Origin: Phycisphaerae bacterium
GTDB taxonomy: Bacteria; Planctomycetota; Phycisphaerae; UBA1845
DNA: 64,000 nt
Reading direction: 5' to 3'
NCBI GenBank assembly: GCA_024102815.1
Contig: JAGFJJ010000006.1
Location: 124,001-188,000, forward strand
A program made the position numbers and the translations under genes. Below the pieces are notes generated by a model. The model saw only the letters and a list, made by a program, of their open reading frames with translations. It was not told the origin of the DNA and searched no databases. Shown piece by piece: positions 1 to 64,000 of the stretch; position 1 is the stretch's first letter, and each line of letters starts with the position of its first letter.

Positions 1-2
1 GA

Positions 3-1178
3 TGCGAGACCATCGGTGACGTGGACATCGTGTGCGAGACGACCGAAGGCCGGGCTCGGGACATTGTGCGGACCTTTACGGAGTTGCAAGGCGTGCAACG
101 TGTCCTGGCCTCGGGTGATACCAAGGGCTCCATCACCATCGAGCTCGAGCAGGGGCGCCCGCTTCAGATTGATCTTCGCGTCGTACCGGGCGAATCCTAC
201 GGCGCCGCCCTCCAGTACTTCACCGGCTCCAAGGAACACAACGTGAGGGTGCGGGAATTCGCCGTTCGAAAGGGATGGCGACTCAATGAGTACGGGCTCT
301 TTGATGGCGAATCCAGCATCGCGGGCCGCACGGAAGCGGACATTTATGCCCGGCTCGGCCTGCCCATGGCTCCGCCGGAACAACGCGAGGACCGCGGGGA
401 ACTGGAGCTCGACGAGAAGGCGTTGCAACTGGTCGAACTGGCCGACATCCGCGGCGACCTGCACATGCACACCATGGCCAGCGACGGCAGGAACACCATT
501 GAAGAGATGGCCCTCGCGGCCAAGGAGAGGGGCTACGACTATATCGCCATCTGTGACCACTCGAAGAGCTCGGTCATCGCCAACGGATTGTCCATCGAGC
601 GCATGTGGCAGCACATTGAGGATGTCCGCGCTGTGGACAAGAAAATCAAAGGCATCGCCGTGCTCGCCGGGTGCGAATGCGACATCCTGGCTGACGGATC
701 ACTCGACTACCCGGACGACATCCTTGCCGCCTGTGACTGGGTCGTCGCCAGTGTCCATTCCGGCATGAGTGCGGCGAAATCCGGGAAGGACGGTCCGACG
801 CAGCGGACGCTGGCGGCCATGGAGAATCCGTTCGTCTGCGCCATCGGCCATCCGACCGGACGGCTGATCAACAGGCGCCCCGCGATGGAACTCGACATGG
901 AGCGCGTCGTGCAGGCGGCGGCCGAGTCGCGCACCATGCTGGAGATCAACGCCAGTTGGCAGCGGTTGGATCTGAAAGATATTCACGTGCGCCAGGCTCG
1001 TGCGGCCGGGGTCACCCTGGTCATCAACACCGATGCGCACAGCACGGATCAACTGGACCAGATGCGTTTCGGCGTCATCACCGCCCGCCGCGGCGGAGCA
1101 AGAAAGGACGATGTGGCCAACACGGGAACGCTTGCCAACTTGCGAAAACTCATTCAAGAAAAGCGGTGCAAGAAGTAG
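3..1178 (+). CDS. polX: DNA polymerase X family protein with PHP domain (3' part)
   Basis: The gene enters from the left edge, so its N-terminal helix-hairpin-helix and most of the fingers domain lie outside. The first visible codons give the catalytic GDVD motif of family X polymerases, and a third catalytic Asp follows in QIDLRVV. From about position 450 the PHP phosphoesterase domain begins: DLHMHT (HxH), ICDHS, VHSGMS, GHPTGRL and NTDAH are all present, so the metal site looks intact. Bacterial PolX of this architecture fills short gaps in base excision repair and has a 3'-5' exonuclease from the PHP domain. The stop is followed 45 bp later by the lysE-type gene on the same strand. The family is certain; only the left end is missing. 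Confidence 0.93.
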   Translation, partial: CETIGDVDIVCETTEGRARDIVRTFTELQGVQRVLASGDTKGSITIELEQGRPLQIDLRVVPGESYGAALQYFTGSKEHNVRVREFAVRKGWRLNEYGLFDGESSIAGRTEADIYARLGLPMAPPEQREDRGELELDEKALQLVELADIRGDLHMHTMASDGRNTIEEMALAAKERGYDYIAICDHSKSSVIANGLSIERMWQHIEDVRAVDKKIKGIAVLAGCECDILADGSLDYPDDILAACDWVVASVHSGMSAAKSGKDGPTQRTLAAMENPFVCAIGHPTGRLINRRPAMELDMERVVQAAAESRTMLEINASWQRLDLKDIHVRQARAAGVTLVINTDAHSTDQLDQMRFGVITARRGGARKDDVANTGTLANLRKLIQEKRCKK

Positions 1179-1223
1179 ATCGCCCAAACGGCGGACAACC
1201 ACAGGCCGGAGGGGGCTAAGTCA

Positions 1224-1862
1224 ATGGACGGTACGATTCTCAGTTTTGCGTTGCTTGCCTTGGGCCTGACCCTGCTCCCGGGGGCCGATACCGCTCTGGT
1301 TACGCGCAGCACGCTTCGCGGCGGCAGAACAGCCGGCTGGTACACGACAATGGGCATTGTCCTCGGCTGCTCAATCCATGCGGTGCTCTCGTCGATGGGA
1401 CTTTCGGCGATTCTGGCTCGATCCGCTGAGGCGTTCCAATTCGTAAAAATAATTGGCGCCGTCTACCTCGTGTGGCTTGGCGCCAAGACATTGTGGCAGG
1501 CTTGGAAAGACGGCCGGGTTGGGCCGACCGCAACCGCATCGGAGCATCGACCCCCGATCACGATTCGGAGCGGATTTCTCGAAGGCCTGCTGACAAACCT
1601 ACTCAATCCGAAGGTCGCCGTCTTCTATTTGATGGTGTTGCCGCAATTCGTCCGCCCCAATGACCCCGTGTTCTTGCGCTCACTACTGCTGGCCAGCATC
1701 CATATCGCATTCGGCCTGATCTGGCTCAGCGTCTACGCCAGCCTGTTGGAAGTGCTCCGCTCATTCCTGAGCCGCCCGAAGGTTCGAAGCGCCATCGAGA
1801 CCGTGACCGGCATCGGGCTGGTGTTGTTTGGATTGCAGCTTGCCCGAAGCCGACACGAGTAG
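1224..1862 (+). CDS. LysE/RhtB family amino-acid exporter
   Basis: A 212-residue, very hydrophobic protein with about six membrane segments. The N-terminus carries the family signature: LPGADTALVTR near residue 18 corresponds to the usual PGP(D/N) motif, and LTNLLNPKVAVFY near residue 123 is the hallmark LLNPK(A/V) motif. Members export amino acids such as lysine, homoserine or threonine, or related small molecules, using the proton gradient; the substrate cannot be told from sequence. The ATG at 1224 is preceded by GGAGGGGGC about 10 bases upstream, a good ribosome-binding site. It faces the convergent flagellin gene, with a hairpin in the 247-bp gap. Confidence 0.88.
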   Translation: MDGTILSFALLALGLTLLPGADTALVTRSTLRGGRTAGWYTTMGIVLGCSIHAVLSSMGLSAILARSAEAFQFVKIIGAVYLVWLGAKTLWQAWKDGRVGPTATASEHRPPITIRSGFLEGLLTNLLNPKVAVFYLMVLPQFVRPNDPVFLRSLLLASIHIAFGLIWLSVYASLLEVLRSFLSRPKVRSAIETVTGIGLVLFGLQLARSRHE

Positions 1863-1896
1863 CGCACTTCTTTGTCACCGTGTCGCCAAAAGACGC

Positions 1897-1927
1897 AGCG
1901 GGCCGAAGGGCGAACCCTCGACCCGCT
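1897..1927. terminator. Stem-loop between convergent lysE-type and flagellin genes
   Basis: AGCGGG (1897-1902) pairs with CCCGCT (1922-1927), with an inner AGGG/CCCT stem closing a CGAA tetraloop. There is no T-run after it, so it is not a canonical intrinsic terminator. Its place 35 bp past the lysE-type stop suggests a role in 3'-end formation. Confidence 0.3.
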
Positions 1928-2109
1928 ACCGCCCCCCGACAAGAGCAGTCCCCCCCTAGACCGCTCCTGAACGTGTCCCTGATGGCAATCCTGGAGGTAC
2001 GGATCCGGATTGCACGCTTATTGAGGTCGTTCGGCTTGGCTCAGCGAGCCTTACCGATCGGTTACGGCGGAAGCTCCGAGGCCAGTCCGCCGACCGCGAC
2101 CCCCATTTT

Positions 2110-3582
2110 CTAGAGCAGCGACAGAATCTGTGCCGCTTGCTGATTCACGACACCCAGCAGGCTGATGCCCGACTGGATAAGAACCTGCTGCTTGTTCAAG
2201 TTCGACGTGGCCACCGCGAAGTCGGCATCGCCGATGACGCTCTCGGCCTCGGAAAGTCCGACTTGAGAAGCCTGCAGTGAATTGATGGCGCTACCGACCT
2301 GGAATTTCTGGAATCCGCCGATTCGGCCGCGGATACTGGCCACCTGGCTGACCGCATCGCGGATGGACAGCAGCGCCCCCGCAGCGTCGGTTGCCAACGC
2401 CGCGGCGGAACCGGATCGCAGCTCGGAGAGGCGTACGGTCCCGTTTCCACCACCGAGTTGGAAGGTGGACAACGAGTCGATGCCGATCGTCTGGCGCGTG
2501 TCCGTCGTCGTACCCAATTGGAAGGTCGCGCCGCCGGACGCCTGGACCGTGAAGCTCGTCGTCGTGTTGGCCGTGTTGCCCTTGCCGAAGTCATCACCGA
2601 GCGTAAACGACAGGCTCAGGCCGTTGGCACTGTATACAACGTCCAGACCATCCGTGCCGGCCGTCTGTCCGTTGATTTGAATGTTCGCGTCTGTTCCGGA
2701 GGTCTTGGCAACGTTCTGCACGTCATTGGCCGTGCTGCTGTCCGTCGTCGCCGTTCCGTAGCTGCTGTTCACGTACCCCCCGGAAAGCACCTGCACGCTG
2801 ACGAACGCATCCTCGCCATACGTCGTCGAGTTCAGCCCGATGTTGGCCGCGTTCTGAATCGCAGAAACACCGGTCTGGTCCTTGGCGGCGTTGATGGCGG
2901 TGACGACTTCCGCCTGCGTCAGGCTGCTGGCAATGGTCAGCGTCGCGGCGCCGAGCGTTCCCTGGATGGTCACCTGGGTCGTACCCGATGACCGCGTCGT
3001 CGACGCTCCACCGAATGTGGCAAAGGTCGACGTGGCAAGCTGGGCCGATGCCACCCGCGTCACCGTGAGCGACGTGTCCGACGTCGACTGGCTTCGCGAA
3101 TAGACGCGCAGGTTGGAAAGGTTGCTGTTGCCTGCAACGCCCGTGGTCTGAACGCTGAACGTACCGTCCAGCAGCTTCTTCCCGTTGAAGTTCGTGGTGC
3201 TCACGATTCGATCGATCGCCGTCAGGGCGTCGTCGATCTGCGACTGGTTCGCGGCGATCTCCGCATCGGTGAGATTGGCCGACGACGTCGACGACGTCAC
3301 CAGGGTCTCAATCTCGTTCAGCAGGTTGGAGATCTCGCCGAAGGCGGAGTCCGCCACGGAAAGAATCGCGTCCGTCCGCTGGTTGTTGGTCAGCGAGGAC
3401 TCGACGGCGATGCGTTCCGCCTGAAGGAGCGACAGGGCGATCAGACCGGCCGGGTCGTCCTTTCCGCTGTTGATGCGTTTTCCCGTCGTGAGTTGGGAAA
3501 TGGTCTTTTCCTGCGCCGCGGTGTTGCGGTTCAGAATACTCAGCAGTTGAATCGTGTTCGTGTTGGTGACGGTCAAGGCCAT
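2110..3582 (-). CDS. fliC: Flagellin
   Basis: 490 residues from the ATG at 3582, which has AAAGGGGG nine bases upstream; an upstream in-frame extension to 3642 is not needed. The N-terminal D0/D1 coiled coil (about residues 1-150: TGKRINSGKDDPAGL, then QRTDAILSVADSAFGEISNLL) and the C-terminal one (last 90 residues: RDAVSQVASIRGRIGGFQ to the Leu-rich end) are typical of flagellin. The middle 250 residues are a variable Thr/Ser/Asn-rich surface domain. The protein polymerises to form the flagellar filament after type III export. No other flagellar gene is in the window, so it stands alone between lysE and crcB loci. A sigma-28 promoter was sought upstream and not convincingly found. Confidence 0.95.
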   Translation of the reverse strand: MALTVTNTNTIQLLSILNRNTAAQEKTISQLTTGKRINSGKDDPAGLIALSLLQAERIAVESSLTNNQRTDAILSVADSAFGEISNLLNEIETLVTSSTSSANLTDAEIAANQSQIDDALTAIDRIVSTTNFNGKKLLDGTFSVQTTGVAGNSNLSNLRVYSRSQSTSDTSLTVTRVASAQLATSTFATFGGASTTRSSGTTQVTIQGTLGAATLTIASSLTQAEVVTAINAAKDQTGVSAIQNAANIGLNSTTYGEDAFVSVQVLSGGYVNSSYGTATTDSSTANDVQNVAKTSGTDANIQINGQTAGTDGLDVVYSANGLSLSFTLGDDFGKGNTANTTTSFTVQASGGATFQLGTTTDTRQTIGIDSLSTFQLGGGNGTVRLSELRSGSAAALATDAAGALLSIRDAVSQVASIRGRIGGFQKFQVGSAINSLQASQVGLSEAESVIGDADFAVATSNLNKQQVLIQSGISLLGVVNQQAAQILSLL

Positions 3583-3867
3583 GTCTGTAACCCCCTTTGG
3601 ACTCGGAAGCCTCTGCGGACGTTTCGCCCTCCGAGCAGTCAACTGGAGGCTAAGATATAACTAGGGCCTGCAAGGACTTGACTAATCCCCGCGCAGCTTT
3701 CCCGCGTTCGCGCCATCGAGAAACGCGAATTTCGTCAACTTTTTTTTCTTACGGATTGGGTCCGCTTTCGTGAGCTCGCTTCGGACGTCATGCGAAGTTG
3801 AAGTGAATCGCACCGATTCCCGGGCACGCTCAGGATCTCAGCGACATCGATTGGTGACGAATTCGGA

Positions 3868-4233
3868 CTACGCGCCGCTGCCCGCATCATCCGCCGGCGG
3901 GTTGTCCGCGCGATAACGAAGTACCTTTGCCGCTTCGAGCGTGACCAGACCTTCCCGGACCATCTCGTCGATGTGCGGCAGAAACGCCTCGATCCGCTCC
4001 CGCTGGTCGATAATCTCGATGACCATGGGCAGATCCTCCGAGAGTCGCAGCACCTTTGTCGTATGCAGGCGCGAATGTGCCCCGAACCCCATGACGCCCC
4101 GCAGCACCGTCGCCCCGGCCAGGTGCATCTCTCGCGCTTTTAGCACGATGGCCTCATACAGCGGCCGGCCCTGCCATTTGTCGCTTTCCCCGATGAATAT
4201 TCGCAGCAGGTGACCCTCTTCGGGAATCTTCAC
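3868..4233 (-). CDS. DUF190 domain protein, CrcB-associated
   Basis: 121 residues from a GTG at 4233, with GGAGGG upstream. The family signature is clear: LRIFIGESDKWQGRPLY near the N-terminus, then GATVLRGVMGFG and LPMVIEIID. DUF190 proteins are small ferredoxin-like-fold proteins commonly encoded next to crcB fluoride channels; their exact job is unknown, and regulation or sensing has been proposed because of a PII-like fold. Here the start lies only four bases beyond the crcB stop, so the pair is certainly one transcription unit. The longer reading frame back to 4299 runs inside crcB and is unlikely to be used. Confidence 0.85.
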   Translation of the reverse strand: MKIPEEGHLLRIFIGESDKWQGRPLYEAIVLKAREMHLAGATVLRGVMGFGAHSRLHTTKVLRLSEDLPMVIEIIDQRERIEAFLPHIDEMVREGLVTLEAAKVLRYRADNPPADDAGSGA

Positions 4234-4237
4234 GGAC

Positions 4238-4621
4238 CTACCCTCCGGCAAGCAGAACACTCGTCCGATAGCCCGCCCACGCCGCACCCAGCCCGACAAT
4301 CGTACTCAACGCCACGTTGGCCAGCGCTCGCCCGAATTGCCCTTCGCCCACGAACGCCAACGTCTCCCACGCATACGTGGAATACGTCGTAAAGCCCCCG
4401 AGCACGCCGATGAGCAGCGCCGCGCGATGCTCCTCGCGCACCAGCGACTGCTCGGCCAGCAGGTGCGCGAGCAGCCCGATCAGGAAGCAGCCGCAGACAT
4501 TGACAACCAGCGTTCCCCAGGGAAACGTCCCTTTCGTCCCCTGCTGCACCCAACCCGAGACCAGATAGCGCAGCACCGAGCCCGTCGCCCCACCGGCCGC
4601 GATCCACAACAGCTTCACCAT
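4238..4621 (-). CDS. crcB: CrcB/Fluc-type fluoride channel
   Basis: 127 residues from ATG 4621 (GAGCGAGG upstream), the usual length of CrcB. Four membrane segments are visible. The motifs FPWGTLVVNVCGCFLIG (TM2) and GVLGGFTTYSTYAWE (TM3 with the Phe and Ser/Thr track lining the fluoride pore) match the family. It works as a dual-topology dimer in the inner membrane and lets toxic fluoride leak out of the cell. A longer frame to 4729 overlaps the divergent gene and is not preferred. No fluoride-riboswitch core was recognised in the 120 bases upstream. It is co-transcribed with the DUF190 gene. Confidence 0.92.
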   Translation of the reverse strand: MVKLLWIAAGGATGSVLRYLVSGWVQQGTKGTFPWGTLVVNVCGCFLIGLLAHLLAEQSLVREEHRAALLIGVLGGFTTYSTYAWETLAFVGEGQFGRALANVALSTIVGLGAAWAGYRTSVLLAGG

Positions 4622-4743
4622 ACCTCGCTCCGGCAACGCATCGTCGGCTCCTGGGATGTCAACGGATGGGTTCAGCCTACGCACCGGCAACGTGATCCGC
4701 AAGTTGCAGTATGCCGGTGACGCCCGCACGGCCCCACGTTACG

Positions 4744-5556
4744 ATGAGCACCATGTCCGGCCCGCAGCGCATCGTCTGCCTCACCGAAGAAACCACCGAA
4801 ACGCTCTACAGCCTGGGCGAGCAGGATCGCATCGTCGGCATCAGCGCCTTCACCGTCCGCCCGCCTGAAGCGCGCCGCGACAAGCCCGTCGTGTCGCAGT
4901 ACATCCGCGCCGACGTGGAAAGAATCCTCGCAGTGAAGCCCGACCTCGTGCTGGCCTTCTCCGACCTCCAGGCCGACATCTGCGCCGATCTCATCCGCCG
5001 CGGACTCGCCGTGCACTGCTTCAACCAGCGAAACGTCGAGAGCATTCTGGAGATGATCCGCACGCTGTCGCGTATGGTGGACGCGGCCGACGAGGGCGAG
5101 CGCTTGTGCAATGAACTCGAAGGCAACCTGGCGCGCGCTCGCGAGGCCGCCGCCCGACTCCCCTATCACCCGCGCGTCTACTTCGAGGAGTGGCCTGACC
5201 CGATCATCACCGGCATCACCTGGGTATCCGAACTGATCGAGATCGCCGGCGGAATCGACTGCTTCGCCGACAATCGCGGCATTGGGTCCGCGAAGGACCG
5301 CGTCGTCTCGCCGGAAGAAGTGCTCCGCCGCGAGCCCGATCTCTATCTGGCTTCGTGGTGCGGGAAGAAGTTCAACCTCAACGCCGCCAAGGCTCGGCCC
5401 GGATTCGCCGACGCCCCGTTTCTGCGCGAAGGGCGCTTTGCGGAAATCGACTCCTCGATCATACTTCAACCCGGCCCGGCCGCGCTCAGTGACGGCCTCG
5501 CTGCGCTGGAGCGCGAGATCGCCCGCGTGGCGGAGATTGTAGGGTGCGTCCCCTGA
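4744..5556 (+). CDS. Cobalamin-binding / periplasmic-binding-fold (BtuF-like) protein without signal peptide
   Basis: 270 residues in the helical-backbone-lobe fold of vitamin B12 and siderophore binding proteins: RIVCLTEETTETLYSLG at the start, DLVLAFSDLQADICADL, GITWVSELIEIAGG and EEVLRREPDLYL. There is no signal peptide or lipobox, so it probably stays in the cytoplasm, and no permease or ATPase gene is adjacent. Such free-standing proteins are annotated as cobalamin-binding proteins; their ligand and role are not established. ATG 4744 or 4753 are both possible, each with a weak ribosome-binding site. The last four codons and the stop lie inside the palindromic repeat at 5541-5562, so the C-terminus (GCVP) is repeat-encoded. 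Confidence 0.8.
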   Translation: MSTMSGPQRIVCLTEETTETLYSLGEQDRIVGISAFTVRPPEARRDKPVVSQYIRADVERILAVKPDLVLAFSDLQADICADLIRRGLAVHCFNQRNVESILEMIRTLSRMVDAADEGERLCNELEGNLARAREAAARLPYHPRVYFEEWPDPIITGITWVSELIEIAGGIDCFADNRGIGSAKDRVVSPEEVLRREPDLYLASWCGKKFNLNAAKARPGFADAPFLREGRFAEIDSSIILQPGPAALSDGLAALEREIARVAEIVGCVP

Positions 5557-5562
5557 CGCACC
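5539..5562. repeat. GTAGGG-type interspersed palindrome, copy 1
   Basis: GTAGGG leads into GGTGCGTC (5543-5550), a CCCT loop and GACGCACC (5555-5562), a perfect 8-bp hairpin that contains the stop codon of the preceding gene. A nearly identical copy in the opposite orientation is at 23839-23862. Confidence 0.8.
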
Positions 5563-5575
5563 ACTCTTGAACAAC

Positions 5576-5596
5576 GTAGGGTCCGCCGTGCGGACC
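5576..5596. repeat. GTAGGG-type interspersed palindrome, copy 2
   Basis: GTAGG runs into GGTCCGC (5580-5586), loop CGT, GCGGACC (5590-5596): perfect 7-bp arms. A related sequence follows the rarA stop at 48624-48641. Both could act as transcription terminators, though no T-run follows. Confidence 0.75.
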
Positions 5597-5690
5597 ATCT
5601 TCTGAGACATCGCAGGGACGGCCCTTCACGCACCGGATGCGAACCGTTCGCCTTGTTCTTGACCAGTGTTCTTAGAGGCGAGGACCTTCG

Positions 5691-6125
5691 ATGAACAACC
5701 CATCTCACGACTTCACCAGCCAGCGCGCCCCGGAACCCGTCGGCGCCTTCCCCCACGCCAAGCGCGTCGGTTCGCTGCTCTTTCTCTCCGGCATCGGCCC
5801 GCGAAAGCGCGGCAGCAAGGAAATTCCCGGCGTGACCCTCGATGACCGGGGCAAGATCACCGCCTACGACATCGAGACACAGTGCCGCGCCGTTTTCGAA
5901 AACGTCCGCACCGTCCTGGAAGACGCCGGCTCAAAGTGGGAGGACATCGTCGACGTGACCGTATTTCTCACCGATATGAAGAACGACTTCCCCGTGTTCA
6001 ACCGGCTCTACGCCGAGCATTTCGCCGGTCCGGGCAAGCCCAATCCCACGCGAACCACCATCGAAATCAACTGCCTGCCCACGCCCATCGCCGTGGAACT
6101 GAAGGTCATCGCCGCGGTTACCTGA
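5691..6125 (+). CDS. RidA-family protein, 2-aminomuconate deaminase-like
   Basis: 144 residues. The YjgF/RidA/UK114 fold is shown by VGSLLFLSGIGPR at the substrate cleft, the DIETQCRAVFENVRTVLEDAG helix, VDVTVFLTDM, and the end motif NPTRTTIEI with the conserved Arg. The EPVGAFPHAKRVG opening and the IPGVTLDDRGKI segment resemble 2-aminomuconate deaminases of the tryptophan/3-hydroxyanthranilate breakdown route rather than housekeeping RidA. No other gene of that pathway is in the window, so a general enamine/imine deaminase role remains possible. The ATG at 5691 is preceded by AGAGGCGAGGA. It is convergent with the phosphoesterase gene, 11 bp away. Confidence 0.87.
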   Translation: MNNPSHDFTSQRAPEPVGAFPHAKRVGSLLFLSGIGPRKRGSKEIPGVTLDDRGKITAYDIETQCRAVFENVRTVLEDAGSKWEDIVDVTVFLTDMKNDFPVFNRLYAEHFAGPGKPNPTRTTIEINCLPTPIAVELKVIAAVT

Positions 6126-6136
6126 TTGACCAACGT

Positions 6137-6970
6137 CTACGCCGACTGCAACGGTGCCGGCTCCTGGGCGGGCAAGCTCTCCGAACTGCTTTCGTCCGCC
6201 TTCGGCTCCTCCAGCACGCGGCTCAGCCCCCCGCCCTCCCGCTTCCACCAGATCAACCGCAGCGCCCCCGACTCGTCCTCCACCAGCGCCGTGCAGTTCT
6301 CCACCCAATCCCCCGTGTTGATGTAGAGCACGCCCTCGACCTCGCGCATGCCCGGCTGGTGGATGTGCCCGCAGATCACCCCTTCCACGTCCTGCCGCTT
6401 GCCTTCCTTGGTCAGCAGCTCCTCGAAGCGGGTCATGAACTTCACCGCCTGCTTCACCCGCCGCTTGATCGCCCCCGACAGGCTCCAATACGGCCAGCCG
6501 AACCACCGCCGCACCGCATTCACCATCCGGTTGATCACCACGAGGTAGGCGTAGATGGAGCTTCCCAGGTGCGAGAGCCACCCATGGTACTGCACGACCG
6601 TATCGAACTCGTCCCCATGGAGCACGAGGAACCGCCGGTTGTCCGCGGTCACGTGCACCGTGTTCTGCACCACCTCCACGTCGCCGAACTGGTATCCGAT
6701 AAAGTCGCGGAAGAAGTCGTCGTGGTTGCCGGGGATAAAGATGATCTTGGCGCCCTTGCGGGAACGCTTCAGCAGCTTGTGGATGACATCGTTGTACTGC
6801 GCGGGCCAGTACCACTTCTTCCGCAGGGCCCAGATATCCACGATATCGCCCACGAGGTAGAGATAGTCGCAGTGCAGCGAGTCCAGGAAATCATACAGCG
6901 CCTCCGACTGGCAGTCGCGCGTGCAGAGGTGAACGTCGGAAATCCAGACGCTGCGGTAAAAAGTCTTCAT
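6137..6970 (-). CDS. PlcP/LpxH-like metallophosphoesterase, paralog 1 (with glycosyltransferase)
   Basis: 277 residues, calcineurin-like. The dimetal ligands are visible: SDVHL (residues 11-15), GDIVD (41-45), GNHDDF (81-86), LHGDEFD and CGHIHQP. Tracts such as KRSRKGAKIIFIPGNHD, FGDVEVV, LPYWS-like WPYWSLSGA and GDWVENCTAL match the group that includes Sinorhizobium PlcP, a phospholipase C that frees diacylglycerol, rather than classical LpxH, although databases often name both UDP-2,3-diacylglucosamine diphosphatase. ATG 6970 overlaps the stop of the glycosyltransferase gene by four bases (ATGA), so the two are translationally coupled. A closely similar paralog is at 52532-53368; both proteins even end in QSA. 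The substrate is inferred, not shown. Confidence 0.85.
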   Translation of the reverse strand: MKTFYRSVWISDVHLCTRDCQSEALYDFLDSLHCDYLYLVGDIVDIWALRKKWYWPAQYNDVIHKLLKRSRKGAKIIFIPGNHDDFFRDFIGYQFGDVEVVQNTVHVTADNRRFLVLHGDEFDTVVQYHGWLSHLGSSIYAYLVVINRMVNAVRRWFGWPYWSLSGAIKRRVKQAVKFMTRFEELLTKEGKRQDVEGVICGHIHQPGMREVEGVLYINTGDWVENCTALVEDESGALRLIWWKREGGGLSRVLEEPKADESSSESLPAQEPAPLQSA

Positions 6971-8061
6971 GACGGCGTGTTCCGTACGTCGGCCGGACGG
7001 GCGGCGCAAAGCTCACCCGCAAAGCACTCGATCGCCTCCAACGCCTCCAGCTCACCGTCGCGCCGATCCCGCTTCACGTTGCGAAGGAACTTTTCCTCGT
7101 CGGCCAGGAACTCGCGAATCACCGTCGCCGATACGTGACGGCGCTTCACCTGTCGGCCGATGCCCAGCTTGTCAATCTGGTGCGCGTTGAGCCGCTGCTC
7201 GATGCAGTTGATGGGCATACCCAGAATGGGCTTGCCGAAGTAGAGCACTTCACCCATGAGCTGGTTGCCCGTGGTCGCGAAGACCGCCCGGCAACCGGCC
7301 AGGTCCTCGATGAACGGCAGATTGGCCAGTGGCTTGAACTGGATGTTGCCCTGCAATCCGCGCCGCGGCGTGCCGTAAACCTTGACGGGAACATCCAAAC
7401 CAAGCAGCGCCTTTTCCACCCGCGGCGTGAACTCGGCCGACCCCGTACTCAGGTAGACCAGAAGATAGTCCCCGCGCGTCGGCTCCGTCTGCCGCACTTC
7501 CGTACGTATCACCGGACCCACCACGCAGACCCCCGGACGACGCGCCGGCGCCGTGAAGAAACTCGACACGATCACCCGCTCGCTGGTCCCGAAAAGCATG
7601 CGATACGCGGCCGCGTTGGTCCGGCAGCGGAGCCGGTCCATCGGCGAAAGATCAAGCCGGCAATGAACCAGCAACCCGAAGTGATCGAAGCTGATGCGCG
7701 GAACGCCCATCCGCCGCGCCGCCCAGAGGGTCAGCGCCTCGGAATCCGAAATCACCACGTCGGCGCGGAAGTCGCGGAGGATGTCCTGCACCATGTCCGT
7801 CGCCGGTCCGTGGAGCCAGAAATCAAACACCGCCGGCGCGTTGCGCGTCACCGTCAGGTAGGGTGAAAGCTCCCCGCCGACCGTGTAACGATGTTGCAGC
7901 GTGGGGATGCGTACCGGTGAAAAATCCGGCCAGAGAGCCTCGTAGGCATTGCCGCCCGCCAGAATGAGCAGCTCATGGCGAGCGGCCAGATGCGGCAGCA
8001 CCGCCCGAGCCCGCATGGCGTGGCCGCGCCCGTATCCGTGAATCCCGTAGGCGATTCTCAT
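6967..8061 (-). CDS. Glycosyltransferase, MJ1255/GT28-like, coupled to the PlcP-like gene
   Basis: 364 residues with a GT-B layout. The N-terminal half opens with IAYGIHGYGRGHAMRA, the glycine-rich nucleotide-fold start typical of MurG/MGDG-synthase relatives. The C-terminal half has LLVYLSTGS, the FATTGNQLMGEVLYFGKPILGMP donor-site stretch and EQRLNAHQIDKLG. No membrane segment is evident, so it likely works at the membrane face. Its stop overlaps the phosphoesterase start, so the two products probably act in one pathway. Plausible acceptors are diacylglycerol (as with the unrelated Agt partner of PlcP in marine bacteria) or a lipid A precursor; the first is favoured by the context but is inference. 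Confidence 0.8.
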   Translation of the reverse strand: MRIAYGIHGYGRGHAMRARAVLPHLAARHELLILAGGNAYEALWPDFSPVRIPTLQHRYTVGGELSPYLTVTRNAPAVFDFWLHGPATDMVQDILRDFRADVVISDSEALTLWAARRMGVPRISFDHFGLLVHCRLDLSPMDRLRCRTNAAAYRMLFGTSERVIVSSFFTAPARRPGVCVVGPVIRTEVRQTEPTRGDYLLVYLSTGSAEFTPRVEKALLGLDVPVKVYGTPRRGLQGNIQFKPLANLPFIEDLAGCRAVFATTGNQLMGEVLYFGKPILGMPINCIEQRLNAHQIDKLGIGRQVKRRHVSATVIREFLADEEKFLRNVKRDRRDGELEALEAIECFAGELCAARPADVRNTPS

Positions 8062-8072
8062 ACGCTTCTCGA

Positions 8073-8101
8073 ACTATCGCCCTCGGCCCGAAGAACGTCA
8101 A
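8073..8101 (-). promoter_or_regulatory. Candidate promoter of the glycosyltransferase-phosphoesterase operon
   Basis: On the minus strand TTGACG (8101-8096) and GATAGT (8078-8073) are separated by 17 bases. The predicted transcription start would be only about five bases before the ATG at 8061, so the message would be nearly leaderless; this lowers confidence. Confidence 0.35.
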
Positions 8102-8204
8102 GCAAACACAAACTTCATACAACCCGACCTGCTCTGCCTTGTTTCGCGCCCTGCGATCGCTCCGCTACACTGCCCCCGACCCTGAACCGACTTGAGAGGT
8201 TTCC

Positions 8205-9506
8205 GTGCTTCGCGAATTCATCCGACTTCCCCGCTCCGTGCACATTCTGTGCCTGGGCACGCTGATCAACCGTGCGGGGACCTTCTTGCTGCCCTTCCTC
8301 GCGATCTACCTGAAGCAGCACGGATTGAGCGAAATCTTCGCCACGTTCGCCATGGGGCTCTATGGCTTGGGCTGGTTCGTGGCGTCCATGGTTGGCGGAC
8401 ACCTCGCCGACCACGTGGGACGCAAGCGCATCATGATGATCAGCCTGCTGGGATCTGCCTCCGTTCTACTCGTATTCCCGCTTCTGACCGGCCCTGTCAC
8501 GATCCTTGCCGCCCTTTTCGTCCTCGCATTGCTCGCCGAGATGTACCGGCCGGCCGCCTCCGCCATGATCGCCGACATCACCCCGCCGGAGCATCGCCCC
8601 CACGCATTCGGGCTGATGTATGTGGCCATCAACCTGGGATTCACGATCGCCGCCGTCGTCGGCGGGATCGTCAGCCGTATCTCGTTCCCTCTTCTTTTTC
8701 TGTGCGACGCGCTCACCGCCGCGGCGTATGCCATGCTGATCCTCTTCACCCTGGGGGAGACCTTGCTCTCGTCGGTGCAAAGCAACACCACCGCCTCAGT
8801 CAATCGAACGGACGAAAGCGTCGCCAAGCCCATCACCTTCGTCGCCGCCGTCCGGCACATCCTTACCGACCGCGTCTTCCTCGCCTGCTGGTTCGGGTCG
8901 TTCGGCCTCTCGTTGGTATACGTTCAGGCTTTTTCCGCATTCCCGCTCTACCTGAACCGGCTCGACATAGAGTCGGACGTCTACGGCCGGATCATCGCCG
9001 TCAACGGAATTCTCATCGTGATCGTTCAGCTCCCCATGACCGGATTCATCACGCGATTCCACCGTGGCCGGGCCGTAACGCTCTCCGCGGTGGTCACGGC
9101 CGTCGGCTTTGCGATGTTCGCCGGTGTCGATTCCGCCGCCCTTTTTGCCGTCGCCGTCGCCGTCTGGACCATGGGCGAGATCATGAATGCGCCATTGATG
9201 TCGGCCATCGTCAGCGACCTCGCCCCGCCTTCCCTTCGCGCCCGCTACATGGGAGCGTTTGCCAACTGCTTCTCACTCTCCATGATGATCGGCGCTCCCC
9301 TCGGGGGATGGGTACTCGAATCCTGGGGCGGGCCAACGCTCTGGATTCTCGTCGCCGGAATGGCCCTGTGCTCCGCCGCAGCCTATGCCCTTGTCCGAAA
9401 CCGAGTTACGTCGGTGCCGGGAGCCAGACCGCCTGCCGAATCGCGGTCTGAAACCGGTTTCCCCCAGGCCGACCAATCTGTCCGTGACGAGACGCCTGCG
9501 TCCTGA
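8205..9506 (+). CDS. MFS transporter, multidrug-efflux type
   Basis: 433 residues with 12 predicted membrane segments. The motif-A loop between TM2 and TM3 is clear: GGHLADHVGRKRIMM. Other landmarks are RAGTFLLPFLAIYL in TM1 and the second-half loop FHRGRAV. The arrangement is like the MdtH/YitG drug-efflux branch, proton-coupled in the inner membrane; the substrate is unknown. The start is a GTG at 8205 with GAGAGG eight bases upstream. The gene is divergent from the glycosyltransferase operon across a 143-bp gap. Confidence 0.87.
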   Translation: MLREFIRLPRSVHILCLGTLINRAGTFLLPFLAIYLKQHGLSEIFATFAMGLYGLGWFVASMVGGHLADHVGRKRIMMISLLGSASVLLVFPLLTGPVTILAALFVLALLAEMYRPAASAMIADITPPEHRPHAFGLMYVAINLGFTIAAVVGGIVSRISFPLLFLCDALTAAAYAMLILFTLGETLLSSVQSNTTASVNRTDESVAKPITFVAAVRHILTDRVFLACWFGSFGLSLVYVQAFSAFPLYLNRLDIESDVYGRIIAVNGILIVIVQLPMTGFITRFHRGRAVTLSAVVTAVGFAMFAGVDSAALFAVAVAVWTMGEIMNAPLMSAIVSDLAPPSLRARYMGAFANCFSLSMMIGAPLGGWVLESWGGPTLWILVAGMALCSAAAYALVRNRVTSVPGARPPAESRSETGFPQADQSVRDETPAS

Positions 9507-9665
9507 TACAATGCGCTGTCCTGGGTCGCTGGGGGCTGCCGAGGTCGACGATTCAGGAAATCACGCGAGCCCGTTGACGCACCAATTCACTTGCGGGTTC
9601 ACTTCAAAACGGCGCCCGGTCAGGCTCGTATCAAAGTAATCTTCGATTTGGCAGGGGGAGCAACC

Positions 9666-10841
9666 ATGTCCGCAAACACGCTCATTCGCGATGTTCTGCC
9701 CTTCGGGCGCTCGAGTTACGCGGTAAGATTCCCGGTTCTGATCCTGAACCTCATCCTCCTCTCCACAGGTTCTGCCGCGGCCTTGGCCCAGGGCGTGGCG
9801 TATCGCACATCCGACGAAGGCATCGGCCCCCGCATGGACCTTGCCGGGGCGGGTCGGCACTGGGCTGACGACCTTCGCCTCGATCTCGCACCAGGCGACC
9901 GCTGCGAACTGGTCTCGTTGAAGGTCGTGTTCAACGCCCTTCCCGGCGCCACCGACATGATCGCCCTGATCGACCTGCGCAACTACCGATCAGCCTCGTC
10001 CATCCCCGGCACGAAATTCCTGCTTAACCTTGCCAGCGATGAGCCCGACGCCATCGTCGAGAGGACCATCTACTTCGCTCCAGGGATCGTCTTGCCCAAC
10101 CCGGTCTACCTGACGTGGGAGCAGCGCGGGGATGACTTCAGCCCGGCCTTCTCCGAGAGTGTCGATGTCGGTGCCAACTCCGCCGAGTTTTACCAAGTAG
10201 ACGACTCGGGGTGGACGCCGGTTGATCCCGCCGTTCACGGGCCGATGTTTGTCGTGGCAGAACTCACCTGCCGCACCGCCGCCGGTCCCGAGATGTGCGC
10301 GTCCGTCGTCGCCTCCGAACCCGGCGGTTGCGCCATCGACGCGCGCCGTCCGCACCCCATCGACAACCCATCGCTCCACGAGGGCTGGGACCATACGGAC
10401 ATCCGCATCGAGGGCGCCTGTTCGATGAGCGCTCTGGCCGCCCAGGGGCTTTATGCCTTCAGCATCCCCGATCCGGCGGCCGCGCCGACCATCGCCAAGG
10501 CGGACATGTCCTCCGGGGATCAAATCGGAGCGACGTTCGACCGGCCGATCACACCCGGCCAGTGGACCTGCGTGCGAAACCTGATGATTGGCGAAGTGGC
10601 CTGCCTCGGATTTCTTCCGGGCGATGTCAACGGCAATCGAATCAGCGACGCCGCAGACATCGGCACTTTCGTCGAATTCCTCGACGGCGCAGTCTCGCTG
10701 CCGGATTATGCTTCCGACTTGAACCGATCCGGAAGGACGACCCTCGCCGACTTGATCGAACTCGTCGACCTGCTCAACGGGGCCGGAGCTTTCGAGGCGT
10801 GGGGGCTGATCGGATCGCTTCCGGCGTGTCCCGGACGCTGA
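9666..10841 (+). CDS. Secreted protein with C-terminal dockerin-like calcium loops
   Basis: 391 residues from ATG 9666, preceded by AGGGGGAG. The N-terminus has a signal peptide: a hydrophobic stretch FPVLILNLILLSTGSAAA with cleavage expected after ALA in AAALAQG. The body (about 40-320) looks beta-rich and is not recognised. Near the C-terminus are two EF-hand-like loops, GDVNGNRISDAADIGTFVEF and SDLNRSGRTTLADLIELVD, the type I dockerin pattern that is common in exported planctomycete proteins and not necessarily linked to cellulosomes. It probably acts outside the cell or on the surface. No partner gene is adjacent. Confidence 0.75.
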   Translation: MSANTLIRDVLPFGRSSYAVRFPVLILNLILLSTGSAAALAQGVAYRTSDEGIGPRMDLAGAGRHWADDLRLDLAPGDRCELVSLKVVFNALPGATDMIALIDLRNYRSASSIPGTKFLLNLASDEPDAIVERTIYFAPGIVLPNPVYLTWEQRGDDFSPAFSESVDVGANSAEFYQVDDSGWTPVDPAVHGPMFVVAELTCRTAAGPEMCASVVASEPGGCAIDARRPHPIDNPSLHEGWDHTDIRIEGACSMSALAAQGLYAFSIPDPAAAPTIAKADMSSGDQIGATFDRPITPGQWTCVRNLMIGEVACLGFLPGDVNGNRISDAADIGTFVEFLDGAVSLPDYASDLNRSGRTTLADLIELVDLLNGAGAFEAWGLIGSLPACPGR

Positions 10842-11349
10842 CCCTTGTCCAGCCCCGGCGAAATGAACTCGCTCACGGCGGGGGTGCACACGCGCCGATG
10901 CCGATCCAGTAAATGGCCAACGCGACGCCGATGATCCCCGCGCCCACCAGCAAGACGGCGCCGATCCGGCGGACTCGGTGCGAGTGGTGAAATCGCCGTC
11001 GGCGAGGAGGATGGACGACTGCACTCAGCATGATCGGCTTGCCCGATTCCTCCGGCGTCATGTGCCGGCAATCGAGGGCGGCATTCCGGCATCAACTCCA
11101 ATCGCTTCAATGGGCTGACCCGGAATCGGTCGCCGTCAAGCTACCTGGCCGCTATCGGTTCTATCGGCGGAACGCGCGGGACTTGGTAACGCTCGCCGCA
11201 AATCCACTGCACGGCGCCGTGAATCCGCCGAATGGCCGTCTGCGGCAGTCCAGCGGCGGTACGTTCCGTGGTTTTCGGACGACGCGGCATGATGCAGATC
11301 GTCGCGCGACGTTATCGCACAATCGCAGCAGAGAACACGCGCGAGATTC
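10842..11349. other. 508-bp gap between the dockerin protein and nnrD genes
   Basis: Apart from the weak small membrane ORF at 10873-11031 (minus), no convincing gene, RNA or repeat is visible. A 122-codon plus-strand frame from 11030 has no family features and an unusual composition. Confidence 0.4.
10873..11031 (-). CDS. Possible small single-span membrane protein
   Basis: 52 residues from ATG 11031, or 62 from ATG 11061. A basic His/Arg-rich segment (PPRRRRFHHSHRVRR) is followed by one strong membrane span (GAVLLVGAGIIGVALAIYW) and a short tail. The composition is right for a small inner-membrane protein, but there is no clear ribosome-binding site and no recognised family. It could equally be chance coding. 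Confidence 0.3.
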   Translation of the reverse strand: MLSAVVHPPRRRRFHHSHRVRRIGAVLLVGAGIIGVALAIYWIGIGACAPPP

Positions 11350-12231
11350 TCAATCCGCTTGCGCCAATTCGTGCTCGGCAAACGCTTCCGGCAGATAGTC
11401 GATGATGTCCGTAGCGATCATGGATCGCCGCCCCATTTCCTCCGCGGCGAAGTCCCCGGCAAGTCCGTGAAGGTATACGCCCAGGATCGCCCCTTCGAGC
11501 GGGTCCATCCCTTGAGCAATCAGCCCGGCGATAATCCCCGTCAGCACGTCTCCCGCGCCGCCCGTCGCCATGCCCGGATTGCCCGTCGCGTTCACGTACA
11601 TGCGCAAGCCGTTTGTCACGATCGTCCCTGCGCCTTTGAGCACCATCACGCCGCCGTACGCCTCGACCAGCGCGATCGCCTGTTCGCGACGTTGCTCCGC
11701 GCTTCGATCAAACTCCCGGTCGGTGCCCCGACCTTGCAGCAGCCGCCTCGCTTCACCGGGGTGCGGCGTGAGCACGACACGCGTGGAAAGTGGCTTCTTG
11801 CCGCCCGCGCGGGCCAGCAGATTCAGCCCGTCGGCATCGAGGACAACAGGACGCTCCCAGCTCGAAAGAATCGCCACGATCGCTTCCGGCGTCAGTGTCT
11901 TTCCCAGCCCCGGCCCCAGGGCGAGGACATCCGCATCGAACTCCGCCAGAGCTTCGAGAGCTTTGCCCGAATCCGTCGGCAACGTGCGAAAGGTCGCACA
12001 GGGAATGAGCGACGCGAGCGGCCCGCGAAGCGCTTCGGGAACGATCGCCTGCACGAGCCCGCACCCGGCACGCAATGCCGCATTCCCCACCAGCGCCACG
12101 GCACCGACCATCATCTGCTCGTCGCAGCACCCCCCCACGATCGCCACGCGCCCCGCGTTACCCTTGTGGGCATCCTGCGACCGCTTCGGAAGCGGCGCAA
12201 TCTCGCGCGTCAGGATGACTTCTCGAGCCAT
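11350..12231 (-). CDS. nnrD: ADP-dependent NAD(P)H-hydrate dehydratase
   Basis: 293 residues, the length of a stand-alone NnrD (the epimerase half, NnrE, is not fused). Ribokinase-like motifs are present: KGNAGRVAIVGG at the N-terminus, LALGPGLGK, VLDADGLNLL, LTPHPGEARRLL, VLKGAGTIV and the catalytic NPGMATGGAGDVLTG. It repairs NADH or NADPH that has become hydrated, using ADP. ATG 12231 has GGAAGGAA about 12 bases upstream. It lies 48 bp after the larB gene on the same strand and is probably co-transcribed with it. Confidence 0.93.
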   Translation of the reverse strand: MAREVILTREIAPLPKRSQDAHKGNAGRVAIVGGCCDEQMMVGAVALVGNAALRAGCGLVQAIVPEALRGPLASLIPCATFRTLPTDSGKALEALAEFDADVLALGPGLGKTLTPEAIVAILSSWERPVVLDADGLNLLARAGGKKPLSTRVVLTPHPGEARRLLQGRGTDREFDRSAEQRREQAIALVEAYGGVMVLKGAGTIVTNGLRMYVNATGNPGMATGGAGDVLTGIIAGLIAQGMDPLEGAILGVYLHGLAGDFAAEEMGRRSMIATDIIDYLPEAFAEHELAQAD

Positions 12232-12279
12232 GAAATCAGCGTTCCTTCCAGCGCCCGGCGCCGGCCCTCCGAAAAGCGC

Positions 12280-13065
12280 TCAAGTCAACGCGGCGGGTTC
12301 CTTCGGCGCGGCAGGCCGCTGACTGCGATGGATCAGCGCCGCCGCGTAACCTGCACCGAACCCGTTATCGATATTGACCACCGTGACCCCGGCCGCGCAA
12401 CTGTTGAGCATCGTCAACAGCGCCGCAACGCCGTGAAAACTCGCCCCGTACCCGACGCTCGTCGGCACGGCGATGACCGGGCTGCGCACCAGTCCGCCCA
12501 CGACGCTGGGCAGCGCACCATCCATCCCCGCCACGACCACGATCACGTCCGCTTGTTGCAGCGCCGCCGAGTGAGCCAGCAGGCGGTGCAGCCCCGCGAC
12601 GCCTACGTCATAAAACGTCCGCGTCGGACGGTCCATCAGCTCCAGTGTCACGCGGACTTCCTCGGCCACCGGAATATCGCTCGTTCCCGCGCAGACCACG
12701 GAAACGAACCCTTCCGCCGGCTCAGGTTCCTGTTGCCGCAGGGAGAGGCATCGCGCGGCGGGGTGATGCTCGGCCTTCGGAAAAACCGCACGGAGCTTGA
12801 GCGCAAAGTCGGGTTCGAGCCGCGTCACGAGCACATTGGCGCCGGAGTCGGCACAGCGCCGGAACACTCCTTCAATTTGTTCGAGCGTCTTGCCCGGTGC
12901 GTAGATCACCTCGCAGAAGCCGCATCGCAAACCGCGATGATGATCCACCTTGGCGAAACCGAGGTCTTCGAAGGGAAGCGACCGAAGGCGGGTGAGCGCC
13001 TCGTCCACCGACTGGTCACCCAATCGAACCGATTCCAGCAACGCCCGCAACGATCGCTCGGTCAT
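12280..13065 (-). CDS. larB: LarB, nickel-pincer cofactor biosynthesis carboxylase
   Basis: 261 residues from ATG 13065. The PurE-like domain is shown by VCAGTSDIPVAEEV, YDVGVAGLHRLL, VVVAGMDGALPSVVGGL, VPTSVGYGASFHGVAALLTML and NIDNGFGAGYAAA; the N-terminal half has GFCEVIYAPGKT. LarB carboxylates and hydrolyses nicotinic acid adenine dinucleotide in the first step towards the nickel-pincer nucleotide of lactate racemase and related enzymes. LarC, LarE and LarA are not in the window. The frame continues upstream to 13248 through a Cys/Arg-rich stretch that looks non-coding. The ribosome-binding site is weak. Confidence 0.9.
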   Translation of the reverse strand: MTERSLRALLESVRLGDQSVDEALTRLRSLPFEDLGFAKVDHHRGLRCGFCEVIYAPGKTLEQIEGVFRRCADSGANVLVTRLEPDFALKLRAVFPKAEHHPAARCLSLRQQEPEPAEGFVSVVCAGTSDIPVAEEVRVTLELMDRPTRTFYDVGVAGLHRLLAHSAALQQADVIVVVAGMDGALPSVVGGLVRSPVIAVPTSVGYGASFHGVAALLTMLNSCAAGVTVVNIDNGFGAGYAAALIHRSQRPAAPKEPAALT

Positions 13066-13299
13066 GATGCAGGAGTGTAAGGGGGTGTCACAGACCCGGC
13101 AAATGAGATGGAACACCGGATTTTGCACGATGTCCAGGGTGAGCCGCGGGCTTGAAGCGCGCGCGGACGCGCAAGTGCATCGCTCGCACAGACATCTTTT
13201 TCGAGCCGCGCAGCCGGTTGGACATGCGATTCGCGTGGCGCCAGACACGCGGTTCGCCTGCCATCACCATGTTTCCTGACCCAACTCTCTCTTCGCGCC

Positions 13300-13465
13300 T
13301 TCTTCGCGATTGCTTCTTGCCTCTCTTCCCCTCCGTGCCTGTGTGCCTTCGTGCCTTCTTCCCGCCGCCACTCTTCCCCTTCGTGCCTTTGTGCCTTCGA
13401 GCCTTCTTCCTGTTGCCTCTCTCCCCCTTCGTCGCCTCGTGGCTTCGTGGCTGAGTGGCTTCTTC
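13300..13465. repeat. Degenerate 9-bp tandem repeat tract, copy 1 (downstream of tsaD)
   Basis: Read on the minus strand the tract begins directly after the tsaD stop and consists of repeated GCCACGAAG/GGCACGAAG units interrupted by GGGGAGAG and AGGCAACAGGAAGA blocks. Related tracts lie at 22510-22565, 48572-48612 and 50895-50970, each near a gene 3' end. The units are too short and too uneven for a CRISPR array. Confidence 0.75.
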
Positions 13466-13471
13466 CTCCCC

Positions 13472-14497
13472 TCAGAGCACCTCACTCGACGCGTACGCCT
13501 CCAGATCAAGTCCGGCAGTCATTCCCGCCATCAGTCGATGATGGCCCAGTGCCGCGATCATGCCCGCATTGTCCGTGCAGTACGCCCACGGTGCCGCATG
13601 AAAGCGCAACCGCCGAGCATTGCACTCCTCCTCCAGCGCCGTTCGCAGCACGCGATTGGCCGCCACACCACCGCCGAGCACCACCGTGTTGATTCCCGTC
13701 TGGGCCACGGCCAGCATGGTCTTACGAACCAGCACATCCACAACCGCCTGCTGGAAGCTCGCGGCGATGTCGGCAATATCCTTGGGCGTGAGCTTCTCCA
13801 GTCCGCCGCTCGTCTTGGCATGACCGTGAACGTGGTAAAGCACGGCCGTCTTGATCCCCGAGAAGGAAAAATCCAGCGAGTTCGGGGCGAGCATCGTTCG
13901 GGGAAAGTCCACCGCCTTCGCGTTACCCTCGCGTGCCGTCTTCTCGATCACCGGCCCGCCCGGATACGGCAATCCCAGGATCGTCGCCACTTTGTCAAAA
14001 GCCTCGCCGGCGGCATCATCCGTCGTTGCGCCAAGTTTCGAGATCTCCCGCGGACCGTCGACGCGAAACAGCGACGTGTGCCCGCCCGACACGACCAGCG
14101 CCACCGCGGGCCACGGCGGCTCATCCATGCCGATGGCCGCGCTGTAGGCGTGCGCCTGGATGTGATCGACCGCGACCAGCGGGATCCCCCACGACCAACT
14201 CAACGTCTTTGCCGCCGTCACCCCGATGAGCAGCGCCGGAGCGAGACCCGGACGATTCGTAACCGCGATCGCGTCGATGTCTTCAGGGCGTATCCCGGCC
14301 GTTGCCATCGCCTCCTCGACGATCGCATCCAGCCGTTCGATGTGCGCCCGCGAGGCGATCTCCGGCACGACTCCGCCGTACTTGGCGTGCAGATCGACCT
14401 GCGACGCGACGACGTTGCTGCGAACGTCCGTACCGTCGACCACCACGGCCGCGGACGTCTCGTCGCAGGAAGTTTCAATGCCCAGAATGACAGTCAT
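13472..14497 (-). CDS. tsaD: tRNA N6-threonylcarbamoyladenosine synthase subunit TsaD
   Basis: 341 residues, standard length. ILGIETSCDETSAAVV opens the ASKHA fold; HIQAHAYSA gives the metal-binding HxxxH; VSGGHTSL, GEAFDKVA, NSLDFSFSGIKTA and VVLGGGVAANRVLR complete the family pattern. With TsaB, TsaC and TsaE (none in the window) it installs t6A37 in tRNAs that read ANN codons, an essential modification. ATG 14497 is preceded by a weak site. It is divergent from the HAD gene and followed by the tandem repeat tract. Confidence 0.96.
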   Translation of the reverse strand: MTVILGIETSCDETSAAVVVDGTDVRSNVVASQVDLHAKYGGVVPEIASRAHIERLDAIVEEAMATAGIRPEDIDAIAVTNRPGLAPALLIGVTAAKTLSWSWGIPLVAVDHIQAHAYSAAIGMDEPPWPAVALVVSGGHTSLFRVDGPREISKLGATTDDAAGEAFDKVATILGLPYPGGPVIEKTAREGNAKAVDFPRTMLAPNSLDFSFSGIKTAVLYHVHGHAKTSGGLEKLTPKDIADIAASFQQAVVDVLVRKTMLAVAQTGINTVVLGGGVAANRVLRTALEEECNARRLRFHAAPWAYCTDNAGMIAALGHHRLMAGMTAGLDLEAYASSEVL

Positions 14498-14652
14498 GCG
14501 AACTTCGACAAGGCACTGGGTAACGATGCGTCGCCGGACCGATGCCGCCTGAGAAGGTCCGTGCTACAATGACGCGGAGAGTGTATCACCCGGCAACGAT
14601 CCGACCAGTTTGGTCGCAGACGTTAGCGAGCAAACGCAGGAAACGGCAGCAG

Positions 14653-15252
14653 ATGACCGGACCCGCGGACCGACGGACATCGGCCGTTATCTTCGACCTC
14701 GACGGCACACTCACCCGGCCCATCCTCGACTTCGACCTCATCCGCGCCGAACTCGGCGTCACCGGACCGATCCTCGAAGCCCTCGAACATTTGGACACAG
14801 ATGCCCGCAGGCACGCGGAATTGGTGCTCGATCGCCACGAACGCGATGCCGCGGAGCGCGCCGAACTGTACGAACATGCTTTGGAAATCGTCGCCGAATG
14901 TCGCGCCGCCGGGCATCCCGTGGCCATCCTGACCCGCAACACCCGCGCCTGCGCCGAACTGGTTCTGCGACGATTTGAAATCGAAATCGATGCCCTCCGC
15001 ACGCGCGAAGATGGAGCCGTCAAGCCATCGCCCGAACCGGTGCTCAGTCTCTGCCGACAGCTCTCCGCCGATCCGCATCAGAGCTGGTTGATCGGCGACT
15101 TCCACTTCGACATCCTCTCGGGTAAGTCGGCCGGCACGCGCACCGTGCTCATGATCGGCGATGCCCCGCCACCCGCTTTCGCCGAGGAAGCCGACTTCGT
15201 CATTCGCTGCCTGAGCGAACTCCGCGCGATTCTTCACTTGCCGGAATCATGA
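14653..15252 (+). CDS. HAD-superfamily hydrolase (phosphoglycolate phosphatase-like)
   Basis: 199 residues from ATG 14653 (AGGAAA about 12 bases upstream). HAD motif I is VIFDLDGTLTRP with both catalytic Asp residues; motif II is AILTRNT; motif III is the Lys of GAVKPSPEPVL; motif IV is IGDFHFDILSG. A small helical cap lies between motifs I and II (about residues 30-95), as in subclass I phosphatases such as Gph or PpaX. The substrate is unknown. It is divergent from tsaD and convergent with the toxin gene 3 bp away. Confidence 0.87.
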   Translation: MTGPADRRTSAVIFDLDGTLTRPILDFDLIRAELGVTGPILEALEHLDTDARRHAELVLDRHERDAAERAELYEHALEIVAECRAAGHPVAILTRNTRACAELVLRRFEIEIDALRTREDGAVKPSPEPVLSLCRQLSADPHQSWLIGDFHFDILSGKSAGTRTVLMIGDAPPPAFAEEADFVIRCLSELRAILHLPES

Positions 15253-15255
15253 GCG

Positions 15256-15660
15256 TCACGCGTTCGGCGGCAGGTCTTTCGGCGAGGAATATCGGCGAAG
15301 CCACTCGGCAAATTCCTCCAGCGAATACGTCCGGCTCGCAAGTCCTCGAACCATGACGACCACCTCATGTTCGGGCGCATTCAGCGCGAGTCCATTCAGC
15401 GCAAGAAACGTGAACGCAGTGAGAAACGCGGTCCGCTTATTGCCGTCCACGAAGGGATGGTTTCGCGTGATCGCATGCGCATACACGGCGGCGAGTTCGC
15501 AAGTTTCGGGCTTGCCATATCGAAAATGATGCTGCGGCGCTGCGAGTGCCGACTCCAGTGCAGCCTGGTCGCGAATCCCCGCAGCTCCGCCGTGCTCCGC
15601 GAGAAGCATCTCGTGCATCGCCAGCACGGCGGCAATGCTCAGCCAGGTGGGCTCATTCAC
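15256..15660 (-). CDS. doc: Death-on-curing (Doc) family toxin
   Basis: 134 residues with the compact Fic/Doc fold. The active-site motif HPFVDGNKRTAF is intact (His plus GNKR). Other conserved pieces are GIRDQAALESALAAP near residue 28 and AAVYAHAITRNHPF. Phage P1 Doc is a kinase that phosphorylates and inactivates EF-Tu; a like activity is expected here. The start ATG overlaps the antitoxin stop by four bases, the usual order of antitoxin then toxin. The partner is an AbrB-type rather than a Phd-type antitoxin. Confidence 0.9.
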   Translation of the reverse strand: MNEPTWLSIAAVLAMHEMLLAEHGGAAGIRDQAALESALAAPQHHFRYGKPETCELAAVYAHAITRNHPFVDGNKRTAFLTAFTFLALNGLALNAPEHEVVVMVRGLASRTYSLEEFAEWLRRYSSPKDLPPNA

Positions 15661-15881
15661 CGCGCCAGCTCACGAAGTGCGTTGCGATACTGACGCATGC
15701 CCACCTGCGCGGCTTCGATCTGTTCTTCAAACGATGGGTCGAAAGGCGTGATGCGGAAACCGTCGGGGCTCTCGGTCAGAAAAACGACGTCCCCTTCGCC
15801 GATGTTCAGCGCCGACCGGGCCTCGGCCGGCAGTATGACACCGAGCGAGTTCCCCACGCGACGAACCGTGATCTTCAGCAT
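15657..15881 (-). CDS. AbrB/MazE/SpoVT-type antitoxin
   Basis: 74 residues from ATG 15881, which has a consensus AGGAGG upstream. The first 45 residues form the swapped-hairpin DNA-binding domain: ITVRRVGNSLGVILPAEARS, then GEGDVVFLTESPDGFRI. The charged C-terminal tail (about 48-74, EEQIEAAQVGMRQYRNALRE) is the likely toxin-binding helix. It should neutralise the Doc toxin encoded four bases into its own stop and repress its own promoter through the palindrome just upstream. Confidence 0.88.
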   Translation of the reverse strand: MLKITVRRVGNSLGVILPAEARSALNIGEGDVVFLTESPDGFRITPFDPSFEEQIEAAQVGMRQYRNALRELAR

Positions 15882-15900
15882 CGCTCGTCCTCCTGGAGGG

Positions 15901-15929
15901 ATTATAACAAACGTTATAACCCCGGACAA
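15901..15929 (-). promoter_or_regulatory. Toxin-antitoxin promoter with palindromic operator
   Basis: On the minus strand TTGTCC (15929-15924), a 17-base spacer and TATAAT (15906-15901) form a promoter. TTATAAC (15902-15908) and GTTATAA (15913-15919) form a perfect inverted repeat with a 4-base centre, located in the spacer and overlapping the -10 box, which is where an autorepressing antitoxin would bind. The transcript would start about 12 bases before the antitoxin ATG. Confidence 0.62.
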
Positions 15930-15931
15930 GC

Positions 15932-18900
15932 TTACGCTTCCGACCCGTGTCCCACCGCCGCTACGGCACCCTCCGGAGCCCGTTCCGCCCTGCGTTGCCG
16001 AACGGCCGCCGCCACCCAGCCCTTGGCGTCCATGAACAACGAGAACATCGACGGCACCACCACGAGCGTGAACACCGTCGAAACGAGCAGTCCGCCGAGC
16101 ACGACGCTGCCCAGGCCGCGATACAGTTCACTGCCCGCGCCCGGCAGCACCACCAGCGGCGCCATGCCGAAAACCGAGGTCATCGCGGTCATGAAGATCG
16201 GCCGTGTTCGCGTCTGCACCGACCGCACCACCGCTTCGTGGGCGGTGAGCTGCTCCTCGCGCATGAAGTTGAGCGACTGGTGCACGATCAGGATGGCGTT
16301 ATTCACCACGATGCCGATCAGGATCACGAACCCCAGCATCGTCACCACGTCCATCTGCTGCACCGGCAGCGTGACGTCGTACAGCGAAATCTGGTGGACA
16401 ATCTGCAATGCCGCGAACCCGCCGACCGCCGCCAGGGGCACGCTGAACAGAATCACGAACGGATACGCGAACGACTCGAACAGCGCGGCCATGAGCAGAT
16501 ACGTGATCAGCAGCGCCAGCACCATGCGCGACTGTATGGCCATGAACACGAACTCGGGATTCAGCGCCCCGAATCCGACGGCCAGCACGGTCACCACGAG
16601 CGCCAGCAGATTCGCCCCGACCCGCGCCCCGAACAGCAATCCCCCCACCAGGACGACCACCGCTCCCGCCAGCGCCAGTGCCGCCATGCTCAGTCCGACC
16701 GAAAGCCCGAAGATGTGCGGCCGCGTGACCGTCCCGCGGAAATCTCCAACGAACGATCGCATGGTCTGCGTGAGCTTGTCGGCCGTCCCCGCCAGCACGG
16801 TAATCACGTCCGAAGGGATCTTGCCGCTGGCCCGCAGCGGCGCAATCACGTCGTTTTGCAGATTCTCCATCATGGTCTGAAGCGGCACGGCCGCCTTCGG
16901 GCGCACGGAAAGCGTCACCGAGTTCATTTCCTCGATGTGGTTGATCTGCTGCGGCGCCGTGGTCCGCACGAGATTCACCGCCGAGGCAATGGGCACGACG
17001 TGGCCGCTCGGTGTGTAGATGGGAATCTGACCGATCTGTTCAACGGTGGCGTTCTCCGTTCCGCCAACCTTGATGGCCAGGTCGATCTTGTCTCCCCGAT
17101 CGTTGTATTCTCCGACGAACGCACCATCGACGCTCGCTTCCACGATGAAGCCGACATCGCTGACGTCCAGGCCCAGATCGGCCGCTTTCGCCCGATCCGG
17201 AACGATCTGGATCTCGGGCCTGCCCAGGTTGTAATTCCCCGGATCAGGTTGCGGGAAGCCGTAATCCTGGGCCATGATCTCCTGCTGCAAGGCCTGCGCG
17301 GCTTTGACCACGGACTCCTGGTCGTCCGCCCGAATCTCCACGTCAATGTTGTTCCCGCCCGAGCGACCGGAACGGAACAGCGAGCTTTGCTGGAAGAACG
17401 AGAACACGCCGGGAATGCGCCCCGCGGCATTCGCCAGCACCTGCTCCAGCGGCTTGACCACGGTCTCGATCTTGGACGTGGCGCCCATGAATGCGCCGCC
17501 CGAGAAGGACACGAAGAAGAAGTTCTCGATCGGCGGCGGATCGACCGTCACCACCTGGTCGCCCTTGGCGCCGATCTTCATCTGCACCTCGGGCAGGCGC
17601 TTGGCCAACTCCGAATCCACGTCCGCTTCCCAGGCGGGACGGGCGCCGTCGTACGGATTGTCCGGATCACCTTCCTCGACGACGGTCGCCATCCGCCGGA
17701 ACTCCTCGATGGAGTAACCCGGCGGCGAAATGAGCATTCCAAAAACGAGATTGCGGTTACCTGCCGGCAGATATTCCGCGCCGGGCATCATCCACCAGCT
17801 ACCCAGGATCGCCGCCGCGGAAAGACCGAGGACGATCGCCACGCGCCGCCCGATGCCGCCGTGCAGACGCCGCACCAGCCCCGCGACCCGCTCCGCGAAC
17901 CACCAGGGGCGCTCGCTTCCGATGGCCATGGCCCGGGATGCTGAAAAGAAGCGCGATGCCAGCGGCGGAATCACCAGCACCGAAACCAGGAGCGAGAGCC
18001 CCACGGCCGAGCTGATCGCAATCGCAATATCCTTGAAGAGCTGCCCCGCCTCTTCCTCGATGGTGATGACCGGCAGGAACACGGCCATGGTCGTCAGCGT
18101 GCTCGCCAGAACGGCACCCCACACTTCCTTGGCGCCGTCAAACGCCGCCTGGACCTTGCTCTTGCCCATCGTACGGTGACGGTAGATGTTCTCCAGCACG
18201 ACGATGGCGTTGTCCACGACCATGCCCACCGCAAACGCCATGCCCGCGAGCATGACCACGTTGAGCGACCGTCCCACGAGCGTGATGGCCAGGAACGTCC
18301 CCACCACCGAGATAGGGATGGCGACGGCAATGATGCCCGTGGCGCTCCCGCTGCGCAGGAACAGCCAAAGAACGCCAATCGCCAGCAGTCCGCCCGTGAA
18401 GATGTTGGTCACCACCAGGCGGATGGAGCTCCAGATGTACTCCGTTTCGTCGTAGACCTGCGTAAGCTCCAGTCCCAATCCGCGCGGGGTGAGAATCTCG
18501 CGGTTTACGACCTCGACCTGCTTCTTGAGGTTCTCCATCGCGGTGATGACATTCGCCCCGGTTTCCTTTCGGGCGGGAAGCGCCAGCACCGGCCGGCCCT
18601 TGCTGCGCACGAAAGACAGCGCTTTCTTGTAGCCGTCCACCACGTTGGCGACGTCGCCGACCAGAATCGGCCCGCCTTCGCGGTAGGCGACGACCGTGTC
18701 CTGGATTTCATCGAGGGAGCGAAATTCGCCGAGGGTCCGGTAGGTGTAGTCGCGCTTCCCCTGGGCGATGGTTCCTGCGGAGATGTTCGTATTCTGACGG
18801 CGCAGGGCGCGCTCCACGTCACGAAAGGTCAGGCTCCGCGCGGCGAGCTTGTAGGGATCAACGATGACCTGCACCTCGCGCGTGAGTCCGCCGTACACGG

Positions 18901-19426
18901 GAACCTCGCTGATGCCCTCGGCGCGCTCCAGCAGCGGCTTGACGTTGTCCTCGATGTACGTCTTGAGGTGGGCGATGTCGCTGTGGTCTTTCGAGTAGAG
19001 CACCATCCACGCGATCGTGTTGGCCATGTCGTCGTCGGTGGCGCTCATGACCGGCTCGTCCACCTCTTCCGGGTAGTTCGAGACCTGGCGCAGCTTGTCG
19101 GAGACGTCCCGATAGGCGATATCCTTGTCCACGCCCACGGGAAACTCGAGCACGATTTTGCCCTCGTTTTCCTGAGACGAGGAGGTCATCTTCTTCAGGT
19201 TGGTGACGCTCTTGAGCTTGTCTTCCTGGCGATCGATGATCTCGCTTTCAATTTCCTGCGGGCTGGCGCCCTCCCATCGCGTGGTGACGGTGATGACCGG
19301 CTTGTCCACGTCGGGCGTAAGCTGCACGGGAATCTGGAAGATGCTCAGGAAGCCGAAGAGCATCACCAGGATCACGCCGACGGCGACCTTGACCGGGTTC
19401 TCGATGGCAAAACGAATGATGTCCAA
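15932..19426 (-). CDS. RND efflux transporter, inner-membrane permease
   Basis: 1164 residues, slightly longer than AcrB-type pumps. The layout is TM1 (IENPVKVAVGVILVMLF), a long periplasmic porter domain, TM2-6 with GMAFAVGMVVDNAIVVLENI (the proton-relay Asp in TM4), a second porter domain, and TM7-12 ending near GLGSVVLGGLLVSTVFTLVVVPSMF. It exports drugs, lipids or other hydrophobic solutes with the proton gradient, together with the adaptor encoded upstream. The start is a TTG at 19426 that directly abuts the adaptor stop, with AAAGGGGG inside the adaptor's last codons. No TolC-like outer-membrane gene is nearby. Confidence 0.93.
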   Translation of the reverse strand: MDIIRFAIENPVKVAVGVILVMLFGFLSIFQIPVQLTPDVDKPVITVTTRWEGASPQEIESEIIDRQEDKLKSVTNLKKMTSSSQENEGKIVLEFPVGVDKDIAYRDVSDKLRQVSNYPEEVDEPVMSATDDDMANTIAWMVLYSKDHSDIAHLKTYIEDNVKPLLERAEGISEVPVYGGLTREVQVIVDPYKLAARSLTFRDVERALRRQNTNISAGTIAQGKRDYTYRTLGEFRSLDEIQDTVVAYREGGPILVGDVANVVDGYKKALSFVRSKGRPVLALPARKETGANVITAMENLKKQVEVVNREILTPRGLGLELTQVYDETEYIWSSIRLVVTNIFTGGLLAIGVLWLFLRSGSATGIIAVAIPISVVGTFLAITLVGRSLNVVMLAGMAFAVGMVVDNAIVVLENIYRHRTMGKSKVQAAFDGAKEVWGAVLASTLTTMAVFLPVITIEEEAGQLFKDIAIAISSAVGLSLLVSVLVIPPLASRFFSASRAMAIGSERPWWFAERVAGLVRRLHGGIGRRVAIVLGLSAAAILGSWWMMPGAEYLPAGNRNLVFGMLISPPGYSIEEFRRMATVVEEGDPDNPYDGARPAWEADVDSELAKRLPEVQMKIGAKGDQVVTVDPPPIENFFFVSFSGGAFMGATSKIETVVKPLEQVLANAAGRIPGVFSFFQQSSLFRSGRSGGNNIDVEIRADDQESVVKAAQALQQEIMAQDYGFPQPDPGNYNLGRPEIQIVPDRAKAADLGLDVSDVGFIVEASVDGAFVGEYNDRGDKIDLAIKVGGTENATVEQIGQIPIYTPSGHVVPIASAVNLVRTTAPQQINHIEEMNSVTLSVRPKAAVPLQTMMENLQNDVIAPLRASGKIPSDVITVLAGTADKLTQTMRSFVGDFRGTVTRPHIFGLSVGLSMAALALAGAVVVLVGGLLFGARVGANLLALVVTVLAVGFGALNPEFVFMAIQSRMVLALLITYLLMAALFESFAYPFVILFSVPLAAVGGFAALQIVHQISLYDVTLPVQQMDVVTMLGFVILIGIVVNNAILIVHQSLNFMREEQLTAHEAVVRSVQTRTRPIFMTAMTSVFGMAPLVVLPGAGSELYRGLGSVVLGGLLVSTVFTLVVVPSMFSLFMDAKGWVAAAVRQRRAERAPEGAVAAVGHGSEA

Positions 19427-20713
19427 CTACCGTCCCCCTTTTTCAGCCACGGGCGTACCCCGCTCGTCCACGATGATGACACCCTGCGGGAAGGGCAGCA
19501 GTGTCTCGTTGCCTCGAACCACGACGCGCATCCCCGGCTGGATGTTCCCCGATGTAATCGTGATCCATTCGTCCACGTCCAGCCCCACCGTCACCGGCAT
19601 CGTGACCGCCACGAGCGCCGGCTGACCCTCCTGACTCGCTTGCGGATTGGGCATAACCACCGCGACGGAGGCGACGCCGTTACGAATCACGACGGCGTCC
19701 TTGGGCACGGCGACGACATCCCTTGGCGCCCCGGCCGGCAACGTCGCACGCACGAACATGCCCGAAGCCAGCACGCCCTCGGAATTGTCGATTTCGATCT
19801 CCACCGGGAACGTACGTGCCGCGAGGTCGGCCTGCCGAACGATATAACGAGTCTGGCCGTCGAAATTCTTCCCGACCGCTTCAACGAGGACCTTGGCATC
19901 GCCCCCGACATGCTGATAAGGCAGCGCGGACTCGGGCACATCGACCCGCGCCAGCACGCGACCCAGTTCGATAAGCTCGACGACGGGATCGCCCGTATCC
20001 ACCCATTGGCCGATTTCGACGAATCGCTTCGAGATGGAACCGGCGAAGGGGGCGCGAATCGTCAGCTTGGCCAAGTCGTTCTTGAGGCGCTTGACCACGG
20101 CTTCCTGCTCGGCCACGTCATAGGCCGCCTGGGCAAGCACCTCCTTGCGGGGGCCCTCGACACCCAGCTCGTAGTCGGCCTTGGCCGCTTCCGCCATGGC
20201 TTCCGCCCCGGCCAGATTCGCCTGCGTATCGTAGACCTCTTTCTCGTTGGACGACTGTCCGGAGTAGAGCCGGTTAACCCTTTCCATCTCCTTGCGCCAG
20301 CGCTCCAGATCAGCTTCGGCCTGCTTCCAAAGGGCCTCCAGGCGACGGAGTTCCTGCGGGCGCGTTCCGGCGAGCAGCTCCTCGTGCCGGGCCCGACGGG
20401 CGTCAAGGGCCGCTTCGGCCTCGCGAAGCGACTGCGTCAGCGTTTCATCATCCAAGTGACACAGGATCTGCCCGGCGTCGACCGAGTCGCCCTGACGAAC
20501 CGGCACCTCGAGTGCCTTGGCCGCGCCCTTCGAAGCCACTTGGCTGGTGCGGAAGGGGGTAATCGAGCCGACCAGCGTGATCGTGGCGGGCGAAGTGACC
20601 TCCTTGGCCTCCTTCACCACGACCTTGGCCACGGGCTGCGCCGGTGCGGCTGCAACCAAAGTGAGCACGGCACCGCAAAAAACGGAAACCACGCGAACAA
20701 ACCGTCGTGTCAT
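19427..20713 (-). CDS. RND efflux periplasmic adaptor (membrane fusion protein)
   Basis: 428 residues from ATG 20713. A signal peptide (RVVSVFCGAVLTLVAAAPA) leads into the first lipoyl half (VPVRQGDSVDAGQILCHLDD, about residue 70), a coiled-coil hairpin of about 130 residues rich in Ala/Glu/Arg, and the second lipoyl half with ITIRAPFAGSISKRFVEIGQ. Beta-barrel and membrane-proximal domains follow. It bridges the permease and an outer-membrane channel. Its stop and the permease start are contiguous, so the two are translated together. A candidate repressor site lies in the promoter region. Confidence 0.92.
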   Translation of the reverse strand: MTRRFVRVVSVFCGAVLTLVAAAPAQPVAKVVVKEAKEVTSPATITLVGSITPFRTSQVASKGAAKALEVPVRQGDSVDAGQILCHLDDETLTQSLREAEAALDARRARHEELLAGTRPQELRRLEALWKQAEADLERWRKEMERVNRLYSGQSSNEKEVYDTQANLAGAEAMAEAAKADYELGVEGPRKEVLAQAAYDVAEQEAVVKRLKNDLAKLTIRAPFAGSISKRFVEIGQWVDTGDPVVELIELGRVLARVDVPESALPYQHVGGDAKVLVEAVGKNFDGQTRYIVRQADLAARTFPVEIEIDNSEGVLASGMFVRATLPAGAPRDVVAVPKDAVVIRNGVASVAVVMPNPQASQEGQPALVAVTMPVTVGLDVDEWITITSGNIQPGMRVVVRGNETLLPFPQGVIIVDERGTPVAEKGGR

Positions 20714-20781
20714 AGCAGTCTGCCTGGTACGATCTGGGATTGCAGATTCCGGGTGCAAACAGAATTCGTTCCAACGTGCGT

Positions 20782-20809
20782 ATTATAGACAATCGTCTAC
20801 TATTGGGAA
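20782..20809 (-). promoter_or_regulatory. Candidate promoter and palindromic operator of the RND operon
   Basis: On the minus strand TTCCCA (20809-20804) and TATAAT (20787-20782) are 16 bases apart. TAGAC (20786-20790) and GTCTA (20795-20799) form an inverted repeat with a 4-base centre that covers the spacer and edge of the -10 box, as expected for a TetR- or MarR-like repressor. No such regulator gene is adjacent. Confidence 0.45.
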
Positions 20810-20824
20810 CGTGCTGGAATTGTC

Positions 20825-21634
20825 GTGATTCGTCGAATCAGGGTTCCGTTCACGTGGTTCGGCCGGCTTGCCAATGCTGGAGCGGACCTGCTCTATCCGC
20901 CGCAATGCCTGTTTTGTGGAACCGGTCCGGCACCGGGCTCTCCCCTATCCACGTTTTATGCCGTCCATATCTGCCGCACGTGCCGTGCCGCGATCGACGC
21001 GGCCGTTGCGGAATCGGCCTGCCCTACTTGTGGCGGCGAGGCTGACAAAATTGAAGTGAAAAACGGTCGATGCCCGCAGTGCCGTGCACGAGGGACGCGC
21101 CTGGCCGGGACCGTCCGGCTCGGGGCCTACGGTTCGTTCCTGGGGCCGCACCTGCGGGCGCTGAAGTACCTCGGCCGAGAGGAGCTGGCGGTGCCGCTGG
21201 CTAGGCGTCTCGGGGACTCCCTGCGTTGCGCAGCGTGGTTCGAGCGGGTGGAAGCGATCGCGGCCGTGCCGTCGCACTGGATGCGGCGGATCGCCCGGCC
21301 GGTGCGAACCGTCGATCTGATTGCCCGCGAGTTGGCGGATGCGGTCGATCTGCCCCTTCTGCCGTTGCTGCGGCGGGTACGCGGCGGACCGCACCAGATC
21401 GGCCTGAGCTACACCCAGCGGCTCCACAACGTGCGGGGTGCGTTCGGGCTCGGCCGAGGTGTACAGTTGGAGGGCGCCCGAATCCTGATCGTCGACGACG
21501 TGATGACCACGGGCGCGACGATAGAGGAATGCGCCCGCGTGTTGCTGCGCGGTGGCGCGGCCGAGGTGTTTGCCGCGGTGCTCGTGCGCGTGGACTTCGA
21601 ACCTGGCACGGTGCAGTACCTCGACGGCGTGTAG
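20825..21634 (+). CDS. ComF family phosphoribosyltransferase-like protein
   Basis: 269 residues from a GTG at 20825. The N-terminal zinc-binding part has four Cys pairs: CLFCG, CRTC, CPTCG and CPQC. It is followed by LKYLGREELAVPLARRLGD and the type I PRTase domain with the PRPP loop ILIVDDVMTTGAT. LSYTQRLHNVRGAF matches the ComF pattern GL(S/N)xxxRxxNVxGAF. ComF helps take up single-stranded DNA during transformation in competent bacteria, but homologues are widespread in species not known to be competent. The next gene, DUF434, follows 66 bp later. Confidence 0.9.
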   Translation: MIRRIRVPFTWFGRLANAGADLLYPPQCLFCGTGPAPGSPLSTFYAVHICRTCRAAIDAAVAESACPTCGGEADKIEVKNGRCPQCRARGTRLAGTVRLGAYGSFLGPHLRALKYLGREELAVPLARRLGDSLRCAAWFERVEAIAAVPSHWMRRIARPVRTVDLIARELADAVDLPLLPLLRRVRGGPHQIGLSYTQRLHNVRGAFGLGRGVQLEGARILIVDDVMTTGATIEECARVLLRGGAAEVFAAVLVRVDFEPGTVQYLDGV

Positions 21635-21700
21635 GTGATGTCCGGCGGCCGGGTCACGCGGGGAGAGTGGCTCGGCAAGCGAATTCGGGAAGGAGCCGTC

Positions 21701-22417
21701 ATGCCCGATCGGCGGAAGCACCGCGGGCCGCATCCCGACGACGCTCGACTGTTTGCGCCGGAGAGGCTCCCCGCGCTCCGGCAGGCGGGAACGGACCTGT
21801 ACTGGCTGCTGAGTCGAGGCTACGCGGACAAGTCGGCGCTCAAACTGGTGGGCGATCGCTACGAACTCGAGGCGCGGCAACGGCTGGCGATCTGGCGGTC
21901 GGCGTGCTCGGACCAGGCGCTGGCCGGCCGCAAGGCGCGCGAAGTCCCGCCGGAAACCTGCGCGGGCCTGGCACTGGGGATCGACGGTTATAACGTCCTT
22001 GTCACGGTGGAAAGTGCCCTTGCCGGCGGCGCCGTGCTGGTGGGCCGCGACGGATGCTTTCGCGACCTGGCCAGCGTGCACGGAACGTACCGCAGGGTCG
22101 CGGAGACGATCGCGGCCGTGGAGCGGATTGCGGAGTACGCCATCGAGTTGGGTGTGTCGCATGTGGACTGGTACCTGGACCGGCCGGTGTCCAACAGTGC
22201 GCGGCTGAAGGCGCTCATGGCCGAGTTGCTGGAATCGCGCGGCCGGGCCGACCGGTTCAATATTGAACTCGCGGACAGCCCTGACTGGGTACTGAGCGAG
22301 TACAGCGGCATCGTGGCGACGGCCGACGGACCGGTGCTGGATCGTTGCGGGCGATGGGTGAATCTCGCCCGAGACGTCGTGGCGGGGGTGCCCGGGGCCT
22401 GGGTGGTGAAGTTGTAG
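21701..22417 (+). CDS. DUF434 domain protein
   Basis: 238 residues from ATG 21701, which has a strong GGGAAGGAG site; a start at 21635 is possible but unneeded. The N-terminal half has LPALRQAGTDLYWLLSRGYA and ALKLVGDRYELEARQRLAI, and the C-terminal half GLALGIDGYNVLVTVESAL, HVDWYLDRPVSNSARLKAL and VLDRCGRWVNLARDVV. These define the DUF434 family, found in archaea and several bacterial phyla, with an Asp-rich, PIN/NYN-like look that suggests a nuclease-type fold; no activity is known. It is likely co-transcribed with comF. Confidence 0.8.
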   Translation: MPDRRKHRGPHPDDARLFAPERLPALRQAGTDLYWLLSRGYADKSALKLVGDRYELEARQRLAIWRSACSDQALAGRKAREVPPETCAGLALGIDGYNVLVTVESALAGGAVLVGRDGCFRDLASVHGTYRRVAETIAAVERIAEYAIELGVSHVDWYLDRPVSNSARLKALMAELLESRGRADRFNIELADSPDWVLSEYSGIVATADGPVLDRCGRWVNLARDVVAGVPGAWVVKL

Positions 22418-22509
22418 TCATACATTTCTCCGCGAAGCGGTTCACGTCACTGACCTCTCATAGGTAATAACGCGCATGGGCGCTCAGTCGAATGCGCGCG
22501 CCGAGTGAG

Positions 22510-22565
22510 CGCGCGGGAAGAAGGCACGAAGCGACGAAGCCACGGTGCCACGAAGGGGAGGAGAG
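22510..22565. repeat. Degenerate 9-bp tandem repeat tract, copy 2
   Basis: GAAGGCACGAAGCGACGAAG-type units followed by a GGGGAGGAGAGG block, in sense orientation downstream of DUF434. Same family as 13300-13465, 48572-48612 and 50895-50970. Confidence 0.7.
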
Positions 22566-22658
22566 GGGAAGTCGGCGCCACATAGCGGGACAATGCAATT
22601 TGATAGCAAAATGAAATCAAAATGATATTGCCGAGCTATCATTGGCTGGTGGGTGTAT

Positions 22659-22680
22659 CGATTTCACGCGCTTGAAATCG
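22659..22680. repeat. Perfect inverted repeat with 6-base loop
   Basis: CGATTTCA (22659-22666) and TGAAATCG (22673-22680) form an 8-bp hairpin, about 80 bp past the stop of the minus-strand membrane protein. It lacks a T-run, so its role as a terminator is uncertain. Confidence 0.45.
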
Positions 22681-22712
22681 GGTCGGGGCGCGGTGCGCGG
22701 ATGGCTGGGGAT

Positions 22713-22745
22713 TCTGCAAGGATGAACAGGTCAGGCATGCGAACC
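22713..22745. repeat. Direct repeat, left copy
   Basis: A 33-bp sequence beginning CTGCAAGGA and ending AGGCATGCGAACCG; it matches 28 of 33 bases with 23896-23928. The two copies bracket the zinc-ribbon membrane protein gene. Confidence 0.65.
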
Positions 22746-22759
22746 GGGTGCCGTACATG

Positions 22760-23734
22760 CTAAGTGAGCGGGTCCGGCACGAAGCGGACGAGGTCATCGT
22801 CAATGCGGCCTTCGGCTTCGGCGCGTTGCCAGATCCTGGTAGCAATCTTGTGCTGCGACTCGATCACATCCACCAAGTATCCGGGCAGGTACATGAGCAA
22901 GACGCCGGATCCAAACATGCCCACCATGCCGGGAATCAACGTGCAGGCGGCCGCGCTTCCCCCCAAGAAGTGCAGCACGAGCACCGAGGGCACACACACG
23001 AGCCAAGAGACAAGATAGCCTTTTCGATACAGGCGGGCCCGGTTGATGATGAACTTGGATGAGGTCGTGCGTATCGGGTCGTTTGCGTGGTCGCCGTCCT
23101 CGGCACCGGAATGAAACGATCCGCTCAACCGATACGAACGATGGCAGAGGTGTTCCACATAGCGAGACATGGCCATCAGACCAACGAGCCCGACTACACC
23201 GGCGGGCCCGAGCAGCGACTGGAGAAGGATGACGGCGGAAGTGCCGAGCCATTGCCACACGACCGGGTTGACCGCCAGGACTACGCCTGCGACGACCAGT
23301 GCAGTGCGAGCAATGTGACGCGGATCGGACCAGCGCCCGCCGGTGGTGAACTCCGCAGGCGGTGGTGCGAGGATCAGCCAGATGCCACGCAGAATGACGA
23401 AGAGCAGCAGCGCAAGCACCATCGTGGCCAGAAGGGTATACACACCCGGCGGCAATACGGCCTTGAAGCGACTGAAGACAAGCGAGAGGAACAGGTAACT
23501 CCAGGTTCCTCGCCCAAAGAGGCGCTGACCACAAGCCAGCGTGTCCAACCAGCGGGGATCAGCGAAGGCGAGGATATCCGGCTGGAGGGCGACGATGACG
23601 GGGGCGGCGCACTCGGGGCATCGGCCGGCGGGACTGAGGCCGCGAAGGTTGTAGCCGCACCGACGACAGGGAACGTCGCGGGCGACGGTGAGGTTTGGAT
23701 CGATTTCGCCGGAATTCCCCGTTACATCTGGCAT
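22760..23734 (-). CDS. Zinc-ribbon multi-pass membrane protein, planctomycete type
   Basis: 324 residues. Near the N-terminus (about 22-45) is a four-Cys ribbon, PCRRCGYNLRGLSPAGRCPE followed by Cys-Ala, of the CGYxLxGL...CPEC kind seen in many planctomycete proteins of unknown role. About six hydrophobic segments follow, for example VYTLLATMVLALLLFVILRG, ARTALVVAGVVLAVNPVVWQ and VLLMYLPGYLVDVI. No enzymatic motif is visible. The gene is bracketed by 33-bp direct repeats and lies in a repeat-rich stretch beside the AIPR gene. ATG 23734 has a poor ribosome-binding site. A second member of this ribbon class is at 49392-50243. Confidence 0.65.
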   Translation of the reverse strand: MPDVTGNSGEIDPNLTVARDVPCRRCGYNLRGLSPAGRCPECAAPVIVALQPDILAFADPRWLDTLACGQRLFGRGTWSYLFLSLVFSRFKAVLPPGVYTLLATMVLALLLFVILRGIWLILAPPPAEFTTGGRWSDPRHIARTALVVAGVVLAVNPVVWQWLGTSAVILLQSLLGPAGVVGLVGLMAMSRYVEHLCHRSYRLSGSFHSGAEDGDHANDPIRTTSSKFIINRARLYRKGYLVSWLVCVPSVLVLHFLGGSAAACTLIPGMVGMFGSGVLLMYLPGYLVDVIESQHKIATRIWQRAEAEGRIDDDLVRFVPDPLT

Positions 23735-23838
23735 ACGTCAGCAGGATACCGCAGCGTGGATGCCATGTGGAAGAGGCAAGGGCGAGCGGCAAGGTCAAGG
23801 ACACGCCCACGGCGCGTGGGCATGGCACACGAAGAACA

Positions 23839-23862
23839 GGTGCGTCGGGGGACGCACCCTAC
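23839..23862. repeat. GTAGGG-type interspersed palindrome, copy 3 (reverse orientation)
   Basis: GGTGCGTC (23839-23846), loop GGGG, GACGCACC (23851-23858), then CTAC. It is the reverse complement of the element at 5539-5562, differing in the loop. Confidence 0.8.
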
Positions 23863-23895
23863 GCGCTCAAAGCGTTGCGCGGAGGGTTGGTGATA

Positions 23896-23928
23896 CTGCA
23901 AGGACAAATAGTTAAGGCATGCGAACCG
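23896..23928. repeat. Direct repeat, right copy
   Basis: 33 bp, five mismatches from 22713-22745. It is followed by a short GTAGGGCAT-type sequence on the opposite strand at about 23950-23963. Confidence 0.65.
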
Positions 23929-23957
23929 CGCGTCCAGAAACGCGCGAAGCGTATGCC

Positions 23958-25691
23958 CTACGCACTGGATAAGGGAATGTCATCGAACAACGTGGCGTCA
24001 GACCGCAGGTTTTCCAGGGTCGGGACAACCGACTCCGAGAGCCTTTTGCATTTGGTAACATTCTTGAATAGACTTGCCGGGTAAGATCCGGGGAACACGG
24101 ATTCGACGGCTCGCGTTACGATTTCTACAACCTTAGCGGTGAATTCTTTGGCGGAGGCGCCCAACTTGGACAACTCCTGTCGATCTATTGGACCGTTCTT
24201 GATCATGCACAAACGGAAGACATGGTGCAAAATAAACCGATTTCCGTGAACAGCAATGAGTCGATTGCGACCGCTGGCTGCGAATTCCAGGCCGCGAATG
24301 ACCTTATCGACTTCTCGCATCACTTCTACCCGGCGCCATACTTGGTCTCCTGTCAGTTCGTCGTTGAATAGAAGACGATACGGTTGGCGATCAATGTCTT
24401 CCCATAGTTTCCCGAGTTCTCGCTTTGCCTGCACGGCAAGACTGAGATCAGGGTGGGCGCACGCTAGCGCGATCGTGGCGTGCGTCAGTGTGCAGCCCTT
24501 ATCAGGATCGGGATCGCGTTCTCCTCGTTTCACGACATAGATTCTGCCGTCTAATTGCATCTCGATCCGAATACGCTCCTGTTCCTTATCGAGAGCCGCG
24601 AAATCCTGTCGTTCAATTCGGTTTTGTGTGTTGGTGGCCCTCGCGACACGAGTAGCGAAACCATCCGGGCATTGTTCGAGTGAAATGAACCTGATGAACA
24701 CTCTTGCTCTTTGAAAAGTATCCGTGTTCACTCTTGATGCCTGGGTGATCGCCGCAACCGTTTGGGCACCATTCACGATGCTGACGCCCTGGCACACAAA
24801 ATATCCACTCTGCCTATTCTCTCCACCTAGCGGCTTCTTCTGAATCGAATCGGCAAGGGCGGTAACTCCATTGTTGAAGTACCAGAAATTCTCCGGCTCT
24901 TGAAGCAGTGTCTCTGTGATCGCAGCATTGACAGCTGACCGATCAAGCACCTTCCTCAGGTTGAGGTCGAGAAGCCGCGGGCCATATTCTTCATACCACC
25001 TCGCGACTTCGCTCGCATCAATCTGCCCGTAGTACGCCTGCAGCGGGTCATCGATTCTGCCCCATTGGTGGAGCCCGACTTCCAGAGTAATGGGTTCACG
25101 TCTTCCTTCGTTTGCGACAAACCTATGGACTTCGGCTTGCCGGATTACACGATAACTAGCCAGCTCGCTAGTGTCGTTAACTTGCTCAAGGAAGTTATCG
25201 ATCGTTTCAATTTGGCGCCTATCGGGGGGCTGCACCGACGTGGAAATGAAAATCAATCGGAACCGAGTCTTCGGATCGTCGAGAGCTTTCAGAAGAGCGT
25301 CCTGGTGCTGGTTGACTCTGGGATTGAATCGATCGAACTTGGCGTTAAGCAGGTCATCGAACCCGCGAAGGACCTTGTTGACCTGGTCGGACGTCAATCC
25401 TGTTCGACCGCTGTCAGACCATTTTGATTGAACGATGCTGACGGTAGAGTCGATCGGATCGACGTACAACGCGTCAATCCCATTGTCGTCGCCTCCGTCG
25501 ACAACGTAGCTGGCAGAAGTCTTCGCGTCAATCGGCGAGAACATCATGAGCCCGTACGCAGCTAGGGCACGCGACAAAAATGCTGCATGCCGGTCGGTCT
25601 CAGCATGGTCGGCGTAGTCGTCAAGGGCGATCAGTCCGTCGAACTTGTTCTGCAGTGCTACTCTGATATGTCGAATGTGAAGTTCGGACAT
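23958..25691 (-). CDS. AIPR family protein (abortive-infection phage-resistance type)
   Basis: 577 residues. The N-terminal 100 residues carry a PD-(D/E)xK-like core: GGDDNGIDALYVD (Asp73) and SIVQSKW (Gln88, Lys90), so nuclease activity is plausible. The central AIPR domain includes NFWYFNNGVTALAD, QGVSIVNGAQTVAAI and ATNTQNRIERQDFAAL, then IEMQLDGRIYVVKRGE. AIPR proteins occur in phage-defence loci; the mechanism is not known to me in detail. It starts six bases after the icd stop (SD AGAGGA), so it is read as the last gene behind icd. Three 60-base lines counted at 50-57% GC against 73% for one icd line, which suggests transfer. Confidence 0.85.
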   Translation of the reverse strand: MSELHIRHIRVALQNKFDGLIALDDYADHAETDRHAAFLSRALAAYGLMMFSPIDAKTSASYVVDGGDDNGIDALYVDPIDSTVSIVQSKWSDSGRTGLTSDQVNKVLRGFDDLLNAKFDRFNPRVNQHQDALLKALDDPKTRFRLIFISTSVQPPDRRQIETIDNFLEQVNDTSELASYRVIRQAEVHRFVANEGRREPITLEVGLHQWGRIDDPLQAYYGQIDASEVARWYEEYGPRLLDLNLRKVLDRSAVNAAITETLLQEPENFWYFNNGVTALADSIQKKPLGGENRQSGYFVCQGVSIVNGAQTVAAITQASRVNTDTFQRARVFIRFISLEQCPDGFATRVARATNTQNRIERQDFAALDKEQERIRIEMQLDGRIYVVKRGERDPDPDKGCTLTHATIALACAHPDLSLAVQAKRELGKLWEDIDRQPYRLLFNDELTGDQVWRRVEVMREVDKVIRGLEFAASGRNRLIAVHGNRFILHHVFRLCMIKNGPIDRQELSKLGASAKEFTAKVVEIVTRAVESVFPGSYPASLFKNVTKCKRLSESVVPTLENLRSDATLFDDIPLSSA

Positions 25692-25697
25692 ATCCTC

Positions 25698-27002
<1,305 letters not shown>

Positions 27003-27245
27003 CGCTTGAGGCTCCGGTTGGCAGCGGCCGCGGTCGTTTCGTCGGCCAGGAAATCGAAACAAGGAAACACGGGCGGGCGCAGCGGCCCGGCGAATGGTAA
27101 CGCGCGGCCGGTCGTCCGTCTTGAGCGTGTGAAATGTACGACGAATGGGGGGTGAAGGCAACGAATGGCGGGTCCTCCAACGGGTGCATCGGAAGGCGGT
27201 TTGCGTTCGCTGTGGCGCGCGGCGCCGTTCCGCCGCGGACGAGGA

Positions 27246-27274
27246 CTGGATTCCGGCTTTCGCTGGAATGACGG
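27246..27274. repeat. GGATTCC/GGAATG-type intergenic repeat
   Basis: CTGGATTCCGGCTTTCGC followed by TGGAATGACGG, an imperfect hairpin of a kind dispersed in many bacterial genomes. A trace (CGCCGGAATGACG) is also seen near 45230. Confidence 0.5.
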
Positions 27275-27300
27275 GAGGTGCCGCGTCGGAAACGAGAAGA

Positions 27301-28164
27301 TCAGTCGGACTGATGGATGGCGAGCAGGAGTCGAACCAGGGCGATGGTCTCGCGGACGTCGTGCACGCGGAGCATCGAGGCTCCGCCCAGCGCGGCGACG
27401 GCGGCGCAGGCGAGGGAGCCGCAGAGGCGCGCCGTGGGATCGGCCGCTTCGGGGGGTTCTGATGCAGAGAGTAACGAGGCGATGAAGCGCTTACGTGAGG
27501 CGCCGATTAACACAGGGTAGCCGAGGGAGGTGAAGCGGTCGGTGTTGCGGAGGATGGCGAGGTTGTGCTCCGTGCGCTTGCCGAAGCCAATGCCGGGGTC
27601 GAGCACGATGCGCGAACGGTCGATGCCGTGGGATTCGGCGAAGCGGGCGCGCTCGAGAAGAAACTGCGTGATCTCGCCGACGACATCGTCGTACTGCGGA
27701 CCGCCGCCGGCCTGCATCGTGGCGGGTGTTCCGCGGCGGTGCATGAGCACGACATGGCAGCCGCGGCGGGCGATGAGTGACACGAGTCTGTCATCGTCGC
27801 GGAGGGCGGCGGTGTCATTGACCATGTCAGCGCCGGCATCGAGGGCGGCTTCGGCGACGGCGGCCAGACGTACGTCGATGGAGAGCGGGAAGCGCGGGTA
27901 CCGTTCGCGGATGGCACGGATTACGGGAACGGCGCGGGCGATCTGCTCATCGGCGGGAACATCGGCCGCACCGGGACGGGTGGATTCGGGTCCGACGTCG
28001 ATAATGTCGGCCCCTTCGTCGATCATCTCCTCGGCACGGGCAAGGGCATCGCCGGTCGAGGCGAACCGGCCGCCGTCGCTGAAGGAATCGGGCGTGACGT
28101 TGAGGATGCCCATGATCCAGGGGCGGCGGTTGGAATCGACGGAGCGATTGGGAAGATCGGGCAT
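27301..28164 (-). CDS. folP: Dihydropteroate synthase
   Basis: 287 residues from ATG 28164 (a GTG one codon earlier is possible). The two signature regions are intact: [18 protein letters not shown] and [14 protein letters not shown], followed by [26 protein letters not shown] and [11 protein letters not shown] with the SRK loop. It joins p-aminobenzoate to hydroxymethyl-dihydropterin pyrophosphate in folate synthesis and is the sulfonamide target. It lies 93 bp downstream of infA on the same strand and may share its promoter. Confidence 0.95.
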
Positions 28165-28257
28165 CACGCGCGGCTCACCATGCGACCGCCGGGTTGACAG
28201 GGAATGTGGAAGGCTCGTTCGTGGCGGGGAGAGACGCCGGCGTAGCTTTCGGATCGG

Positions 28258-28494
28258 CTAGCGTTGCTTGGTTCCGCGGTAGACGATACGACCGCGGGTG
28301 AGATCGTAGGGCGAGATTTCGACGATGACCGTGTCACCGGGGAGAATTCGAATATAGAACTTGCGCATCTTTCCGGAGATCGTTGCGAGGACATGGTGCT
28401 TCTCGCCGCCGACTTCGATCTCCACGCGGAACATCGCGTTGGGCAACGCGGCGACCACCGTACCTTCGCATTCAATGGCTTCGACCTTCGCCAT
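28258..28494 (-). CDS. infA: Translation initiation factor IF-1
   Basis: 78 residues, slightly longer than the usual 71-72. The OB-fold is unmistakable: [20 protein letters not shown], then [43 protein letters not shown]-1 binds the 30S A site together with IF-2 and IF-3. ATG 28494 has AGGGGG but about 14 bases away, an unusually long spacing; a small ORF with an ideal AGGAGG site starts upstream and overlaps the infA start (see 28472-28546), which may couple translation. The longer frame reaching 28905 is not part of the protein. Confidence 0.94.
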
Positions 28495-28546
28495 GCAGAC
28501 GACAATACCCCCTGAACGTCGCGGTGCCGCGCTTGACAGTCGGCAC
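28472..28546 (-). CDS. Possible leader ORF overlapping the infA start
   Basis: A GTG at 28546 lies five bases after a perfect AGGAGG (28557-28552). The frame encodes 24 residues ([15 protein letters not shown], then RLHGEGRSH) and stops with TGA 23 bases inside infA, in another frame. The peptide has no known relatives. The arrangement would allow ribosomes ending the leader to reinitiate at the nearby infA ATG. It may also be chance. Confidence 0.3.
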
Positions 28547-28616
28547 CGACACCTCCTGAAAACCGGCGATCTCGGCCGTGACCACCGGAAACATTTACGG
28601 TGACAAGCGTGCGGGT

Positions 28617-28644
28617 AGTATACGCCTGTACAGGCACCGGGCAA
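28617..28644 (-). promoter_or_regulatory. Candidate infA promoter
   Basis: On the minus strand TTGCCC (28644-28639) and TATACT (28622-28617) are 16 bases apart. Transcription would start near 28610, leaving a leader of about 115 bases before infA, which contains the small leader ORF. Confidence 0.45.
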
Positions 28645-28712
28645 GGGTGTCCTGTGAGAAACACGCGTCCGGCTCGAATTGCGACGCTCGAAACCAAGGC
28701 AGGTGATTCGCG

Positions 28713-30902
28713 ATGAAACAAGCAAGTAAAGGCAATCCGGGCGGTCAGGGGCTTCGCCATCCGACCATGATTGCCACGGTTGCCGTGCTGTTGGCCGGTG
28801 TAACGGGCTGCATGGGACCCGCTCCGGTGGTGCGCATGGAGGCCCAGCGTTACCGCCTGGAGGCGGCCCTGGAACCGTCCGGGCATCGCTTGGAGGCACG
28901 CTCAACCGTGGATCTGACGCTGGCGGATGCGGGCATCCCGCCGAAAGGTCCGGTGACCGTCGAACTGGAGCTGAATCCCGCGCTCCGTGTTTCGGGGGTC
29001 AGCGCCGCGGGGGCGGACGTGCGGCGGTGGCGGTCCGTGCGATCGAAAGCGGCCAAGCCAGACGAGAAGGATACGCAGACGCTTCGGATCGTACTGGATC
29101 GGCCGGTTAAGGCAGTTACCCTTTTCGTGGATTACCAGGGGGTCCTTCAGGAGGATCTCCAGGCCGGCGAGAAGCCGGGGCAGATTCACAATTTCGACGT
29201 CGATGCCCACATCGGACCTGAAGGCATCTACCTGGGCGACGGATCGTGGTATCCGCGGCCGGTGGAGGCGGAGAGCGCGCGACCGGAACTCGCGGATTTC
29301 GAGTTGCTGGTGAATCCGGTTGCGGGCATGGAACTGGTCGCGGGGGCGGAACGGGATACGGCACTGGCGGCGCGGTCGGGGATGCTGGCGTGGCAGACGC
29401 CGTATCCAGTGAGTCACCTCGTGCTGGTGGGTGGTCCGCACGAGGTATTGGAACGCAAGATCGGCCGGGTTCTTGTACGCCTCCATCTCAAACCCGACCA
29501 GACGCAGTATGCGGAAACGCTCTTTGAGGCCACGGCGCGCAATCTCGAACGCTATGAACCGCTCATCGGTCCGTTTCCCGGCCGGGAGTACGCCATCGTG
29601 GACAACTTCTTCAGCAGCGGGTTTGCGTTTCCCATGTTCACCCTGCTCAGTTCCGCGGTGATCAACATGAGCCCGCGAATGGCAACCGCCCATGGGTACC
29701 TCGATCACGAGTTTCTCCATAGCTGGTGGGGGAACGGGATTGACGTCGATCCGACGGACGGCAACTGGTGCGAGGCGCTGGCCAGCTACGGGGCGAACTA
29801 CTACGGGTACGTTCTTGATGGAAACGAGTCGGAGGCGCGGCGTATTCGCCGCAATTACTGCCACTTCCAGAGTCGGCTCAAGCCCGATGAGGACAAGCCA
29901 CTGGGCACGTTCGGGCAGGAAGGCGGCTGCGGTCGGGGCATCGCCTACCAGAAGGGCGCCATGGTTTTTCATATGCTGGCTCGCAAGATCGGCCAGGACC
30001 ATTTCTGGGCGGCCATGCGGCGCCTCACGGACGAATACCTGGGACGGTACGCCGCATGGGGAGACATCCGCCGGCTGTGCGAAGAAGCGGGGAACGTCTC
30101 GCTGGAGACATTCATCGAGCAATGGGTTCGGGGAAGCGGAGCGCCGCTGCTGCGCCTGCGTTCCGCGAAGTACGACTCGGCCGAGAGCATGCTGCTGCTC
30201 GAACTGTACCAGGGCGACCCACCGTTTGAACTGGACGTTCCGGTGCGGATCACGCACGCCGACGGGCAGAAGGACATCATCGTGCCGCTATCCGCACCTT
30301 CGGCGGTGGTTCCCGTGAAAGTGGATGTCATCCCGCTTCGCGTGGAGGTCGATCCCGACTTTGACGTTTTTCGCAAGGTTCCGCCCGACGAGATCATTCC
30401 CACGACGGCGACGACGCGATCCGGAGGCGCGCTGGTGACGATACGGCCGGCCGGGGAAGTGCCCAAGGAGCTGGCGTCGCTCCAGAAGACGTTTGAATCG
30501 AGTTTCAAAAAGGACGGCGTGACGGCGTCGCTCGTGGCCGGCGACATCCGCGAAGGCGCCCTGGCCGGGAACAACGTGCTTATCCTCGGGGACGCGGTTC
30601 ACGATGGCTACGTCAGCGGGTTCCTGTCGGCGATCGAGTTTCCAGTGAAATGGACCGACGAGGGATTCGAGTTTGAGGGCGTGGCCTATACCGACCCGGG
30701 TGATGCCCTGCTTTGCACCGTGCGTCACCCGGATGTCGTCGGCGGGGGCATTACGGTGGTCTACGCCAACTCGGAAGAAGCACTTCCTCGAGCGGGATTG
30801 GTGCCCTTCTACGACAACAGCCTGGTCATTTTCCAGAACGGGACGCCGCAGGTACGGCGGGACTTCGAGCACCACGACGTCGTGGAGGTCGAGAAGCTGT
30901 AA
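28713..30902 (+). CDS. M1-like zinc metallopeptidase, probable lipoprotein
   Basis: 729 residues. A lipobox (VTGC, Cys33) after a hydrophobic segment marks a membrane-anchored lipoprotein. The catalytic site is HEFLH (residues 332-336), followed by [10 protein letters not shown], in which Glu354 is the likely third zinc ligand. The spacing between the last His and this Glu is 17 residues, one fewer than the usual 18 of M1 aminopeptidases. The N-terminal 250 residues form the expected beta-rich domain; the region after 500 includes a C-terminal part with no clear family. It probably trims peptides outside the inner membrane. ATG 28713 follows AGGCAGGTG. The gene is divergent from infA. Confidence 0.8.
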
Positions 30903-30931
30903 CTCCGCTCGCATCCGCCTGAACAGGTCTC

Positions 30932-31426
30932 ATGGGGTCGCCGAGGATGGGTCGCGTCGATCGCATCAGCGTTTCTCTGGACGCCGAACTGCTGGCCGCG
31001 TTCGATCGATACATTCTTCAACTTGGATACGTGAACCGGTCGGAGGCGATTCGCGATCTGATCCGCCGACAACTCGGCGAGGCAAGGGAGAGTCCCGGAG
31101 CGGCAGACGCAGCCGGGGTGCTCACCTTCTTCTGCAATCGAGAGTCTCACGAAGCGTGGAACCTGATCCGGGGGGAGTTTGGATCCACTTCCTCGCCGGC
31201 TGAAGTACTGACGGTTCGCCCGATCGAGGGATACACGGATTGGATCGTCGTGCCACTTCGAGGCCCGGCGGAACGTATCCGGTCTCTGTCCGAGCGGGTC
31301 GGCGCGATTCGCGGGGTAACGCATGCTCGTTTCGTGTCGCTGCCCATCATCCCGGACGAGCGTCTGCCCGATGGCAAGGGCGGGTTGGCCAGCCCGGGGG
31401 GTGCAGTTGACTTCCGGTCCGGTTGA
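30932..31426 (+). CDS. NikR-like ribbon-helix-helix regulator lacking nickel ligands
   Basis: 164 residues. The N-terminus is a CopG-type RHH DNA-binding domain (RVDRISVSLDAELLAAFDRY, then NRSEAIRDLIRRQL), and residues 60-140 follow the NikR ACT-like regulatory domain: GVLTFFCNRESHEAWNL, SPAEVLTVRPIEGYTDWIVV, IRSLSERVGAIRGVTHARFV. In E. coli NikR the high-affinity nickel site uses His87, His89, Cys95 and His76; the aligned positions here are Thr/Arg/Gly/Asp-type residues, so nickel sensing in the normal way is unlikely. ATG 30932 or 30947 may be the start. It has a C-terminal Gly/Pro-rich tail. Targets are unknown. Confidence 0.75.
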   Translation: MGSPRMGRVDRISVSLDAELLAAFDRYILQLGYVNRSEAIRDLIRRQLGEARESPGAADAAGVLTFFCNRESHEAWNLIRGEFGSTSSPAEVLTVRPIEGYTDWIVVPLRGPAERIRSLSERVGAIRGVTHARFVSLPIIPDERLPDGKGGLASPGGAVDFRSG

Positions 31427-31450
31427 CAGGAACGCCGCGGAAGATAGATT
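31423..31450 (+). promoter_or_regulatory. Candidate promoter of tRNA-Leu
   Basis: A perfect TTGACA (31423-31428), overlapping the stop of the NikR-like gene, and TAGATT (31445-31450) with a 16-base spacer. The predicted start, about 31457, lies some 58 bases before the tRNA. Confidence 0.45.
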
Positions 31451-31514
31451 GGGCGGTTTGCGACGCGGAGACGAGAAATCGGGTGGATTGCGCCCGGGCT
31501 CGAGGATCCGATGC

Positions 31515-31598
31515 GCGGATGTGGCGGAATTGGCAGACGCGCAGGTTTCAGGTACCTGTGGGCTAACGCTCGTGGAGGTTCGACTCCTCTCATCCGCA
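31515..31598 (+). tRNA. tRNA-Leu (CAG)
   Basis: 84 bases with a long variable arm, as for class II leucine tRNAs. The acceptor arms GCGGATG (31515-31521) and CATCCGC (31591-31597) pair fully, with discriminator A at 31598. The anticodon stem CAGGT/ACCTG closes the loop TTCAGGT, giving anticodon CAG, which reads CUG. GTTCGAC of the T loop is present. CCA is not encoded. Confidence 0.95.
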
Positions 31599-31764
31599 TG
31601 GCCACTTCACTCCGTTCCAGGGCCGCAAGGACAAGCTGCTCTCGATGATGTGGTCGCTTCCTGAACGCCGGGCGTCGGCGTCGGGCATTCAGAGACGCGG
31701 GTGGTCGTGCCGGTCCGTCGCGCGGCCCGACCGATCGTTCAATGCCAGCAGCAGCTCAAGGACC

Positions 31765-33009
31765 ATGCCGCAGCGCACTCCCCTCAAGGTGCTCATCGCC
31801 GACAAGTTCGAGGAATCCGGCCTCAACGAACTGAAGGAACTCGGTTACGAGGTGACCTACAACGCCGCGCTGAATGGCGCGGAGTTGAAGGAAGCGATCT
31901 CCGAATCCGCGTGCGACGTCCTCGTCGTTCGAAGTACCAAGGTCACGGCCACGATGCTGGATGCGGGAACCCGGTTGGGGCTGGTGGTCCGGGCGGGTGC
32001 GGGCTACGACACGATCGATGTCGACGCCGCGTCGAAACACAGCATTTTCGTGGCCAACTGCCCCGGGAAGAACGCGGTCGCGGTCGCGGAGCTGACCTTC
32101 GCACTGATCCTTGCCCTCGATCGACTGCTCGTGGAAAACGTCACTGATCTGCGCGAGGGCGTGTGGAATAAGACGAGATACGGCCAGGCGCGGGGACTGA
32201 TGGGCCGCACCCTGGGCGTGCTCGGCGTCGGGCAGATCGGAAGCATGGTCATCGAGCGCGCTCAGGCGTTCGGTATGAACGTGGTTGCGTGGAGCCGATC
32301 GCTGACCATCGAGCAGGCGGAAATGCTGCAGGTCATCCGCTGTTCGAGTCCCGGGGAGGTGGCCTCGGCCTGCGACATCCTGACGATCCATCTGCCCGCG
32401 GCGCCGGAGACCAAGCACATCGTCAACGAAGAAGTGCTCAACCGGCTTTCTCCGGGCAGCTACGTTATCAATACCTCGAGGCCGGAATTGCTGGATTACA
32501 AGGCCCTGGCCAGCGCCATCAAGAACCTGGAACTCCGCGCCGGGCTGGACGTCTTCCCGCACGAACCTGCGTCGTCCACGGGCAAGTTCAGCGACTCGAT
32601 TGTTCAGGCATCCGGAATTGTCTACGGAACGCACCACATCGGCGCGTCGACACAGCAGGCCCAGGAAGCGATCGCCTCGGAGGCGGTCCGCGTCATTCGC
32701 GTTTTCCATGAATCCGGCCGCGTGATCAACTGCGTGAATCTGCGGGGTCACACCGACGCCAGCTGGTCCTTGCGTGTCCGGCATATGAACAAGCCTGGAG
32801 TTCTGGCTTTCGTCCTCCAGTCCCTCAGCGAGGACGGTATCAACGTTGAGGAGATGGAAAACGTCATTTGCGAAGGCGGGAAGTCCGCCTGTGCCCAGAT
32901 CAAACTGGAACGCAGCCTCTCTGAAAAGCTCTTATCCCGGCTTGAGAAGGGAAATCAGCACATCATCGGGGTCACGCAGTCCAAGCTTCGCTCCGACGGC
33001 GTGGAGTGA
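31765..33009 (+). CDS. serA: D-3-phosphoglycerate dehydrogenase with ACT domain
   Basis: 414 residues from ATG 31765 (AAGGA upstream). The fold follows E. coli SerA: LVVRAGAGYDTIDVDAA, the NAD-binding LGVLGVGQIGSMVIERA, and catalytic Arg (NTSRPELL), Glu (GLDVFPHEP) and His (GTHHIGASTQQAQEA). The C-terminal ACT domain (about 335-414, NKPGVLAFVLQSLSEDGINV) would bind serine for feedback. It oxidises 3-phosphoglycerate, the first step of serine synthesis. Many 2-hydroxyacid dehydrogenases share this fold, but the ACT domain and motif spacing favour SerA. It lies 166 bp behind tRNA-Leu. Confidence 0.9.
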   Translation: MPQRTPLKVLIADKFEESGLNELKELGYEVTYNAALNGAELKEAISESACDVLVVRSTKVTATMLDAGTRLGLVVRAGAGYDTIDVDAASKHSIFVANCPGKNAVAVAELTFALILALDRLLVENVTDLREGVWNKTRYGQARGLMGRTLGVLGVGQIGSMVIERAQAFGMNVVAWSRSLTIEQAEMLQVIRCSSPGEVASACDILTIHLPAAPETKHIVNEEVLNRLSPGSYVINTSRPELLDYKALASAIKNLELRAGLDVFPHEPASSTGKFSDSIVQASGIVYGTHHIGASTQQAQEAIASEAVRVIRVFHESGRVINCVNLRGHTDASWSLRVRHMNKPGVLAFVLQSLSEDGINVEEMENVICEGGKSACAQIKLERSLSEKLLSRLEKGNQHIIGVTQSKLRSDGVE

Positions 33010-33147
33010 ATTACCGCTGTATCCGAACCGATACCAAGTTTAGGCGCCGGGTGATTCTCCGCTTGGGGGGAGAGTCCCCGGCCGATTCTGCGCATTCCGG
33101 GGCGCTGGGCTCGCTGGAGTGCATTCTCCCGACCAGAGGGCCGCCCC

Positions 33148-33618
33148 TTGCCCATCGATTCGGACACCATCGAAACACAGCGTGCCCTGCTCGCGCTCCT
33201 GCGGACCCTGGAGACAGGCCATGGACGTCCGATCGAGAGCCGCGAGAATCAGCGCAGCGAACCGCGCCAGATCCTGCAAGCCCCTTGTGTGCTTTCCCTG
33301 TTCGTGGACAACGGACGAGCTTCTCGGACCATACCCGGCATTGTCCGCAACATCGCGTTTTCGGGCGTTTCCGTGGTAGCGAAAACGGGAAGTCCGGTAC
33401 GGGCGGACCGCCCCGTCGAGATCGAGATTGACACGGCCCCCGGGCAGCGGACCTACGCGGCCGGAACTGTGGCATTCTGCCGCCGCGTGACGGAACAGTG
33501 CTTTGAGATCGGCATCGCCGTGCAGGCCGTGGGCGCGAGTCCGATACTCGTGGCTGACATCGCCCTGGCGCGCAGCTTGTACGAATGGTTCGATCGTGCG
33601 CTGCAGGTCCGTGAATAG
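33148..33618 (+). CDS. PilZ domain protein 1
   Basis: 156 residues from a TTG at 33148. The PilZ c-di-GMP motif RxxxR is present as RSEPR (about residues 36-40); the second motif, normally (D/N)xSxxG, reads NIAFSG, with Ala in place of the first Ser, so ligand binding may be weaker. A beta-barrel follows (FSGVSVVAKTG to CFEIGIAVQAVG) with a C-terminal helix. PilZ proteins sense the second messenger c-di-GMP to control motility, exopolysaccharide or secretion. It heads a small group with the Tad-like VWA protein and a second PilZ gene. Confidence 0.8.
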   Translation: MPIDSDTIETQRALLALLRTLETGHGRPIESRENQRSEPRQILQAPCVLSLFVDNGRASRTIPGIVRNIAFSGVSVVAKTGSPVRADRPVEIEIDTAPGQRTYAAGTVAFCRRVTEQCFEIGIAVQAVGASPILVADIALARSLYEWFDRALQVRE

Positions 33619-33742
33619 CCACGTCCTCACGGCGTCGCCGGATCCTCGCTTCCGCCCCCCCACAGTCCCCGTCGTTCGAAGTCCCGCGCCCCTTGTTTCA
33701 ATGGTTTTCGGCGCCTACCGTCGAGTGACAGTGTGATGTCTC

Positions 33743-34084
33743 TTGGCTTTCGGGCGTAATTCCGCCTGGAAATGGTTGAATGCCGTCCGCCGAATCGGCG
33801 GCGCGACTCGAGGGGAAGTCGCAAACGTGCTTCGAGGAAACCGCAACCACCACCGGATAGCATCGCTCCGCATGCGCGCCTTCGCATTTGTGGGCGTGAT
33901 GTACCTCTTTCTGCTGATCGGAGGTTTCATCACGCTCCGCATTCACCGCAGTCTCCGCGAGCACATCAACGACCTGGTTCCCGATAAGTCTACGCAGAGC
34001 CAGGTCACGAGCCGCGATGACCATTCGTCCACGTCCGCAAACGCGGGAGGCCTTCTGCCGAACTTCAAGTTTTCCTTGCCTTGA
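33743..34084 (+). CDS. Hypothetical single-span membrane protein
   Basis: Up to 113 residues from a TTG at 33743; a shorter form from ATG 33872 (70 residues) is equally likely because neither has a clear ribosome-binding site. One strong membrane segment (MRAFAFVGVMYLFLLIGGFI) is followed by a Ser/Asp-rich soluble tail. No family is recognised. It lies between a PilZ gene and the Tad-like VWA gene in the same direction, so it may belong to the same surface or pilus function. Confidence 0.45.
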   Translation: MAFGRNSAWKWLNAVRRIGGATRGEVANVLRGNRNHHRIASLRMRAFAFVGVMYLFLLIGGFITLRIHRSLREHINDLVPDKSTQSQVTSRDDHSSTSANAGGLLPNFKFSLP

Positions 34085-34256
34085 CGTGCATGCCCTGCAT
34101 AAAGTCAGGTGCCCTGCGGGAATCGGGGTATCGCGGCGACGCACGAGTCATGCCGCAGTCTTCAGCAATCACAAGACTTACATCTCATCAGTCAGTGCCG
34201 GCCCGGCGTCACTCGTGGCGCCGGACCGCCGGCACGGCAACAGCGAGGGGGGAGAA

Positions 34257-36137
34257 ATGATGCAATTCGTCCGAGGAGAAGATTCGCATCAGCGGCGCGG
34301 CGTGGTATTCGTATTGACGGTGGTCATGCTGGTGGTGCTCTGTGGTTTCGCGGCACTGACCATTGACACGGGGATGCTGTACAACGTGCGCGCCGACCTG
34401 CAGCGCACGGCCGACGCCGCCGCACTGGCGGCCGCGGGACGGCTTGCCGACGCCGGAAACGGCAACATTCTCCACGAGGCGCAGCGCGCCGCCGAGGAGG
34501 TCGTCGCGCAGAACAGCATCTTCGGAAAGAAGCTCTCGTTCGACGCCAAGACGGACCTGACTTTCGGTGTCGCCCGATACAGCGAGTCGAAAGCGGCGTA
34601 CGACTTCGTGCCGACCAGCAATCTGCCGGATGCGGTCCGCGTCCGCCTGGTCATGGCGGAAGGGTCCGCGAACGGCCCCGTCCCGCTGCTCTTCGCCCGC
34701 ATCTTCGGACGACACAGCGCCAATGTATCGGCCGAGGCCATCGCCCTCATGACGCCCCGGGATGTGGCCCTGGTGGCCGATCTCTCCAGCTCCCTCAACG
34801 ACGACAGTGAGCTTCAGAACTACGACAAGACCCCGATCAACCTCTATGACGTGTGGGCGGCGCTGCCCGATCCGCCCAAGGGCAACAACGGCGTGGGCAA
34901 CGGCCTCGACGCACCGCCGCCCGGGAACCCGCTAAGCGTCAACGACGGCGAAAGCACGGCACCGGGCAGCCCCGGCAACCAGGGCGGAAACCCGACGCCG
35001 GGTGCCGATCCCACCGGCAAGCTCGACGGACCCGCCTGGGGTTACATGATGGGCCTGGGCTTCGGAGATGAGCTCATGCCGGAAGAATACGATCCCACGA
35101 CCGATCCGGGGCTTGTCTACCTGCCGTATCGAAGCAACTGGAGTGACGCGGGCCTGACACAGTACCTGCGCGATCGCGGTTACGCCGCTTCCGAAGTTTC
35201 CGCCATCCTGGCCGGTTCCTATGATGGCAACGGTTCCTACCCCTATCGCACGGCGGTCGCACTCGGCCTCGCCTACTGGAACAGCGGAATCAGCGGCGGT
35301 TTGTGGTCGGTTCGAAGCGCTCCCTCGGGGAACGGCGACGCGCGCATTGACGCCGGCGAGTTACAGTGGGCCCAGCCCATCATGAATTACACGATCGACG
35401 AGTCGCGCAGTATCTGGCTCGATTGGATCAACCGTTACGTTTCCAGCTCACGGACGGCGATGGCCGGCGCTGACTCGGACTTCCGCTACCGCTATGGATT
35501 GAAGACGTTTACGAATTACCTGCTGGAAAGCCGGACGGGACACACGGTCACGCCGGAACTGGCCGACGTGCCCGCCCAGCCCATGCAGGCCATCAAGGAT
35601 GCTGTGGGCTTCCTCGTGGAGCTGCTCGACGGGCTGGATGCGCCCGATCAACTCTCCCTCGAGGGATTCGGGGAGACCGGAACGCACGAGATCGATCTCA
35701 CGACGGACTTCTTTGAGGCGTCGGCACGGCTCAACGCCATGCAGCCGGGCGAATACGTGGGATGGACCAACACCGGCGCCGGATTGGAGCGCGCTATCGA
35801 GGAACTGACCAGCAACCGCGCTCGACCGACCGCCCGCAAGCTGATCGTGCTTCTCACCGACGGGCTCGCCAACGTCAGTGCGACCGGCCGGACCGGTGAC
35901 ACGGCCGGGGGTGCCGCCTACGCCCGCGAGCAGGCGCGTCGCGCCGCCGAACTGGGGATCCAGATTTTCACTATCAGTGTAGGCTCGGGAGCAGATCAAG
36001 TGCTCATGAAAGAAATCGCGGAGATCGGACATGGGCAGCACTTCCACGCCGAAGGCACGATCGAGGATTACAGCCAGGGTCTCGCGGCGATCTTCACGCG
36101 GATAGGCGTAACCCGCAGCGTTGACCTGATTCAATAG
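34257..36137 (+). CDS. TadG-like pilus-associated protein with von Willebrand A domain
   Basis: 626 residues from ATG 34257, with a near-perfect GGGGGGAGAA site. The N-terminus (RRGVVFVLTVVMLVVLCGFA, then LTIDTGMLYNVRADLQRTAD) is the TadG/Flp-pilus type membrane segment. Two VWA-like pieces are split by a Gly/Pro/Asn-rich stretch: DVALVADLSSSLNDDSEL (a MIDAS-like DxSxS) around residue 170, and KLIVLLTDGLANVSATG with IQIFTISVGSGADQVLMKEI near the C-terminus. It would be exported and anchored in the envelope, perhaps binding partners through a metal site. No other tad gene is in the window. PilZ genes flank it. Confidence 0.8.
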   Translation: MMQFVRGEDSHQRRGVVFVLTVVMLVVLCGFAALTIDTGMLYNVRADLQRTADAAALAAAGRLADAGNGNILHEAQRAAEEVVAQNSIFGKKLSFDAKTDLTFGVARYSESKAAYDFVPTSNLPDAVRVRLVMAEGSANGPVPLLFARIFGRHSANVSAEAIALMTPRDVALVADLSSSLNDDSELQNYDKTPINLYDVWAALPDPPKGNNGVGNGLDAPPPGNPLSVNDGESTAPGSPGNQGGNPTPGADPTGKLDGPAWGYMMGLGFGDELMPEEYDPTTDPGLVYLPYRSNWSDAGLTQYLRDRGYAASEVSAILAGSYDGNGSYPYRTAVALGLAYWNSGISGGLWSVRSAPSGNGDARIDAGELQWAQPIMNYTIDESRSIWLDWINRYVSSSRTAMAGADSDFRYRYGLKTFTNYLLESRTGHTVTPELADVPAQPMQAIKDAVGFLVELLDGLDAPDQLSLEGFGETGTHEIDLTTDFFEASARLNAMQPGEYVGWTNTGAGLERAIEELTSNRARPTARKLIVLLTDGLANVSATGRTGDTAGGAAYAREQARRAAELGIQIFTISVGSGADQVLMKEIAEIGHGQHFHAEGTIEDYSQGLAAIFTRIGVTRSVDLIQ

Positions 36138-36151
36138 GGGAGAAGTTGGCC

Positions 36152-36643
36152 ATGCGTGCCGATATTAAGATCATGTTCAATCATCCGCGGCACCGACCCC
36201 TGCCGAAGCCCAACGTGCCGGTTCCAGGCAGGGAGCCGGTTCGCGCGAAATCGGCGGAGAAGGCCAAAGAAAGTGAATCGGCCGATACGGCAATGGAGGA
36301 GATCCGCCGACTCGTGGAAAGCGCCAAGGAGGGCGGCGAACCCGATCATTACATGGGCAAGCGACAGGACCTCCGGGTTAGCGTCGGCACGATGCTGGAA
36401 GCGACGATCGCCCCGAAGCTCGCCATCGCCAAGCGCTGGCCCATTACCATGCACAACGTCTCCGAGGGTGGATTCGGATTCTGGTCGAAGCAGAAATTCG
36501 AGATCAACGACGTGCTGTATGTTCGGGAGTTCACACCCAACAACTCCGGCAAATGGCTGACCGCGCGGGTTACGCACTGCACGGTGGGTATCCGGGGCTT
36601 CCTCATCGGTGTGGCATTCGAGCCGAATGCAACACCGGTGTAA
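36152..36643 (+). CDS. PilZ domain protein 2
   Basis: 163 residues from ATG 36152 (GGGGAGAAG seven bases upstream). A charged N-terminal 75 residues is followed by a PilZ domain with both c-di-GMP motifs intact: RQDLR (RxxxR) and NVSEGG (NxSxxG), then FGFWSKQKFEINDVLYVREF. It starts 14 bases after the TadG-like stop, so it is in the same operon. Unlike PilZ protein 1 it should bind c-di-GMP well. It probably relays the signal to the envelope protein or pilus system encoded upstream. Confidence 0.83.
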   Translation: MRADIKIMFNHPRHRPLPKPNVPVPGREPVRAKSAEKAKESESADTAMEEIRRLVESAKEGGEPDHYMGKRQDLRVSVGTMLEATIAPKLAIAKRWPITMHNVSEGGFGFWSKQKFEINDVLYVREFTPNNSGKWLTARVTHCTVGIRGFLIGVAFEPNATPV

Positions 36644-36871
36644 TTGCACCGACCCGCATTACCGGTCCGACATCGCCACAACCGCCCCATCTACGTACCA
36701 ACCGCATACAACCGCGGCAAGTCGACCAACGCATCTGCCGGGACGACCCCGGTAGATTCGTCCATTCACGTGACCGATCCTTGAAGCACGGCTAAATTAC
36801 CTGGGAGGGGAACCGAAGATTCCCCCGGAAGGACCGGCGCCGACACCTTTCTTTGCCGGGGAGATTTCGCC

Positions 36872-38701
36872 GTGGACCGACGCATTGAAGACTACGCCAT
36901 GATCGGCGACTGCCGGACGGGCGCGTTGATCAGTCGCGACGGAAGTATCGACTGGCTCTGCCTGCCTCGATTTGATTCCGACGCCGTGTTCGCCGCCCTG
37001 CTCGGCACGGAGGACAACGGTCGATGGCAAATCGCGCCGGCCTGCGAAGTCCAGCGCATCCGACGGCAGTACGTCGGCGACACGGTGGTTCTTGAAACGG
37101 TGTTCGAAACGGAAGAGGGCGATGTCGCGCTGATCGATTTCATGCCGCTGGGATCGGAGAAGCCGCAGCTCGTGCGAATCGTCGAAGGCAGGACAGGCCG
37201 CGTCCCCATGAAGACATCGGTGGCCTTTCGATTCGACTATGGTTCGGTCATTCCCTGGGTTCGGCGGGTCGATCACCGCCGCTGTGCTGCGGCAGGATCC
37301 AACAGCCTGTACCTTTCCACGGATGCGCCAATTCATGGAAAAGACTGGACCACCGTGGGAGAATTCGCCGTCGGGGAAGGCGAGAGCGTTGAGTTCGTTC
37401 TGGCCTGGGCACTCTCGTACGAAGATGCGCCGAAGCCCGTGCGACCCGACAAGGCCCTTAAGGACACGAAGGCCCGCTGGCAGGACTGGGTCTCGAATAT
37501 TACCTATGACGGCCCGTGGCGATCGGCAGTTGTCCGGTCCTTGCTGACGCTGAAGGGGCTGACCTTCGCGCCATCCGGCGGACTGCTTGCGGCCTTGACC
37601 ACTTCGCTTCCGGAAAGCCCCGGCGGTTCGCGGAACTGGGACTACCGTTTCTGCTGGCTGCGTGATGCAACGTTCACGCTGTACACATTCCTGGTCAACG
37701 GCTGCAAGGAGGAGGCGGCGGCATGGCGGAATTGGCTGCATCGTGCCGTGGCGGGAAATCCTTCGCAGATACAGCCGGTCTACTCGCTGGAAGGCGATCG
37801 CCGCCTGAACGAGTACCAATTGCCTTGGCTGCCGGGATTCAACGGGGCGTCCCCGGTCCGGGTGGGCAATGCGGCCGCAGATCAGTTTCAACTGGACGTG
37901 TTCGGGGAAATCATGGACGTGTTCCATGTCGCCCGCCGCAGCGGGCTCGAACCCGACGAGAACATGTGGCAGGTCCTTCTCGTGATGCTCGAGCATCTTG
38001 AAAACGTGTGGCAGGACCCCGATCAGGGCATCTGGGAACTGCGCGGCGATCTGCGGCATGTCACGCACTCCAAGGTGATGGCCTGGGTTGCATTCGACAG
38101 GGCCGTCAAGGCCGTGGAACGGTTCAGCCTCGAGGGTCCGGTGGAGAAATGGCGGGCTCTGCGGGAATACATTCATAAGCAGATCTGTGAACGCGGGTTC
38201 GACCCGGCGCTGAACAGCTTCGTCCAGTCCTATGGATCGCGGGAGGTTGATGCGAGCCTGCTCATGCTGCCGATGGTCGGCTTCCTTCCGCCGGATGATC
38301 CGCGCATACTGGGTACGATCGAGACGATCCAGCAGGAGTTGAGCCACAGCGGGCTGGTGGCGCGCTACCGGGTTGAATCCGGCGTCGACGGCATGGAGGG
38401 TGACGAAGGAGCATTCCTGCTGTGCAGCTTCTGGATGGTGGATGCGCTGGCCCTGGCAGGTCGGCAGAAGGAAGCTGGGGAGCTATTTGAACGGCTGTTG
38501 GCGCTGCGCAACGATGTGGGACTTCTGTCCGAAGAATATGACGCCCATCGGGGGTGCATGCTGGGCAATTTCCCGCAGGCTTTTTCGCACGTCGCCATGG
38601 TGAACAGTGCGCTCAACCTCGAGGACCGGCGGAGTCCTACCCGGGAACGCTCGGAGAATGAGTCGCCTTCCGGCGGCAAGAGGAAATCACAGAAGAAGTA
38701 G
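36872..38701 (+). CDS. Glycoside hydrolase family 15 protein
   Basis: 609 residues from a GTG at 36872 (GGGGAG upstream). The N-terminal beta domain starts IEDYAMIGDCRTGALISRDG and SIDWLCLPRFDS, the standard opening of bacterial GH15 proteins. The (alpha/alpha)6 barrel has RNWDYRFCWLRDATFTLY, the first catalytic Glu in DQGIWELRG, and EGAFLLCSFWMVDALAL near the second catalytic Glu. Members are glucoamylases or trehalases acting in the cytoplasm; there is no signal peptide. Substrate (trehalose, maltodextrin or glycogen-derived) cannot be decided. It stands alone. Confidence 0.88.
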   Translation: MDRRIEDYAMIGDCRTGALISRDGSIDWLCLPRFDSDAVFAALLGTEDNGRWQIAPACEVQRIRRQYVGDTVVLETVFETEEGDVALIDFMPLGSEKPQLVRIVEGRTGRVPMKTSVAFRFDYGSVIPWVRRVDHRRCAAAGSNSLYLSTDAPIHGKDWTTVGEFAVGEGESVEFVLAWALSYEDAPKPVRPDKALKDTKARWQDWVSNITYDGPWRSAVVRSLLTLKGLTFAPSGGLLAALTTSLPESPGGSRNWDYRFCWLRDATFTLYTFLVNGCKEEAAAWRNWLHRAVAGNPSQIQPVYSLEGDRRLNEYQLPWLPGFNGASPVRVGNAAADQFQLDVFGEIMDVFHVARRSGLEPDENMWQVLLVMLEHLENVWQDPDQGIWELRGDLRHVTHSKVMAWVAFDRAVKAVERFSLEGPVEKWRALREYIHKQICERGFDPALNSFVQSYGSREVDASLLMLPMVGFLPPDDPRILGTIETIQQELSHSGLVARYRVESGVDGMEGDEGAFLLCSFWMVDALALAGRQKEAGELFERLLALRNDVGLLSEEYDAHRGCMLGNFPQAFSHVAMVNSALNLEDRRSPTRERSENESPSGGKRKSQKK

Positions 38702-38718
38702 AGGGCCCGACCGGGCGG

Positions 38719-39504
38719 TTGCACTTTGCCGGTCGCGGCGCGCAGTCGGAGAACGTCTCCTTGGTACAGGCTGAGCTCCAGTTTGGTGGCGTTACCGCAG
38801 ACGGAACCGTGATGTGGCGTTTGCCCGCAAACAACGGGGAGCGGATCCTCGTCCTGACCGATGATGCTCTGTACTCCGCGAAGCTCTCCGAGATGGAGGC
38901 GGAACGCCTTGTCCAGGAACTTTTCCTGCAGAATGCCAACGTTGAGACTTGCATGAAGAAGGCCACCAAGATCCCCCACAAGCGGCTGCACGCGGTGCGG
39001 GGCGACGGGAAGACGTTCAAGGTGAGCATTGCGTACATGTCGCTTCGCAGAGCGCTGACCAGCAACGCCGTGGCCGTCCAGCAAATCACCGTGCCTGATG
39101 CCGCGTTCTTGCAGGAGTTCTTTGAAATCTACAGGACGCGCCTGGGGGAAAAGGCCAAAATCAAGCGCGATGAATTCAGCCCGGCCAAGGCGTTGGTCGC
39201 CCCCGGAGTGGCGGCGGGGTGCATTACCTTTGTCACCTGGTTCTTCGCGGGCGGATTGGCTTCGCTCGACGACGGCCCTCCGTCCGGCCACCACCCCGAC
39301 AGTGCAGACGCGATCCTCCGCATCTCGGATGCCCTGGGTCCGGCTGCGATACTTTCCATCGGTATCATGGCCATCGTCGCCTGCGTCTTCTGGGCTCATT
39401 ATCGGTGGAAGAACCCGCCGATCGTGATCACGCTCAAGCCGGGCAAGATCAAGCGAAAACGGCGTCCCGAGGACAACCCCTCCCCCCAGATTCAGGCGCC
39501 TTAG
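38719..39504 (+). CDS. Unrecognised protein with two C-terminal membrane spans
   Basis: 261 residues from a TTG at 38719; the start is weakly supported. The first 150 residues are soluble, with a beta-rich part (DGTVMWRLPANNGERILVLT) and a helical part (KRLHAVRGDGKTFKVSIAYM, DAAFLQEFFEIYRTRLGEKA). Two membrane segments follow (VAPGVAAGCITFVTWFFAGG and PAAILSIGIMAIVACVFWAH), and a basic tail ends the protein (GKIKRKRRPEDNP). The overall look is a PH-domain-like membrane-anchored protein, but no family is recognised. It follows the GH15 gene by 17 bases and may be co-transcribed. Confidence 0.6.
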   Translation: MHFAGRGAQSENVSLVQAELQFGGVTADGTVMWRLPANNGERILVLTDDALYSAKLSEMEAERLVQELFLQNANVETCMKKATKIPHKRLHAVRGDGKTFKVSIAYMSLRRALTSNAVAVQQITVPDAAFLQEFFEIYRTRLGEKAKIKRDEFSPAKALVAPGVAAGCITFVTWFFAGGLASLDDGPPSGHHPDSADAILRISDALGPAAILSIGIMAIVACVFWAHYRWKNPPIVITLKPGKIKRKRRPEDNPSPQIQAP

Positions 39505-39696
39505 CGCAATCCTCGGATCAGCGCAGCGGATAGCGCCCCATTGCGAGTTCCCACCTGTAACCGGCGACTCGGCTCCTGTAGGATGGTCGTCGAGTCCGAC
39601 AGAGGCGGCGCGGCCCCGGGGCTCGGTCCTTCAGAACATCGCCGGCGCATCGAGGTCAGGCAGTGCGCCGGAAGGCGTTCGTTCCGGGACAATAGA

Positions 39697-42330
39697 ATGA
39701 CGGATGTTCAGGGGCGCCTTCCAGCCTCCATGCCATCGCCGCCCGCAGAGGACCCTGGCGTTCATCCCGCGCCGTCGCTGATGCACCGGCTTCGGTTCTG
39801 GGCGGCCGTCGTGGTGCCCATTGCGTTCGTCGTCCTGGCGCTTTGGTTGTTGCACCATCAGTTCCGGCAGTACAAGCTACAGGACATCCTGGCCGGCGTG
39901 GGCGAGCTCCCGACCTGGCGGATCGGACTTGCCGCTGTGCTGACCATCGTGGCGTTCACCGTGCTGGCCGGGTATGACTGGCTCGGCTTCCGCTATATCA
40001 ACCACCCCTTGCCGCTGCGCAAGATCGCCACGGCGGCATTCATCAGCTATGCCCTCAGCTACAACCTGGGATACACGCTGATTACAGGCGGATCACTGCG
40101 CTATCGTCTCTATAGCGCCTGGGGGCTTTCGGCATCGGAGATCGCCAAGGTCGTGGGCTTCTGCCTGCTGACGTTCTGGCTGGGACTGGCCGCGATCGCC
40201 GGAGTCGGCCTGCTGGCGGAGCCCGAGACCATCGGCAGCGCGCTGCGCCTTCCCCCGACGTTGACCTGGCTGTTGGGCATCGTCCTGCTGGTCGTGGTCG
40301 GAGCGTATGTCCTGGCGACCGCGGTATGGAGGCGGTCCATCACGCTGCGATCGTGGACCTTTCACTTGCCGCCGCCGTGGATCTCGCTGTGTCAGATCGT
40401 GGTGACGGTCCTCGATCTCGCTCTGGCCGGAACCGTTCTTTACGTGCTGCTTCCGCAGGACCTGGGCTTGTCCTACTTCGCCGTCATCGGCATCTACCTG
40501 ATATCCGTGGTCGTCGGACTTGCCAGCCAGGTTCCCGGTGGGCTGGGCGTATTCGAGACGACATTCCTTCACCTGCTTCCGGGGTCAACGAGTTCCGCCG
40601 CCATCGCAGGATCGCTGCTCGCCTACCGTGGTATCTACTACCTCATGCCCCTCGCGCTGGCATCGCTGATGCTCGCGGCTCATGAAGTCGAGCTGCGTTT
40701 CAAGCGCGTTCCGCTTTCGCAGGAGACGGTCCGCTGGCTGACATCAATGGCTCCGCAGGCGTTGGGCGTCATTACGTTTATCAGCGGTGCCATTTTGCTG
40801 TTCTCGAGCGCGACGCCCACGACTCCTTCCCGTTTGTACATCCTTGCCCAGTTTCTGCCGCTTCATGTCCTCGAACTCTCGCATCTGGTGGGGAGCATCA
40901 CCGGGGCGGTTCTCATTATTCTCTCGCGGGGTATCCAGCTTCGCCTCGACGGCGCCTTCTGGTTGGCCGTGATCTTTCTGTTCGTGGGAATCATCGCCTC
41001 GCTGGCCAAGGGACTGGACTACGAGGAGTCGATCGTCCTGTCTCTGCTTCTGCTCGCCCTTCTCCCCGCCCGCGGATTCTTCTATCGACGCGCCTCGCTG
41101 CTGGACGAGCCGCTCAGCGCCGGCTGGATGGTCGCCTGTGGCGTGGTCCTGGCCTGCTCCGTCTGGCTCGGGCTCTTCTCCTACAAGCACATCGAATATC
41201 GCAACGAGCTCTGGTGGCATTTCGCCTTCGCCGCCGACGCCCCGCGCTTCATGCGGGCGAGCGTGGCCGTCGCCGCCGTCCTGCTTCTCGCCGCAGTCGG
41301 ACGCCTGCTGCGTCCCGCGCGCACACGGATCGAACATTCCTCCAAGGCACTGCTCGACCAGATCCGACCGGTCGTCGCCGCGAGCCGGGAGCCATGCGCC
41401 CATCTCGCTCTGCTGGGCGACAAGGAGTTTCTGATCAACGACGTCGGCGATGCATTCATCATGTATGCGGTTCGCGGCCGCACCTGGGTGGCCATGGGCG
41501 GTCCCGTTGGTCCGACACGGGAGCACGCCGACCTCATCTGGCGCTACCGCGAACTCGTCGACCGCAGCGGCGGCTGGCCCATCTTCTACCAGGTACGACC
41601 CGATAGCCTGCACCTCTACCTCGATCTTGGACTGACGCTGCTCAAGGTGGGCGAGGAGGCTCGGGTCTGCCTCGCCGATTTCTCACTCGATGGGGGCGAG
41701 CGCAAGAGTCTCCGCCATACGCATGCCCACGCCGGGCGCGAAGGCTGCTCATTCGAGGTGCTCCCCGCCGATCAGAATCACGAACGGATCGCGGAGTTGA
41801 AAGAAATCTCAGACCAATGGCTGGCGGAAAAGAACACACGGGAGAAGCGTTTCTCGCTGGGATACTTCGAGCCCGACTACATCGCCCGCTGCCCGCTGGC
41901 GTTGGTCCGCCGGGAAGGCCGCATCATCGCCTTCGCCAATCTCTGGCTCGGTGCAGAAAAAGAAGAACTCTCCCTCGACCTGATGCGCTTTCGCCCCGAC
42001 GCCGGGCAAGGCGTGATGGACTTCCTCCTCACCAGCCTCATGCTCTGGGGACGTGACGAAGGCTACCGTCACTTCGGCCTGGGCATGGCCCCCCTTTCCG
42101 GATTCCACGACCATCCCCTCGCTCCGCTGTGGAACCGTGCTGGCGGATTCGTCTTCCGCCACGGCGAGCACTTCTACAACTTCGAGGGGCTGCGGCAGTA
42201 CAAGGACAAGTTCCATCCGGAGTGGTCGCCGCGCTACCTGGCCGCCCCGGGCGGACTCGCCCTGCCCGCGATCCTCATCGACCTGGCGGCCCTCATCAGC
42301 GGCGGCATTCGCGGCGTGGTGAAGAAGTGA
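39697..42330 (+). CDS. mprF: MprF-like aminoacyl-phosphatidylglycerol synthase/flippase
   Basis: 877 residues from ATG 39697. The N-terminal half has about 14 membrane segments, including the flippase signature SQVPGGLGVFETTFLHLLPG and ALSYNLGYTLITGGSLRYRL. The C-terminal 330 residues form the DUF2156 GNAT-fold synthase: AHLALLGDKEFLI, FYQVRPDSLHLYLDLGLTLL, KVGEEARVCLADFSLDGGER, SDQWLAEKNTREKRFSLGYF and FGLGMAPLSG. It transfers lysine or alanine from aminoacyl-tRNA to phosphatidylglycerol and flips the product, lowering surface charge and resisting cationic peptides. The amino acid used is not predictable. Confidence 0.92.
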   Translation: MTDVQGRLPASMPSPPAEDPGVHPAPSLMHRLRFWAAVVVPIAFVVLALWLLHHQFRQYKLQDILAGVGELPTWRIGLAAVLTIVAFTVLAGYDWLGFRYINHPLPLRKIATAAFISYALSYNLGYTLITGGSLRYRLYSAWGLSASEIAKVVGFCLLTFWLGLAAIAGVGLLAEPETIGSALRLPPTLTWLLGIVLLVVVGAYVLATAVWRRSITLRSWTFHLPPPWISLCQIVVTVLDLALAGTVLYVLLPQDLGLSYFAVIGIYLISVVVGLASQVPGGLGVFETTFLHLLPGSTSSAAIAGSLLAYRGIYYLMPLALASLMLAAHEVELRFKRVPLSQETVRWLTSMAPQALGVITFISGAILLFSSATPTTPSRLYILAQFLPLHVLELSHLVGSITGAVLIILSRGIQLRLDGAFWLAVIFLFVGIIASLAKGLDYEESIVLSLLLLALLPARGFFYRRASLLDEPLSAGWMVACGVVLACSVWLGLFSYKHIEYRNELWWHFAFAADAPRFMRASVAVAAVLLLAAVGRLLRPARTRIEHSSKALLDQIRPVVAASREPCAHLALLGDKEFLINDVGDAFIMYAVRGRTWVAMGGPVGPTREHADLIWRYRELVDRSGGWPIFYQVRPDSLHLYLDLGLTLLKVGEEARVCLADFSLDGGERKSLRHTHAHAGREGCSFEVLPADQNHERIAELKEISDQWLAEKNTREKRFSLGYFEPDYIARCPLALVRREGRIIAFANLWLGAEKEELSLDLMRFRPDAGQGVMDFLLTSLMLWGRDEGYRHFGLGMAPLSGFHDHPLAPLWNRAGGFVFRHGEHFYNFEGLRQYKDKFHPEWSPRYLAAPGGLALPAILIDLAALISGGIRGVVKK

Positions 42331-42349
42331 ACCCGGCGCGGCCGGCCGG

Positions 42350-42736
42350 TCACGTCGCGGGTAGTTGCACGTCCAGCGAGCGATATTTCCGCTTCATGAA
42401 TTGCAGCGCGAGGTACGTGTGGCAGTGCTCGACCTTGGGGTTGAGGTTCGTGGGGCAGTTGCAGCCGAGGAAGACATCGCCCGTCCGGGCCTTTTCGGCC
42501 AACTCGTCGAACGGAGTTCGATCCTCCTTGAACCGCACGTCGAGCAGATCGAGGTAGGCCTTCTTGAACGTCGCCCACGCGGCCCGGTCCTTGGTGGATT
42601 CAAGGAACTCCCGGGCCATGTCCTCCGTCGGCCGGAGGGGATGCCTCGTCCGCCAGCGGGTGTCCACGCGAACGCCGTCGGGCAGGGGATCGTCCGGCGG
42701 ACGCTTGCCGCGGAAGATTTTGTAGCGAGAGAGCAT
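42350..42736 (-). CDS. Small conserved DUF488-like protein
   Basis: 128 residues. The C-terminal half has a Cys/His cluster, VFLGCNCPTNLNPKVEHCHT, followed by YLALQFMKRKY, which resembles the Cys-rich end of DUF488-type proteins, and FLESTKDRAAWATFKKAYLD lies in the centre. No enzymatic role is known. It ends 20 bases past the mprF stop on the opposite strand and its start is 17 bases from the glsB-type stop, so it may be co-transcribed with that gene. Confidence 0.6.
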   Translation of the reverse strand: MLSRYKIFRGKRPPDDPLPDGVRVDTRWRTRHPLRPTEDMAREFLESTKDRAAWATFKKAYLDLLDVRFKEDRTPFDELAEKARTGDVFLGCNCPTNLNPKVEHCHTYLALQFMKRKYRSLDVQLPAT

Positions 42737-42753
42737 GAACGGCGTCCGCGTAC

Positions 42754-42996
42754 CTACTTCTTGTTGACCATCCGCAGGACCGCCAGCAGCACCACGGCGC
42801 CGACCGTGGACATGACCAGGGCGCCGAGCAGCCCGACGGCCGTGATGTTCAGGATCCGGAAGAGGAACCCGCCGAGAAGCGCCCCGATCACACCGACGAT
42901 CAAGTCACCGATGACGCCGAAGCCACCGCCCTTCACCAACTGACCGGCCAGCCAGCCGGCACACACACCGATCAATAGAAACCAGACGATGTCCAT
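42754..42996 (-). CDS. GlsB/YeaQ/YmgE-family stress-response membrane protein
   Basis: 80 residues with three glycine-rich membrane segments: WFLLIGVCAGWLAGQLVKGG, IGDLIVGVIGALLGGFLF and LLGALVMSTVGAVVLLAVLR. This is the transglycosylase-associated (YeaQ/YmgE) family, which is induced by envelope or acid stress in several bacteria and whose molecular function is unknown. The ATG at 42996 has GAGGACGAC upstream. About 200 bp upstream (43071-43087) is a GATCAT/ATGATC inverted repeat of unknown meaning. Confidence 0.87.
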   Translation of the reverse strand: MDIVWFLLIGVCAGWLAGQLVKGGGFGVIGDLIVGVIGALLGGFLFRILNITAVGLLGALVMSTVGAVVLLAVLRMVNKK

Positions 42997-43198
42997 GGTC
43001 GTCCTCCGATGATTCTTTGTAAGGGTTGTGGACCCCGTTCCTAAATTGCTGGTGGGGAGCTCGCGCCCCGGATCATGTCAAATGATCGCCGAACTCTACC
43101 ATTATCGCGCACGCAGGGATACATCCGGGGTGAACGCGGATGCTTGTAAGGACTGGCGGCGAAACCAGGTTCCACAAGACGATCACTCTCGGAAGGAA

Positions 43199-45187
43199 TC
43201 AGATCGTCGGAAAGCCAATGGTCATGAGATAATCGAACGTTGGATCATAATATTCACTCCTGCGGGTGGGATCATCCCCAGAGCCCTGAGGAACTACAAT
43301 TACCATTCCCTGCCGCGCTCGTGTCAAGAGTACGCGATACGCGTTCTTTAAGTACATCTGCCGGTCCGTCTTCTTGATTCGGATCCACCGATCACCACGA
43401 AAGGACCAGTGCTGCCAACCACTGGGCGCGTAGCGGAAATCGCCGTCCCAGGTCACGCAGGCCCAATCGAGCTCGAGACCCTGCACTTGGAACTCTGTGG
43501 CCACGTCTTCCAAGTAATAGGAAGAGCGCACGTCGGCCTTTCCGTTTAGAAACCAAAGCCGTGGGTCGATCGGCGTACGCACGTCAATCGCGTGCGGCTT
43601 GAGTCGCTGCGCCTCCGACGAGGCAACGAGGCCGAAGCGTTCCGAGCCACGGGCTTGGCTCCTAATCCAACACTTGGCCTCCTGCAAACTTCGAGTGATT
43701 ACGATCGGGTACTGTGGAGTAATCTGCCGGAGGGTCGCGCGGGCGGCATCAGTTTCGATGTCGAGTAGTTGTTTGACTAATAGTGACACGTTCTCGGCCC
43801 GGAATGACCTCATCGACACTGCCAGATGAAGCTCGTCGTGCGTTATGACATTTGAGCGCAGCGCGAGATCGTGCAGGACTTCGCCGGCGCCGTACTCGCT
43901 GTCGGTCAGACGTGACGATAAGTAGATGCGCCAGTGCGGGAACTGCCGGTTAAGAGCAAGGATCCACTCGCGGATACCCGCCTCCCCCGTATTGATCTCC
44001 TGCCCCCCGCCGACCAAACAGATGATGACCCCCCAGTCAGGATGCCGATCCAGGCATGAGATCAGAAACTCTGGCTCCGACTGATTGAAATCCGCACGCT
44101 TCTTTCGCTGAAGCATGAAACTTCGGGTGCGATCGAGAGTCCAGGCACGTTGCGCCTCGTCGAAAATCGCAACGTGCTCAATCGGTGGGCCGGGATCGAT
44201 GAGGCACTCGTCGCGGAAGTGATGGACGTTTTGAATGAACGTCTTTACTTCGCTCAATGTGCTATTCTTCTTGACCTTCCGACCCTGCTCGCTCTCGCGA
44301 CGCACTCTATCCCGCGCCAGCGCCTCGCGCAGAACGGCGACCAGTGGGCCGTTTCCAGACAAAAACACGCTATAGAGCTCGCTTTCCCTTTCGATGTTCT
44401 CGGTTGCTACATTCAGTCCGACCAAAGTCTTGCCTGCTCCCGGTACGCCGGTAATGAAGCAGATCGATTTGGCTTTTTGATCCCGCGAGGAACGAATGAC
44501 CTCGCCAATCGCTTGCGACGTCTTGGTCAGATTGATCGCGCTCGCATCGCTTCGAGAGATTTCGGCCACCGCATGACCGTTGTAAAGGGCCATCGCAGCC
44601 TCGACAATTGTTGGTGTAGGATGGTAGTGACCTCGCTCCCAGGTGCTTACATCGGTTCGGCCCCCATCAACAAAATCTATCACTCGCGAAAAAATCCTGC
44701 CCAGTGATTCTGAATTGCATCTAATTGGGAGCAGCACTCGATCGCCTTGGGGGGTGTAGGACATGGTCGCGGGAGCGCACTTGGCGCGCGTAGCTACAAG
44801 GACGGGTGCGATCGGCAGATTGTGGCTGGTTTCGTGGAAATTCTTCAGATCAAGAGCGTAGTCCCAAACTTGATCCTCCGCCGAACTGGTGAACCTCTCT
44901 TCACCAACCTTGAACTCTATGACGAAGAGCACTGAGCCAATCAGCGCCAATACGTCAATTCGCTTGCCGAGTCGCGGAATTGAGTACTCAAAGTAGAGTG
45001 AACCCAGTCCGCGAAATGGCGTCAACGCGCTCTTCAGAATTCCAATCTCTTCGAGCCAGGCGTTGGTCTGAGTAGTTTCGAGAAAGGTACCGGTTGCGCT
45101 GGAACTGCGAGCAAGGTGCCCGAGGATCTCTTCGGGTACCTTGTCCAGGAACTCGTCGATCGGGTCGGAGTAATATGCGCGATTCAT
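43199..45187 (-). CDS. PD-(D/E)xK nuclease - DUF2075 helicase fusion, putative defence protein
   Basis: 662 residues. Residues 60-110 carry a restriction-nuclease core: [16 protein letters not shown] with Asp78, then [10 protein letters not shown] with Glu91 and Lys93. A P-loop ATPase follows: Walker A GVPGAGKT (247-254), Walker B IFDEAQ (341-346), a GGGQEI motif and YRVLLTRAR near the end, which define the DUF2075/superfamily 1-like helicase domain. This single-polypeptide nuclease-helicase layout is like the anti-phage protein Nhi and relatives. Lines in the gene counted between 42% and 60% GC, lower than the neighbouring glmS. It stands alone between glsB and glmS. Confidence 0.82.
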
Positions 45188-45205
45188 GCCTTAGACGAAT
45201 CTCGT

Positions 45206-45217
45206 AGGGCATGCCCT
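45206..45217. repeat. Short GTAGGG-type palindrome
   Basis: AGGGCATGCCCT, a perfect 12-bp palindrome preceded by CGT, lies in the 78-bp gap between the helicase start and the glmS stop. It fits the GTAGGG-plus-palindrome family. Confidence 0.5.
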
Positions 45218-45265
45218 GCACACGTTCTCGCCGGAATGACGATTTGTAGCAACCACGTCTGATGT

Positions 45266-47089
45266 TTACTCCACCGTCACGCTTTTCGCCAGATTCCGCG
45301 GCTTGTCCACATTGCACCCGCGCAGTACGGCTGCGTGGTAGGCGATGAGTTGCAGCGGAATCGCGGTGAGCAGCGGCTGGAGCGGCTCGGCCGTGTCGGG
45401 GACGTAGAGCACGTGCTCGGCCACCTGGCGGATGTGGCGGTCGCCCGCCGTGGCGATGGCGATGATGCTGCCGCCGCGGGCGCGGACCTCGGAGATGTTG
45501 TTCAGGATCTTTTCGTACTGGCTGCCGGCCGTGGCGATGCAGACCACGGGCATGCCGTCGGTGATGAGGGCGATGGGACCGTGCTTCATCTCCGCCGCGG
45601 GCATGCCCTCGGCGTGGATGTAGCTCACTTCCTTGATCTTCAGGGCCCCTTCCAGCGCCACGGGGTAGTTGTATCCGCGACCCAGGTAGAGCCAGTTGTT
45701 GCAATCCACGAAGCGCTCGGCCACGGCGCGAGTCTCATCCACCGATTCCAGCACGCGGCGCATTTGCGCGGGGATCTGCGCCAAGGCGGTGTTGAACGCC
45801 GCCGACGCCGACGGCGAAAGGTGCTTGCGCCGGCCGAGGTAGCAGGCCATGAGCGCCAGCACGGCCACCTGCCCGGTGAAGGCCTTGGTGCTGGCCACGC
45901 CGATCTCAGGTCCGACGTGCAGGTAGACGCCGGCGTCGGTCTCGCGGGCGATGCTGGAGCCGACCACGTTGACCACGCCGAGAACGGTCGCCCCGCGCTG
46001 CTTGGCTTCGAGCATGGCCGCCTGAGTGTCGGCGGTCTCACCGCTCTGAGAGACGGCGATGACCACCGTACCGTCGTCGATGATGGGGTTGCGGTAGCGG
46101 AACTCGCTGGCGTATTCCGTCTCGGTGGGAACGCGGATCAGCTCCTCGAAAAGGTACTCGCCGACCAGTGCCGCGTGCCAGGCCGTACCGCAACCGGTGA
46201 TGATGAAACGCTTGGCCCGGGTGAGTTCGCGGGTCATGTCCCGCAGACCGCCGAGGTGTACGCTGCCGTCGGCCAGGTCAATGCGCCCGCGCAGGCAGTT
46301 CTCGATGGCCTCGGGCTGCTCGCAGATTTCCTTGAGCATGTAGTGCTCGTAGCCGGCGAGCTCGATCTGATCGAGGTTCCACTCGATCTCCTCGACGGAC
46401 TTGGCCACAGGTATGGCGTCGAGCGTGGTGAGGCGGAGTTCGTCGGCGCGGATTTCGGCGATCTCGCCGTCGCCCATGTACACGACGTGCGTCGTGTGGG
46501 AGAGGATCGCGGCCGCGTCCGAGGCGAGGATGTGCTCGTCCGTACCCACGCCGACCAGCAGCGGACTTCCCTTCCGCGCCGCGACGATCACGTCGGGCTC
46601 GTCGGCACAGACCACGGCGATGCCGTAGGTGCCGGCCACTTCATGGAGCGCGAGCCGCACGGCCTTGACGATGCTGCCGTCGTAGAAATGGCGGATGAGA
46701 TGAGCGAGGACTTCGGTGTCGGTCTCGCTCTTGAAACTTACCCCCTGCTGCTTGAGGAACTTGCGCAGGGCGCGCTCATTCTCGATGATTCCGTTGTGGA
46801 TGACGGCGATGCGTCCGGTGGAGTCGGTATGCGGGTGGGCGTTGAGGTCCGTGGGCGCGCCGTGGGTTGCCCAGCGGGTGTGGCCCAGGCCGCGATTCTG
46901 CGGGAGGCTGAAGTCGAGCTGCTGCTCGAGCACGGAAAGGCGACCGGCCGACTTTGAGACAGTGAGTCCGCCCCGGTCGACCAGGGCGACGCCGGCGGAG
47001 TCGTAGCCGCGGTATTCCAGCCGCCGAAGCCCTTCGACCAGAATCGGCAGCGCCGGCCTGTCCCCGATGTACCCGATAATTCCGCACAT
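45266..47089 (-). CDS. glmS: Glutamine-fructose-6-phosphate aminotransferase
   Basis: 607 residues, standard length. The N-terminal glutaminase domain begins MCGIIGYIG with the catalytic Cys, followed by GLGHTRWATHG and GIIENERALR. Two SIS sugar-isomerase domains follow (ITGCGTAWHAALVGEYLFEE, VIAVSQSGETADTQAA; LGRGYNYPVALEGALKIKEV), and the end PRNLAKSVTVE is canonical. It makes glucosamine-6-phosphate for peptidoglycan and lipopolysaccharide. No glmS ribozyme fold was seen upstream, where a plain promoter candidate lies. Confidence 0.97.
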   Translation of the reverse strand: MCGIIGYIGDRPALPILVEGLRRLEYRGYDSAGVALVDRGGLTVSKSAGRLSVLEQQLDFSLPQNRGLGHTRWATHGAPTDLNAHPHTDSTGRIAVIHNGIIENERALRKFLKQQGVSFKSETDTEVLAHLIRHFYDGSIVKAVRLALHEVAGTYGIAVVCADEPDVIVAARKGSPLLVGVGTDEHILASDAAAILSHTTHVVYMGDGEIAEIRADELRLTTLDAIPVAKSVEEIEWNLDQIELAGYEHYMLKEICEQPEAIENCLRGRIDLADGSVHLGGLRDMTRELTRAKRFIITGCGTAWHAALVGEYLFEELIRVPTETEYASEFRYRNPIIDDGTVVIAVSQSGETADTQAAMLEAKQRGATVLGVVNVVGSSIARETDAGVYLHVGPEIGVASTKAFTGQVAVLALMACYLGRRKHLSPSASAAFNTALAQIPAQMRRVLESVDETRAVAERFVDCNNWLYLGRGYNYPVALEGALKIKEVSYIHAEGMPAAEMKHGPIALITDGMPVVCIATAGSQYEKILNNISEVRARGGSIIAIATAGDRHIRQVAEHVLYVPDTAEPLQPLLTAIPLQLIAYHAAVLRGCNVDKPRNLAKSVTVE

Positions 47090-47163
47090 GGCATCGCCCT
47101 CGCACTCGGTTGCTGTAACTGGCCACGCCGCCCCGGCGCCCGAAGCCGGCCAGGTCGCATTGC

Positions 47164-47191
47164 GTTATCATACGTCCCTATAGCGTGCCAA
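47164..47191 (-). promoter_or_regulatory. Candidate glmS promoter
   Basis: On the minus strand TTGGCA (47191-47186) and GATAAC (47169-47164) are 16 bases apart, about 75 bases before the glmS ATG. Confidence 0.3.
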
Positions 47192-47301
47192 CGCCACTCG
47201 GCCGGCCCCGTCCAGTTTCCCCAGATTATCGGCACGCGATTCCCGGCTCGGACAGCCGACCCGGCGATATCCCGCTGACGGCCTATAATATGGGTGCCCC
47301 A

Positions 47302-48624
47302 ATGGACCTGTTCGCCAAACAGCGCGATGAGAACCGGCGGCAAGTGGAGCCGCTCGCGGTCCGCATGCGCCCGCGAACGCTCGATGAATTCGTCGGCCAG
47401 GAGGCGTTCATCGGGCCCGGGAAGCTCCTGCGACGGATGCTGGAGGCTGACCGGATTTCGAGCGCGCTTTTCTACGGCCCACCCGGAACCGGCAAAACAA
47501 CGCTGGCAGCGATCATCGCCAACACGACGAAGTCGCACTTTGAGCCGGTCAACGCGGCCGCCGTAGGGGTAAAGGAAGTGCGGGAGATTCTGTTGCGGGC
47601 GCGGGACAACCTGGCCAACGGCGGGCGGCGGACGATCCTCTTCGTCGACGAGCTGCACCGCTTCAATCGGGCTCAGCAGGACGTGCTTCTCGACGACGTT
47701 GAAAACGGCACGATCATCATGATCGGCGCGACGACGGAGAACCCGTTCTTCTCCGTGAACTCGCCCCTGATATCCCGCAGCCAGATATACCAGTTTCAGC
47801 CGCTGAGCAACGATCAGATCAAGTCGCTTCTGTATCGGGCAGCGAGCGACACGGAGCGCGGATTGGGAAGGTACAAGGTCGATCTTCGCCCGGATGCGGC
47901 GGATCACCTCGCGACCACCAGCGACGGCGACGCGCGACGGTCGTTAACAGCACTGGAAATCGCGGTCCTTTCCCAGACGAACGCGATGCCCGAGCCGGCC
48001 AGCGTTGTCGTCGACCTCGCGACGGCTGAGGAGTCGATCCAGAAAAAGGCCTTGCAATACGATCGCGACGGCGACGCCCACTACGACGCGATCAGCGCCA
48101 TGATCAAGTCCATTCGCGGGAGCGACCCGGACGCGGCCGTGTACTGGCTGGCGCGGATGCTGGAAGCGGGGGAAGATCCGCGGTTCATCGCCCGGAGGCT
48201 GGTAATCGCCGCGGCCGAGGACATCGGCAACGCTGACCCGCGGGGGCTGATTCTCGCCCAGGCGGCGGCCGATGCGACCCAATTCGTGGGCATGCCCGAG
48301 TGTCAGCTTCCTCTCGCGCAGGCGGCGATCTACCTGGCGCGGGCGCCAAAGTCGAATGCGTCGGCGATGGCGATTTGGGCGGCCTGCGAGGACGTGCGTA
48401 CGGGGCGAACGATTCCGGTTCCCAAGGCGCTCAAGGCCACGGGTTACGCCGGGGCCAAGCGGCTGGGTTCGGGCGAGGGCTACAAGTATCCGCACGATCA
48501 TCCTGGGGGCGTTGTGGAACAGGATTACCTCGGCGTCGATAAGGTGTATTATGTGCCGGACAAGGAAGCGACGGGGCGACGAAGCGACGAAGCGACGAAG
48601 GGGAAAGACGAGAGCCGTCGTTAG
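47302..48624 (+). CDS. rarA: Replication-associated recombination protein A (MgsA/RarA AAA+ ATPase)
   Basis: 440 residues from ATG 47302 (47290 is an alternative). MRPRTLDEFVGQEAFIGPGK, Walker A FYGPPGTGKTTL, Walker B ILFVDELHRFNRAQQD, sensor IGATTENPFFSVNSPLISR and the C-terminal tetramerisation part (GSDPDAAVYWLARMLEAGED, RLVIAAAEDIGNADP, LPLAQAAIYLARAPKSN) are all present. It acts at stalled replication forks. The last 17 or so codons (TGRRSDEATKGKDESRR) are made by the 9-bp tandem repeat, and the stop codon TAG is inside a GTAGGG-like palindrome, so the C-terminal tail is repeat-derived. Confidence 0.94.
   Translation: MDLFAKQRDENRRQVEPLAVRMRPRTLDEFVGQEAFIGPGKLLRRMLEADRISSALFYGPPGTGKTTLAAIIANTTKSHFEPVNAAAVGVKEVREILLRARDNLANGGRRTILFVDELHRFNRAQQDVLLDDVENGTIIMIGATTENPFFSVNSPLISRSQIYQFQPLSNDQIKSLLYRAASDTERGLGRYKVDLRPDAADHLATTSDGDARRSLTALEIAVLSQTNAMPEPASVVVDLATAEESIQKKALQYDRDGDAHYDAISAMIKSIRGSDPDAAVYWLARMLEAGEDPRFIARRLVIAAAEDIGNADPRGLILAQAAADATQFVGMPECQLPLAQAAIYLARAPKSNASAMAIWAACEDVRTGRTIPVPKALKATGYAGAKRLGSGEGYKYPHDHPGGVVEQDYLGVDKVYYVPDKEATGRRSDEATKGKDESRR
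48572..48612. repeat. Degenerate 9-bp tandem repeat tract, copy 3 (inside rarA 3' end)
   Basis: GGCGACGAAGCGACGAAGCG-type units and a GGGGAAAGACGAGAG block lie within the coding frame and encode the divergent tail of RarA. Confidence 0.7.
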
Positions 48625-48641
48625 GATCCGCCGCGCGGACC
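48624..48641. repeat. GTAGGG-like palindrome at the rarA stop
   Basis: The TAG stop leads into GGATCCGC, loop CGC, GCGGACC, similar to the element at 5576-5596. The arms pair with one G-T type mismatch. Confidence 0.55.
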
Positions 48642-48705
48642 GCCCCTTTGTTATGAAGTAGCGTTTGCCGCTATTCGATTGGCCCGGACGACGTCGGAAG
48701 CAGGC

Positions 48706-49281
48706 TTGCCCATCAAGAAAGATCTTCGCCAGCGACTGAGAAGCGTGCTCGCGGCGATTTCGCCGGAGGACATGGCCGCCAAGTCGCTGCGCGCCTGCCA
48801 ATTGCTCTTTCAGCAGCCTGAATTCACGAAGAGCGAAGTGCTGATGGTCTTCCTGGCGCTGTCGGCGGAGATCGATACGTCACCCATCGTGCTGCGGGCG
48901 TGGCAAGATCGGAAGCGCGTGCTGGCTCCGAAAGTAAGCTGGAACCAGCGGCGCATGCTGCCCATCGAGATCCGCTCCATGACCGACGACCTGACCGTCT
49001 CGACGATGGGCATTCGCGAGCCGGTGAGCGGCGTTCCCATTCCCATCGCGATCATCGACATGGTCATCGTCCCGGGCCTGGCCTTCGACGAGTACGGCAA
49101 CCGCCTGGGGCGCGGCCGGGGATTCTACGACCGCTTCCTCGCCCATCCCGAATTCCAGGGCATCTCCTGCGCGTTGGCGTTCGAGGAGCAGATGGTTCCG
49201 AACGTGCCGGTCGGCCCGCTGGACAAGCCCGTGGGCATGATCGTGACGGATGAGAAGGTGAGGAGGTTTGGGAAGGAGTAG
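48706..49281 (+). CDS. 5-formyltetrahydrofolate cyclo-ligase family protein
   Basis: 191 residues from a TTG at 48706 with GGAAG upstream (TTG 48679 is an alternative). KKDLRQRLRSVLAAISPEDM at the start, FLALSAEIDTSPIV, and the signature VPGLAFDEYGNRLGRGRGFY with DRFL define the family. It converts 5-formyl-THF to 5,10-methenyl-THF with ATP, salvaging the storage form of folate. The folP gene for folate synthesis is elsewhere in the window (27301-28164). It is downstream of rarA by 81 bp. Confidence 0.9.
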   Translation: MPIKKDLRQRLRSVLAAISPEDMAAKSLRACQLLFQQPEFTKSEVLMVFLALSAEIDTSPIVLRAWQDRKRVLAPKVSWNQRRMLPIEIRSMTDDLTVSTMGIREPVSGVPIPIAIIDMVIVPGLAFDEYGNRLGRGRGFYDRFLAHPEFQGISCALAFEEQMVPNVPVGPLDKPVGMIVTDEKVRRFGKE

Positions 49282-49391
49282 GGAGGGCGCGTCAAACGAC
49301 TGGTCGTGGCAGACAGGGCAGCGCAGCAGCATTTGCCGGCTTTCGCCGGCACTGCAACACTCGCCGTTTTCTTGCATCGGCATGCGCGCTC

Positions 49392-50243
49392 ATGTGCTTC
49401 GCGCTGCTGCTACCGGCGGTCGGGAGCTATTATCGCTACATCCTGTATTTCGACCAGAAAGTCAGCTTGATCGTTGGAAATGGCTCCTTTTGGGCATTAA
49501 GAAAGCAAGACCCGCAAATAGGAAAACCGGGTTGGCATCTGGGAGCACCACTGAGAAAATTCCGGTTTCGATTTGAATACACAATCACTAGGCAAGCCGT
49601 CTGCTTGCCACTATGGCCTTTCGTGATCGCACCGGGAGTCCTTGCAGTTCTGTTATGGCGGAACTCCCGTCCGTGGCGGCCAGGGCATTGCAGATGCGGC
49701 TATGACCTTACGGGGAATGAATCAGGCAAGTGCCCGGAGTGCGGGCGAGCTATCGAGATAGGACCTCTCAGAGTGGAGGTAATGACTGGGCCATGGGCAC
49801 AGAGCGGCACGATCGGAAAAGCGGCAAACCAGCTTCATCCTAAATCGAACGCCTGTCCGTGGTGCGGGAGTACCAACGTCAGAAATATGTCCTGGTCCGA
49901 GCGACGGCAGTTTGATTTCACACTCGTTGTGCCGCGCGTTTGTGAGAATTGCATTTTCGCTTTTGTTCCACCCTGTGGCTGGGTGACTCGCATGGCCGGA
50001 ATTATAGTTGGCATTCTCTCCATGGGCATGGGAGTAGTCGGATTTGTGATAGTGCCGGTTGTAGAGGCCCAGAACGGACACTGGCAAGTGTCCCTCCTAT
50101 TCAGCATGGCCTTGTCAATGTGCGTTTTGTGGGGCTCGTATCGGATTCTGAAGACATCTTTTCGCTCTGGAAATCCGCAAGTCTTGGCCGAGGGAGTTGA
50201 TAAAGTGGAGCGACCAACAGGCGACACCGTGAACAAGACCTGA
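49392..50243 (+). CDS. Zinc-ribbon membrane protein, planctomycete type, second member
   Basis: 283 residues. The N-terminal half has membrane segments around MCFALLLPAVGSYYRYI and CLPLWPFVIAPGVLAVLLW. A ribbon CRCGYDLTGNESGKCPECG follows (about 100-118), a pattern recurrent in planctomycete proteins of unknown role. A second CPWCG...CENC pair (about 155-188) is unusual and suggests two metal sites. Two more membrane spans lie near the C-terminus. One line of the gene counted 43% GC, well below its neighbours, so it may be recently acquired or weakly conserved. Its stop is directly followed by a GTAGGG-type palindrome. Compare 22760-23734. Confidence 0.6.
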   Translation: MCFALLLPAVGSYYRYILYFDQKVSLIVGNGSFWALRKQDPQIGKPGWHLGAPLRKFRFRFEYTITRQAVCLPLWPFVIAPGVLAVLLWRNSRPWRPGHCRCGYDLTGNESGKCPECGRAIEIGPLRVEVMTGPWAQSGTIGKAANQLHPKSNACPWCGSTNVRNMSWSERRQFDFTLVVPRVCENCIFAFVPPCGWVTRMAGIIVGILSMGMGVVGFVIVPVVEAQNGHWQVSLLFSMALSMCVLWGSYRILKTSFRSGNPQVLAEGVDKVERPTGDTVNKT

Positions 50244-50244
50244 C

Positions 50245-50266
50245 GGCGGGCACAGCCCGCCCTACA
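50245..50266. repeat. GTAGGG-type interspersed palindrome, copy 4 (reverse orientation)
   Basis: GGCGGGC (50245-50251), loop ACA, GCCCGCC (50255-50261), then CTACA. It starts two bases after the TGA stop at 50241-50243 and sits just before hpt. Confidence 0.75.
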
Positions 50267-50289
50267 AGATGGCAGAGGATGCGCGATTC

Positions 50290-50913
50290 ATGATCGACCT
50301 TTCTGAACACACCGTTTCCAAAATCGGCGTCGCAGCCAGGCCGTTGGCCAACGGGCTCCGTGAGATCGTCAGTGCGGCGGAGCTGGCCGAGCAGTTCCAG
50401 CGCTTCGGGGCGATGGTGGAGCGCTGGCGGCGGGAGAAGGAAGTCACCTTTCTGCCGGTGATGCACGGCGCGGCCTACTGCTGGCAGCAGCTCATGCGGC
50501 ACATCGACGAAGCCAGCACCCACCGCGAGCGCGTCATCGTCGCGCAGAGCTACGGCGACGGGCAGCGGCCGCTCGGGGCGAAGGTGTACCTCGACTGGAT
50601 CGTGCCCGAGCGGGACGTTCGCGGGCGACACGTGCTGATCATCGAGGACATTCTGGACAGCGGGGCCACGGTGGCGGAGGTGATCCGCCGCATCGAGCCG
50701 CTGGGCCCGGCGTCGATCAAGACATTTTTCATGATCCGCAAGCAGCGGGAGCGGCCGCGCGATTTCCCGGTCGATTGGGTCATGTTCGACATCGACGACG
50801 TGTGGATCGTGGGCGCGGGACTGGACCACAATGGGCGGTATCGCCACGTACCGTACGTCGCCGAAGTGCCGCAGGGGCTCAAGGCCATCGGGACAAGCCA
50901 CGGAGCCACGTAG
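50290..50913 (+). CDS. hpt: Hypoxanthine phosphoribosyltransferase-like protein
   Basis: 207 residues from ATG 50290 (AGAGGA upstream; ATG 50269 is an alternative). The type I PRTase is shown by VTFLPVMHGAAYCWQQLM, RVIVAQSYGDGQ and the PRPP loop VLIIEDILDSGATVAEV, and by VDWVMFDIDDVWIVGAGLDH and RYRHVPYVAEVP at the end. It salvages hypoxanthine or guanine to nucleotide. The C-terminal residues after LKAIG (TSHGAT) and the stop lie in the start of a 9-bp repeat tract, so this end is repeat-derived, as in rarA. Confidence 0.85.
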   Translation: MIDLSEHTVSKIGVAARPLANGLREIVSAAELAEQFQRFGAMVERWRREKEVTFLPVMHGAAYCWQQLMRHIDEASTHRERVIVAQSYGDGQRPLGAKVYLDWIVPERDVRGRHVLIIEDILDSGATVAEVIRRIEPLGPASIKTFFMIRKQRERPRDFPVDWVMFDIDDVWIVGAGLDHNGRYRHVPYVAEVPQGLKAIGTSHGAT

Positions 50914-50970
50914 CGACCAGGCCACGAAGGGGAGAAGGAAGGCAACAGGCAATAGGCAACAGGAAGAGGC
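50895..50970. repeat. Degenerate 9-bp tandem repeat tract, copy 4 (hpt 3' end)
   Basis: GCCACGGAGCCACGTAGCG-type units, a GGGGAGAAGG block and AGGCAACAGGCAATAGGCAA-type repeats, sense to hpt. The AGGCAACAGGAAGA block is shared with the tract behind tsaD. Confidence 0.7.
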
Positions 50971-50998
50971 GGGAAGGCCGCGTGTCACGCAGCGCGAC

Positions 50999-51652
50999 TT
51001 ACCACACGCCGGGCAGAAGGCGATAGCGAACGCGCGCGGCATAGTCGGCATAGCCCGGTAGATTGGCTTGAAGAAACGGGTCTTCGATGGATACGCGCCG
51101 CAAGAGCAGCGCTATCGGAATAACGTTGCACAGAATGGCCCACCACGATCCGAGCATGATTCCGCTGCACAGCAGGAGCAGGAAGGCGCAGGCATATCCC
51201 GGATGGCGGACAAATCCATAAGGTCCGCCGTCCACAACGCGGTGCCCCCGCTCCGACTGGATGCGTACCACCGGTGAGTAGAAGCGGTTAACGCGCATCG
51301 CCCAGACAGTGACCGCGTAGCCTGCCGCACAAACGGCCAGCCCCACACATTGCCAAACGAACGGTACCTGGGACCACCCGAATCTCGCATCGAGTCCGGC
51401 AACGGCGAGATGCAAACCAAAGAATGGCATGATCAGATAGGGTAACTTGCGGTCGCATCCGCCGGGCGGCGTGTGCATACGCTCGCGGATCAGGCCGCGA
51501 TCGACCGTCGTGACCATCGCGACCGGCAGAAGCGCTGTAATCGCGATGAAAGCCCAGAAGAAGGGAAGGTCGAGTCGGCCCGCGCAGCCAAAGAGCAGCA
51601 GCGCGGTAACGGCGATGGACACCAGGATACGGACCCAGACGGCGATGGACAT
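50999..51652 (-). CDS. Isoprenylcysteine carboxyl methyltransferase-like membrane protein
   Basis: 217 residues with about five membrane spans. The C-terminal part has the ICMT/PEMT signature: SERGHRVVDGGPYGFVRHPG with YACAFLLLL, then EDPFLQANLPGYADYAARVRY. Relatives are SAM-dependent methyltransferases that act on prenylated cysteine, phospholipids or small lipophilic molecules; in bacteria the substrate is rarely known. The start is ATG 51652 (GTG 51658 is possible). It is convergent with hpt, with the repeat tract between them. A lipid-methylating role would fit the lipid genes nearby but is only inference. Confidence 0.8.
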   Translation of the reverse strand: MSIAVWVRILVSIAVTALLLFGCAGRLDLPFFWAFIAITALLPVAMVTTVDRGLIRERMHTPPGGCDRKLPYLIMPFFGLHLAVAGLDARFGWSQVPFVWQCVGLAVCAAGYAVTVWAMRVNRFYSPVVRIQSERGHRVVDGGPYGFVRHPGYACAFLLLLCSGIMLGSWWAILCNVIPIALLLRRVSIEDPFLQANLPGYADYAARVRYRLLPGVW

Positions 51653-51783
51653 TGGCACATGCTACCGCGCCGGATCGCACTTCGGACAGTCCTTTGGGGC
51701 CGCGGAAGCACCGCCCAAGGAGCAAGGCACCGAAGACGTACGCCATGGGTCCAAGGGACGAATGTTCAAGAAAGCTCTTTGCA

Positions 51784-52248
51784 TCAGACGAGCCGCACGA
51801 AGTTGAATACACACACTCCGCCGCCGCCGGGAACGCAGTTTATGTTTTGAAGCGTGAGGTTGTTGGCATCGACGACGGTGTAGCCGTAGCTCTCGCCCGC
51901 GGGATAGAGGATCGGGGTGCAGCCCAGCGGTCCGCAGGCCTCGGCCGGTTCCCCGCGCTGAATGTCGAGGCGGAGCAGGGCCTCATTGGTGAACACGCGG
52001 TAGGTTCCATAGATCGTGACCAGCGCCCCGGCCTGGTAGGCGGTCTGCTGCTGAAACGAGCCGTCGCTCATCAGGATGAGGTCAACCGTTCCCGAACCGA
52101 AGTTGGGGTCGACGAAATTGGCCCGCCAGACGCCCGTGAGGGCGGTCGGCGGTCCCCCGCCTCCACAGCCCGGTGTGAACGGAATACTCAAGGTCAAGGC
52201 TGCGAACATCGCCGCGGCTGTCCGCGGGAAGCGTCGTGTGGCTTGCAT
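51784..52248 (-). CDS. Putative lipoprotein of unknown function
   Basis: 154 residues from ATG 52248, with a perfect AGGAGGG site. A signal sequence (RTAAAMFAALTLSIPFTPGC) ends with a weak lipobox (TPGC, Cys28), followed by a glycine run. The rest is a beta-rich lipocalin-like domain (LTGVWRANFVDPNFGSGTVD, LILMSDGSFQQQ, YGTYRVFTNEALLRLDIQRG) with Cys pairs near CGPLGC. Such small one-domain lipoproteins are common in planctomycetes; no function is known. Confidence 0.7.
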   Translation of the reverse strand: MQATRRFPRTAAAMFAALTLSIPFTPGCGGGGPPTALTGVWRANFVDPNFGSGTVDLILMSDGSFQQQTAYQAGALVTIYGTYRVFTNEALLRLDIQRGEPAEACGPLGCTPILYPAGESYGYTVVDANNLTLQNINCVPGGGGVCVFNFVRLV

Positions 52249-52531
52249 GTTTCCCTCCTGCCCTTGCCCATGCTAGGCGCGGTGCCGGCCGGTTTCACGA
52301 GGCGCCATTTGTGCAGTTCATGGCCCGATAATTACATGCGGGGCTCGTCGATTCCGGGCCACCGCCGCAGCGCGATGCTCATCAGAAATTAACGGGGGGC
52401 TGACGCGGGCTTCACACGGTCAAGGCAGACTATTTAGGGGGTTTAAGCGAACTCGGCATGCGCGGCTGGGTTGCGTTCCGCCTGCCCCGTCCCACGACGG
52501 AGCAGGATCAAGTAGGCGTCGAGAGCATGAT

Positions 52532-53368
52532 ATGAAGCAGTATTATCGAAGCGTGTGGATCTCGGACCTGCATCTGGGCAACCGAGACTCGCAGGTCGAC
52601 GCCATCTACAGTTTTCTGGACAGTATTCACTGCGATTACCTGTACCTTGTCGGGGACATCGTTGATCTGTGGTCGTTGAAGCGACGCTGGTTTTGGCCCA
52701 AGCTCTACAACGAAGTGCTTCACAAGGTGCTGAAACGGTCGCGTCGCGGGGCGAAAGTCATTTTCATTCCCGGTAACCACGACGAGTTCTTCCGTGATTT
52801 CGTGGGTTACCGGTTCGGCGACGTCGAGATTCGTTCGCAGGCCATCCATGAGACGGTCGACGGAAAGCGTCTGCTCGTCGTCCACGGCGACGAGTTCGAC
52901 GCCATCGTCGTTTATCACAAGTGGCTGTCGAAGCTCGGGGCGTGGGCATACGACTACCTGATCGCCCTCAATCGCTGGGTGAATGCCTTCCGGCGGGTGT
53001 TGGGGATGCCTTACTGGAGCCTGTCCGGCGCGGCAAAACGGCGGGTCAAGCAGGCCGTAAAATACGTCACGAACTTCGAGAAGGTTCTTTCCGAAAAAGC
53101 CCGCCGGGAGGGCGTAGACGGCGTGATCTGCGGCCACATTCACCAACCGGCCCTTCGCGATGCCGACGGTGTTCTCTACGGTAACTCGGGCGACTGGGTC
53201 GAAAATTGTACAGCCCTGGTGGAAAACGAGTTTGGCGAACTGGAGCTGATCTGGTGGCGTTCAAGGATGGATGTCCGTTGTGTAGACATGGCTGACGCCG
53301 TAGCCTTACCCACGATCATGGAGTGGAACGACGTGGACCTGCCGGAGCCGGTCGTCCAGTCAGCCTAG
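52532..53368 (+). CDS. PlcP/LpxH-like metallophosphoesterase, paralog 2 (with btaBA)
   Basis: 278 residues. Metal-site motifs are SDLHL (11-15), GDIVD (41-45), GNHDEFFRDF, VHGDEFD, CGHIHQP and GDWVENCTALVE. FIPGNHDEFFRDFVGYRFGD and MPYWSLSGAAKRRVKQAVKY closely resemble paralog 1 (6137-6970) and PlcP. PlcP hydrolyses phosphatidylcholine or phosphatidylethanolamine to diacylglycerol under phosphate limitation, and diacylglycerol is exactly the acceptor used by BtaA, whose gene lies downstream. This context makes a phospholipase C role more likely than LpxH here. ATG 52532 has a weak site. A 152-bp gap with a promoter-like sequence separates it from btaB. Confidence 0.85.
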   Translation: MKQYYRSVWISDLHLGNRDSQVDAIYSFLDSIHCDYLYLVGDIVDLWSLKRRWFWPKLYNEVLHKVLKRSRRGAKVIFIPGNHDEFFRDFVGYRFGDVEIRSQAIHETVDGKRLLVVHGDEFDAIVVYHKWLSKLGAWAYDYLIALNRWVNAFRRVLGMPYWSLSGAAKRRVKQAVKYVTNFEKVLSEKARREGVDGVICGHIHQPALRDADGVLYGNSGDWVENCTALVENEFGELELIWWRSRMDVRCVDMADAVALPTIMEWNDVDLPEPVVQSA

Positions 53369-53381
53369 GGCGGGAATGATC

Positions 53382-53411
53382 TTGGCGCTTCTTACCTGTT
53401 TGTAATATAAC
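53382..53411 (+). promoter_or_regulatory. Candidate promoter of btaBA
   Basis: TTGGCG (53382-53387) and TATAAC (53406-53411) with an 18-base spacer, followed by a CTCGTTC/GAACGAG inverted repeat (53415-53421 and 53435-53441). This hints that btaBA may also be transcribed on their own. No clear Pho box was found. Confidence 0.3.
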
Positions 53412-53520
53412 CTCCTCGTTCGTCGGCGCGGTCTGAACGAGGTTCTCACGCGAACAGATCTGCCGGTTCGTTGAATCGGCTGTTACCGCGGCAGGCGCGC
53501 TGCCGCCGGAGCCCTGAAGG

Positions 53521-54129
53521 TTGGCTTCAACCTCCGTACAACGGTTCTATCGATATCACGCCCGGGTCTACGACAAGACCCGCTGGATGATCCTGCACAG
53601 TCGGCGTGAAGCGGTGGATCATCTGGAACTGACGTCGGACGCGGCCGTGATGGAAGTCGGCTGCGGGACCGGTCTGAATTTCCGTTACGTGCTTAGTCGC
53701 CTGGACTCGAAGCGGGGCACGCTGACCGGCGTGGATTTCTCGGCGGATATGCTGAAGCAGGCGCAGCGGCGTGTGGCTGATCGCAGTTGGAACAACGTCG
53801 ATCTTGTCGAGGCCGATGCGTCGACACTTTCGCTGGACCGGAAGTTTGACGGCGTCCTGTTTGCCTACAGCCTGACCATGATCCCCGACTGGCAAGGAGC
53901 GCTGGCGCGGGCCCGGGACCACCTGCGTCCGGGCGGGCGCCTGGTCGTACTGGATTTCGGCATGTTCGGCGGGTGGGGACCACTCGCCCCACTGATGCGG
54001 GCATGGCTGGGCGCGTGTCATGTCAACACGCGGCGCCCCTATGTAGAGCACATGCGCTCACTGTTTCCGAGCTTGTACGTTCGTCATTGGCTCGGCGGGT
54101 ACAACTTCATCGCCGCCGGCACGAGGTAA
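53521..54129 (+). CDS. btaB: BtaB-like N-methyltransferase (betaine lipid synthesis)
   Basis: 202 residues from a TTG at 53521. The class I SAM fold has VMEVGCGTGLNFRYVLSRL (motif I), LTGVDFSADMLKQAQRR (motif II), LVEADASTL and FDGVLFAYSLTMIPDW. Length and layout match BtaB, which adds three methyl groups to diacylglyceryl-homoserine to give the betaine lipid DGTS. The assignment rests on the very next gene, a BtaA homologue; alone it would be only a methyltransferase. The stop lies seven bases before the btaA ATG, so they are one operon. Confidence 0.8.
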   Translation: MASTSVQRFYRYHARVYDKTRWMILHSRREAVDHLELTSDAAVMEVGCGTGLNFRYVLSRLDSKRGTLTGVDFSADMLKQAQRRVADRSWNNVDLVEADASTLSLDRKFDGVLFAYSLTMIPDWQGALARARDHLRPGGRLVVLDFGMFGGWGPLAPLMRAWLGACHVNTRRPYVEHMRSLFPSLYVRHWLGGYNFIAAGTR

Positions 54130-54135
54130 TTGCAA

Positions 54136-55293
54136 ATGATCACGGTGATCGATCTTCCCCAGGCCAAGCGTCGCCCCCTTCTTGAACGGCTCGTTTTCCG
54201 TGGCATCGTGTTCAACATGTCGTGGGAAGACCCGGAGATGGACAGGCGGGCTTTTCAACTCACGGGCGACGACACCGTCCTGTCCATCACGTCCGCAGGC
54301 TGCAATCCGCTGAATTTTCTATGCCAGAGCCCGCGCCGGCTAATCTGTGTGGACGGGAATCCCGCGCAGAATGCGATTCTCGAGTTGAAGCTCGCCGGAC
54401 TGGCGACGCTGGACCACGCCACGTTCTTCGACATTTTCGCCGCTCGCTCTCCGGAGCGGGTCGAGTCGCTTTATCCCAACAAGCTTCGACCGCTCATTTC
54501 GCCACGCTCCCAGAAGTTCTGGGACAAGAATCTGAAGGTTGTCGCCCGGGGTCTGTATCGACACGGCCGGATGGGCGTTTTTTGCCGCATCCTCCGCCGC
54601 TATCTCAAACTGGTGAAAATCAACGACAGCATCATTGAGCGGCTCTTCGCGTGTGACTCGCTCGAGGAGCAGCAGAGCCTTTACGACGGCTGTATCGCGC
54701 CGCGGCTCTGGCGGCGGTCAAGCAAGATGTTCGTGTCCTTCAAACCGCTGATGTATCTGGCGGGGGTTCATCCGAAGCAATTCGAATTGGTGGACGGCCG
54801 CCACAACATGTATGACTACATCCGGGAGCGGATCGAGCACGCGTTGACGAAGGTTCCCGCCAAGGACAATTACTTCCTCAGTCAGGCCATTTCCGGACGT
54901 TTCCGGGGCAATCACGTGCCGCCTTACCTGCTGGAAGAGAACTTCGAGACGCTGCGTAACAACCTCGACCGGGTGGAGATCGTCAACGGCTGGCTGGAGC
55001 CATACTTGAACAGCCAGCCTGCCGGCTCGATCAACAAGTTCAATCTCCTGGACATATTCGACTGGATGCCGGCGACGGCGTTTGAGAGCACGTTACAAGC
55101 CGTACTGCGAGCGAGCGCCCCGGACGCCACCCTCATTTATCGCTCGGGAAGCTATCGGCTCGACCCCCCTGAATCGGTGCGGCCGTTCGTCCACCACCAT
55201 CAGGAGCTGTCCCGGGAATTGCTGGCCATTGACCGCAGCGCCACCTACGGCAGCTTCTACGTGCTCTCGGTCAAGAATGGTGTCGCGGCCTAG
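54136..55293 (+). CDS. btaA: BtaA-like SAM:diacylglycerol 3-amino-3-carboxypropyltransferase (DUF3419)
   Basis: 385 residues from ATG 54136 (GAGGT upstream). The DUF3419 pattern is clear: VFNMSWEDPEMDRRAFQLTG, DTVLSITSAGCNPLNFL, ICVDGNPAQNAILELKLAGL in the SAM site, SKMFVSFKPLMYLAGVHPKQ, NYFLSQAISGRF, PPYLLEENFETLRNNL and NLLDIFDWMP. BtaA moves the aminocarboxypropyl group of SAM onto diacylglycerol to make diacylglyceryl-homoserine, the backbone of DGTS, a phosphate-free lipid. The btaB gene directly upstream and the PlcP-like gene before it complete a likely pathway from phospholipid to betaine lipid. Confidence 0.88.
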   Translation: MITVIDLPQAKRRPLLERLVFRGIVFNMSWEDPEMDRRAFQLTGDDTVLSITSAGCNPLNFLCQSPRRLICVDGNPAQNAILELKLAGLATLDHATFFDIFAARSPERVESLYPNKLRPLISPRSQKFWDKNLKVVARGLYRHGRMGVFCRILRRYLKLVKINDSIIERLFACDSLEEQQSLYDGCIAPRLWRRSSKMFVSFKPLMYLAGVHPKQFELVDGRHNMYDYIRERIEHALTKVPAKDNYFLSQAISGRFRGNHVPPYLLEENFETLRNNLDRVEIVNGWLEPYLNSQPAGSINKFNLLDIFDWMPATAFESTLQAVLRASAPDATLIYRSGSYRLDPPESVRPFVHHHQELSRELLAIDRSATYGSFYVLSVKNGVAA

Positions 55294-55495
55294 CCAAGAA
55301 CCCGGCGCCCGCAATGACGGCGCGTTTGCTGCGCCGGCGAATTGCTCGTCCGTGGAGTGATCGCGCCCCGCGGGTTTCCTCCCACATGAAGCCGCTTATA
55401 ATCTCCGAGGAAGGGCGGCGTGTCGCGCTGGGCCGGCGTGTTGCGCCATTTCCCGTCACAAAGCGGAATTCAACAAGGCAGGAGTGCACATCCTG

Positions 55496-57865
55496 ATGGA
55501 CAAGGAACCGAACCGACCAGCTTCGGACATCGGTCGGAGGCGGCGTAGCCCGATGGGCATGTTGCTCGACCAGGTCGGAAGTATCTGGCTGGGCGTCACA
55601 CTGGCTTCGCTTCTCTTCATCTATTGCTCGATCGGGAGTGCCGTTCCCCAGGTCCGCCAGCATCGCTGGCTGGAAATGACCGAATTCGAGTGGTTCCACT
55701 GGTGGCCGTTCAACGCCCTGATCATCGCCTTTTGTATCTCGCTGACGGTTGCCACGATCCGGCGGATACCGCTGCGACCCGTGAATCTTGGCGTCTGGAC
55801 CATTCACAGCGGGCTGATCATGCTCGTGGTGGGCAGCTACTACTACTTCGGGACCAAGGTTGAGGGAGACACGGCCGTCCTCCGCCGTCAGGTTCGGATC
55901 GAAGCTCCGGGCGCCAACGCACCGGTCTCCATGCCTGCCCTTCCGGGCAATCGGGCGCGGGTTGCGACGCCAGAGGGCCTGTGGGAATTCCAGGTGCAGA
56001 GCACCAACTCCGATTGGCCCATCCTATCCGATGAGGACAAGGGGAAGACGGCGTATGCGGTGAATATCAGCGTCCAACCCCCGCAGGGCGACGCATTCGT
56101 GCGGCAATTGCTGGCGGGGTTTCCGCAATACAACGAGGACGTCATCCCCGGCAAGGGGCGGGCGATCAAGAACCTTGGCCGCAAGCTGGTAAACGAAGAC
56201 CTGGACATGTCCCTGGAGTACCAGCCCCAGGAGTACTTCCACATCAAGGACACCTGGGCCCTGTACATTCGCCGCGCCGGTGAAAAGAACTGGGTGCAGC
56301 GCCCCATCGAAGGGCTGCCGCGCTATCAGGATCGCATATCGGATCGTAGCCTGGTGTTCAGCGATCCGAAACAGGAGCTGCCGACCCGCCCGATCGACGT
56401 GAGCGTCCCGCCAGCCGGGGCGGATGATCCGCTGGGTGACGCCCGGCTGCACATCACCGCTTACTTGCGCTATGCACGCATGCAATCGCAATGGGTGGAG
56501 GGTGGGGATCGCCTGAACCCGGTCGTCCGAATGTCACTGCTGGCGGACCACGCCCCGGGACAATCCTACGAGTTGGCGGCTTTCGACCGCCAGCGACGCA
56601 TCTCCGAGGATGGGTTGGTGCAGTTCGTGTGGGTTGATGACGCCGGCGAAGCGGCGTCGTTCTCCGGAGACTCGCGCCCCATGCTGCACGTAGAAGTCCC
56701 GGCGGCGGGGTCGGACTTCGATGTCGTGCTTACGCAGGAGACAGTTGACCCTGACGGCCCGTTTGTCCCCATTGAAGGGACGGAATTCGCCTACCGCATT
56801 CGCGGTGTGCAGGACAACCTCGTTCTACCCAACCAGAACCGGGCGATCTCCGTCGCGATTGTCGAGATTCGCACGCCCGAGGGCACGTTCCGAAGGTGGG
56901 TTTCGGACGTGCCCGATTTCACGCGCGACATCCACGGCGACGGCATGGATCCGCACGACGTTCAGGCTCGCGGCGTGGATGAGCGGATCGTCATGCGCTA
57001 CCAGCCGGCGTCGGCACCCGTCGTGCTCGCTGCGTATCCCGGCGGGTTGCACTTCCTGTTCAATGGTCGGGACGGGCAGCAAATCAACCGGCCGATCAAC
57101 GTTGGCGAGCGTGTCGAGGTGATTCCCGGGTTGTGGGCACGCGTGGAAGGACTTTGGACCAGTGCCGTGGCGCAACAGAAGCCGTTCATCGTTCCGCCCT
57201 TCGCCCGGCAGCGTGACGCAGGCGAGGCGTTCTCGATGGTGCGATTGGAGGTCGATACCGGGCGGGGAACACAGACGGAGTGGGTGCATTTCCACCCATA
57301 CGCGCTTCCCGGTCCCGAATATGCGTACGGCGGTCGCTTCACGTATGCGCCGACGCAGTTCCGCACGGCCGACGGAAGCACGGTGGAGGTCATCTTCTCG
57401 CGAAAGCGGCAGAAGCTACCGAATCCCGTGGCGCTCGATTCATTCAAACTGGACACGCACATCGGCGGATACACCGGACAATCGCTGACCATACGCAACT
57501 ATGTGAGCGAGTTGCGCTTCTTCGAGCCGTCGGGCTGGACGAATCCGACGCGAATCGCGGTGAACGCGCCGACAGAAAACGCCGGGTATTGGTATTTCCA
57601 ATCGACGTGGGACAAGCCATCCGACCAGAATCCTACGGGCGGGATGAACTACACCGGGTTGGGTGTGGGCAATCGTAACGGCGTGTATGTGCAGCTCATC
57701 GGGTGCTGCATGATGGTCGCGGGGATGATCTTCGCGTTCTACATCAAGCCTGTCATGGTCCGCCGGCGTTATGAACGCTCGCGGGCGCGTTTATCGTCCA
57801 GCGCCGAAGCACAGGCTGAACGCATAGAAGAAGTCATCGCGGAAAAGGAAGAGGTGGGCGTCTGA
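55496..57865 (+). CDS. ResB-like cytochrome c biogenesis protein
   Basis: 789 residues from ATG 55496 (AGGAG 11 bases upstream). The N-terminus has three membrane segments, beginning VGSIWLGVTLASLLFIYCSIG and GVWTIHSGLIMLVVGSYYYF, as in ResB/Ccs1. A large exported beta-rich region of about 600 residues follows, and one membrane span near the end (GVYVQLIGCCMMVAGMIFAFYI) is typical of ResB. With CcsA encoded next it forms the System II machine that carries haem across the membrane and attaches it to apocytochrome c. The periplasmic part is bigger than in Bacillus ResB but similar sizes occur in planctomycetes and Bacteroidetes. Confidence 0.82.
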   Translation: MDKEPNRPASDIGRRRRSPMGMLLDQVGSIWLGVTLASLLFIYCSIGSAVPQVRQHRWLEMTEFEWFHWWPFNALIIAFCISLTVATIRRIPLRPVNLGVWTIHSGLIMLVVGSYYYFGTKVEGDTAVLRRQVRIEAPGANAPVSMPALPGNRARVATPEGLWEFQVQSTNSDWPILSDEDKGKTAYAVNISVQPPQGDAFVRQLLAGFPQYNEDVIPGKGRAIKNLGRKLVNEDLDMSLEYQPQEYFHIKDTWALYIRRAGEKNWVQRPIEGLPRYQDRISDRSLVFSDPKQELPTRPIDVSVPPAGADDPLGDARLHITAYLRYARMQSQWVEGGDRLNPVVRMSLLADHAPGQSYELAAFDRQRRISEDGLVQFVWVDDAGEAASFSGDSRPMLHVEVPAAGSDFDVVLTQETVDPDGPFVPIEGTEFAYRIRGVQDNLVLPNQNRAISVAIVEIRTPEGTFRRWVSDVPDFTRDIHGDGMDPHDVQARGVDERIVMRYQPASAPVVLAAYPGGLHFLFNGRDGQQINRPINVGERVEVIPGLWARVEGLWTSAVAQQKPFIVPPFARQRDAGEAFSMVRLEVDTGRGTQTEWVHFHPYALPGPEYAYGGRFTYAPTQFRTADGSTVEVIFSRKRQKLPNPVALDSFKLDTHIGGYTGQSLTIRNYVSELRFFEPSGWTNPTRIAVNAPTENAGYWYFQSTWDKPSDQNPTGGMNYTGLGVGNRNGVYVQLIGCCMMVAGMIFAFYIKPVMVRRRYERSRARLSSSAEAQAERIEEVIAEKEEVGV

Positions 57866-57984
57866 CCGCCATTGGGTCACAGGCGAAGCCCTGCGAGCCT
57901 GCGTGATGTCACGACTTGGCGCGCATCATTGGACGGCAAGTAGTTAACTTCGATATTTCGTACTTCAGCCGGATGAAGGGAACG

Positions 57985-59991
57985 ATGAGAATTCGACCCA
58001 TTGACTGGATGGTGGTTCTGGGAATCGGCGGGCTGGTGGGCTGGAGTTACATTGACCGCCCCGCACCGCGCCCCGAGGATCGACCCTCGGCGTTCGCACA
58101 GGCGGTGGACCTTGCGCCGCTGTATCGCGCCGCAGTTCAAGCCGACGGACGCGTCCGATCGTTCGAATCACACGCGAAGACGTACATGGGCTACGTGAGC
58201 GGTCCGCGAGAGATCCACGGGCAGCCGGATGGCTATACCTACCTGGATATGCTGCTCCGCCCCGAGCGGTACGACAACACGGATACGATCTACGTCAAGA
58301 ACAAGCTCGTGCGGGAGCAGATTGCCAACGTTCTGGATGAGGCCTCGCGCGACGAGGTGGCGATGGGCGCCGAACCCGTGGTATCCGAGGATTGGGTTGC
58401 TCGATTCATGAAGCGCGGGTTGATCTCGCCGGCACTCCTCCAGCGCCCCGACGTGGACGGATTGCTCCAGCATCTCGGCCAGGACCTGATCAAGACGTCC
58501 AAGGAGGTGGACGCCATTCACTCGGCGCTCACGGTTTCAGATGCCCGTTTCCTGGCCGATCGGCTGCGACTCATCCCGACACCGACGGGCGAGACCGACC
58601 GGCCTTGGATTCCTATCACGGATGTCGCTGGTCCGGCAGGAGCTCCGCGGGACGCCACGCACATGGGAATGGAGCGATCCCGGCCGATCGAAGGGCTCGA
58701 TCCGAAGGTGCAGGAGTCTCTGGCCCAGTCGTGGGACGCGCTCGTCACCGCCTGGCGTGCGGAGGATGCTGGTGCGGTCAACACGCAGATCGCCAAGCTG
58801 GCGACCGTCCTGCCGAGCATCTCGCCGCATCTCTATCCTTCACCGGGACGCCTCTCCATGGAGAGCTGGTATTTCCGCAACAAGAGCATGACATGGGTCT
58901 GGCTCCTCTATTTGGCGAGTGTGGTGCCCCTGCTGATGGCCACGATCTATCAGTGGGATCGGGCGCGGACAGTGGGGATGGTGCTGTTCGTGATCGCGTT
59001 CGCGGCGCACACAGCCTCGGTGATTATTCGTTGGTACATCTCCGGGCGCTGGCCGAACGCGAACATGTTCGAGGCGGTCACGACGGCCGCGTGGTTCGGT
59101 GGCGTCGGAGCGCTGATTATTGAAGCACTCGTCCGTCGGACACCCTTCCGTAATCTTTTCGCGCTGGGATCAGCGGTGATGTCCATGGCCGCGCTGATGG
59201 CGGCGTACTTCATCCCGACGGGACTCGATTCCACGATCAACAACAAGATGCCGGCGCTCAACGATGTCTGGCTGTACATTCACACCAACGTCATCATCTG
59301 GAGCTATGCAATCATCGGACTGGCCTGCGTGCCGGCGTTGCTCTACCTGCGTAATCGCTGGTGTTCACTTTGGGATCAAGGCCTGGTTCCCAAGGGACGG
59401 CTGCTGCTGCTTCCGGTGGCCGTGGCGGCGCTGCACGCCACAGGGCTGCCGCTGCTCATGAATCTGCTCGGGGCACCGTCCTGGGAGATGAAGGCGCAGA
59501 CGGCCATGTTCGTCGGAGCGGGATTCTGGGCATCGCTGATGTTCATCGTGCTGGAACTGGCCGGTGCTCGTGGCCGGCGACTCGCCGGGACCAAGGTGGA
59601 GCGGTCGGCGGTGGGTGGAGCGGCGGCGCTGATCCTGGGAACGGGCGAACGGCGTTCCGCGTTTCTTCACCGCGAGCGACCATCCACCGGCGAGGTCTAC
59701 GATGGCGCGACGATGGTTCTGGTGGAGCTTTCGTTCGTCATGCTCTGGGCGGGGTTGGTGATGGGCGCCATCTGGGCGGACCATTCGTGGGGTCGGCCGT
59801 GGGGCTGGGATCCGAAGGAGGTCTTCGCCCTCAATACGTTCATCATATTCCTCATCCTCATCCACGTTCGCCTGAAGGTGCGCGACAAGGGCTTCTGGAC
59901 GGCGGTGCTGGCCATCCTGGGATTCGAGGTGATGATGTTCAATTGGATTGCGGTCAACTTCGTCATCACGGGGCTGCACAGCTACGCATAG
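57985..59991 (+). CDS. ccsA: CcsA cytochrome c biogenesis protein with periplasmic insert
   Basis: 668 residues from ATG 57985 (GAAGGGA upstream). One N-terminal span (IDWMVVLGIGGLVGWSYI) is followed by about 270 exported residues of unknown function, then about eight membrane segments from residue 290. The haem-handling WWD motif is WADHSWGRPWGWDPKEVFAL, and conserved His residues occur near HTASVIIRWYISGRWPNANM and at the C-terminus (ITGLHSYA). It works with the ResB-like protein encoded upstream. The insert lacks CxxCH haem motifs. The two genes form an operon, 119 bases apart. Confidence 0.9.
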   Translation: MRIRPIDWMVVLGIGGLVGWSYIDRPAPRPEDRPSAFAQAVDLAPLYRAAVQADGRVRSFESHAKTYMGYVSGPREIHGQPDGYTYLDMLLRPERYDNTDTIYVKNKLVREQIANVLDEASRDEVAMGAEPVVSEDWVARFMKRGLISPALLQRPDVDGLLQHLGQDLIKTSKEVDAIHSALTVSDARFLADRLRLIPTPTGETDRPWIPITDVAGPAGAPRDATHMGMERSRPIEGLDPKVQESLAQSWDALVTAWRAEDAGAVNTQIAKLATVLPSISPHLYPSPGRLSMESWYFRNKSMTWVWLLYLASVVPLLMATIYQWDRARTVGMVLFVIAFAAHTASVIIRWYISGRWPNANMFEAVTTAAWFGGVGALIIEALVRRTPFRNLFALGSAVMSMAALMAAYFIPTGLDSTINNKMPALNDVWLYIHTNVIIWSYAIIGLACVPALLYLRNRWCSLWDQGLVPKGRLLLLPVAVAALHATGLPLLMNLLGAPSWEMKAQTAMFVGAGFWASLMFIVLELAGARGRRLAGTKVERSAVGGAAALILGTGERRSAFLHRERPSTGEVYDGATMVLVELSFVMLWAGLVMGAIWADHSWGRPWGWDPKEVFALNTFIIFLILIHVRLKVRDKGFWTAVLAILGFEVMMFNWIAVNFVITGLHSYA

Positions 59992-60076
59992 CCGGGCGCG
60001 CGTTATCATTCGAGGAAGTTGACCGTTGATTCTGCCGTCGCCGACAGGTCCGCAGCTCCCAGCATTGGAAGAATGA

Positions 60077-61405
60077 ATGATTCAGTCAGCCGCGACGGAC
60101 ATGGCAGGCCACGACTTCATCGAGCTCCGCCGCAAGGTCGAGGCCGGCGATTGGCTTACGTTCGAAGAGGGTCTGGCGCTTTACGAATCGCCCGACATTC
60201 ACGCACTGGGCGAACTGGCCAACCTTGTGCGCGAGCGGCTCCACGGCCGGCGGGCGTTCTACAACGTCAACCTTCACGTCAACTACACCAATTACTGCGT
60301 GCTGCGTTGCAAGTTCTGCTCGTTTTACCGGCCTTATCCGAAAGTGGGACATCCCGTCTCGCCCGAAGTGGCCGCTTCCCACGATGGACCACAACATTCC
60401 GGCCCATCGCTCTCGCTGCTTGAGGATGGTGGCGCACCATCAGGAGCCCCGTTCCGCCCGGACGGCTATGAACTGACCGTGGAGGAAGTCGTCGCGCGAG
60501 CGAAAGATGCTTACGCGCGAGGAGCGACGGAAGTACACATTGTCGGCGGACTTCATCCGAAACTTCCGTTCTCCTATTACACGGACCTTTGTGCGGCAAT
60601 CCGCCAAGCATGCCCGCACATGCACATCAAGGCGTTTACTGCCATCGAGATCATACACTTCACGCGCATCGCCAAGCCGCGACTGGGCATCGCCGAAGTG
60701 CTCACGAAGCTGCGCGAGGCGGGTCTCGGCAGCCTTCCGGGTGGTGGCGCGGAGATCTTCGACGACCGGGTTCACGAAGAGGCCTTCAAGACCAAGGTGG
60801 GCGAGTCCGAGTGGTTTGACGTGCATCGTGCCGCTCATGAATTGGGGATATTCACCAATGCGACGATGCTCTATGGGCACGTGGAAACGCCCGCGGAGCG
60901 TGTGCGGCATTTGATCAAGCTCCGCGAACATCAGGCAGATAGTGTCCGCAAGCGAGCAGCCCGGTTCAACTGCGTGATTCCCCTTTCCTTCATCCCCGAC
61001 GAAAGCGAACTCGCTCACCTGCCGGGTCCGAGCGGGCTTGAGGATCTCAGGACGCTGGCGCTCGCCCGGCTGATGTGCCCGAACATCGACCACATTAAGG
61101 CGTTCTGGATCATGCAGTCGCCTAAACTCGCTCAGGTTTCACTCGGCTGGGGCGTGGACGACATCGACGGGACCGTGGTGTATTACGATATTACCAAGCG
61201 CGAAGGCGACGGTGGAACGCACCAGGAGCTCACCGTAGACAAGCTCCGCCGGCTGATTGCCGAAGCCGGTTGCGAGGCGTTCGAACGCGACACGCTCTAC
61301 CGTCGCGTCCTTCGAAACGACCGCTCGTGGACTGTTGAGGGTGAGGACTGGCAGGTGCCCTTTCAACGCGGCGGCCCGCAAGAGGTCACCGCCGACAGGG
61401 CGTGA
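60077..61405 (+). CDS. mqnE: Aminodeoxyfutalosine synthase
   Basis: 442 residues. The radical SAM cluster motif is CVLRCKFC after NLHVNYTNY. Later motifs VHIVGGLHPKLPFSYYTDL, IKAFTAIEIIHFTRIAKP, AGLGSLPGGGAEIF and TNATMLYGHVETPAERVRHL match MqnE rather than MqnC. It joins 3-[(1-carboxyvinyl)oxy]benzoate with SAM in the futalosine route to menaquinone. An insertion of roughly 35 residues sits between the cluster loop (CSFYRP) and DGYELTVEEV and is not typical. The other mqn genes are not in the window. ATG 60077 has GGAAGA upstream. Confidence 0.92.
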   Translation: MIQSAATDMAGHDFIELRRKVEAGDWLTFEEGLALYESPDIHALGELANLVRERLHGRRAFYNVNLHVNYTNYCVLRCKFCSFYRPYPKVGHPVSPEVAASHDGPQHSGPSLSLLEDGGAPSGAPFRPDGYELTVEEVVARAKDAYARGATEVHIVGGLHPKLPFSYYTDLCAAIRQACPHMHIKAFTAIEIIHFTRIAKPRLGIAEVLTKLREAGLGSLPGGGAEIFDDRVHEEAFKTKVGESEWFDVHRAAHELGIFTNATMLYGHVETPAERVRHLIKLREHQADSVRKRAARFNCVIPLSFIPDESELAHLPGPSGLEDLRTLALARLMCPNIDHIKAFWIMQSPKLAQVSLGWGVDDIDGTVVYYDITKREGDGGTHQELTVDKLRRLIAEAGCEAFERDTLYRRVLRNDRSWTVEGEDWQVPFQRGGPQEVTADRA

Positions 61406-61448
61406 GCCCACGCTCCGCGCCGAATCGGGTTCGCACATTCGACCGTAG

Positions 61449-63590
61449 CTATTCCTGCAGGAGTTTGTTGAGGAAGCGGTGCAGCCGGCGGAAGGCCTGA
61501 ACGGCGAAGGGCTCCGGCGCACCGTGGAGAAGCACGCGGGCCCCCATCCCGTGGCGAAGCAAACCGGCCGGAGGATCATCGAGCCGAACGACCACTTCGA
61601 AATAGGGTCGATTGGTTACTCCCGTCGCGGGATCCACGTGGATGTCACCTCCGGCGAGTTGAGTCAGAGCCGCACTGGGAACGGCCCGGTGGGCCATCGG
61701 CGCGATACGCTCGATCTCGCCGTGAAGCAACGTATCGGGCCGCGCCGTGGTGCGGACGAGAACCCGCTTGCCGATTGCCGGCCCGGCCGCGGTGAATTCC
61801 TCCTCCGACAGGACCGCGCGGATCTGCCACGGTCCGTCGGCCACGGTGGCCAGTACTTCGCCACGCGGAAGAAACCGCCCGATGTCTTCCGGCTTGAGCG
61901 TCTGGATGACCACGCCCTCGTGCGGCGCAGCGACTTCGAGTTGCGTCAGTCGCTCCTTTGCGCGCTCCAGTTCGCGGCGAGCGGCGTCGGCACGCTGCGC
62001 TTCCTGTTCGGCGCGATGCGGCTCCGCCAGTCGAAATGCGTCGGCAAGAATCTCCGCCTCGCGTACGTCGGCTTGCGCGGCGGCAACGGCAAGTTCCAGA
62101 TTCTCGTCGCGTAGCTTCAGCAGAGGCGCGCCTTCATGAACGGTTTCGTCATTTCGCGCAGCAATGGCCTCAACAAACACATCGGCCGGGGCGCGCAGCA
62201 CGCTCTCCCGCTCCTGTCCAATAACTCCGGCCGCACGGACCCGGGCAGGAAGCGGAATCCAGAGGAATCCCGCCGGAAACCCCACGACGAGCAGTAGTCC
62301 CAAAGCCACGGCCCGAACCCTGACATGCGCCGTTTCCTCCGCCTGCCAGAGATACTGGATGATTTTGGCTACCGCCGTCGCCACGGTGCGGCCGACATAA
62401 AATACCGCCAGCGACACGCCGACGATGAAGAACTTCGTGGCGAGCACCGCCGATATTGCCAGCAACAGCGAGAGTCGATAGAGAAAACTGGCCACCCCGA
62501 ATCCGAAGAGAATCCCCCGCAGGCGCCGGCCTTCGATCACACGCTCCGATTCGATGCCCAGGAACCACTTCTTCATGCAGGCGGCGATGTACTGTGCCGA
62601 TCTTGCCCGCAGATTTGGCACTTCAACGAGGTCACTCATGATGTAGTAGCCGTCGAAGCGCATGAGTGGATTGATGTTGAAGAGCACCGTTACGGACCCA
62701 GCCAGGAACATGACGTTGTAGGCCGCGCTGTGCAACAACGAGGGGTCCGTCAACGCCCATACGAATACCGCCAGCGCCGCGATGGCCGTCTCGATGTACA
62801 TGCCCGCCAGCGCGACAACGAGGCGATCTCGCCTCCGGGAGAATCCCCATGAGGACGTGGCATCAACGTAGGCGCACGGCGTCATCATGATGAGGGAGAC
62901 GCCCATTTCCGGAACGTGGCCGCCGAAGTGCTTGCACGCGAATGCGTGGCCGAATTCGTGGAACACCTTCAACACCACGAGCGTGAGCCACATGAGTGCC
63001 AGGTTGCGCGTCGCGAGCATGCCCTCCAGGGGCTGAGCGAGCGACTGCCGATTGTGAATGGCGACGAAGATTGCCGTTCCCAGCAGCACGGCCCACAGGA
63101 TGAACGCCGGCCAGGAAAACAGTGGGCGAGCGAAGCGGATGGTGCGGTTCAGGAAGGCATCCGGGTTAAGAACCGGAATTTGAGTGTACAGGAAACTCGT
63201 CCAGGCCCGGCGTCGCTTTGCCTGCTCCTTGGAAAGGTGTCGGCGATAAAGTGACTTGTGGTCCGATACCGGGAGGCGCAGAAACCCGAGTCGGTGCAAA
63301 TCCATTACAAACTGGAAGAAACGGTCCTCATCGTCGCGCCGGGCCCTGCCCCGGACCACAAGGTCGTCGAACGTCTCCCCCAGGGTCCGCGAATGATCGA
63401 TCGCCGTCAGGATGTGGTAGTCGCCCGGATCGAATTGCTGGCACTGGAACGTGACCGGATCGCGAACGATGTACGACGGCTTTCCGCGAAAGAGATGACG
63501 GCTGACGTCGAGATCCTCACGCAATCCGACTCGCACCTGGGCGAGCTGCGCGGCGAGTGAAGGCTGGGTGGCGGGGGCTGTCGGGTTCAT
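61449..63590 (-). CDS. Peptidase M50 / HlyD fusion protein
   Basis: 713 residues from ATG 63590. Residues 1-150 form a soluble N-terminal domain. The M50 site-2-protease-like core has HEFGHAFACKHFGGHVPEMG (catalytic HExxH) and FNINPLMRFDGYYIMSDLVE (the NPxxxxDG motif with the metal-binding Asp), within eight or so membrane spans. The C-terminal 260 residues are a HlyD-type adaptor: VHEGAPLLKLRDENLELAVA, an Ala/Glu/Arg coiled coil, VAAPHEGVVIQTL and a barrel part. The ATG overlaps the upstream gene's stop by four bases. Such pairs are frequent in planctomycetes and may serve export of peptides or proteins; substrates are unknown. Confidence 0.85.
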   Translation of the reverse strand: MNPTAPATQPSLAAQLAQVRVGLREDLDVSRHLFRGKPSYIVRDPVTFQCQQFDPGDYHILTAIDHSRTLGETFDDLVVRGRARRDDEDRFFQFVMDLHRLGFLRLPVSDHKSLYRRHLSKEQAKRRRAWTSFLYTQIPVLNPDAFLNRTIRFARPLFSWPAFILWAVLLGTAIFVAIHNRQSLAQPLEGMLATRNLALMWLTLVVLKVFHEFGHAFACKHFGGHVPEMGVSLIMMTPCAYVDATSSWGFSRRRDRLVVALAGMYIETAIAALAVFVWALTDPSLLHSAAYNVMFLAGSVTVLFNINPLMRFDGYYIMSDLVEVPNLRARSAQYIAACMKKWFLGIESERVIEGRRLRGILFGFGVASFLYRLSLLLAISAVLATKFFIVGVSLAVFYVGRTVATAVAKIIQYLWQAEETAHVRVRAVALGLLLVVGFPAGFLWIPLPARVRAAGVIGQERESVLRAPADVFVEAIAARNDETVHEGAPLLKLRDENLELAVAAAQADVREAEILADAFRLAEPHRAEQEAQRADAARRELERAKERLTQLEVAAPHEGVVIQTLKPEDIGRFLPRGEVLATVADGPWQIRAVLSEEEFTAAGPAIGKRVLVRTTARPDTLLHGEIERIAPMAHRAVPSAALTQLAGGDIHVDPATGVTNRPYFEVVVRLDDPPAGLLRHGMGARVLLHGAPEPFAVQAFRRLHRFLNKLLQE

Positions 63591-64000
63591 GGCCAGACGT
63601 TCAGACGAATCCAGTCGATCGCGCGATGCAGTGCCACCCACCAGATTCGGCGCTTGCCCATGTCCACTCGAGCAACACCCTCCATGCCCGGTCGGAGCCA
63701 GCCCTCCTCGGCGTGAATATCTGCTTCGGCAACGAACACATTGCGGCCACCGCGAACCTGGGCCGAAGCGAGCACGCGGTCAATATGAAATGCCCGCAGA
63801 TGGTCCGGTCGCGCGGCCGGCGCAAACGTGCCGCTCAATCCCGTCTCAAGATCCACGCTCACGTGATCGGGAAGGGCGAGCTCCAGACGCCAATGTCCGG
63901 GCGGGGCGATGTCGAACAGGGCCTGTCCGCGCGGGACAACGCCCCCCACGAAACGGCGCAAATCTCCGGAGACGACGGTTCCGTCGATCGGCGCCCGCAC
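63587..64000 (-). CDS. HlyD-family adaptor protein (5' part outside the window)
   Basis: The last 137 residues are visible; the gene enters from the right edge. RAPIDGTVVSGDLRRFVGGV is the second lipoyl half-motif of HlyD-type adaptors, followed by a beta-barrel (WRLELALPDHVSVDLETGL, GWLRPGMEGVARVDMG) and a terminal segment RIWWVALHRAIDWIRLNVWP that may contact the membrane. The stop overlaps the M50-HlyD start (ATGA), so the two are coupled and probably form one complex. The upstream genes outside the window would decide whether this is an RTX/peptide export system. Confidence 0.75.
   Translation of the reverse strand: MRAPIDGTVVSGDLRRFVGGVVPRGQALFDIAPPGHWRLELALPDHVSVDLETGLSGTFAPAARPDHLRAFHIDRVLASAQVRGGRNVFVAEADIHAEEGWLRPGMEGVARVDMGKRRIWWVALHRAIDWIRLNVWP

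Follow-up and report, generated by a model that had tools for sequence, protein, structure and literature searches.

Can a planctomycete exchange its phospholipids for a phosphate-free betaine lipid by means of three adjacent genes? The question is raised by a locus in a 64,000-nucleotide stretch of DNA (hereafter the window) from a 5.09 Mb Phycisphaerae-type planctomycete genome, the named relatives of which are MAGs from Phycisphaerae or elsewhere in Planctomycetota. The preliminary description of this DNA, made from the letters alone, placed a phosphoesterase, a BtaB-like methyltransferase and a DUF3419/BtaA homologue in succession on one strand, and all three are confirmed as intact open reading frames of the forward strand (Table 1). 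The seven-base junction that it gave for btaB and btaA is right in substance: 6 bases lie between the btaB stop and the btaA ATG, a gap that shrinks to 0 should btaA start at the in-frame TTG (54130). No terminator-like site was found in the 152 bases between plcP1 and btaB, and across this gap the two genes may or may not be co-transcribed.

Table 1. Features of the window considered in this study
Feature	Position	Strand	Description
plcP1	52532..53368	+	278 aa; calcineurin-like metallophosphoesterase, PlcP-type intracellular phospholipase C; assigned by 49.8% identity, tree and metal-ligand motifs
plcP-btaB intergenic stretch	53369..53520	+	152 bp
btaB	53521..54129	+	202 aa; SAM-dependent N-methyltransferase (DGHS to DGTS, predicted); groups with BtaBs, 95/98
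btaA	54136..55293	+	385 aa; DUF3419, predicted SAM:diacylglycerol 3-amino-3-carboxypropyltransferase of a third BtaA lineage
plcP2	6137..6970	-	second PlcP paralogue, 66% identical; ATG overlaps glycosyltransferase stop by 4 bases
glycosyltransferase (PF13528)	6967..8061	-	paired with plcP2

The combination of plcP with btaA and btaB is already known. As Sebastian et al. (2016, PMC4796936) describe for Phaeobacter sp. MED193, plcP is followed by btaA and btaB in what has been termed the type 1 arrangement; phosphate-starved cells of that strain require plcP for DGTS, which disappears when the gene is deleted and is regained upon complementation. The window likewise has btaA and btaB downstream of plcP1 on the same strand. 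It differs from the MED193 locus in its planctomycete host, in the deep lineage of its BtaA, in the placement of btaB before btaA, in the lack of a recognised Pho box of the enterobacterial-type consensus, and in the possession of an additional PlcP-glycosyltransferase cassette. A gene for a membrane methyltransferase of the PEMT/ICMT type, which may or may not act on a lipid, lies near the trio on the opposite strand (50999-51658).

Identity of the phosphoesterase

The first gene of the locus could be mistaken for lpxH, in which case a lipid A enzyme would merely adjoin btaB-btaA. PlcP1 does match LpxH models and structures weakly, most automatic annotations give its relatives that name, and the host, which encodes LpxC, makes lipid A precursors. 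We nevertheless consider this reading extremely improbable. In a tree of 25 proteins that included PlcP and LpxH references (among the latter 8s7f, 98.5% identical to E. coli LpxH), the two families are split with support of 100/100 and a branch length of 6.1, and both PlcP1 and PlcP2 fall with the PlcPs of Sinorhizobium meliloti and Pseudomonas aeruginosa, in a planctomycete subclade (100/99). Such a tree had been proposed in the preliminary description as a check, and it separates the window protein from LpxH with full support. Identity of PlcP1 to the S. meliloti PlcP homologue is 49.8% over the aligned region. When aligned with the S. meliloti and P. aeruginosa proteins, PlcP1 is complete for the calcineurin-type metal-ligand motifs that were checked (DxH, GD, GNHD, HGD and GHxH), which it has as SDLH, GDIVD, GNHD, HGDEFD and GHIH. 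The third of these is GNHD in both copies of the window, whereas the LpxH proteins of the tree have GNRD, a mark of that family.

The only Pfam match of PlcP1 is the calcineurin-like domain, and its scores against the two NCBIfam LpxH models (44.5 bits against a cut-off of 134, and 39.9 against 190) are far below threshold. Moreover, the host encodes LpxI as well as LpxC, and therefore PlcP1 is dispensable for lipid A synthesis; LpxI is likewise present in 58 of 60 relatives. On the strength of the tree, the GNHD motif, the scores below cut-off and the separate LpxI we reject an LpxH identity, and on sequence grounds the phosphoesterase is a PlcP. The P. aeruginosa reference protein is 47% identical to that of S. 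meliloti and is encoded directly upstream of a glycosyltransferase; for the characterised PA3219, 46% identity to S. meliloti PlcP and the same glycosyltransferase neighbour have been published (PMC8528852). The expectation that PlcP is usually mislabelled is borne out among plasmid-borne relatives, nearly all annotated ones of which are named UDP-2,3-diacylglucosamine diphosphatase. Such labels conceal the betaine-lipid trait in databases.

A third lineage of BtaA

The window BtaA matches PF11899 (DUF3419) with an E-value of 8e-91 and 305 bits against a cut-off of 28.2. DUF3419 does not consist of BtaA alone, as some members adjoin genes for a UbiA prenyltransferase and an AMP-binding protein, or a CoF synthetase gene; examples outside the BtaA clade are encoded at positions 3835-4935 of locus L048 and 2992-4065 of locus L053, and their neighbours suggest another pathway of the aminocarboxypropyl type. 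In a tree of 43 DUF3419 proteins, the window protein, for which a BtaA assignment had been made at the outset, is located inside the btaB-linked BtaA clade (100/98) together with proteins of rhizobial btaA-btaB operons, and the other DUF3419 proteins are outside it. The adjoining methyltransferase falls among the BtaBs and is separated from methyltransferases of other kinds (95/98). An AlphaFold model of BtaA (pLDDT 91, pTM 0.91) resembles class I SAM methyltransferases with Z of 13-15, mostly over 150-180 aligned residues, a shared fold that alone is not proof of function; as modelled, the protein has a class I SAM-binding fold. Searches by sequence returned no relatives of solved structure, and no viral relatives of BtaA were found.

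Three lineages make up the btaB-linked clade of this tree. Lineage a comprises rhizobial proteins and those of certain genomes from the host's class, and lineage b those of other planctomycetes, both with the order btaA-btaB. Lineage c, to which the window belongs, has the order btaB-btaA and in this sample is confined to Planctomycetota. The identity of lineage c proteins to rhizobial BtaA is only about 30%, and we know of no member that has been assayed. This uncharacterised deep lineage is, in our opinion, the most interesting part of the locus. Its deep separate branch, the reversed gene order, the want of a known assayed member and the existence of other DUF3419 groups with unrelated neighbours would all be compatible with synthesis of some other, related amino-acid or betaine ether lipid, or with use of an acceptor other than diacylglycerol. 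This alternative appears improbable to us, since the window protein has the residues that are constant in lineages a, b and c yet different in most other DUF3419 proteins (C56, Y141, G147, Q215, Y246 and L305 among them), and has a BtaB partner.

Several irregular loci were encountered. A suspected BtaA-BtaB fusion in genome G119 was rejected, because open frame 948 extends btaA upstream and ends before btaB. Genome G017 (L016/L021; L142) has btaA without an adjacent btaB and, on another contig, a btaB-like gene that groups with the other BtaB lineages. In genome G038 a full btaA is followed, some 3 kb downstream, by a partial duplicate of roughly its C-terminal 100 residues (L014 5555-5854, reverse strand). 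The btaA of S. meliloti Ak57 (L046 2887-4133) is a two-piece match without an annotated gene, and hence is frameshifted or contains a sequencing error.

Gene linkage, proposed pathway and phosphate control

The tight pairing of btaB with btaA is kept in most of the Phycisphaerae (lineage c) loci retrieved. The full plcP-btaB-btaA trio is adjacent in two genomes only, the host and a member of a second genus of its family (G003, L015/L022), in which plcP overlaps btaB by 4 bases. As the btaB-btaA order persists in most loci and the trio recurs in another genus, chance adjacency is ruled out. Among the 30 loci of lineage b (L084-L113), 15 have plcP immediately before btaA, usually with btaB following, so that linkage between plcP and bta genes is recurrent in the phylum.

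Given the identities of the genes, PlcP1 would hydrolyse glycerophospholipids to diacylglycerol and a phospho-alcohol; phosphatidylethanolamine is likely among its substrates, because the host genome encodes phosphatidylserine decarboxylase. BtaA would then transfer the 3-amino-3-carboxypropyl group of SAM to diacylglycerol, yielding DGHS, which BtaB would convert by three methylations to DGTS, a betaine lipid; phosphate would depart with the head group and could be reused. We consider it highly probable that plcP1-btaB-btaA is a membrane-lipid replacement cassette of this kind, converting phospholipid to DGTS. This reading is based on direct observation of what the genes are, of the families to which their products belong, of conserved residues that are intact and of linkage that is conserved. 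The PlcP tree, the presence of LpxI elsewhere in the genome and the clade membership of BtaA also favour the original suggestion of a phospholipid-to-betaine-lipid cluster, to the extent that sequence comparison can.

Supply and control of the pathway admit a second reading, which agrees with the replacement cassette on the enzymology: BtaB and BtaA may make DGTS constitutively from biosynthetic diacylglycerol, with PlcP a recent local addition and phosphate not the main signal. Among 397 genomes sampled from the class, 23 have lineage c btaA, 45 have plcP and 3 have both, which is the rate expected by chance (2.6). The plcP gene is thus lacking in 20 of the 23 lineage c genomes, and likewise in those of family f4 among the nearest relatives. 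From this chance-rate co-occurrence it follows that most lineage c bacteria would draw diacylglycerol from a source other than PlcP, and most class relatives with this btaA would make betaine lipid without it. Upstream of plcP1, btaB and the plcP2 cassette, no Pho boxes of the enterobacterial type (CTGTCATNNNNCTGTCAT type) were found above chance, nor were any beyond chance in the relatives taken together, the consensus being an enterobacterial one from which the planctomycete motif may differ. Against constitutive synthesis stand the 4-base overlap of plcP and btaB in G003 and the co-occurrence of plcP and btaA in the host's family, where 3 of 3 btaA genomes have plcP compared with 6 of 36 overall (P 0.0028, with three btaA genomes representing the family). 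On balance, we regard constitutive synthesis as a possibility to be taken seriously, if an unlikely one, and favour the replacement cassette, which would be induced at low phosphate. The host genome encodes PhoU domains.

Relation to other systems and the second PlcP cassette

The new elements are the trio in a second genus with its 4-base plcP/btaB overlap, the plcP-btaA-btaB arrangement in other planctomycetes, and a second PlcP gene overlapping that of a glycosyltransferase. In the literature searched, mostly without subscription papers, we found neither a description of plcP-linked DGTS in planctomycetes nor a report of DGTS in Phycisphaerae, for which the trio supplies candidate enzymes of betaine-lipid synthesis. 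As betaine lipids are traditionally ascribed to phytoplankton (PMC4796936), a planctomycete source would change their reading as markers. Sinorhizobium has the same three enzyme families (about 29% identity to the window for BtaA, about 34% for BtaB and 50% for PlcP) but its plcP is unlinked and its order is btaA-btaB.

The existence of lineage c, a third deep branch of BtaA in which the gene order is reversed, is also relevant to where eukaryotic BTA1 came from. Bolik et al. (2023, PMC10685587) report that planctomycete BtaA is basal to the BTA1 of marine eukaryotes and that eukaryotic fusions occur in two domain orders. The fusions unite both activities, and one domain order, BtaB-BtaA, is the gene order of the window, which has two separate bacterial genes instead. 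Our trees, built from bacterial sequences only, contain two deep planctomycete BtaA lineages of opposite gene order. Lineage c might therefore be a bacterial relative or source of the BtaB-BtaA fusions, while the btaA-btaB planctomycete lineage links to the marine BtaA-BtaB fusions as the published tree suggests; we put this forward as a speculation that is rather unlikely to be correct.

The window's other phosphoesterase, PlcP2, which the preliminary description did not name as a PlcP beside a glycosyltransferase, is encoded in a pair with a PF13528 glycosyltransferase that resembles the PlcP-Agt1 pair PA3219-PA3218 of P. aeruginosa (PMC8528852), except that plcP precedes the glycosyltransferase in P. 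aeruginosa whereas plcP2 follows it in the window. By this analogy the plcP2 cassette should make glycolipids, and the host would then probably carry two phosphorus-free routes of lipid replacement, one to betaine lipid and one to glycolipid. The pair is kept in three other genomes (G017, G028 and G035).
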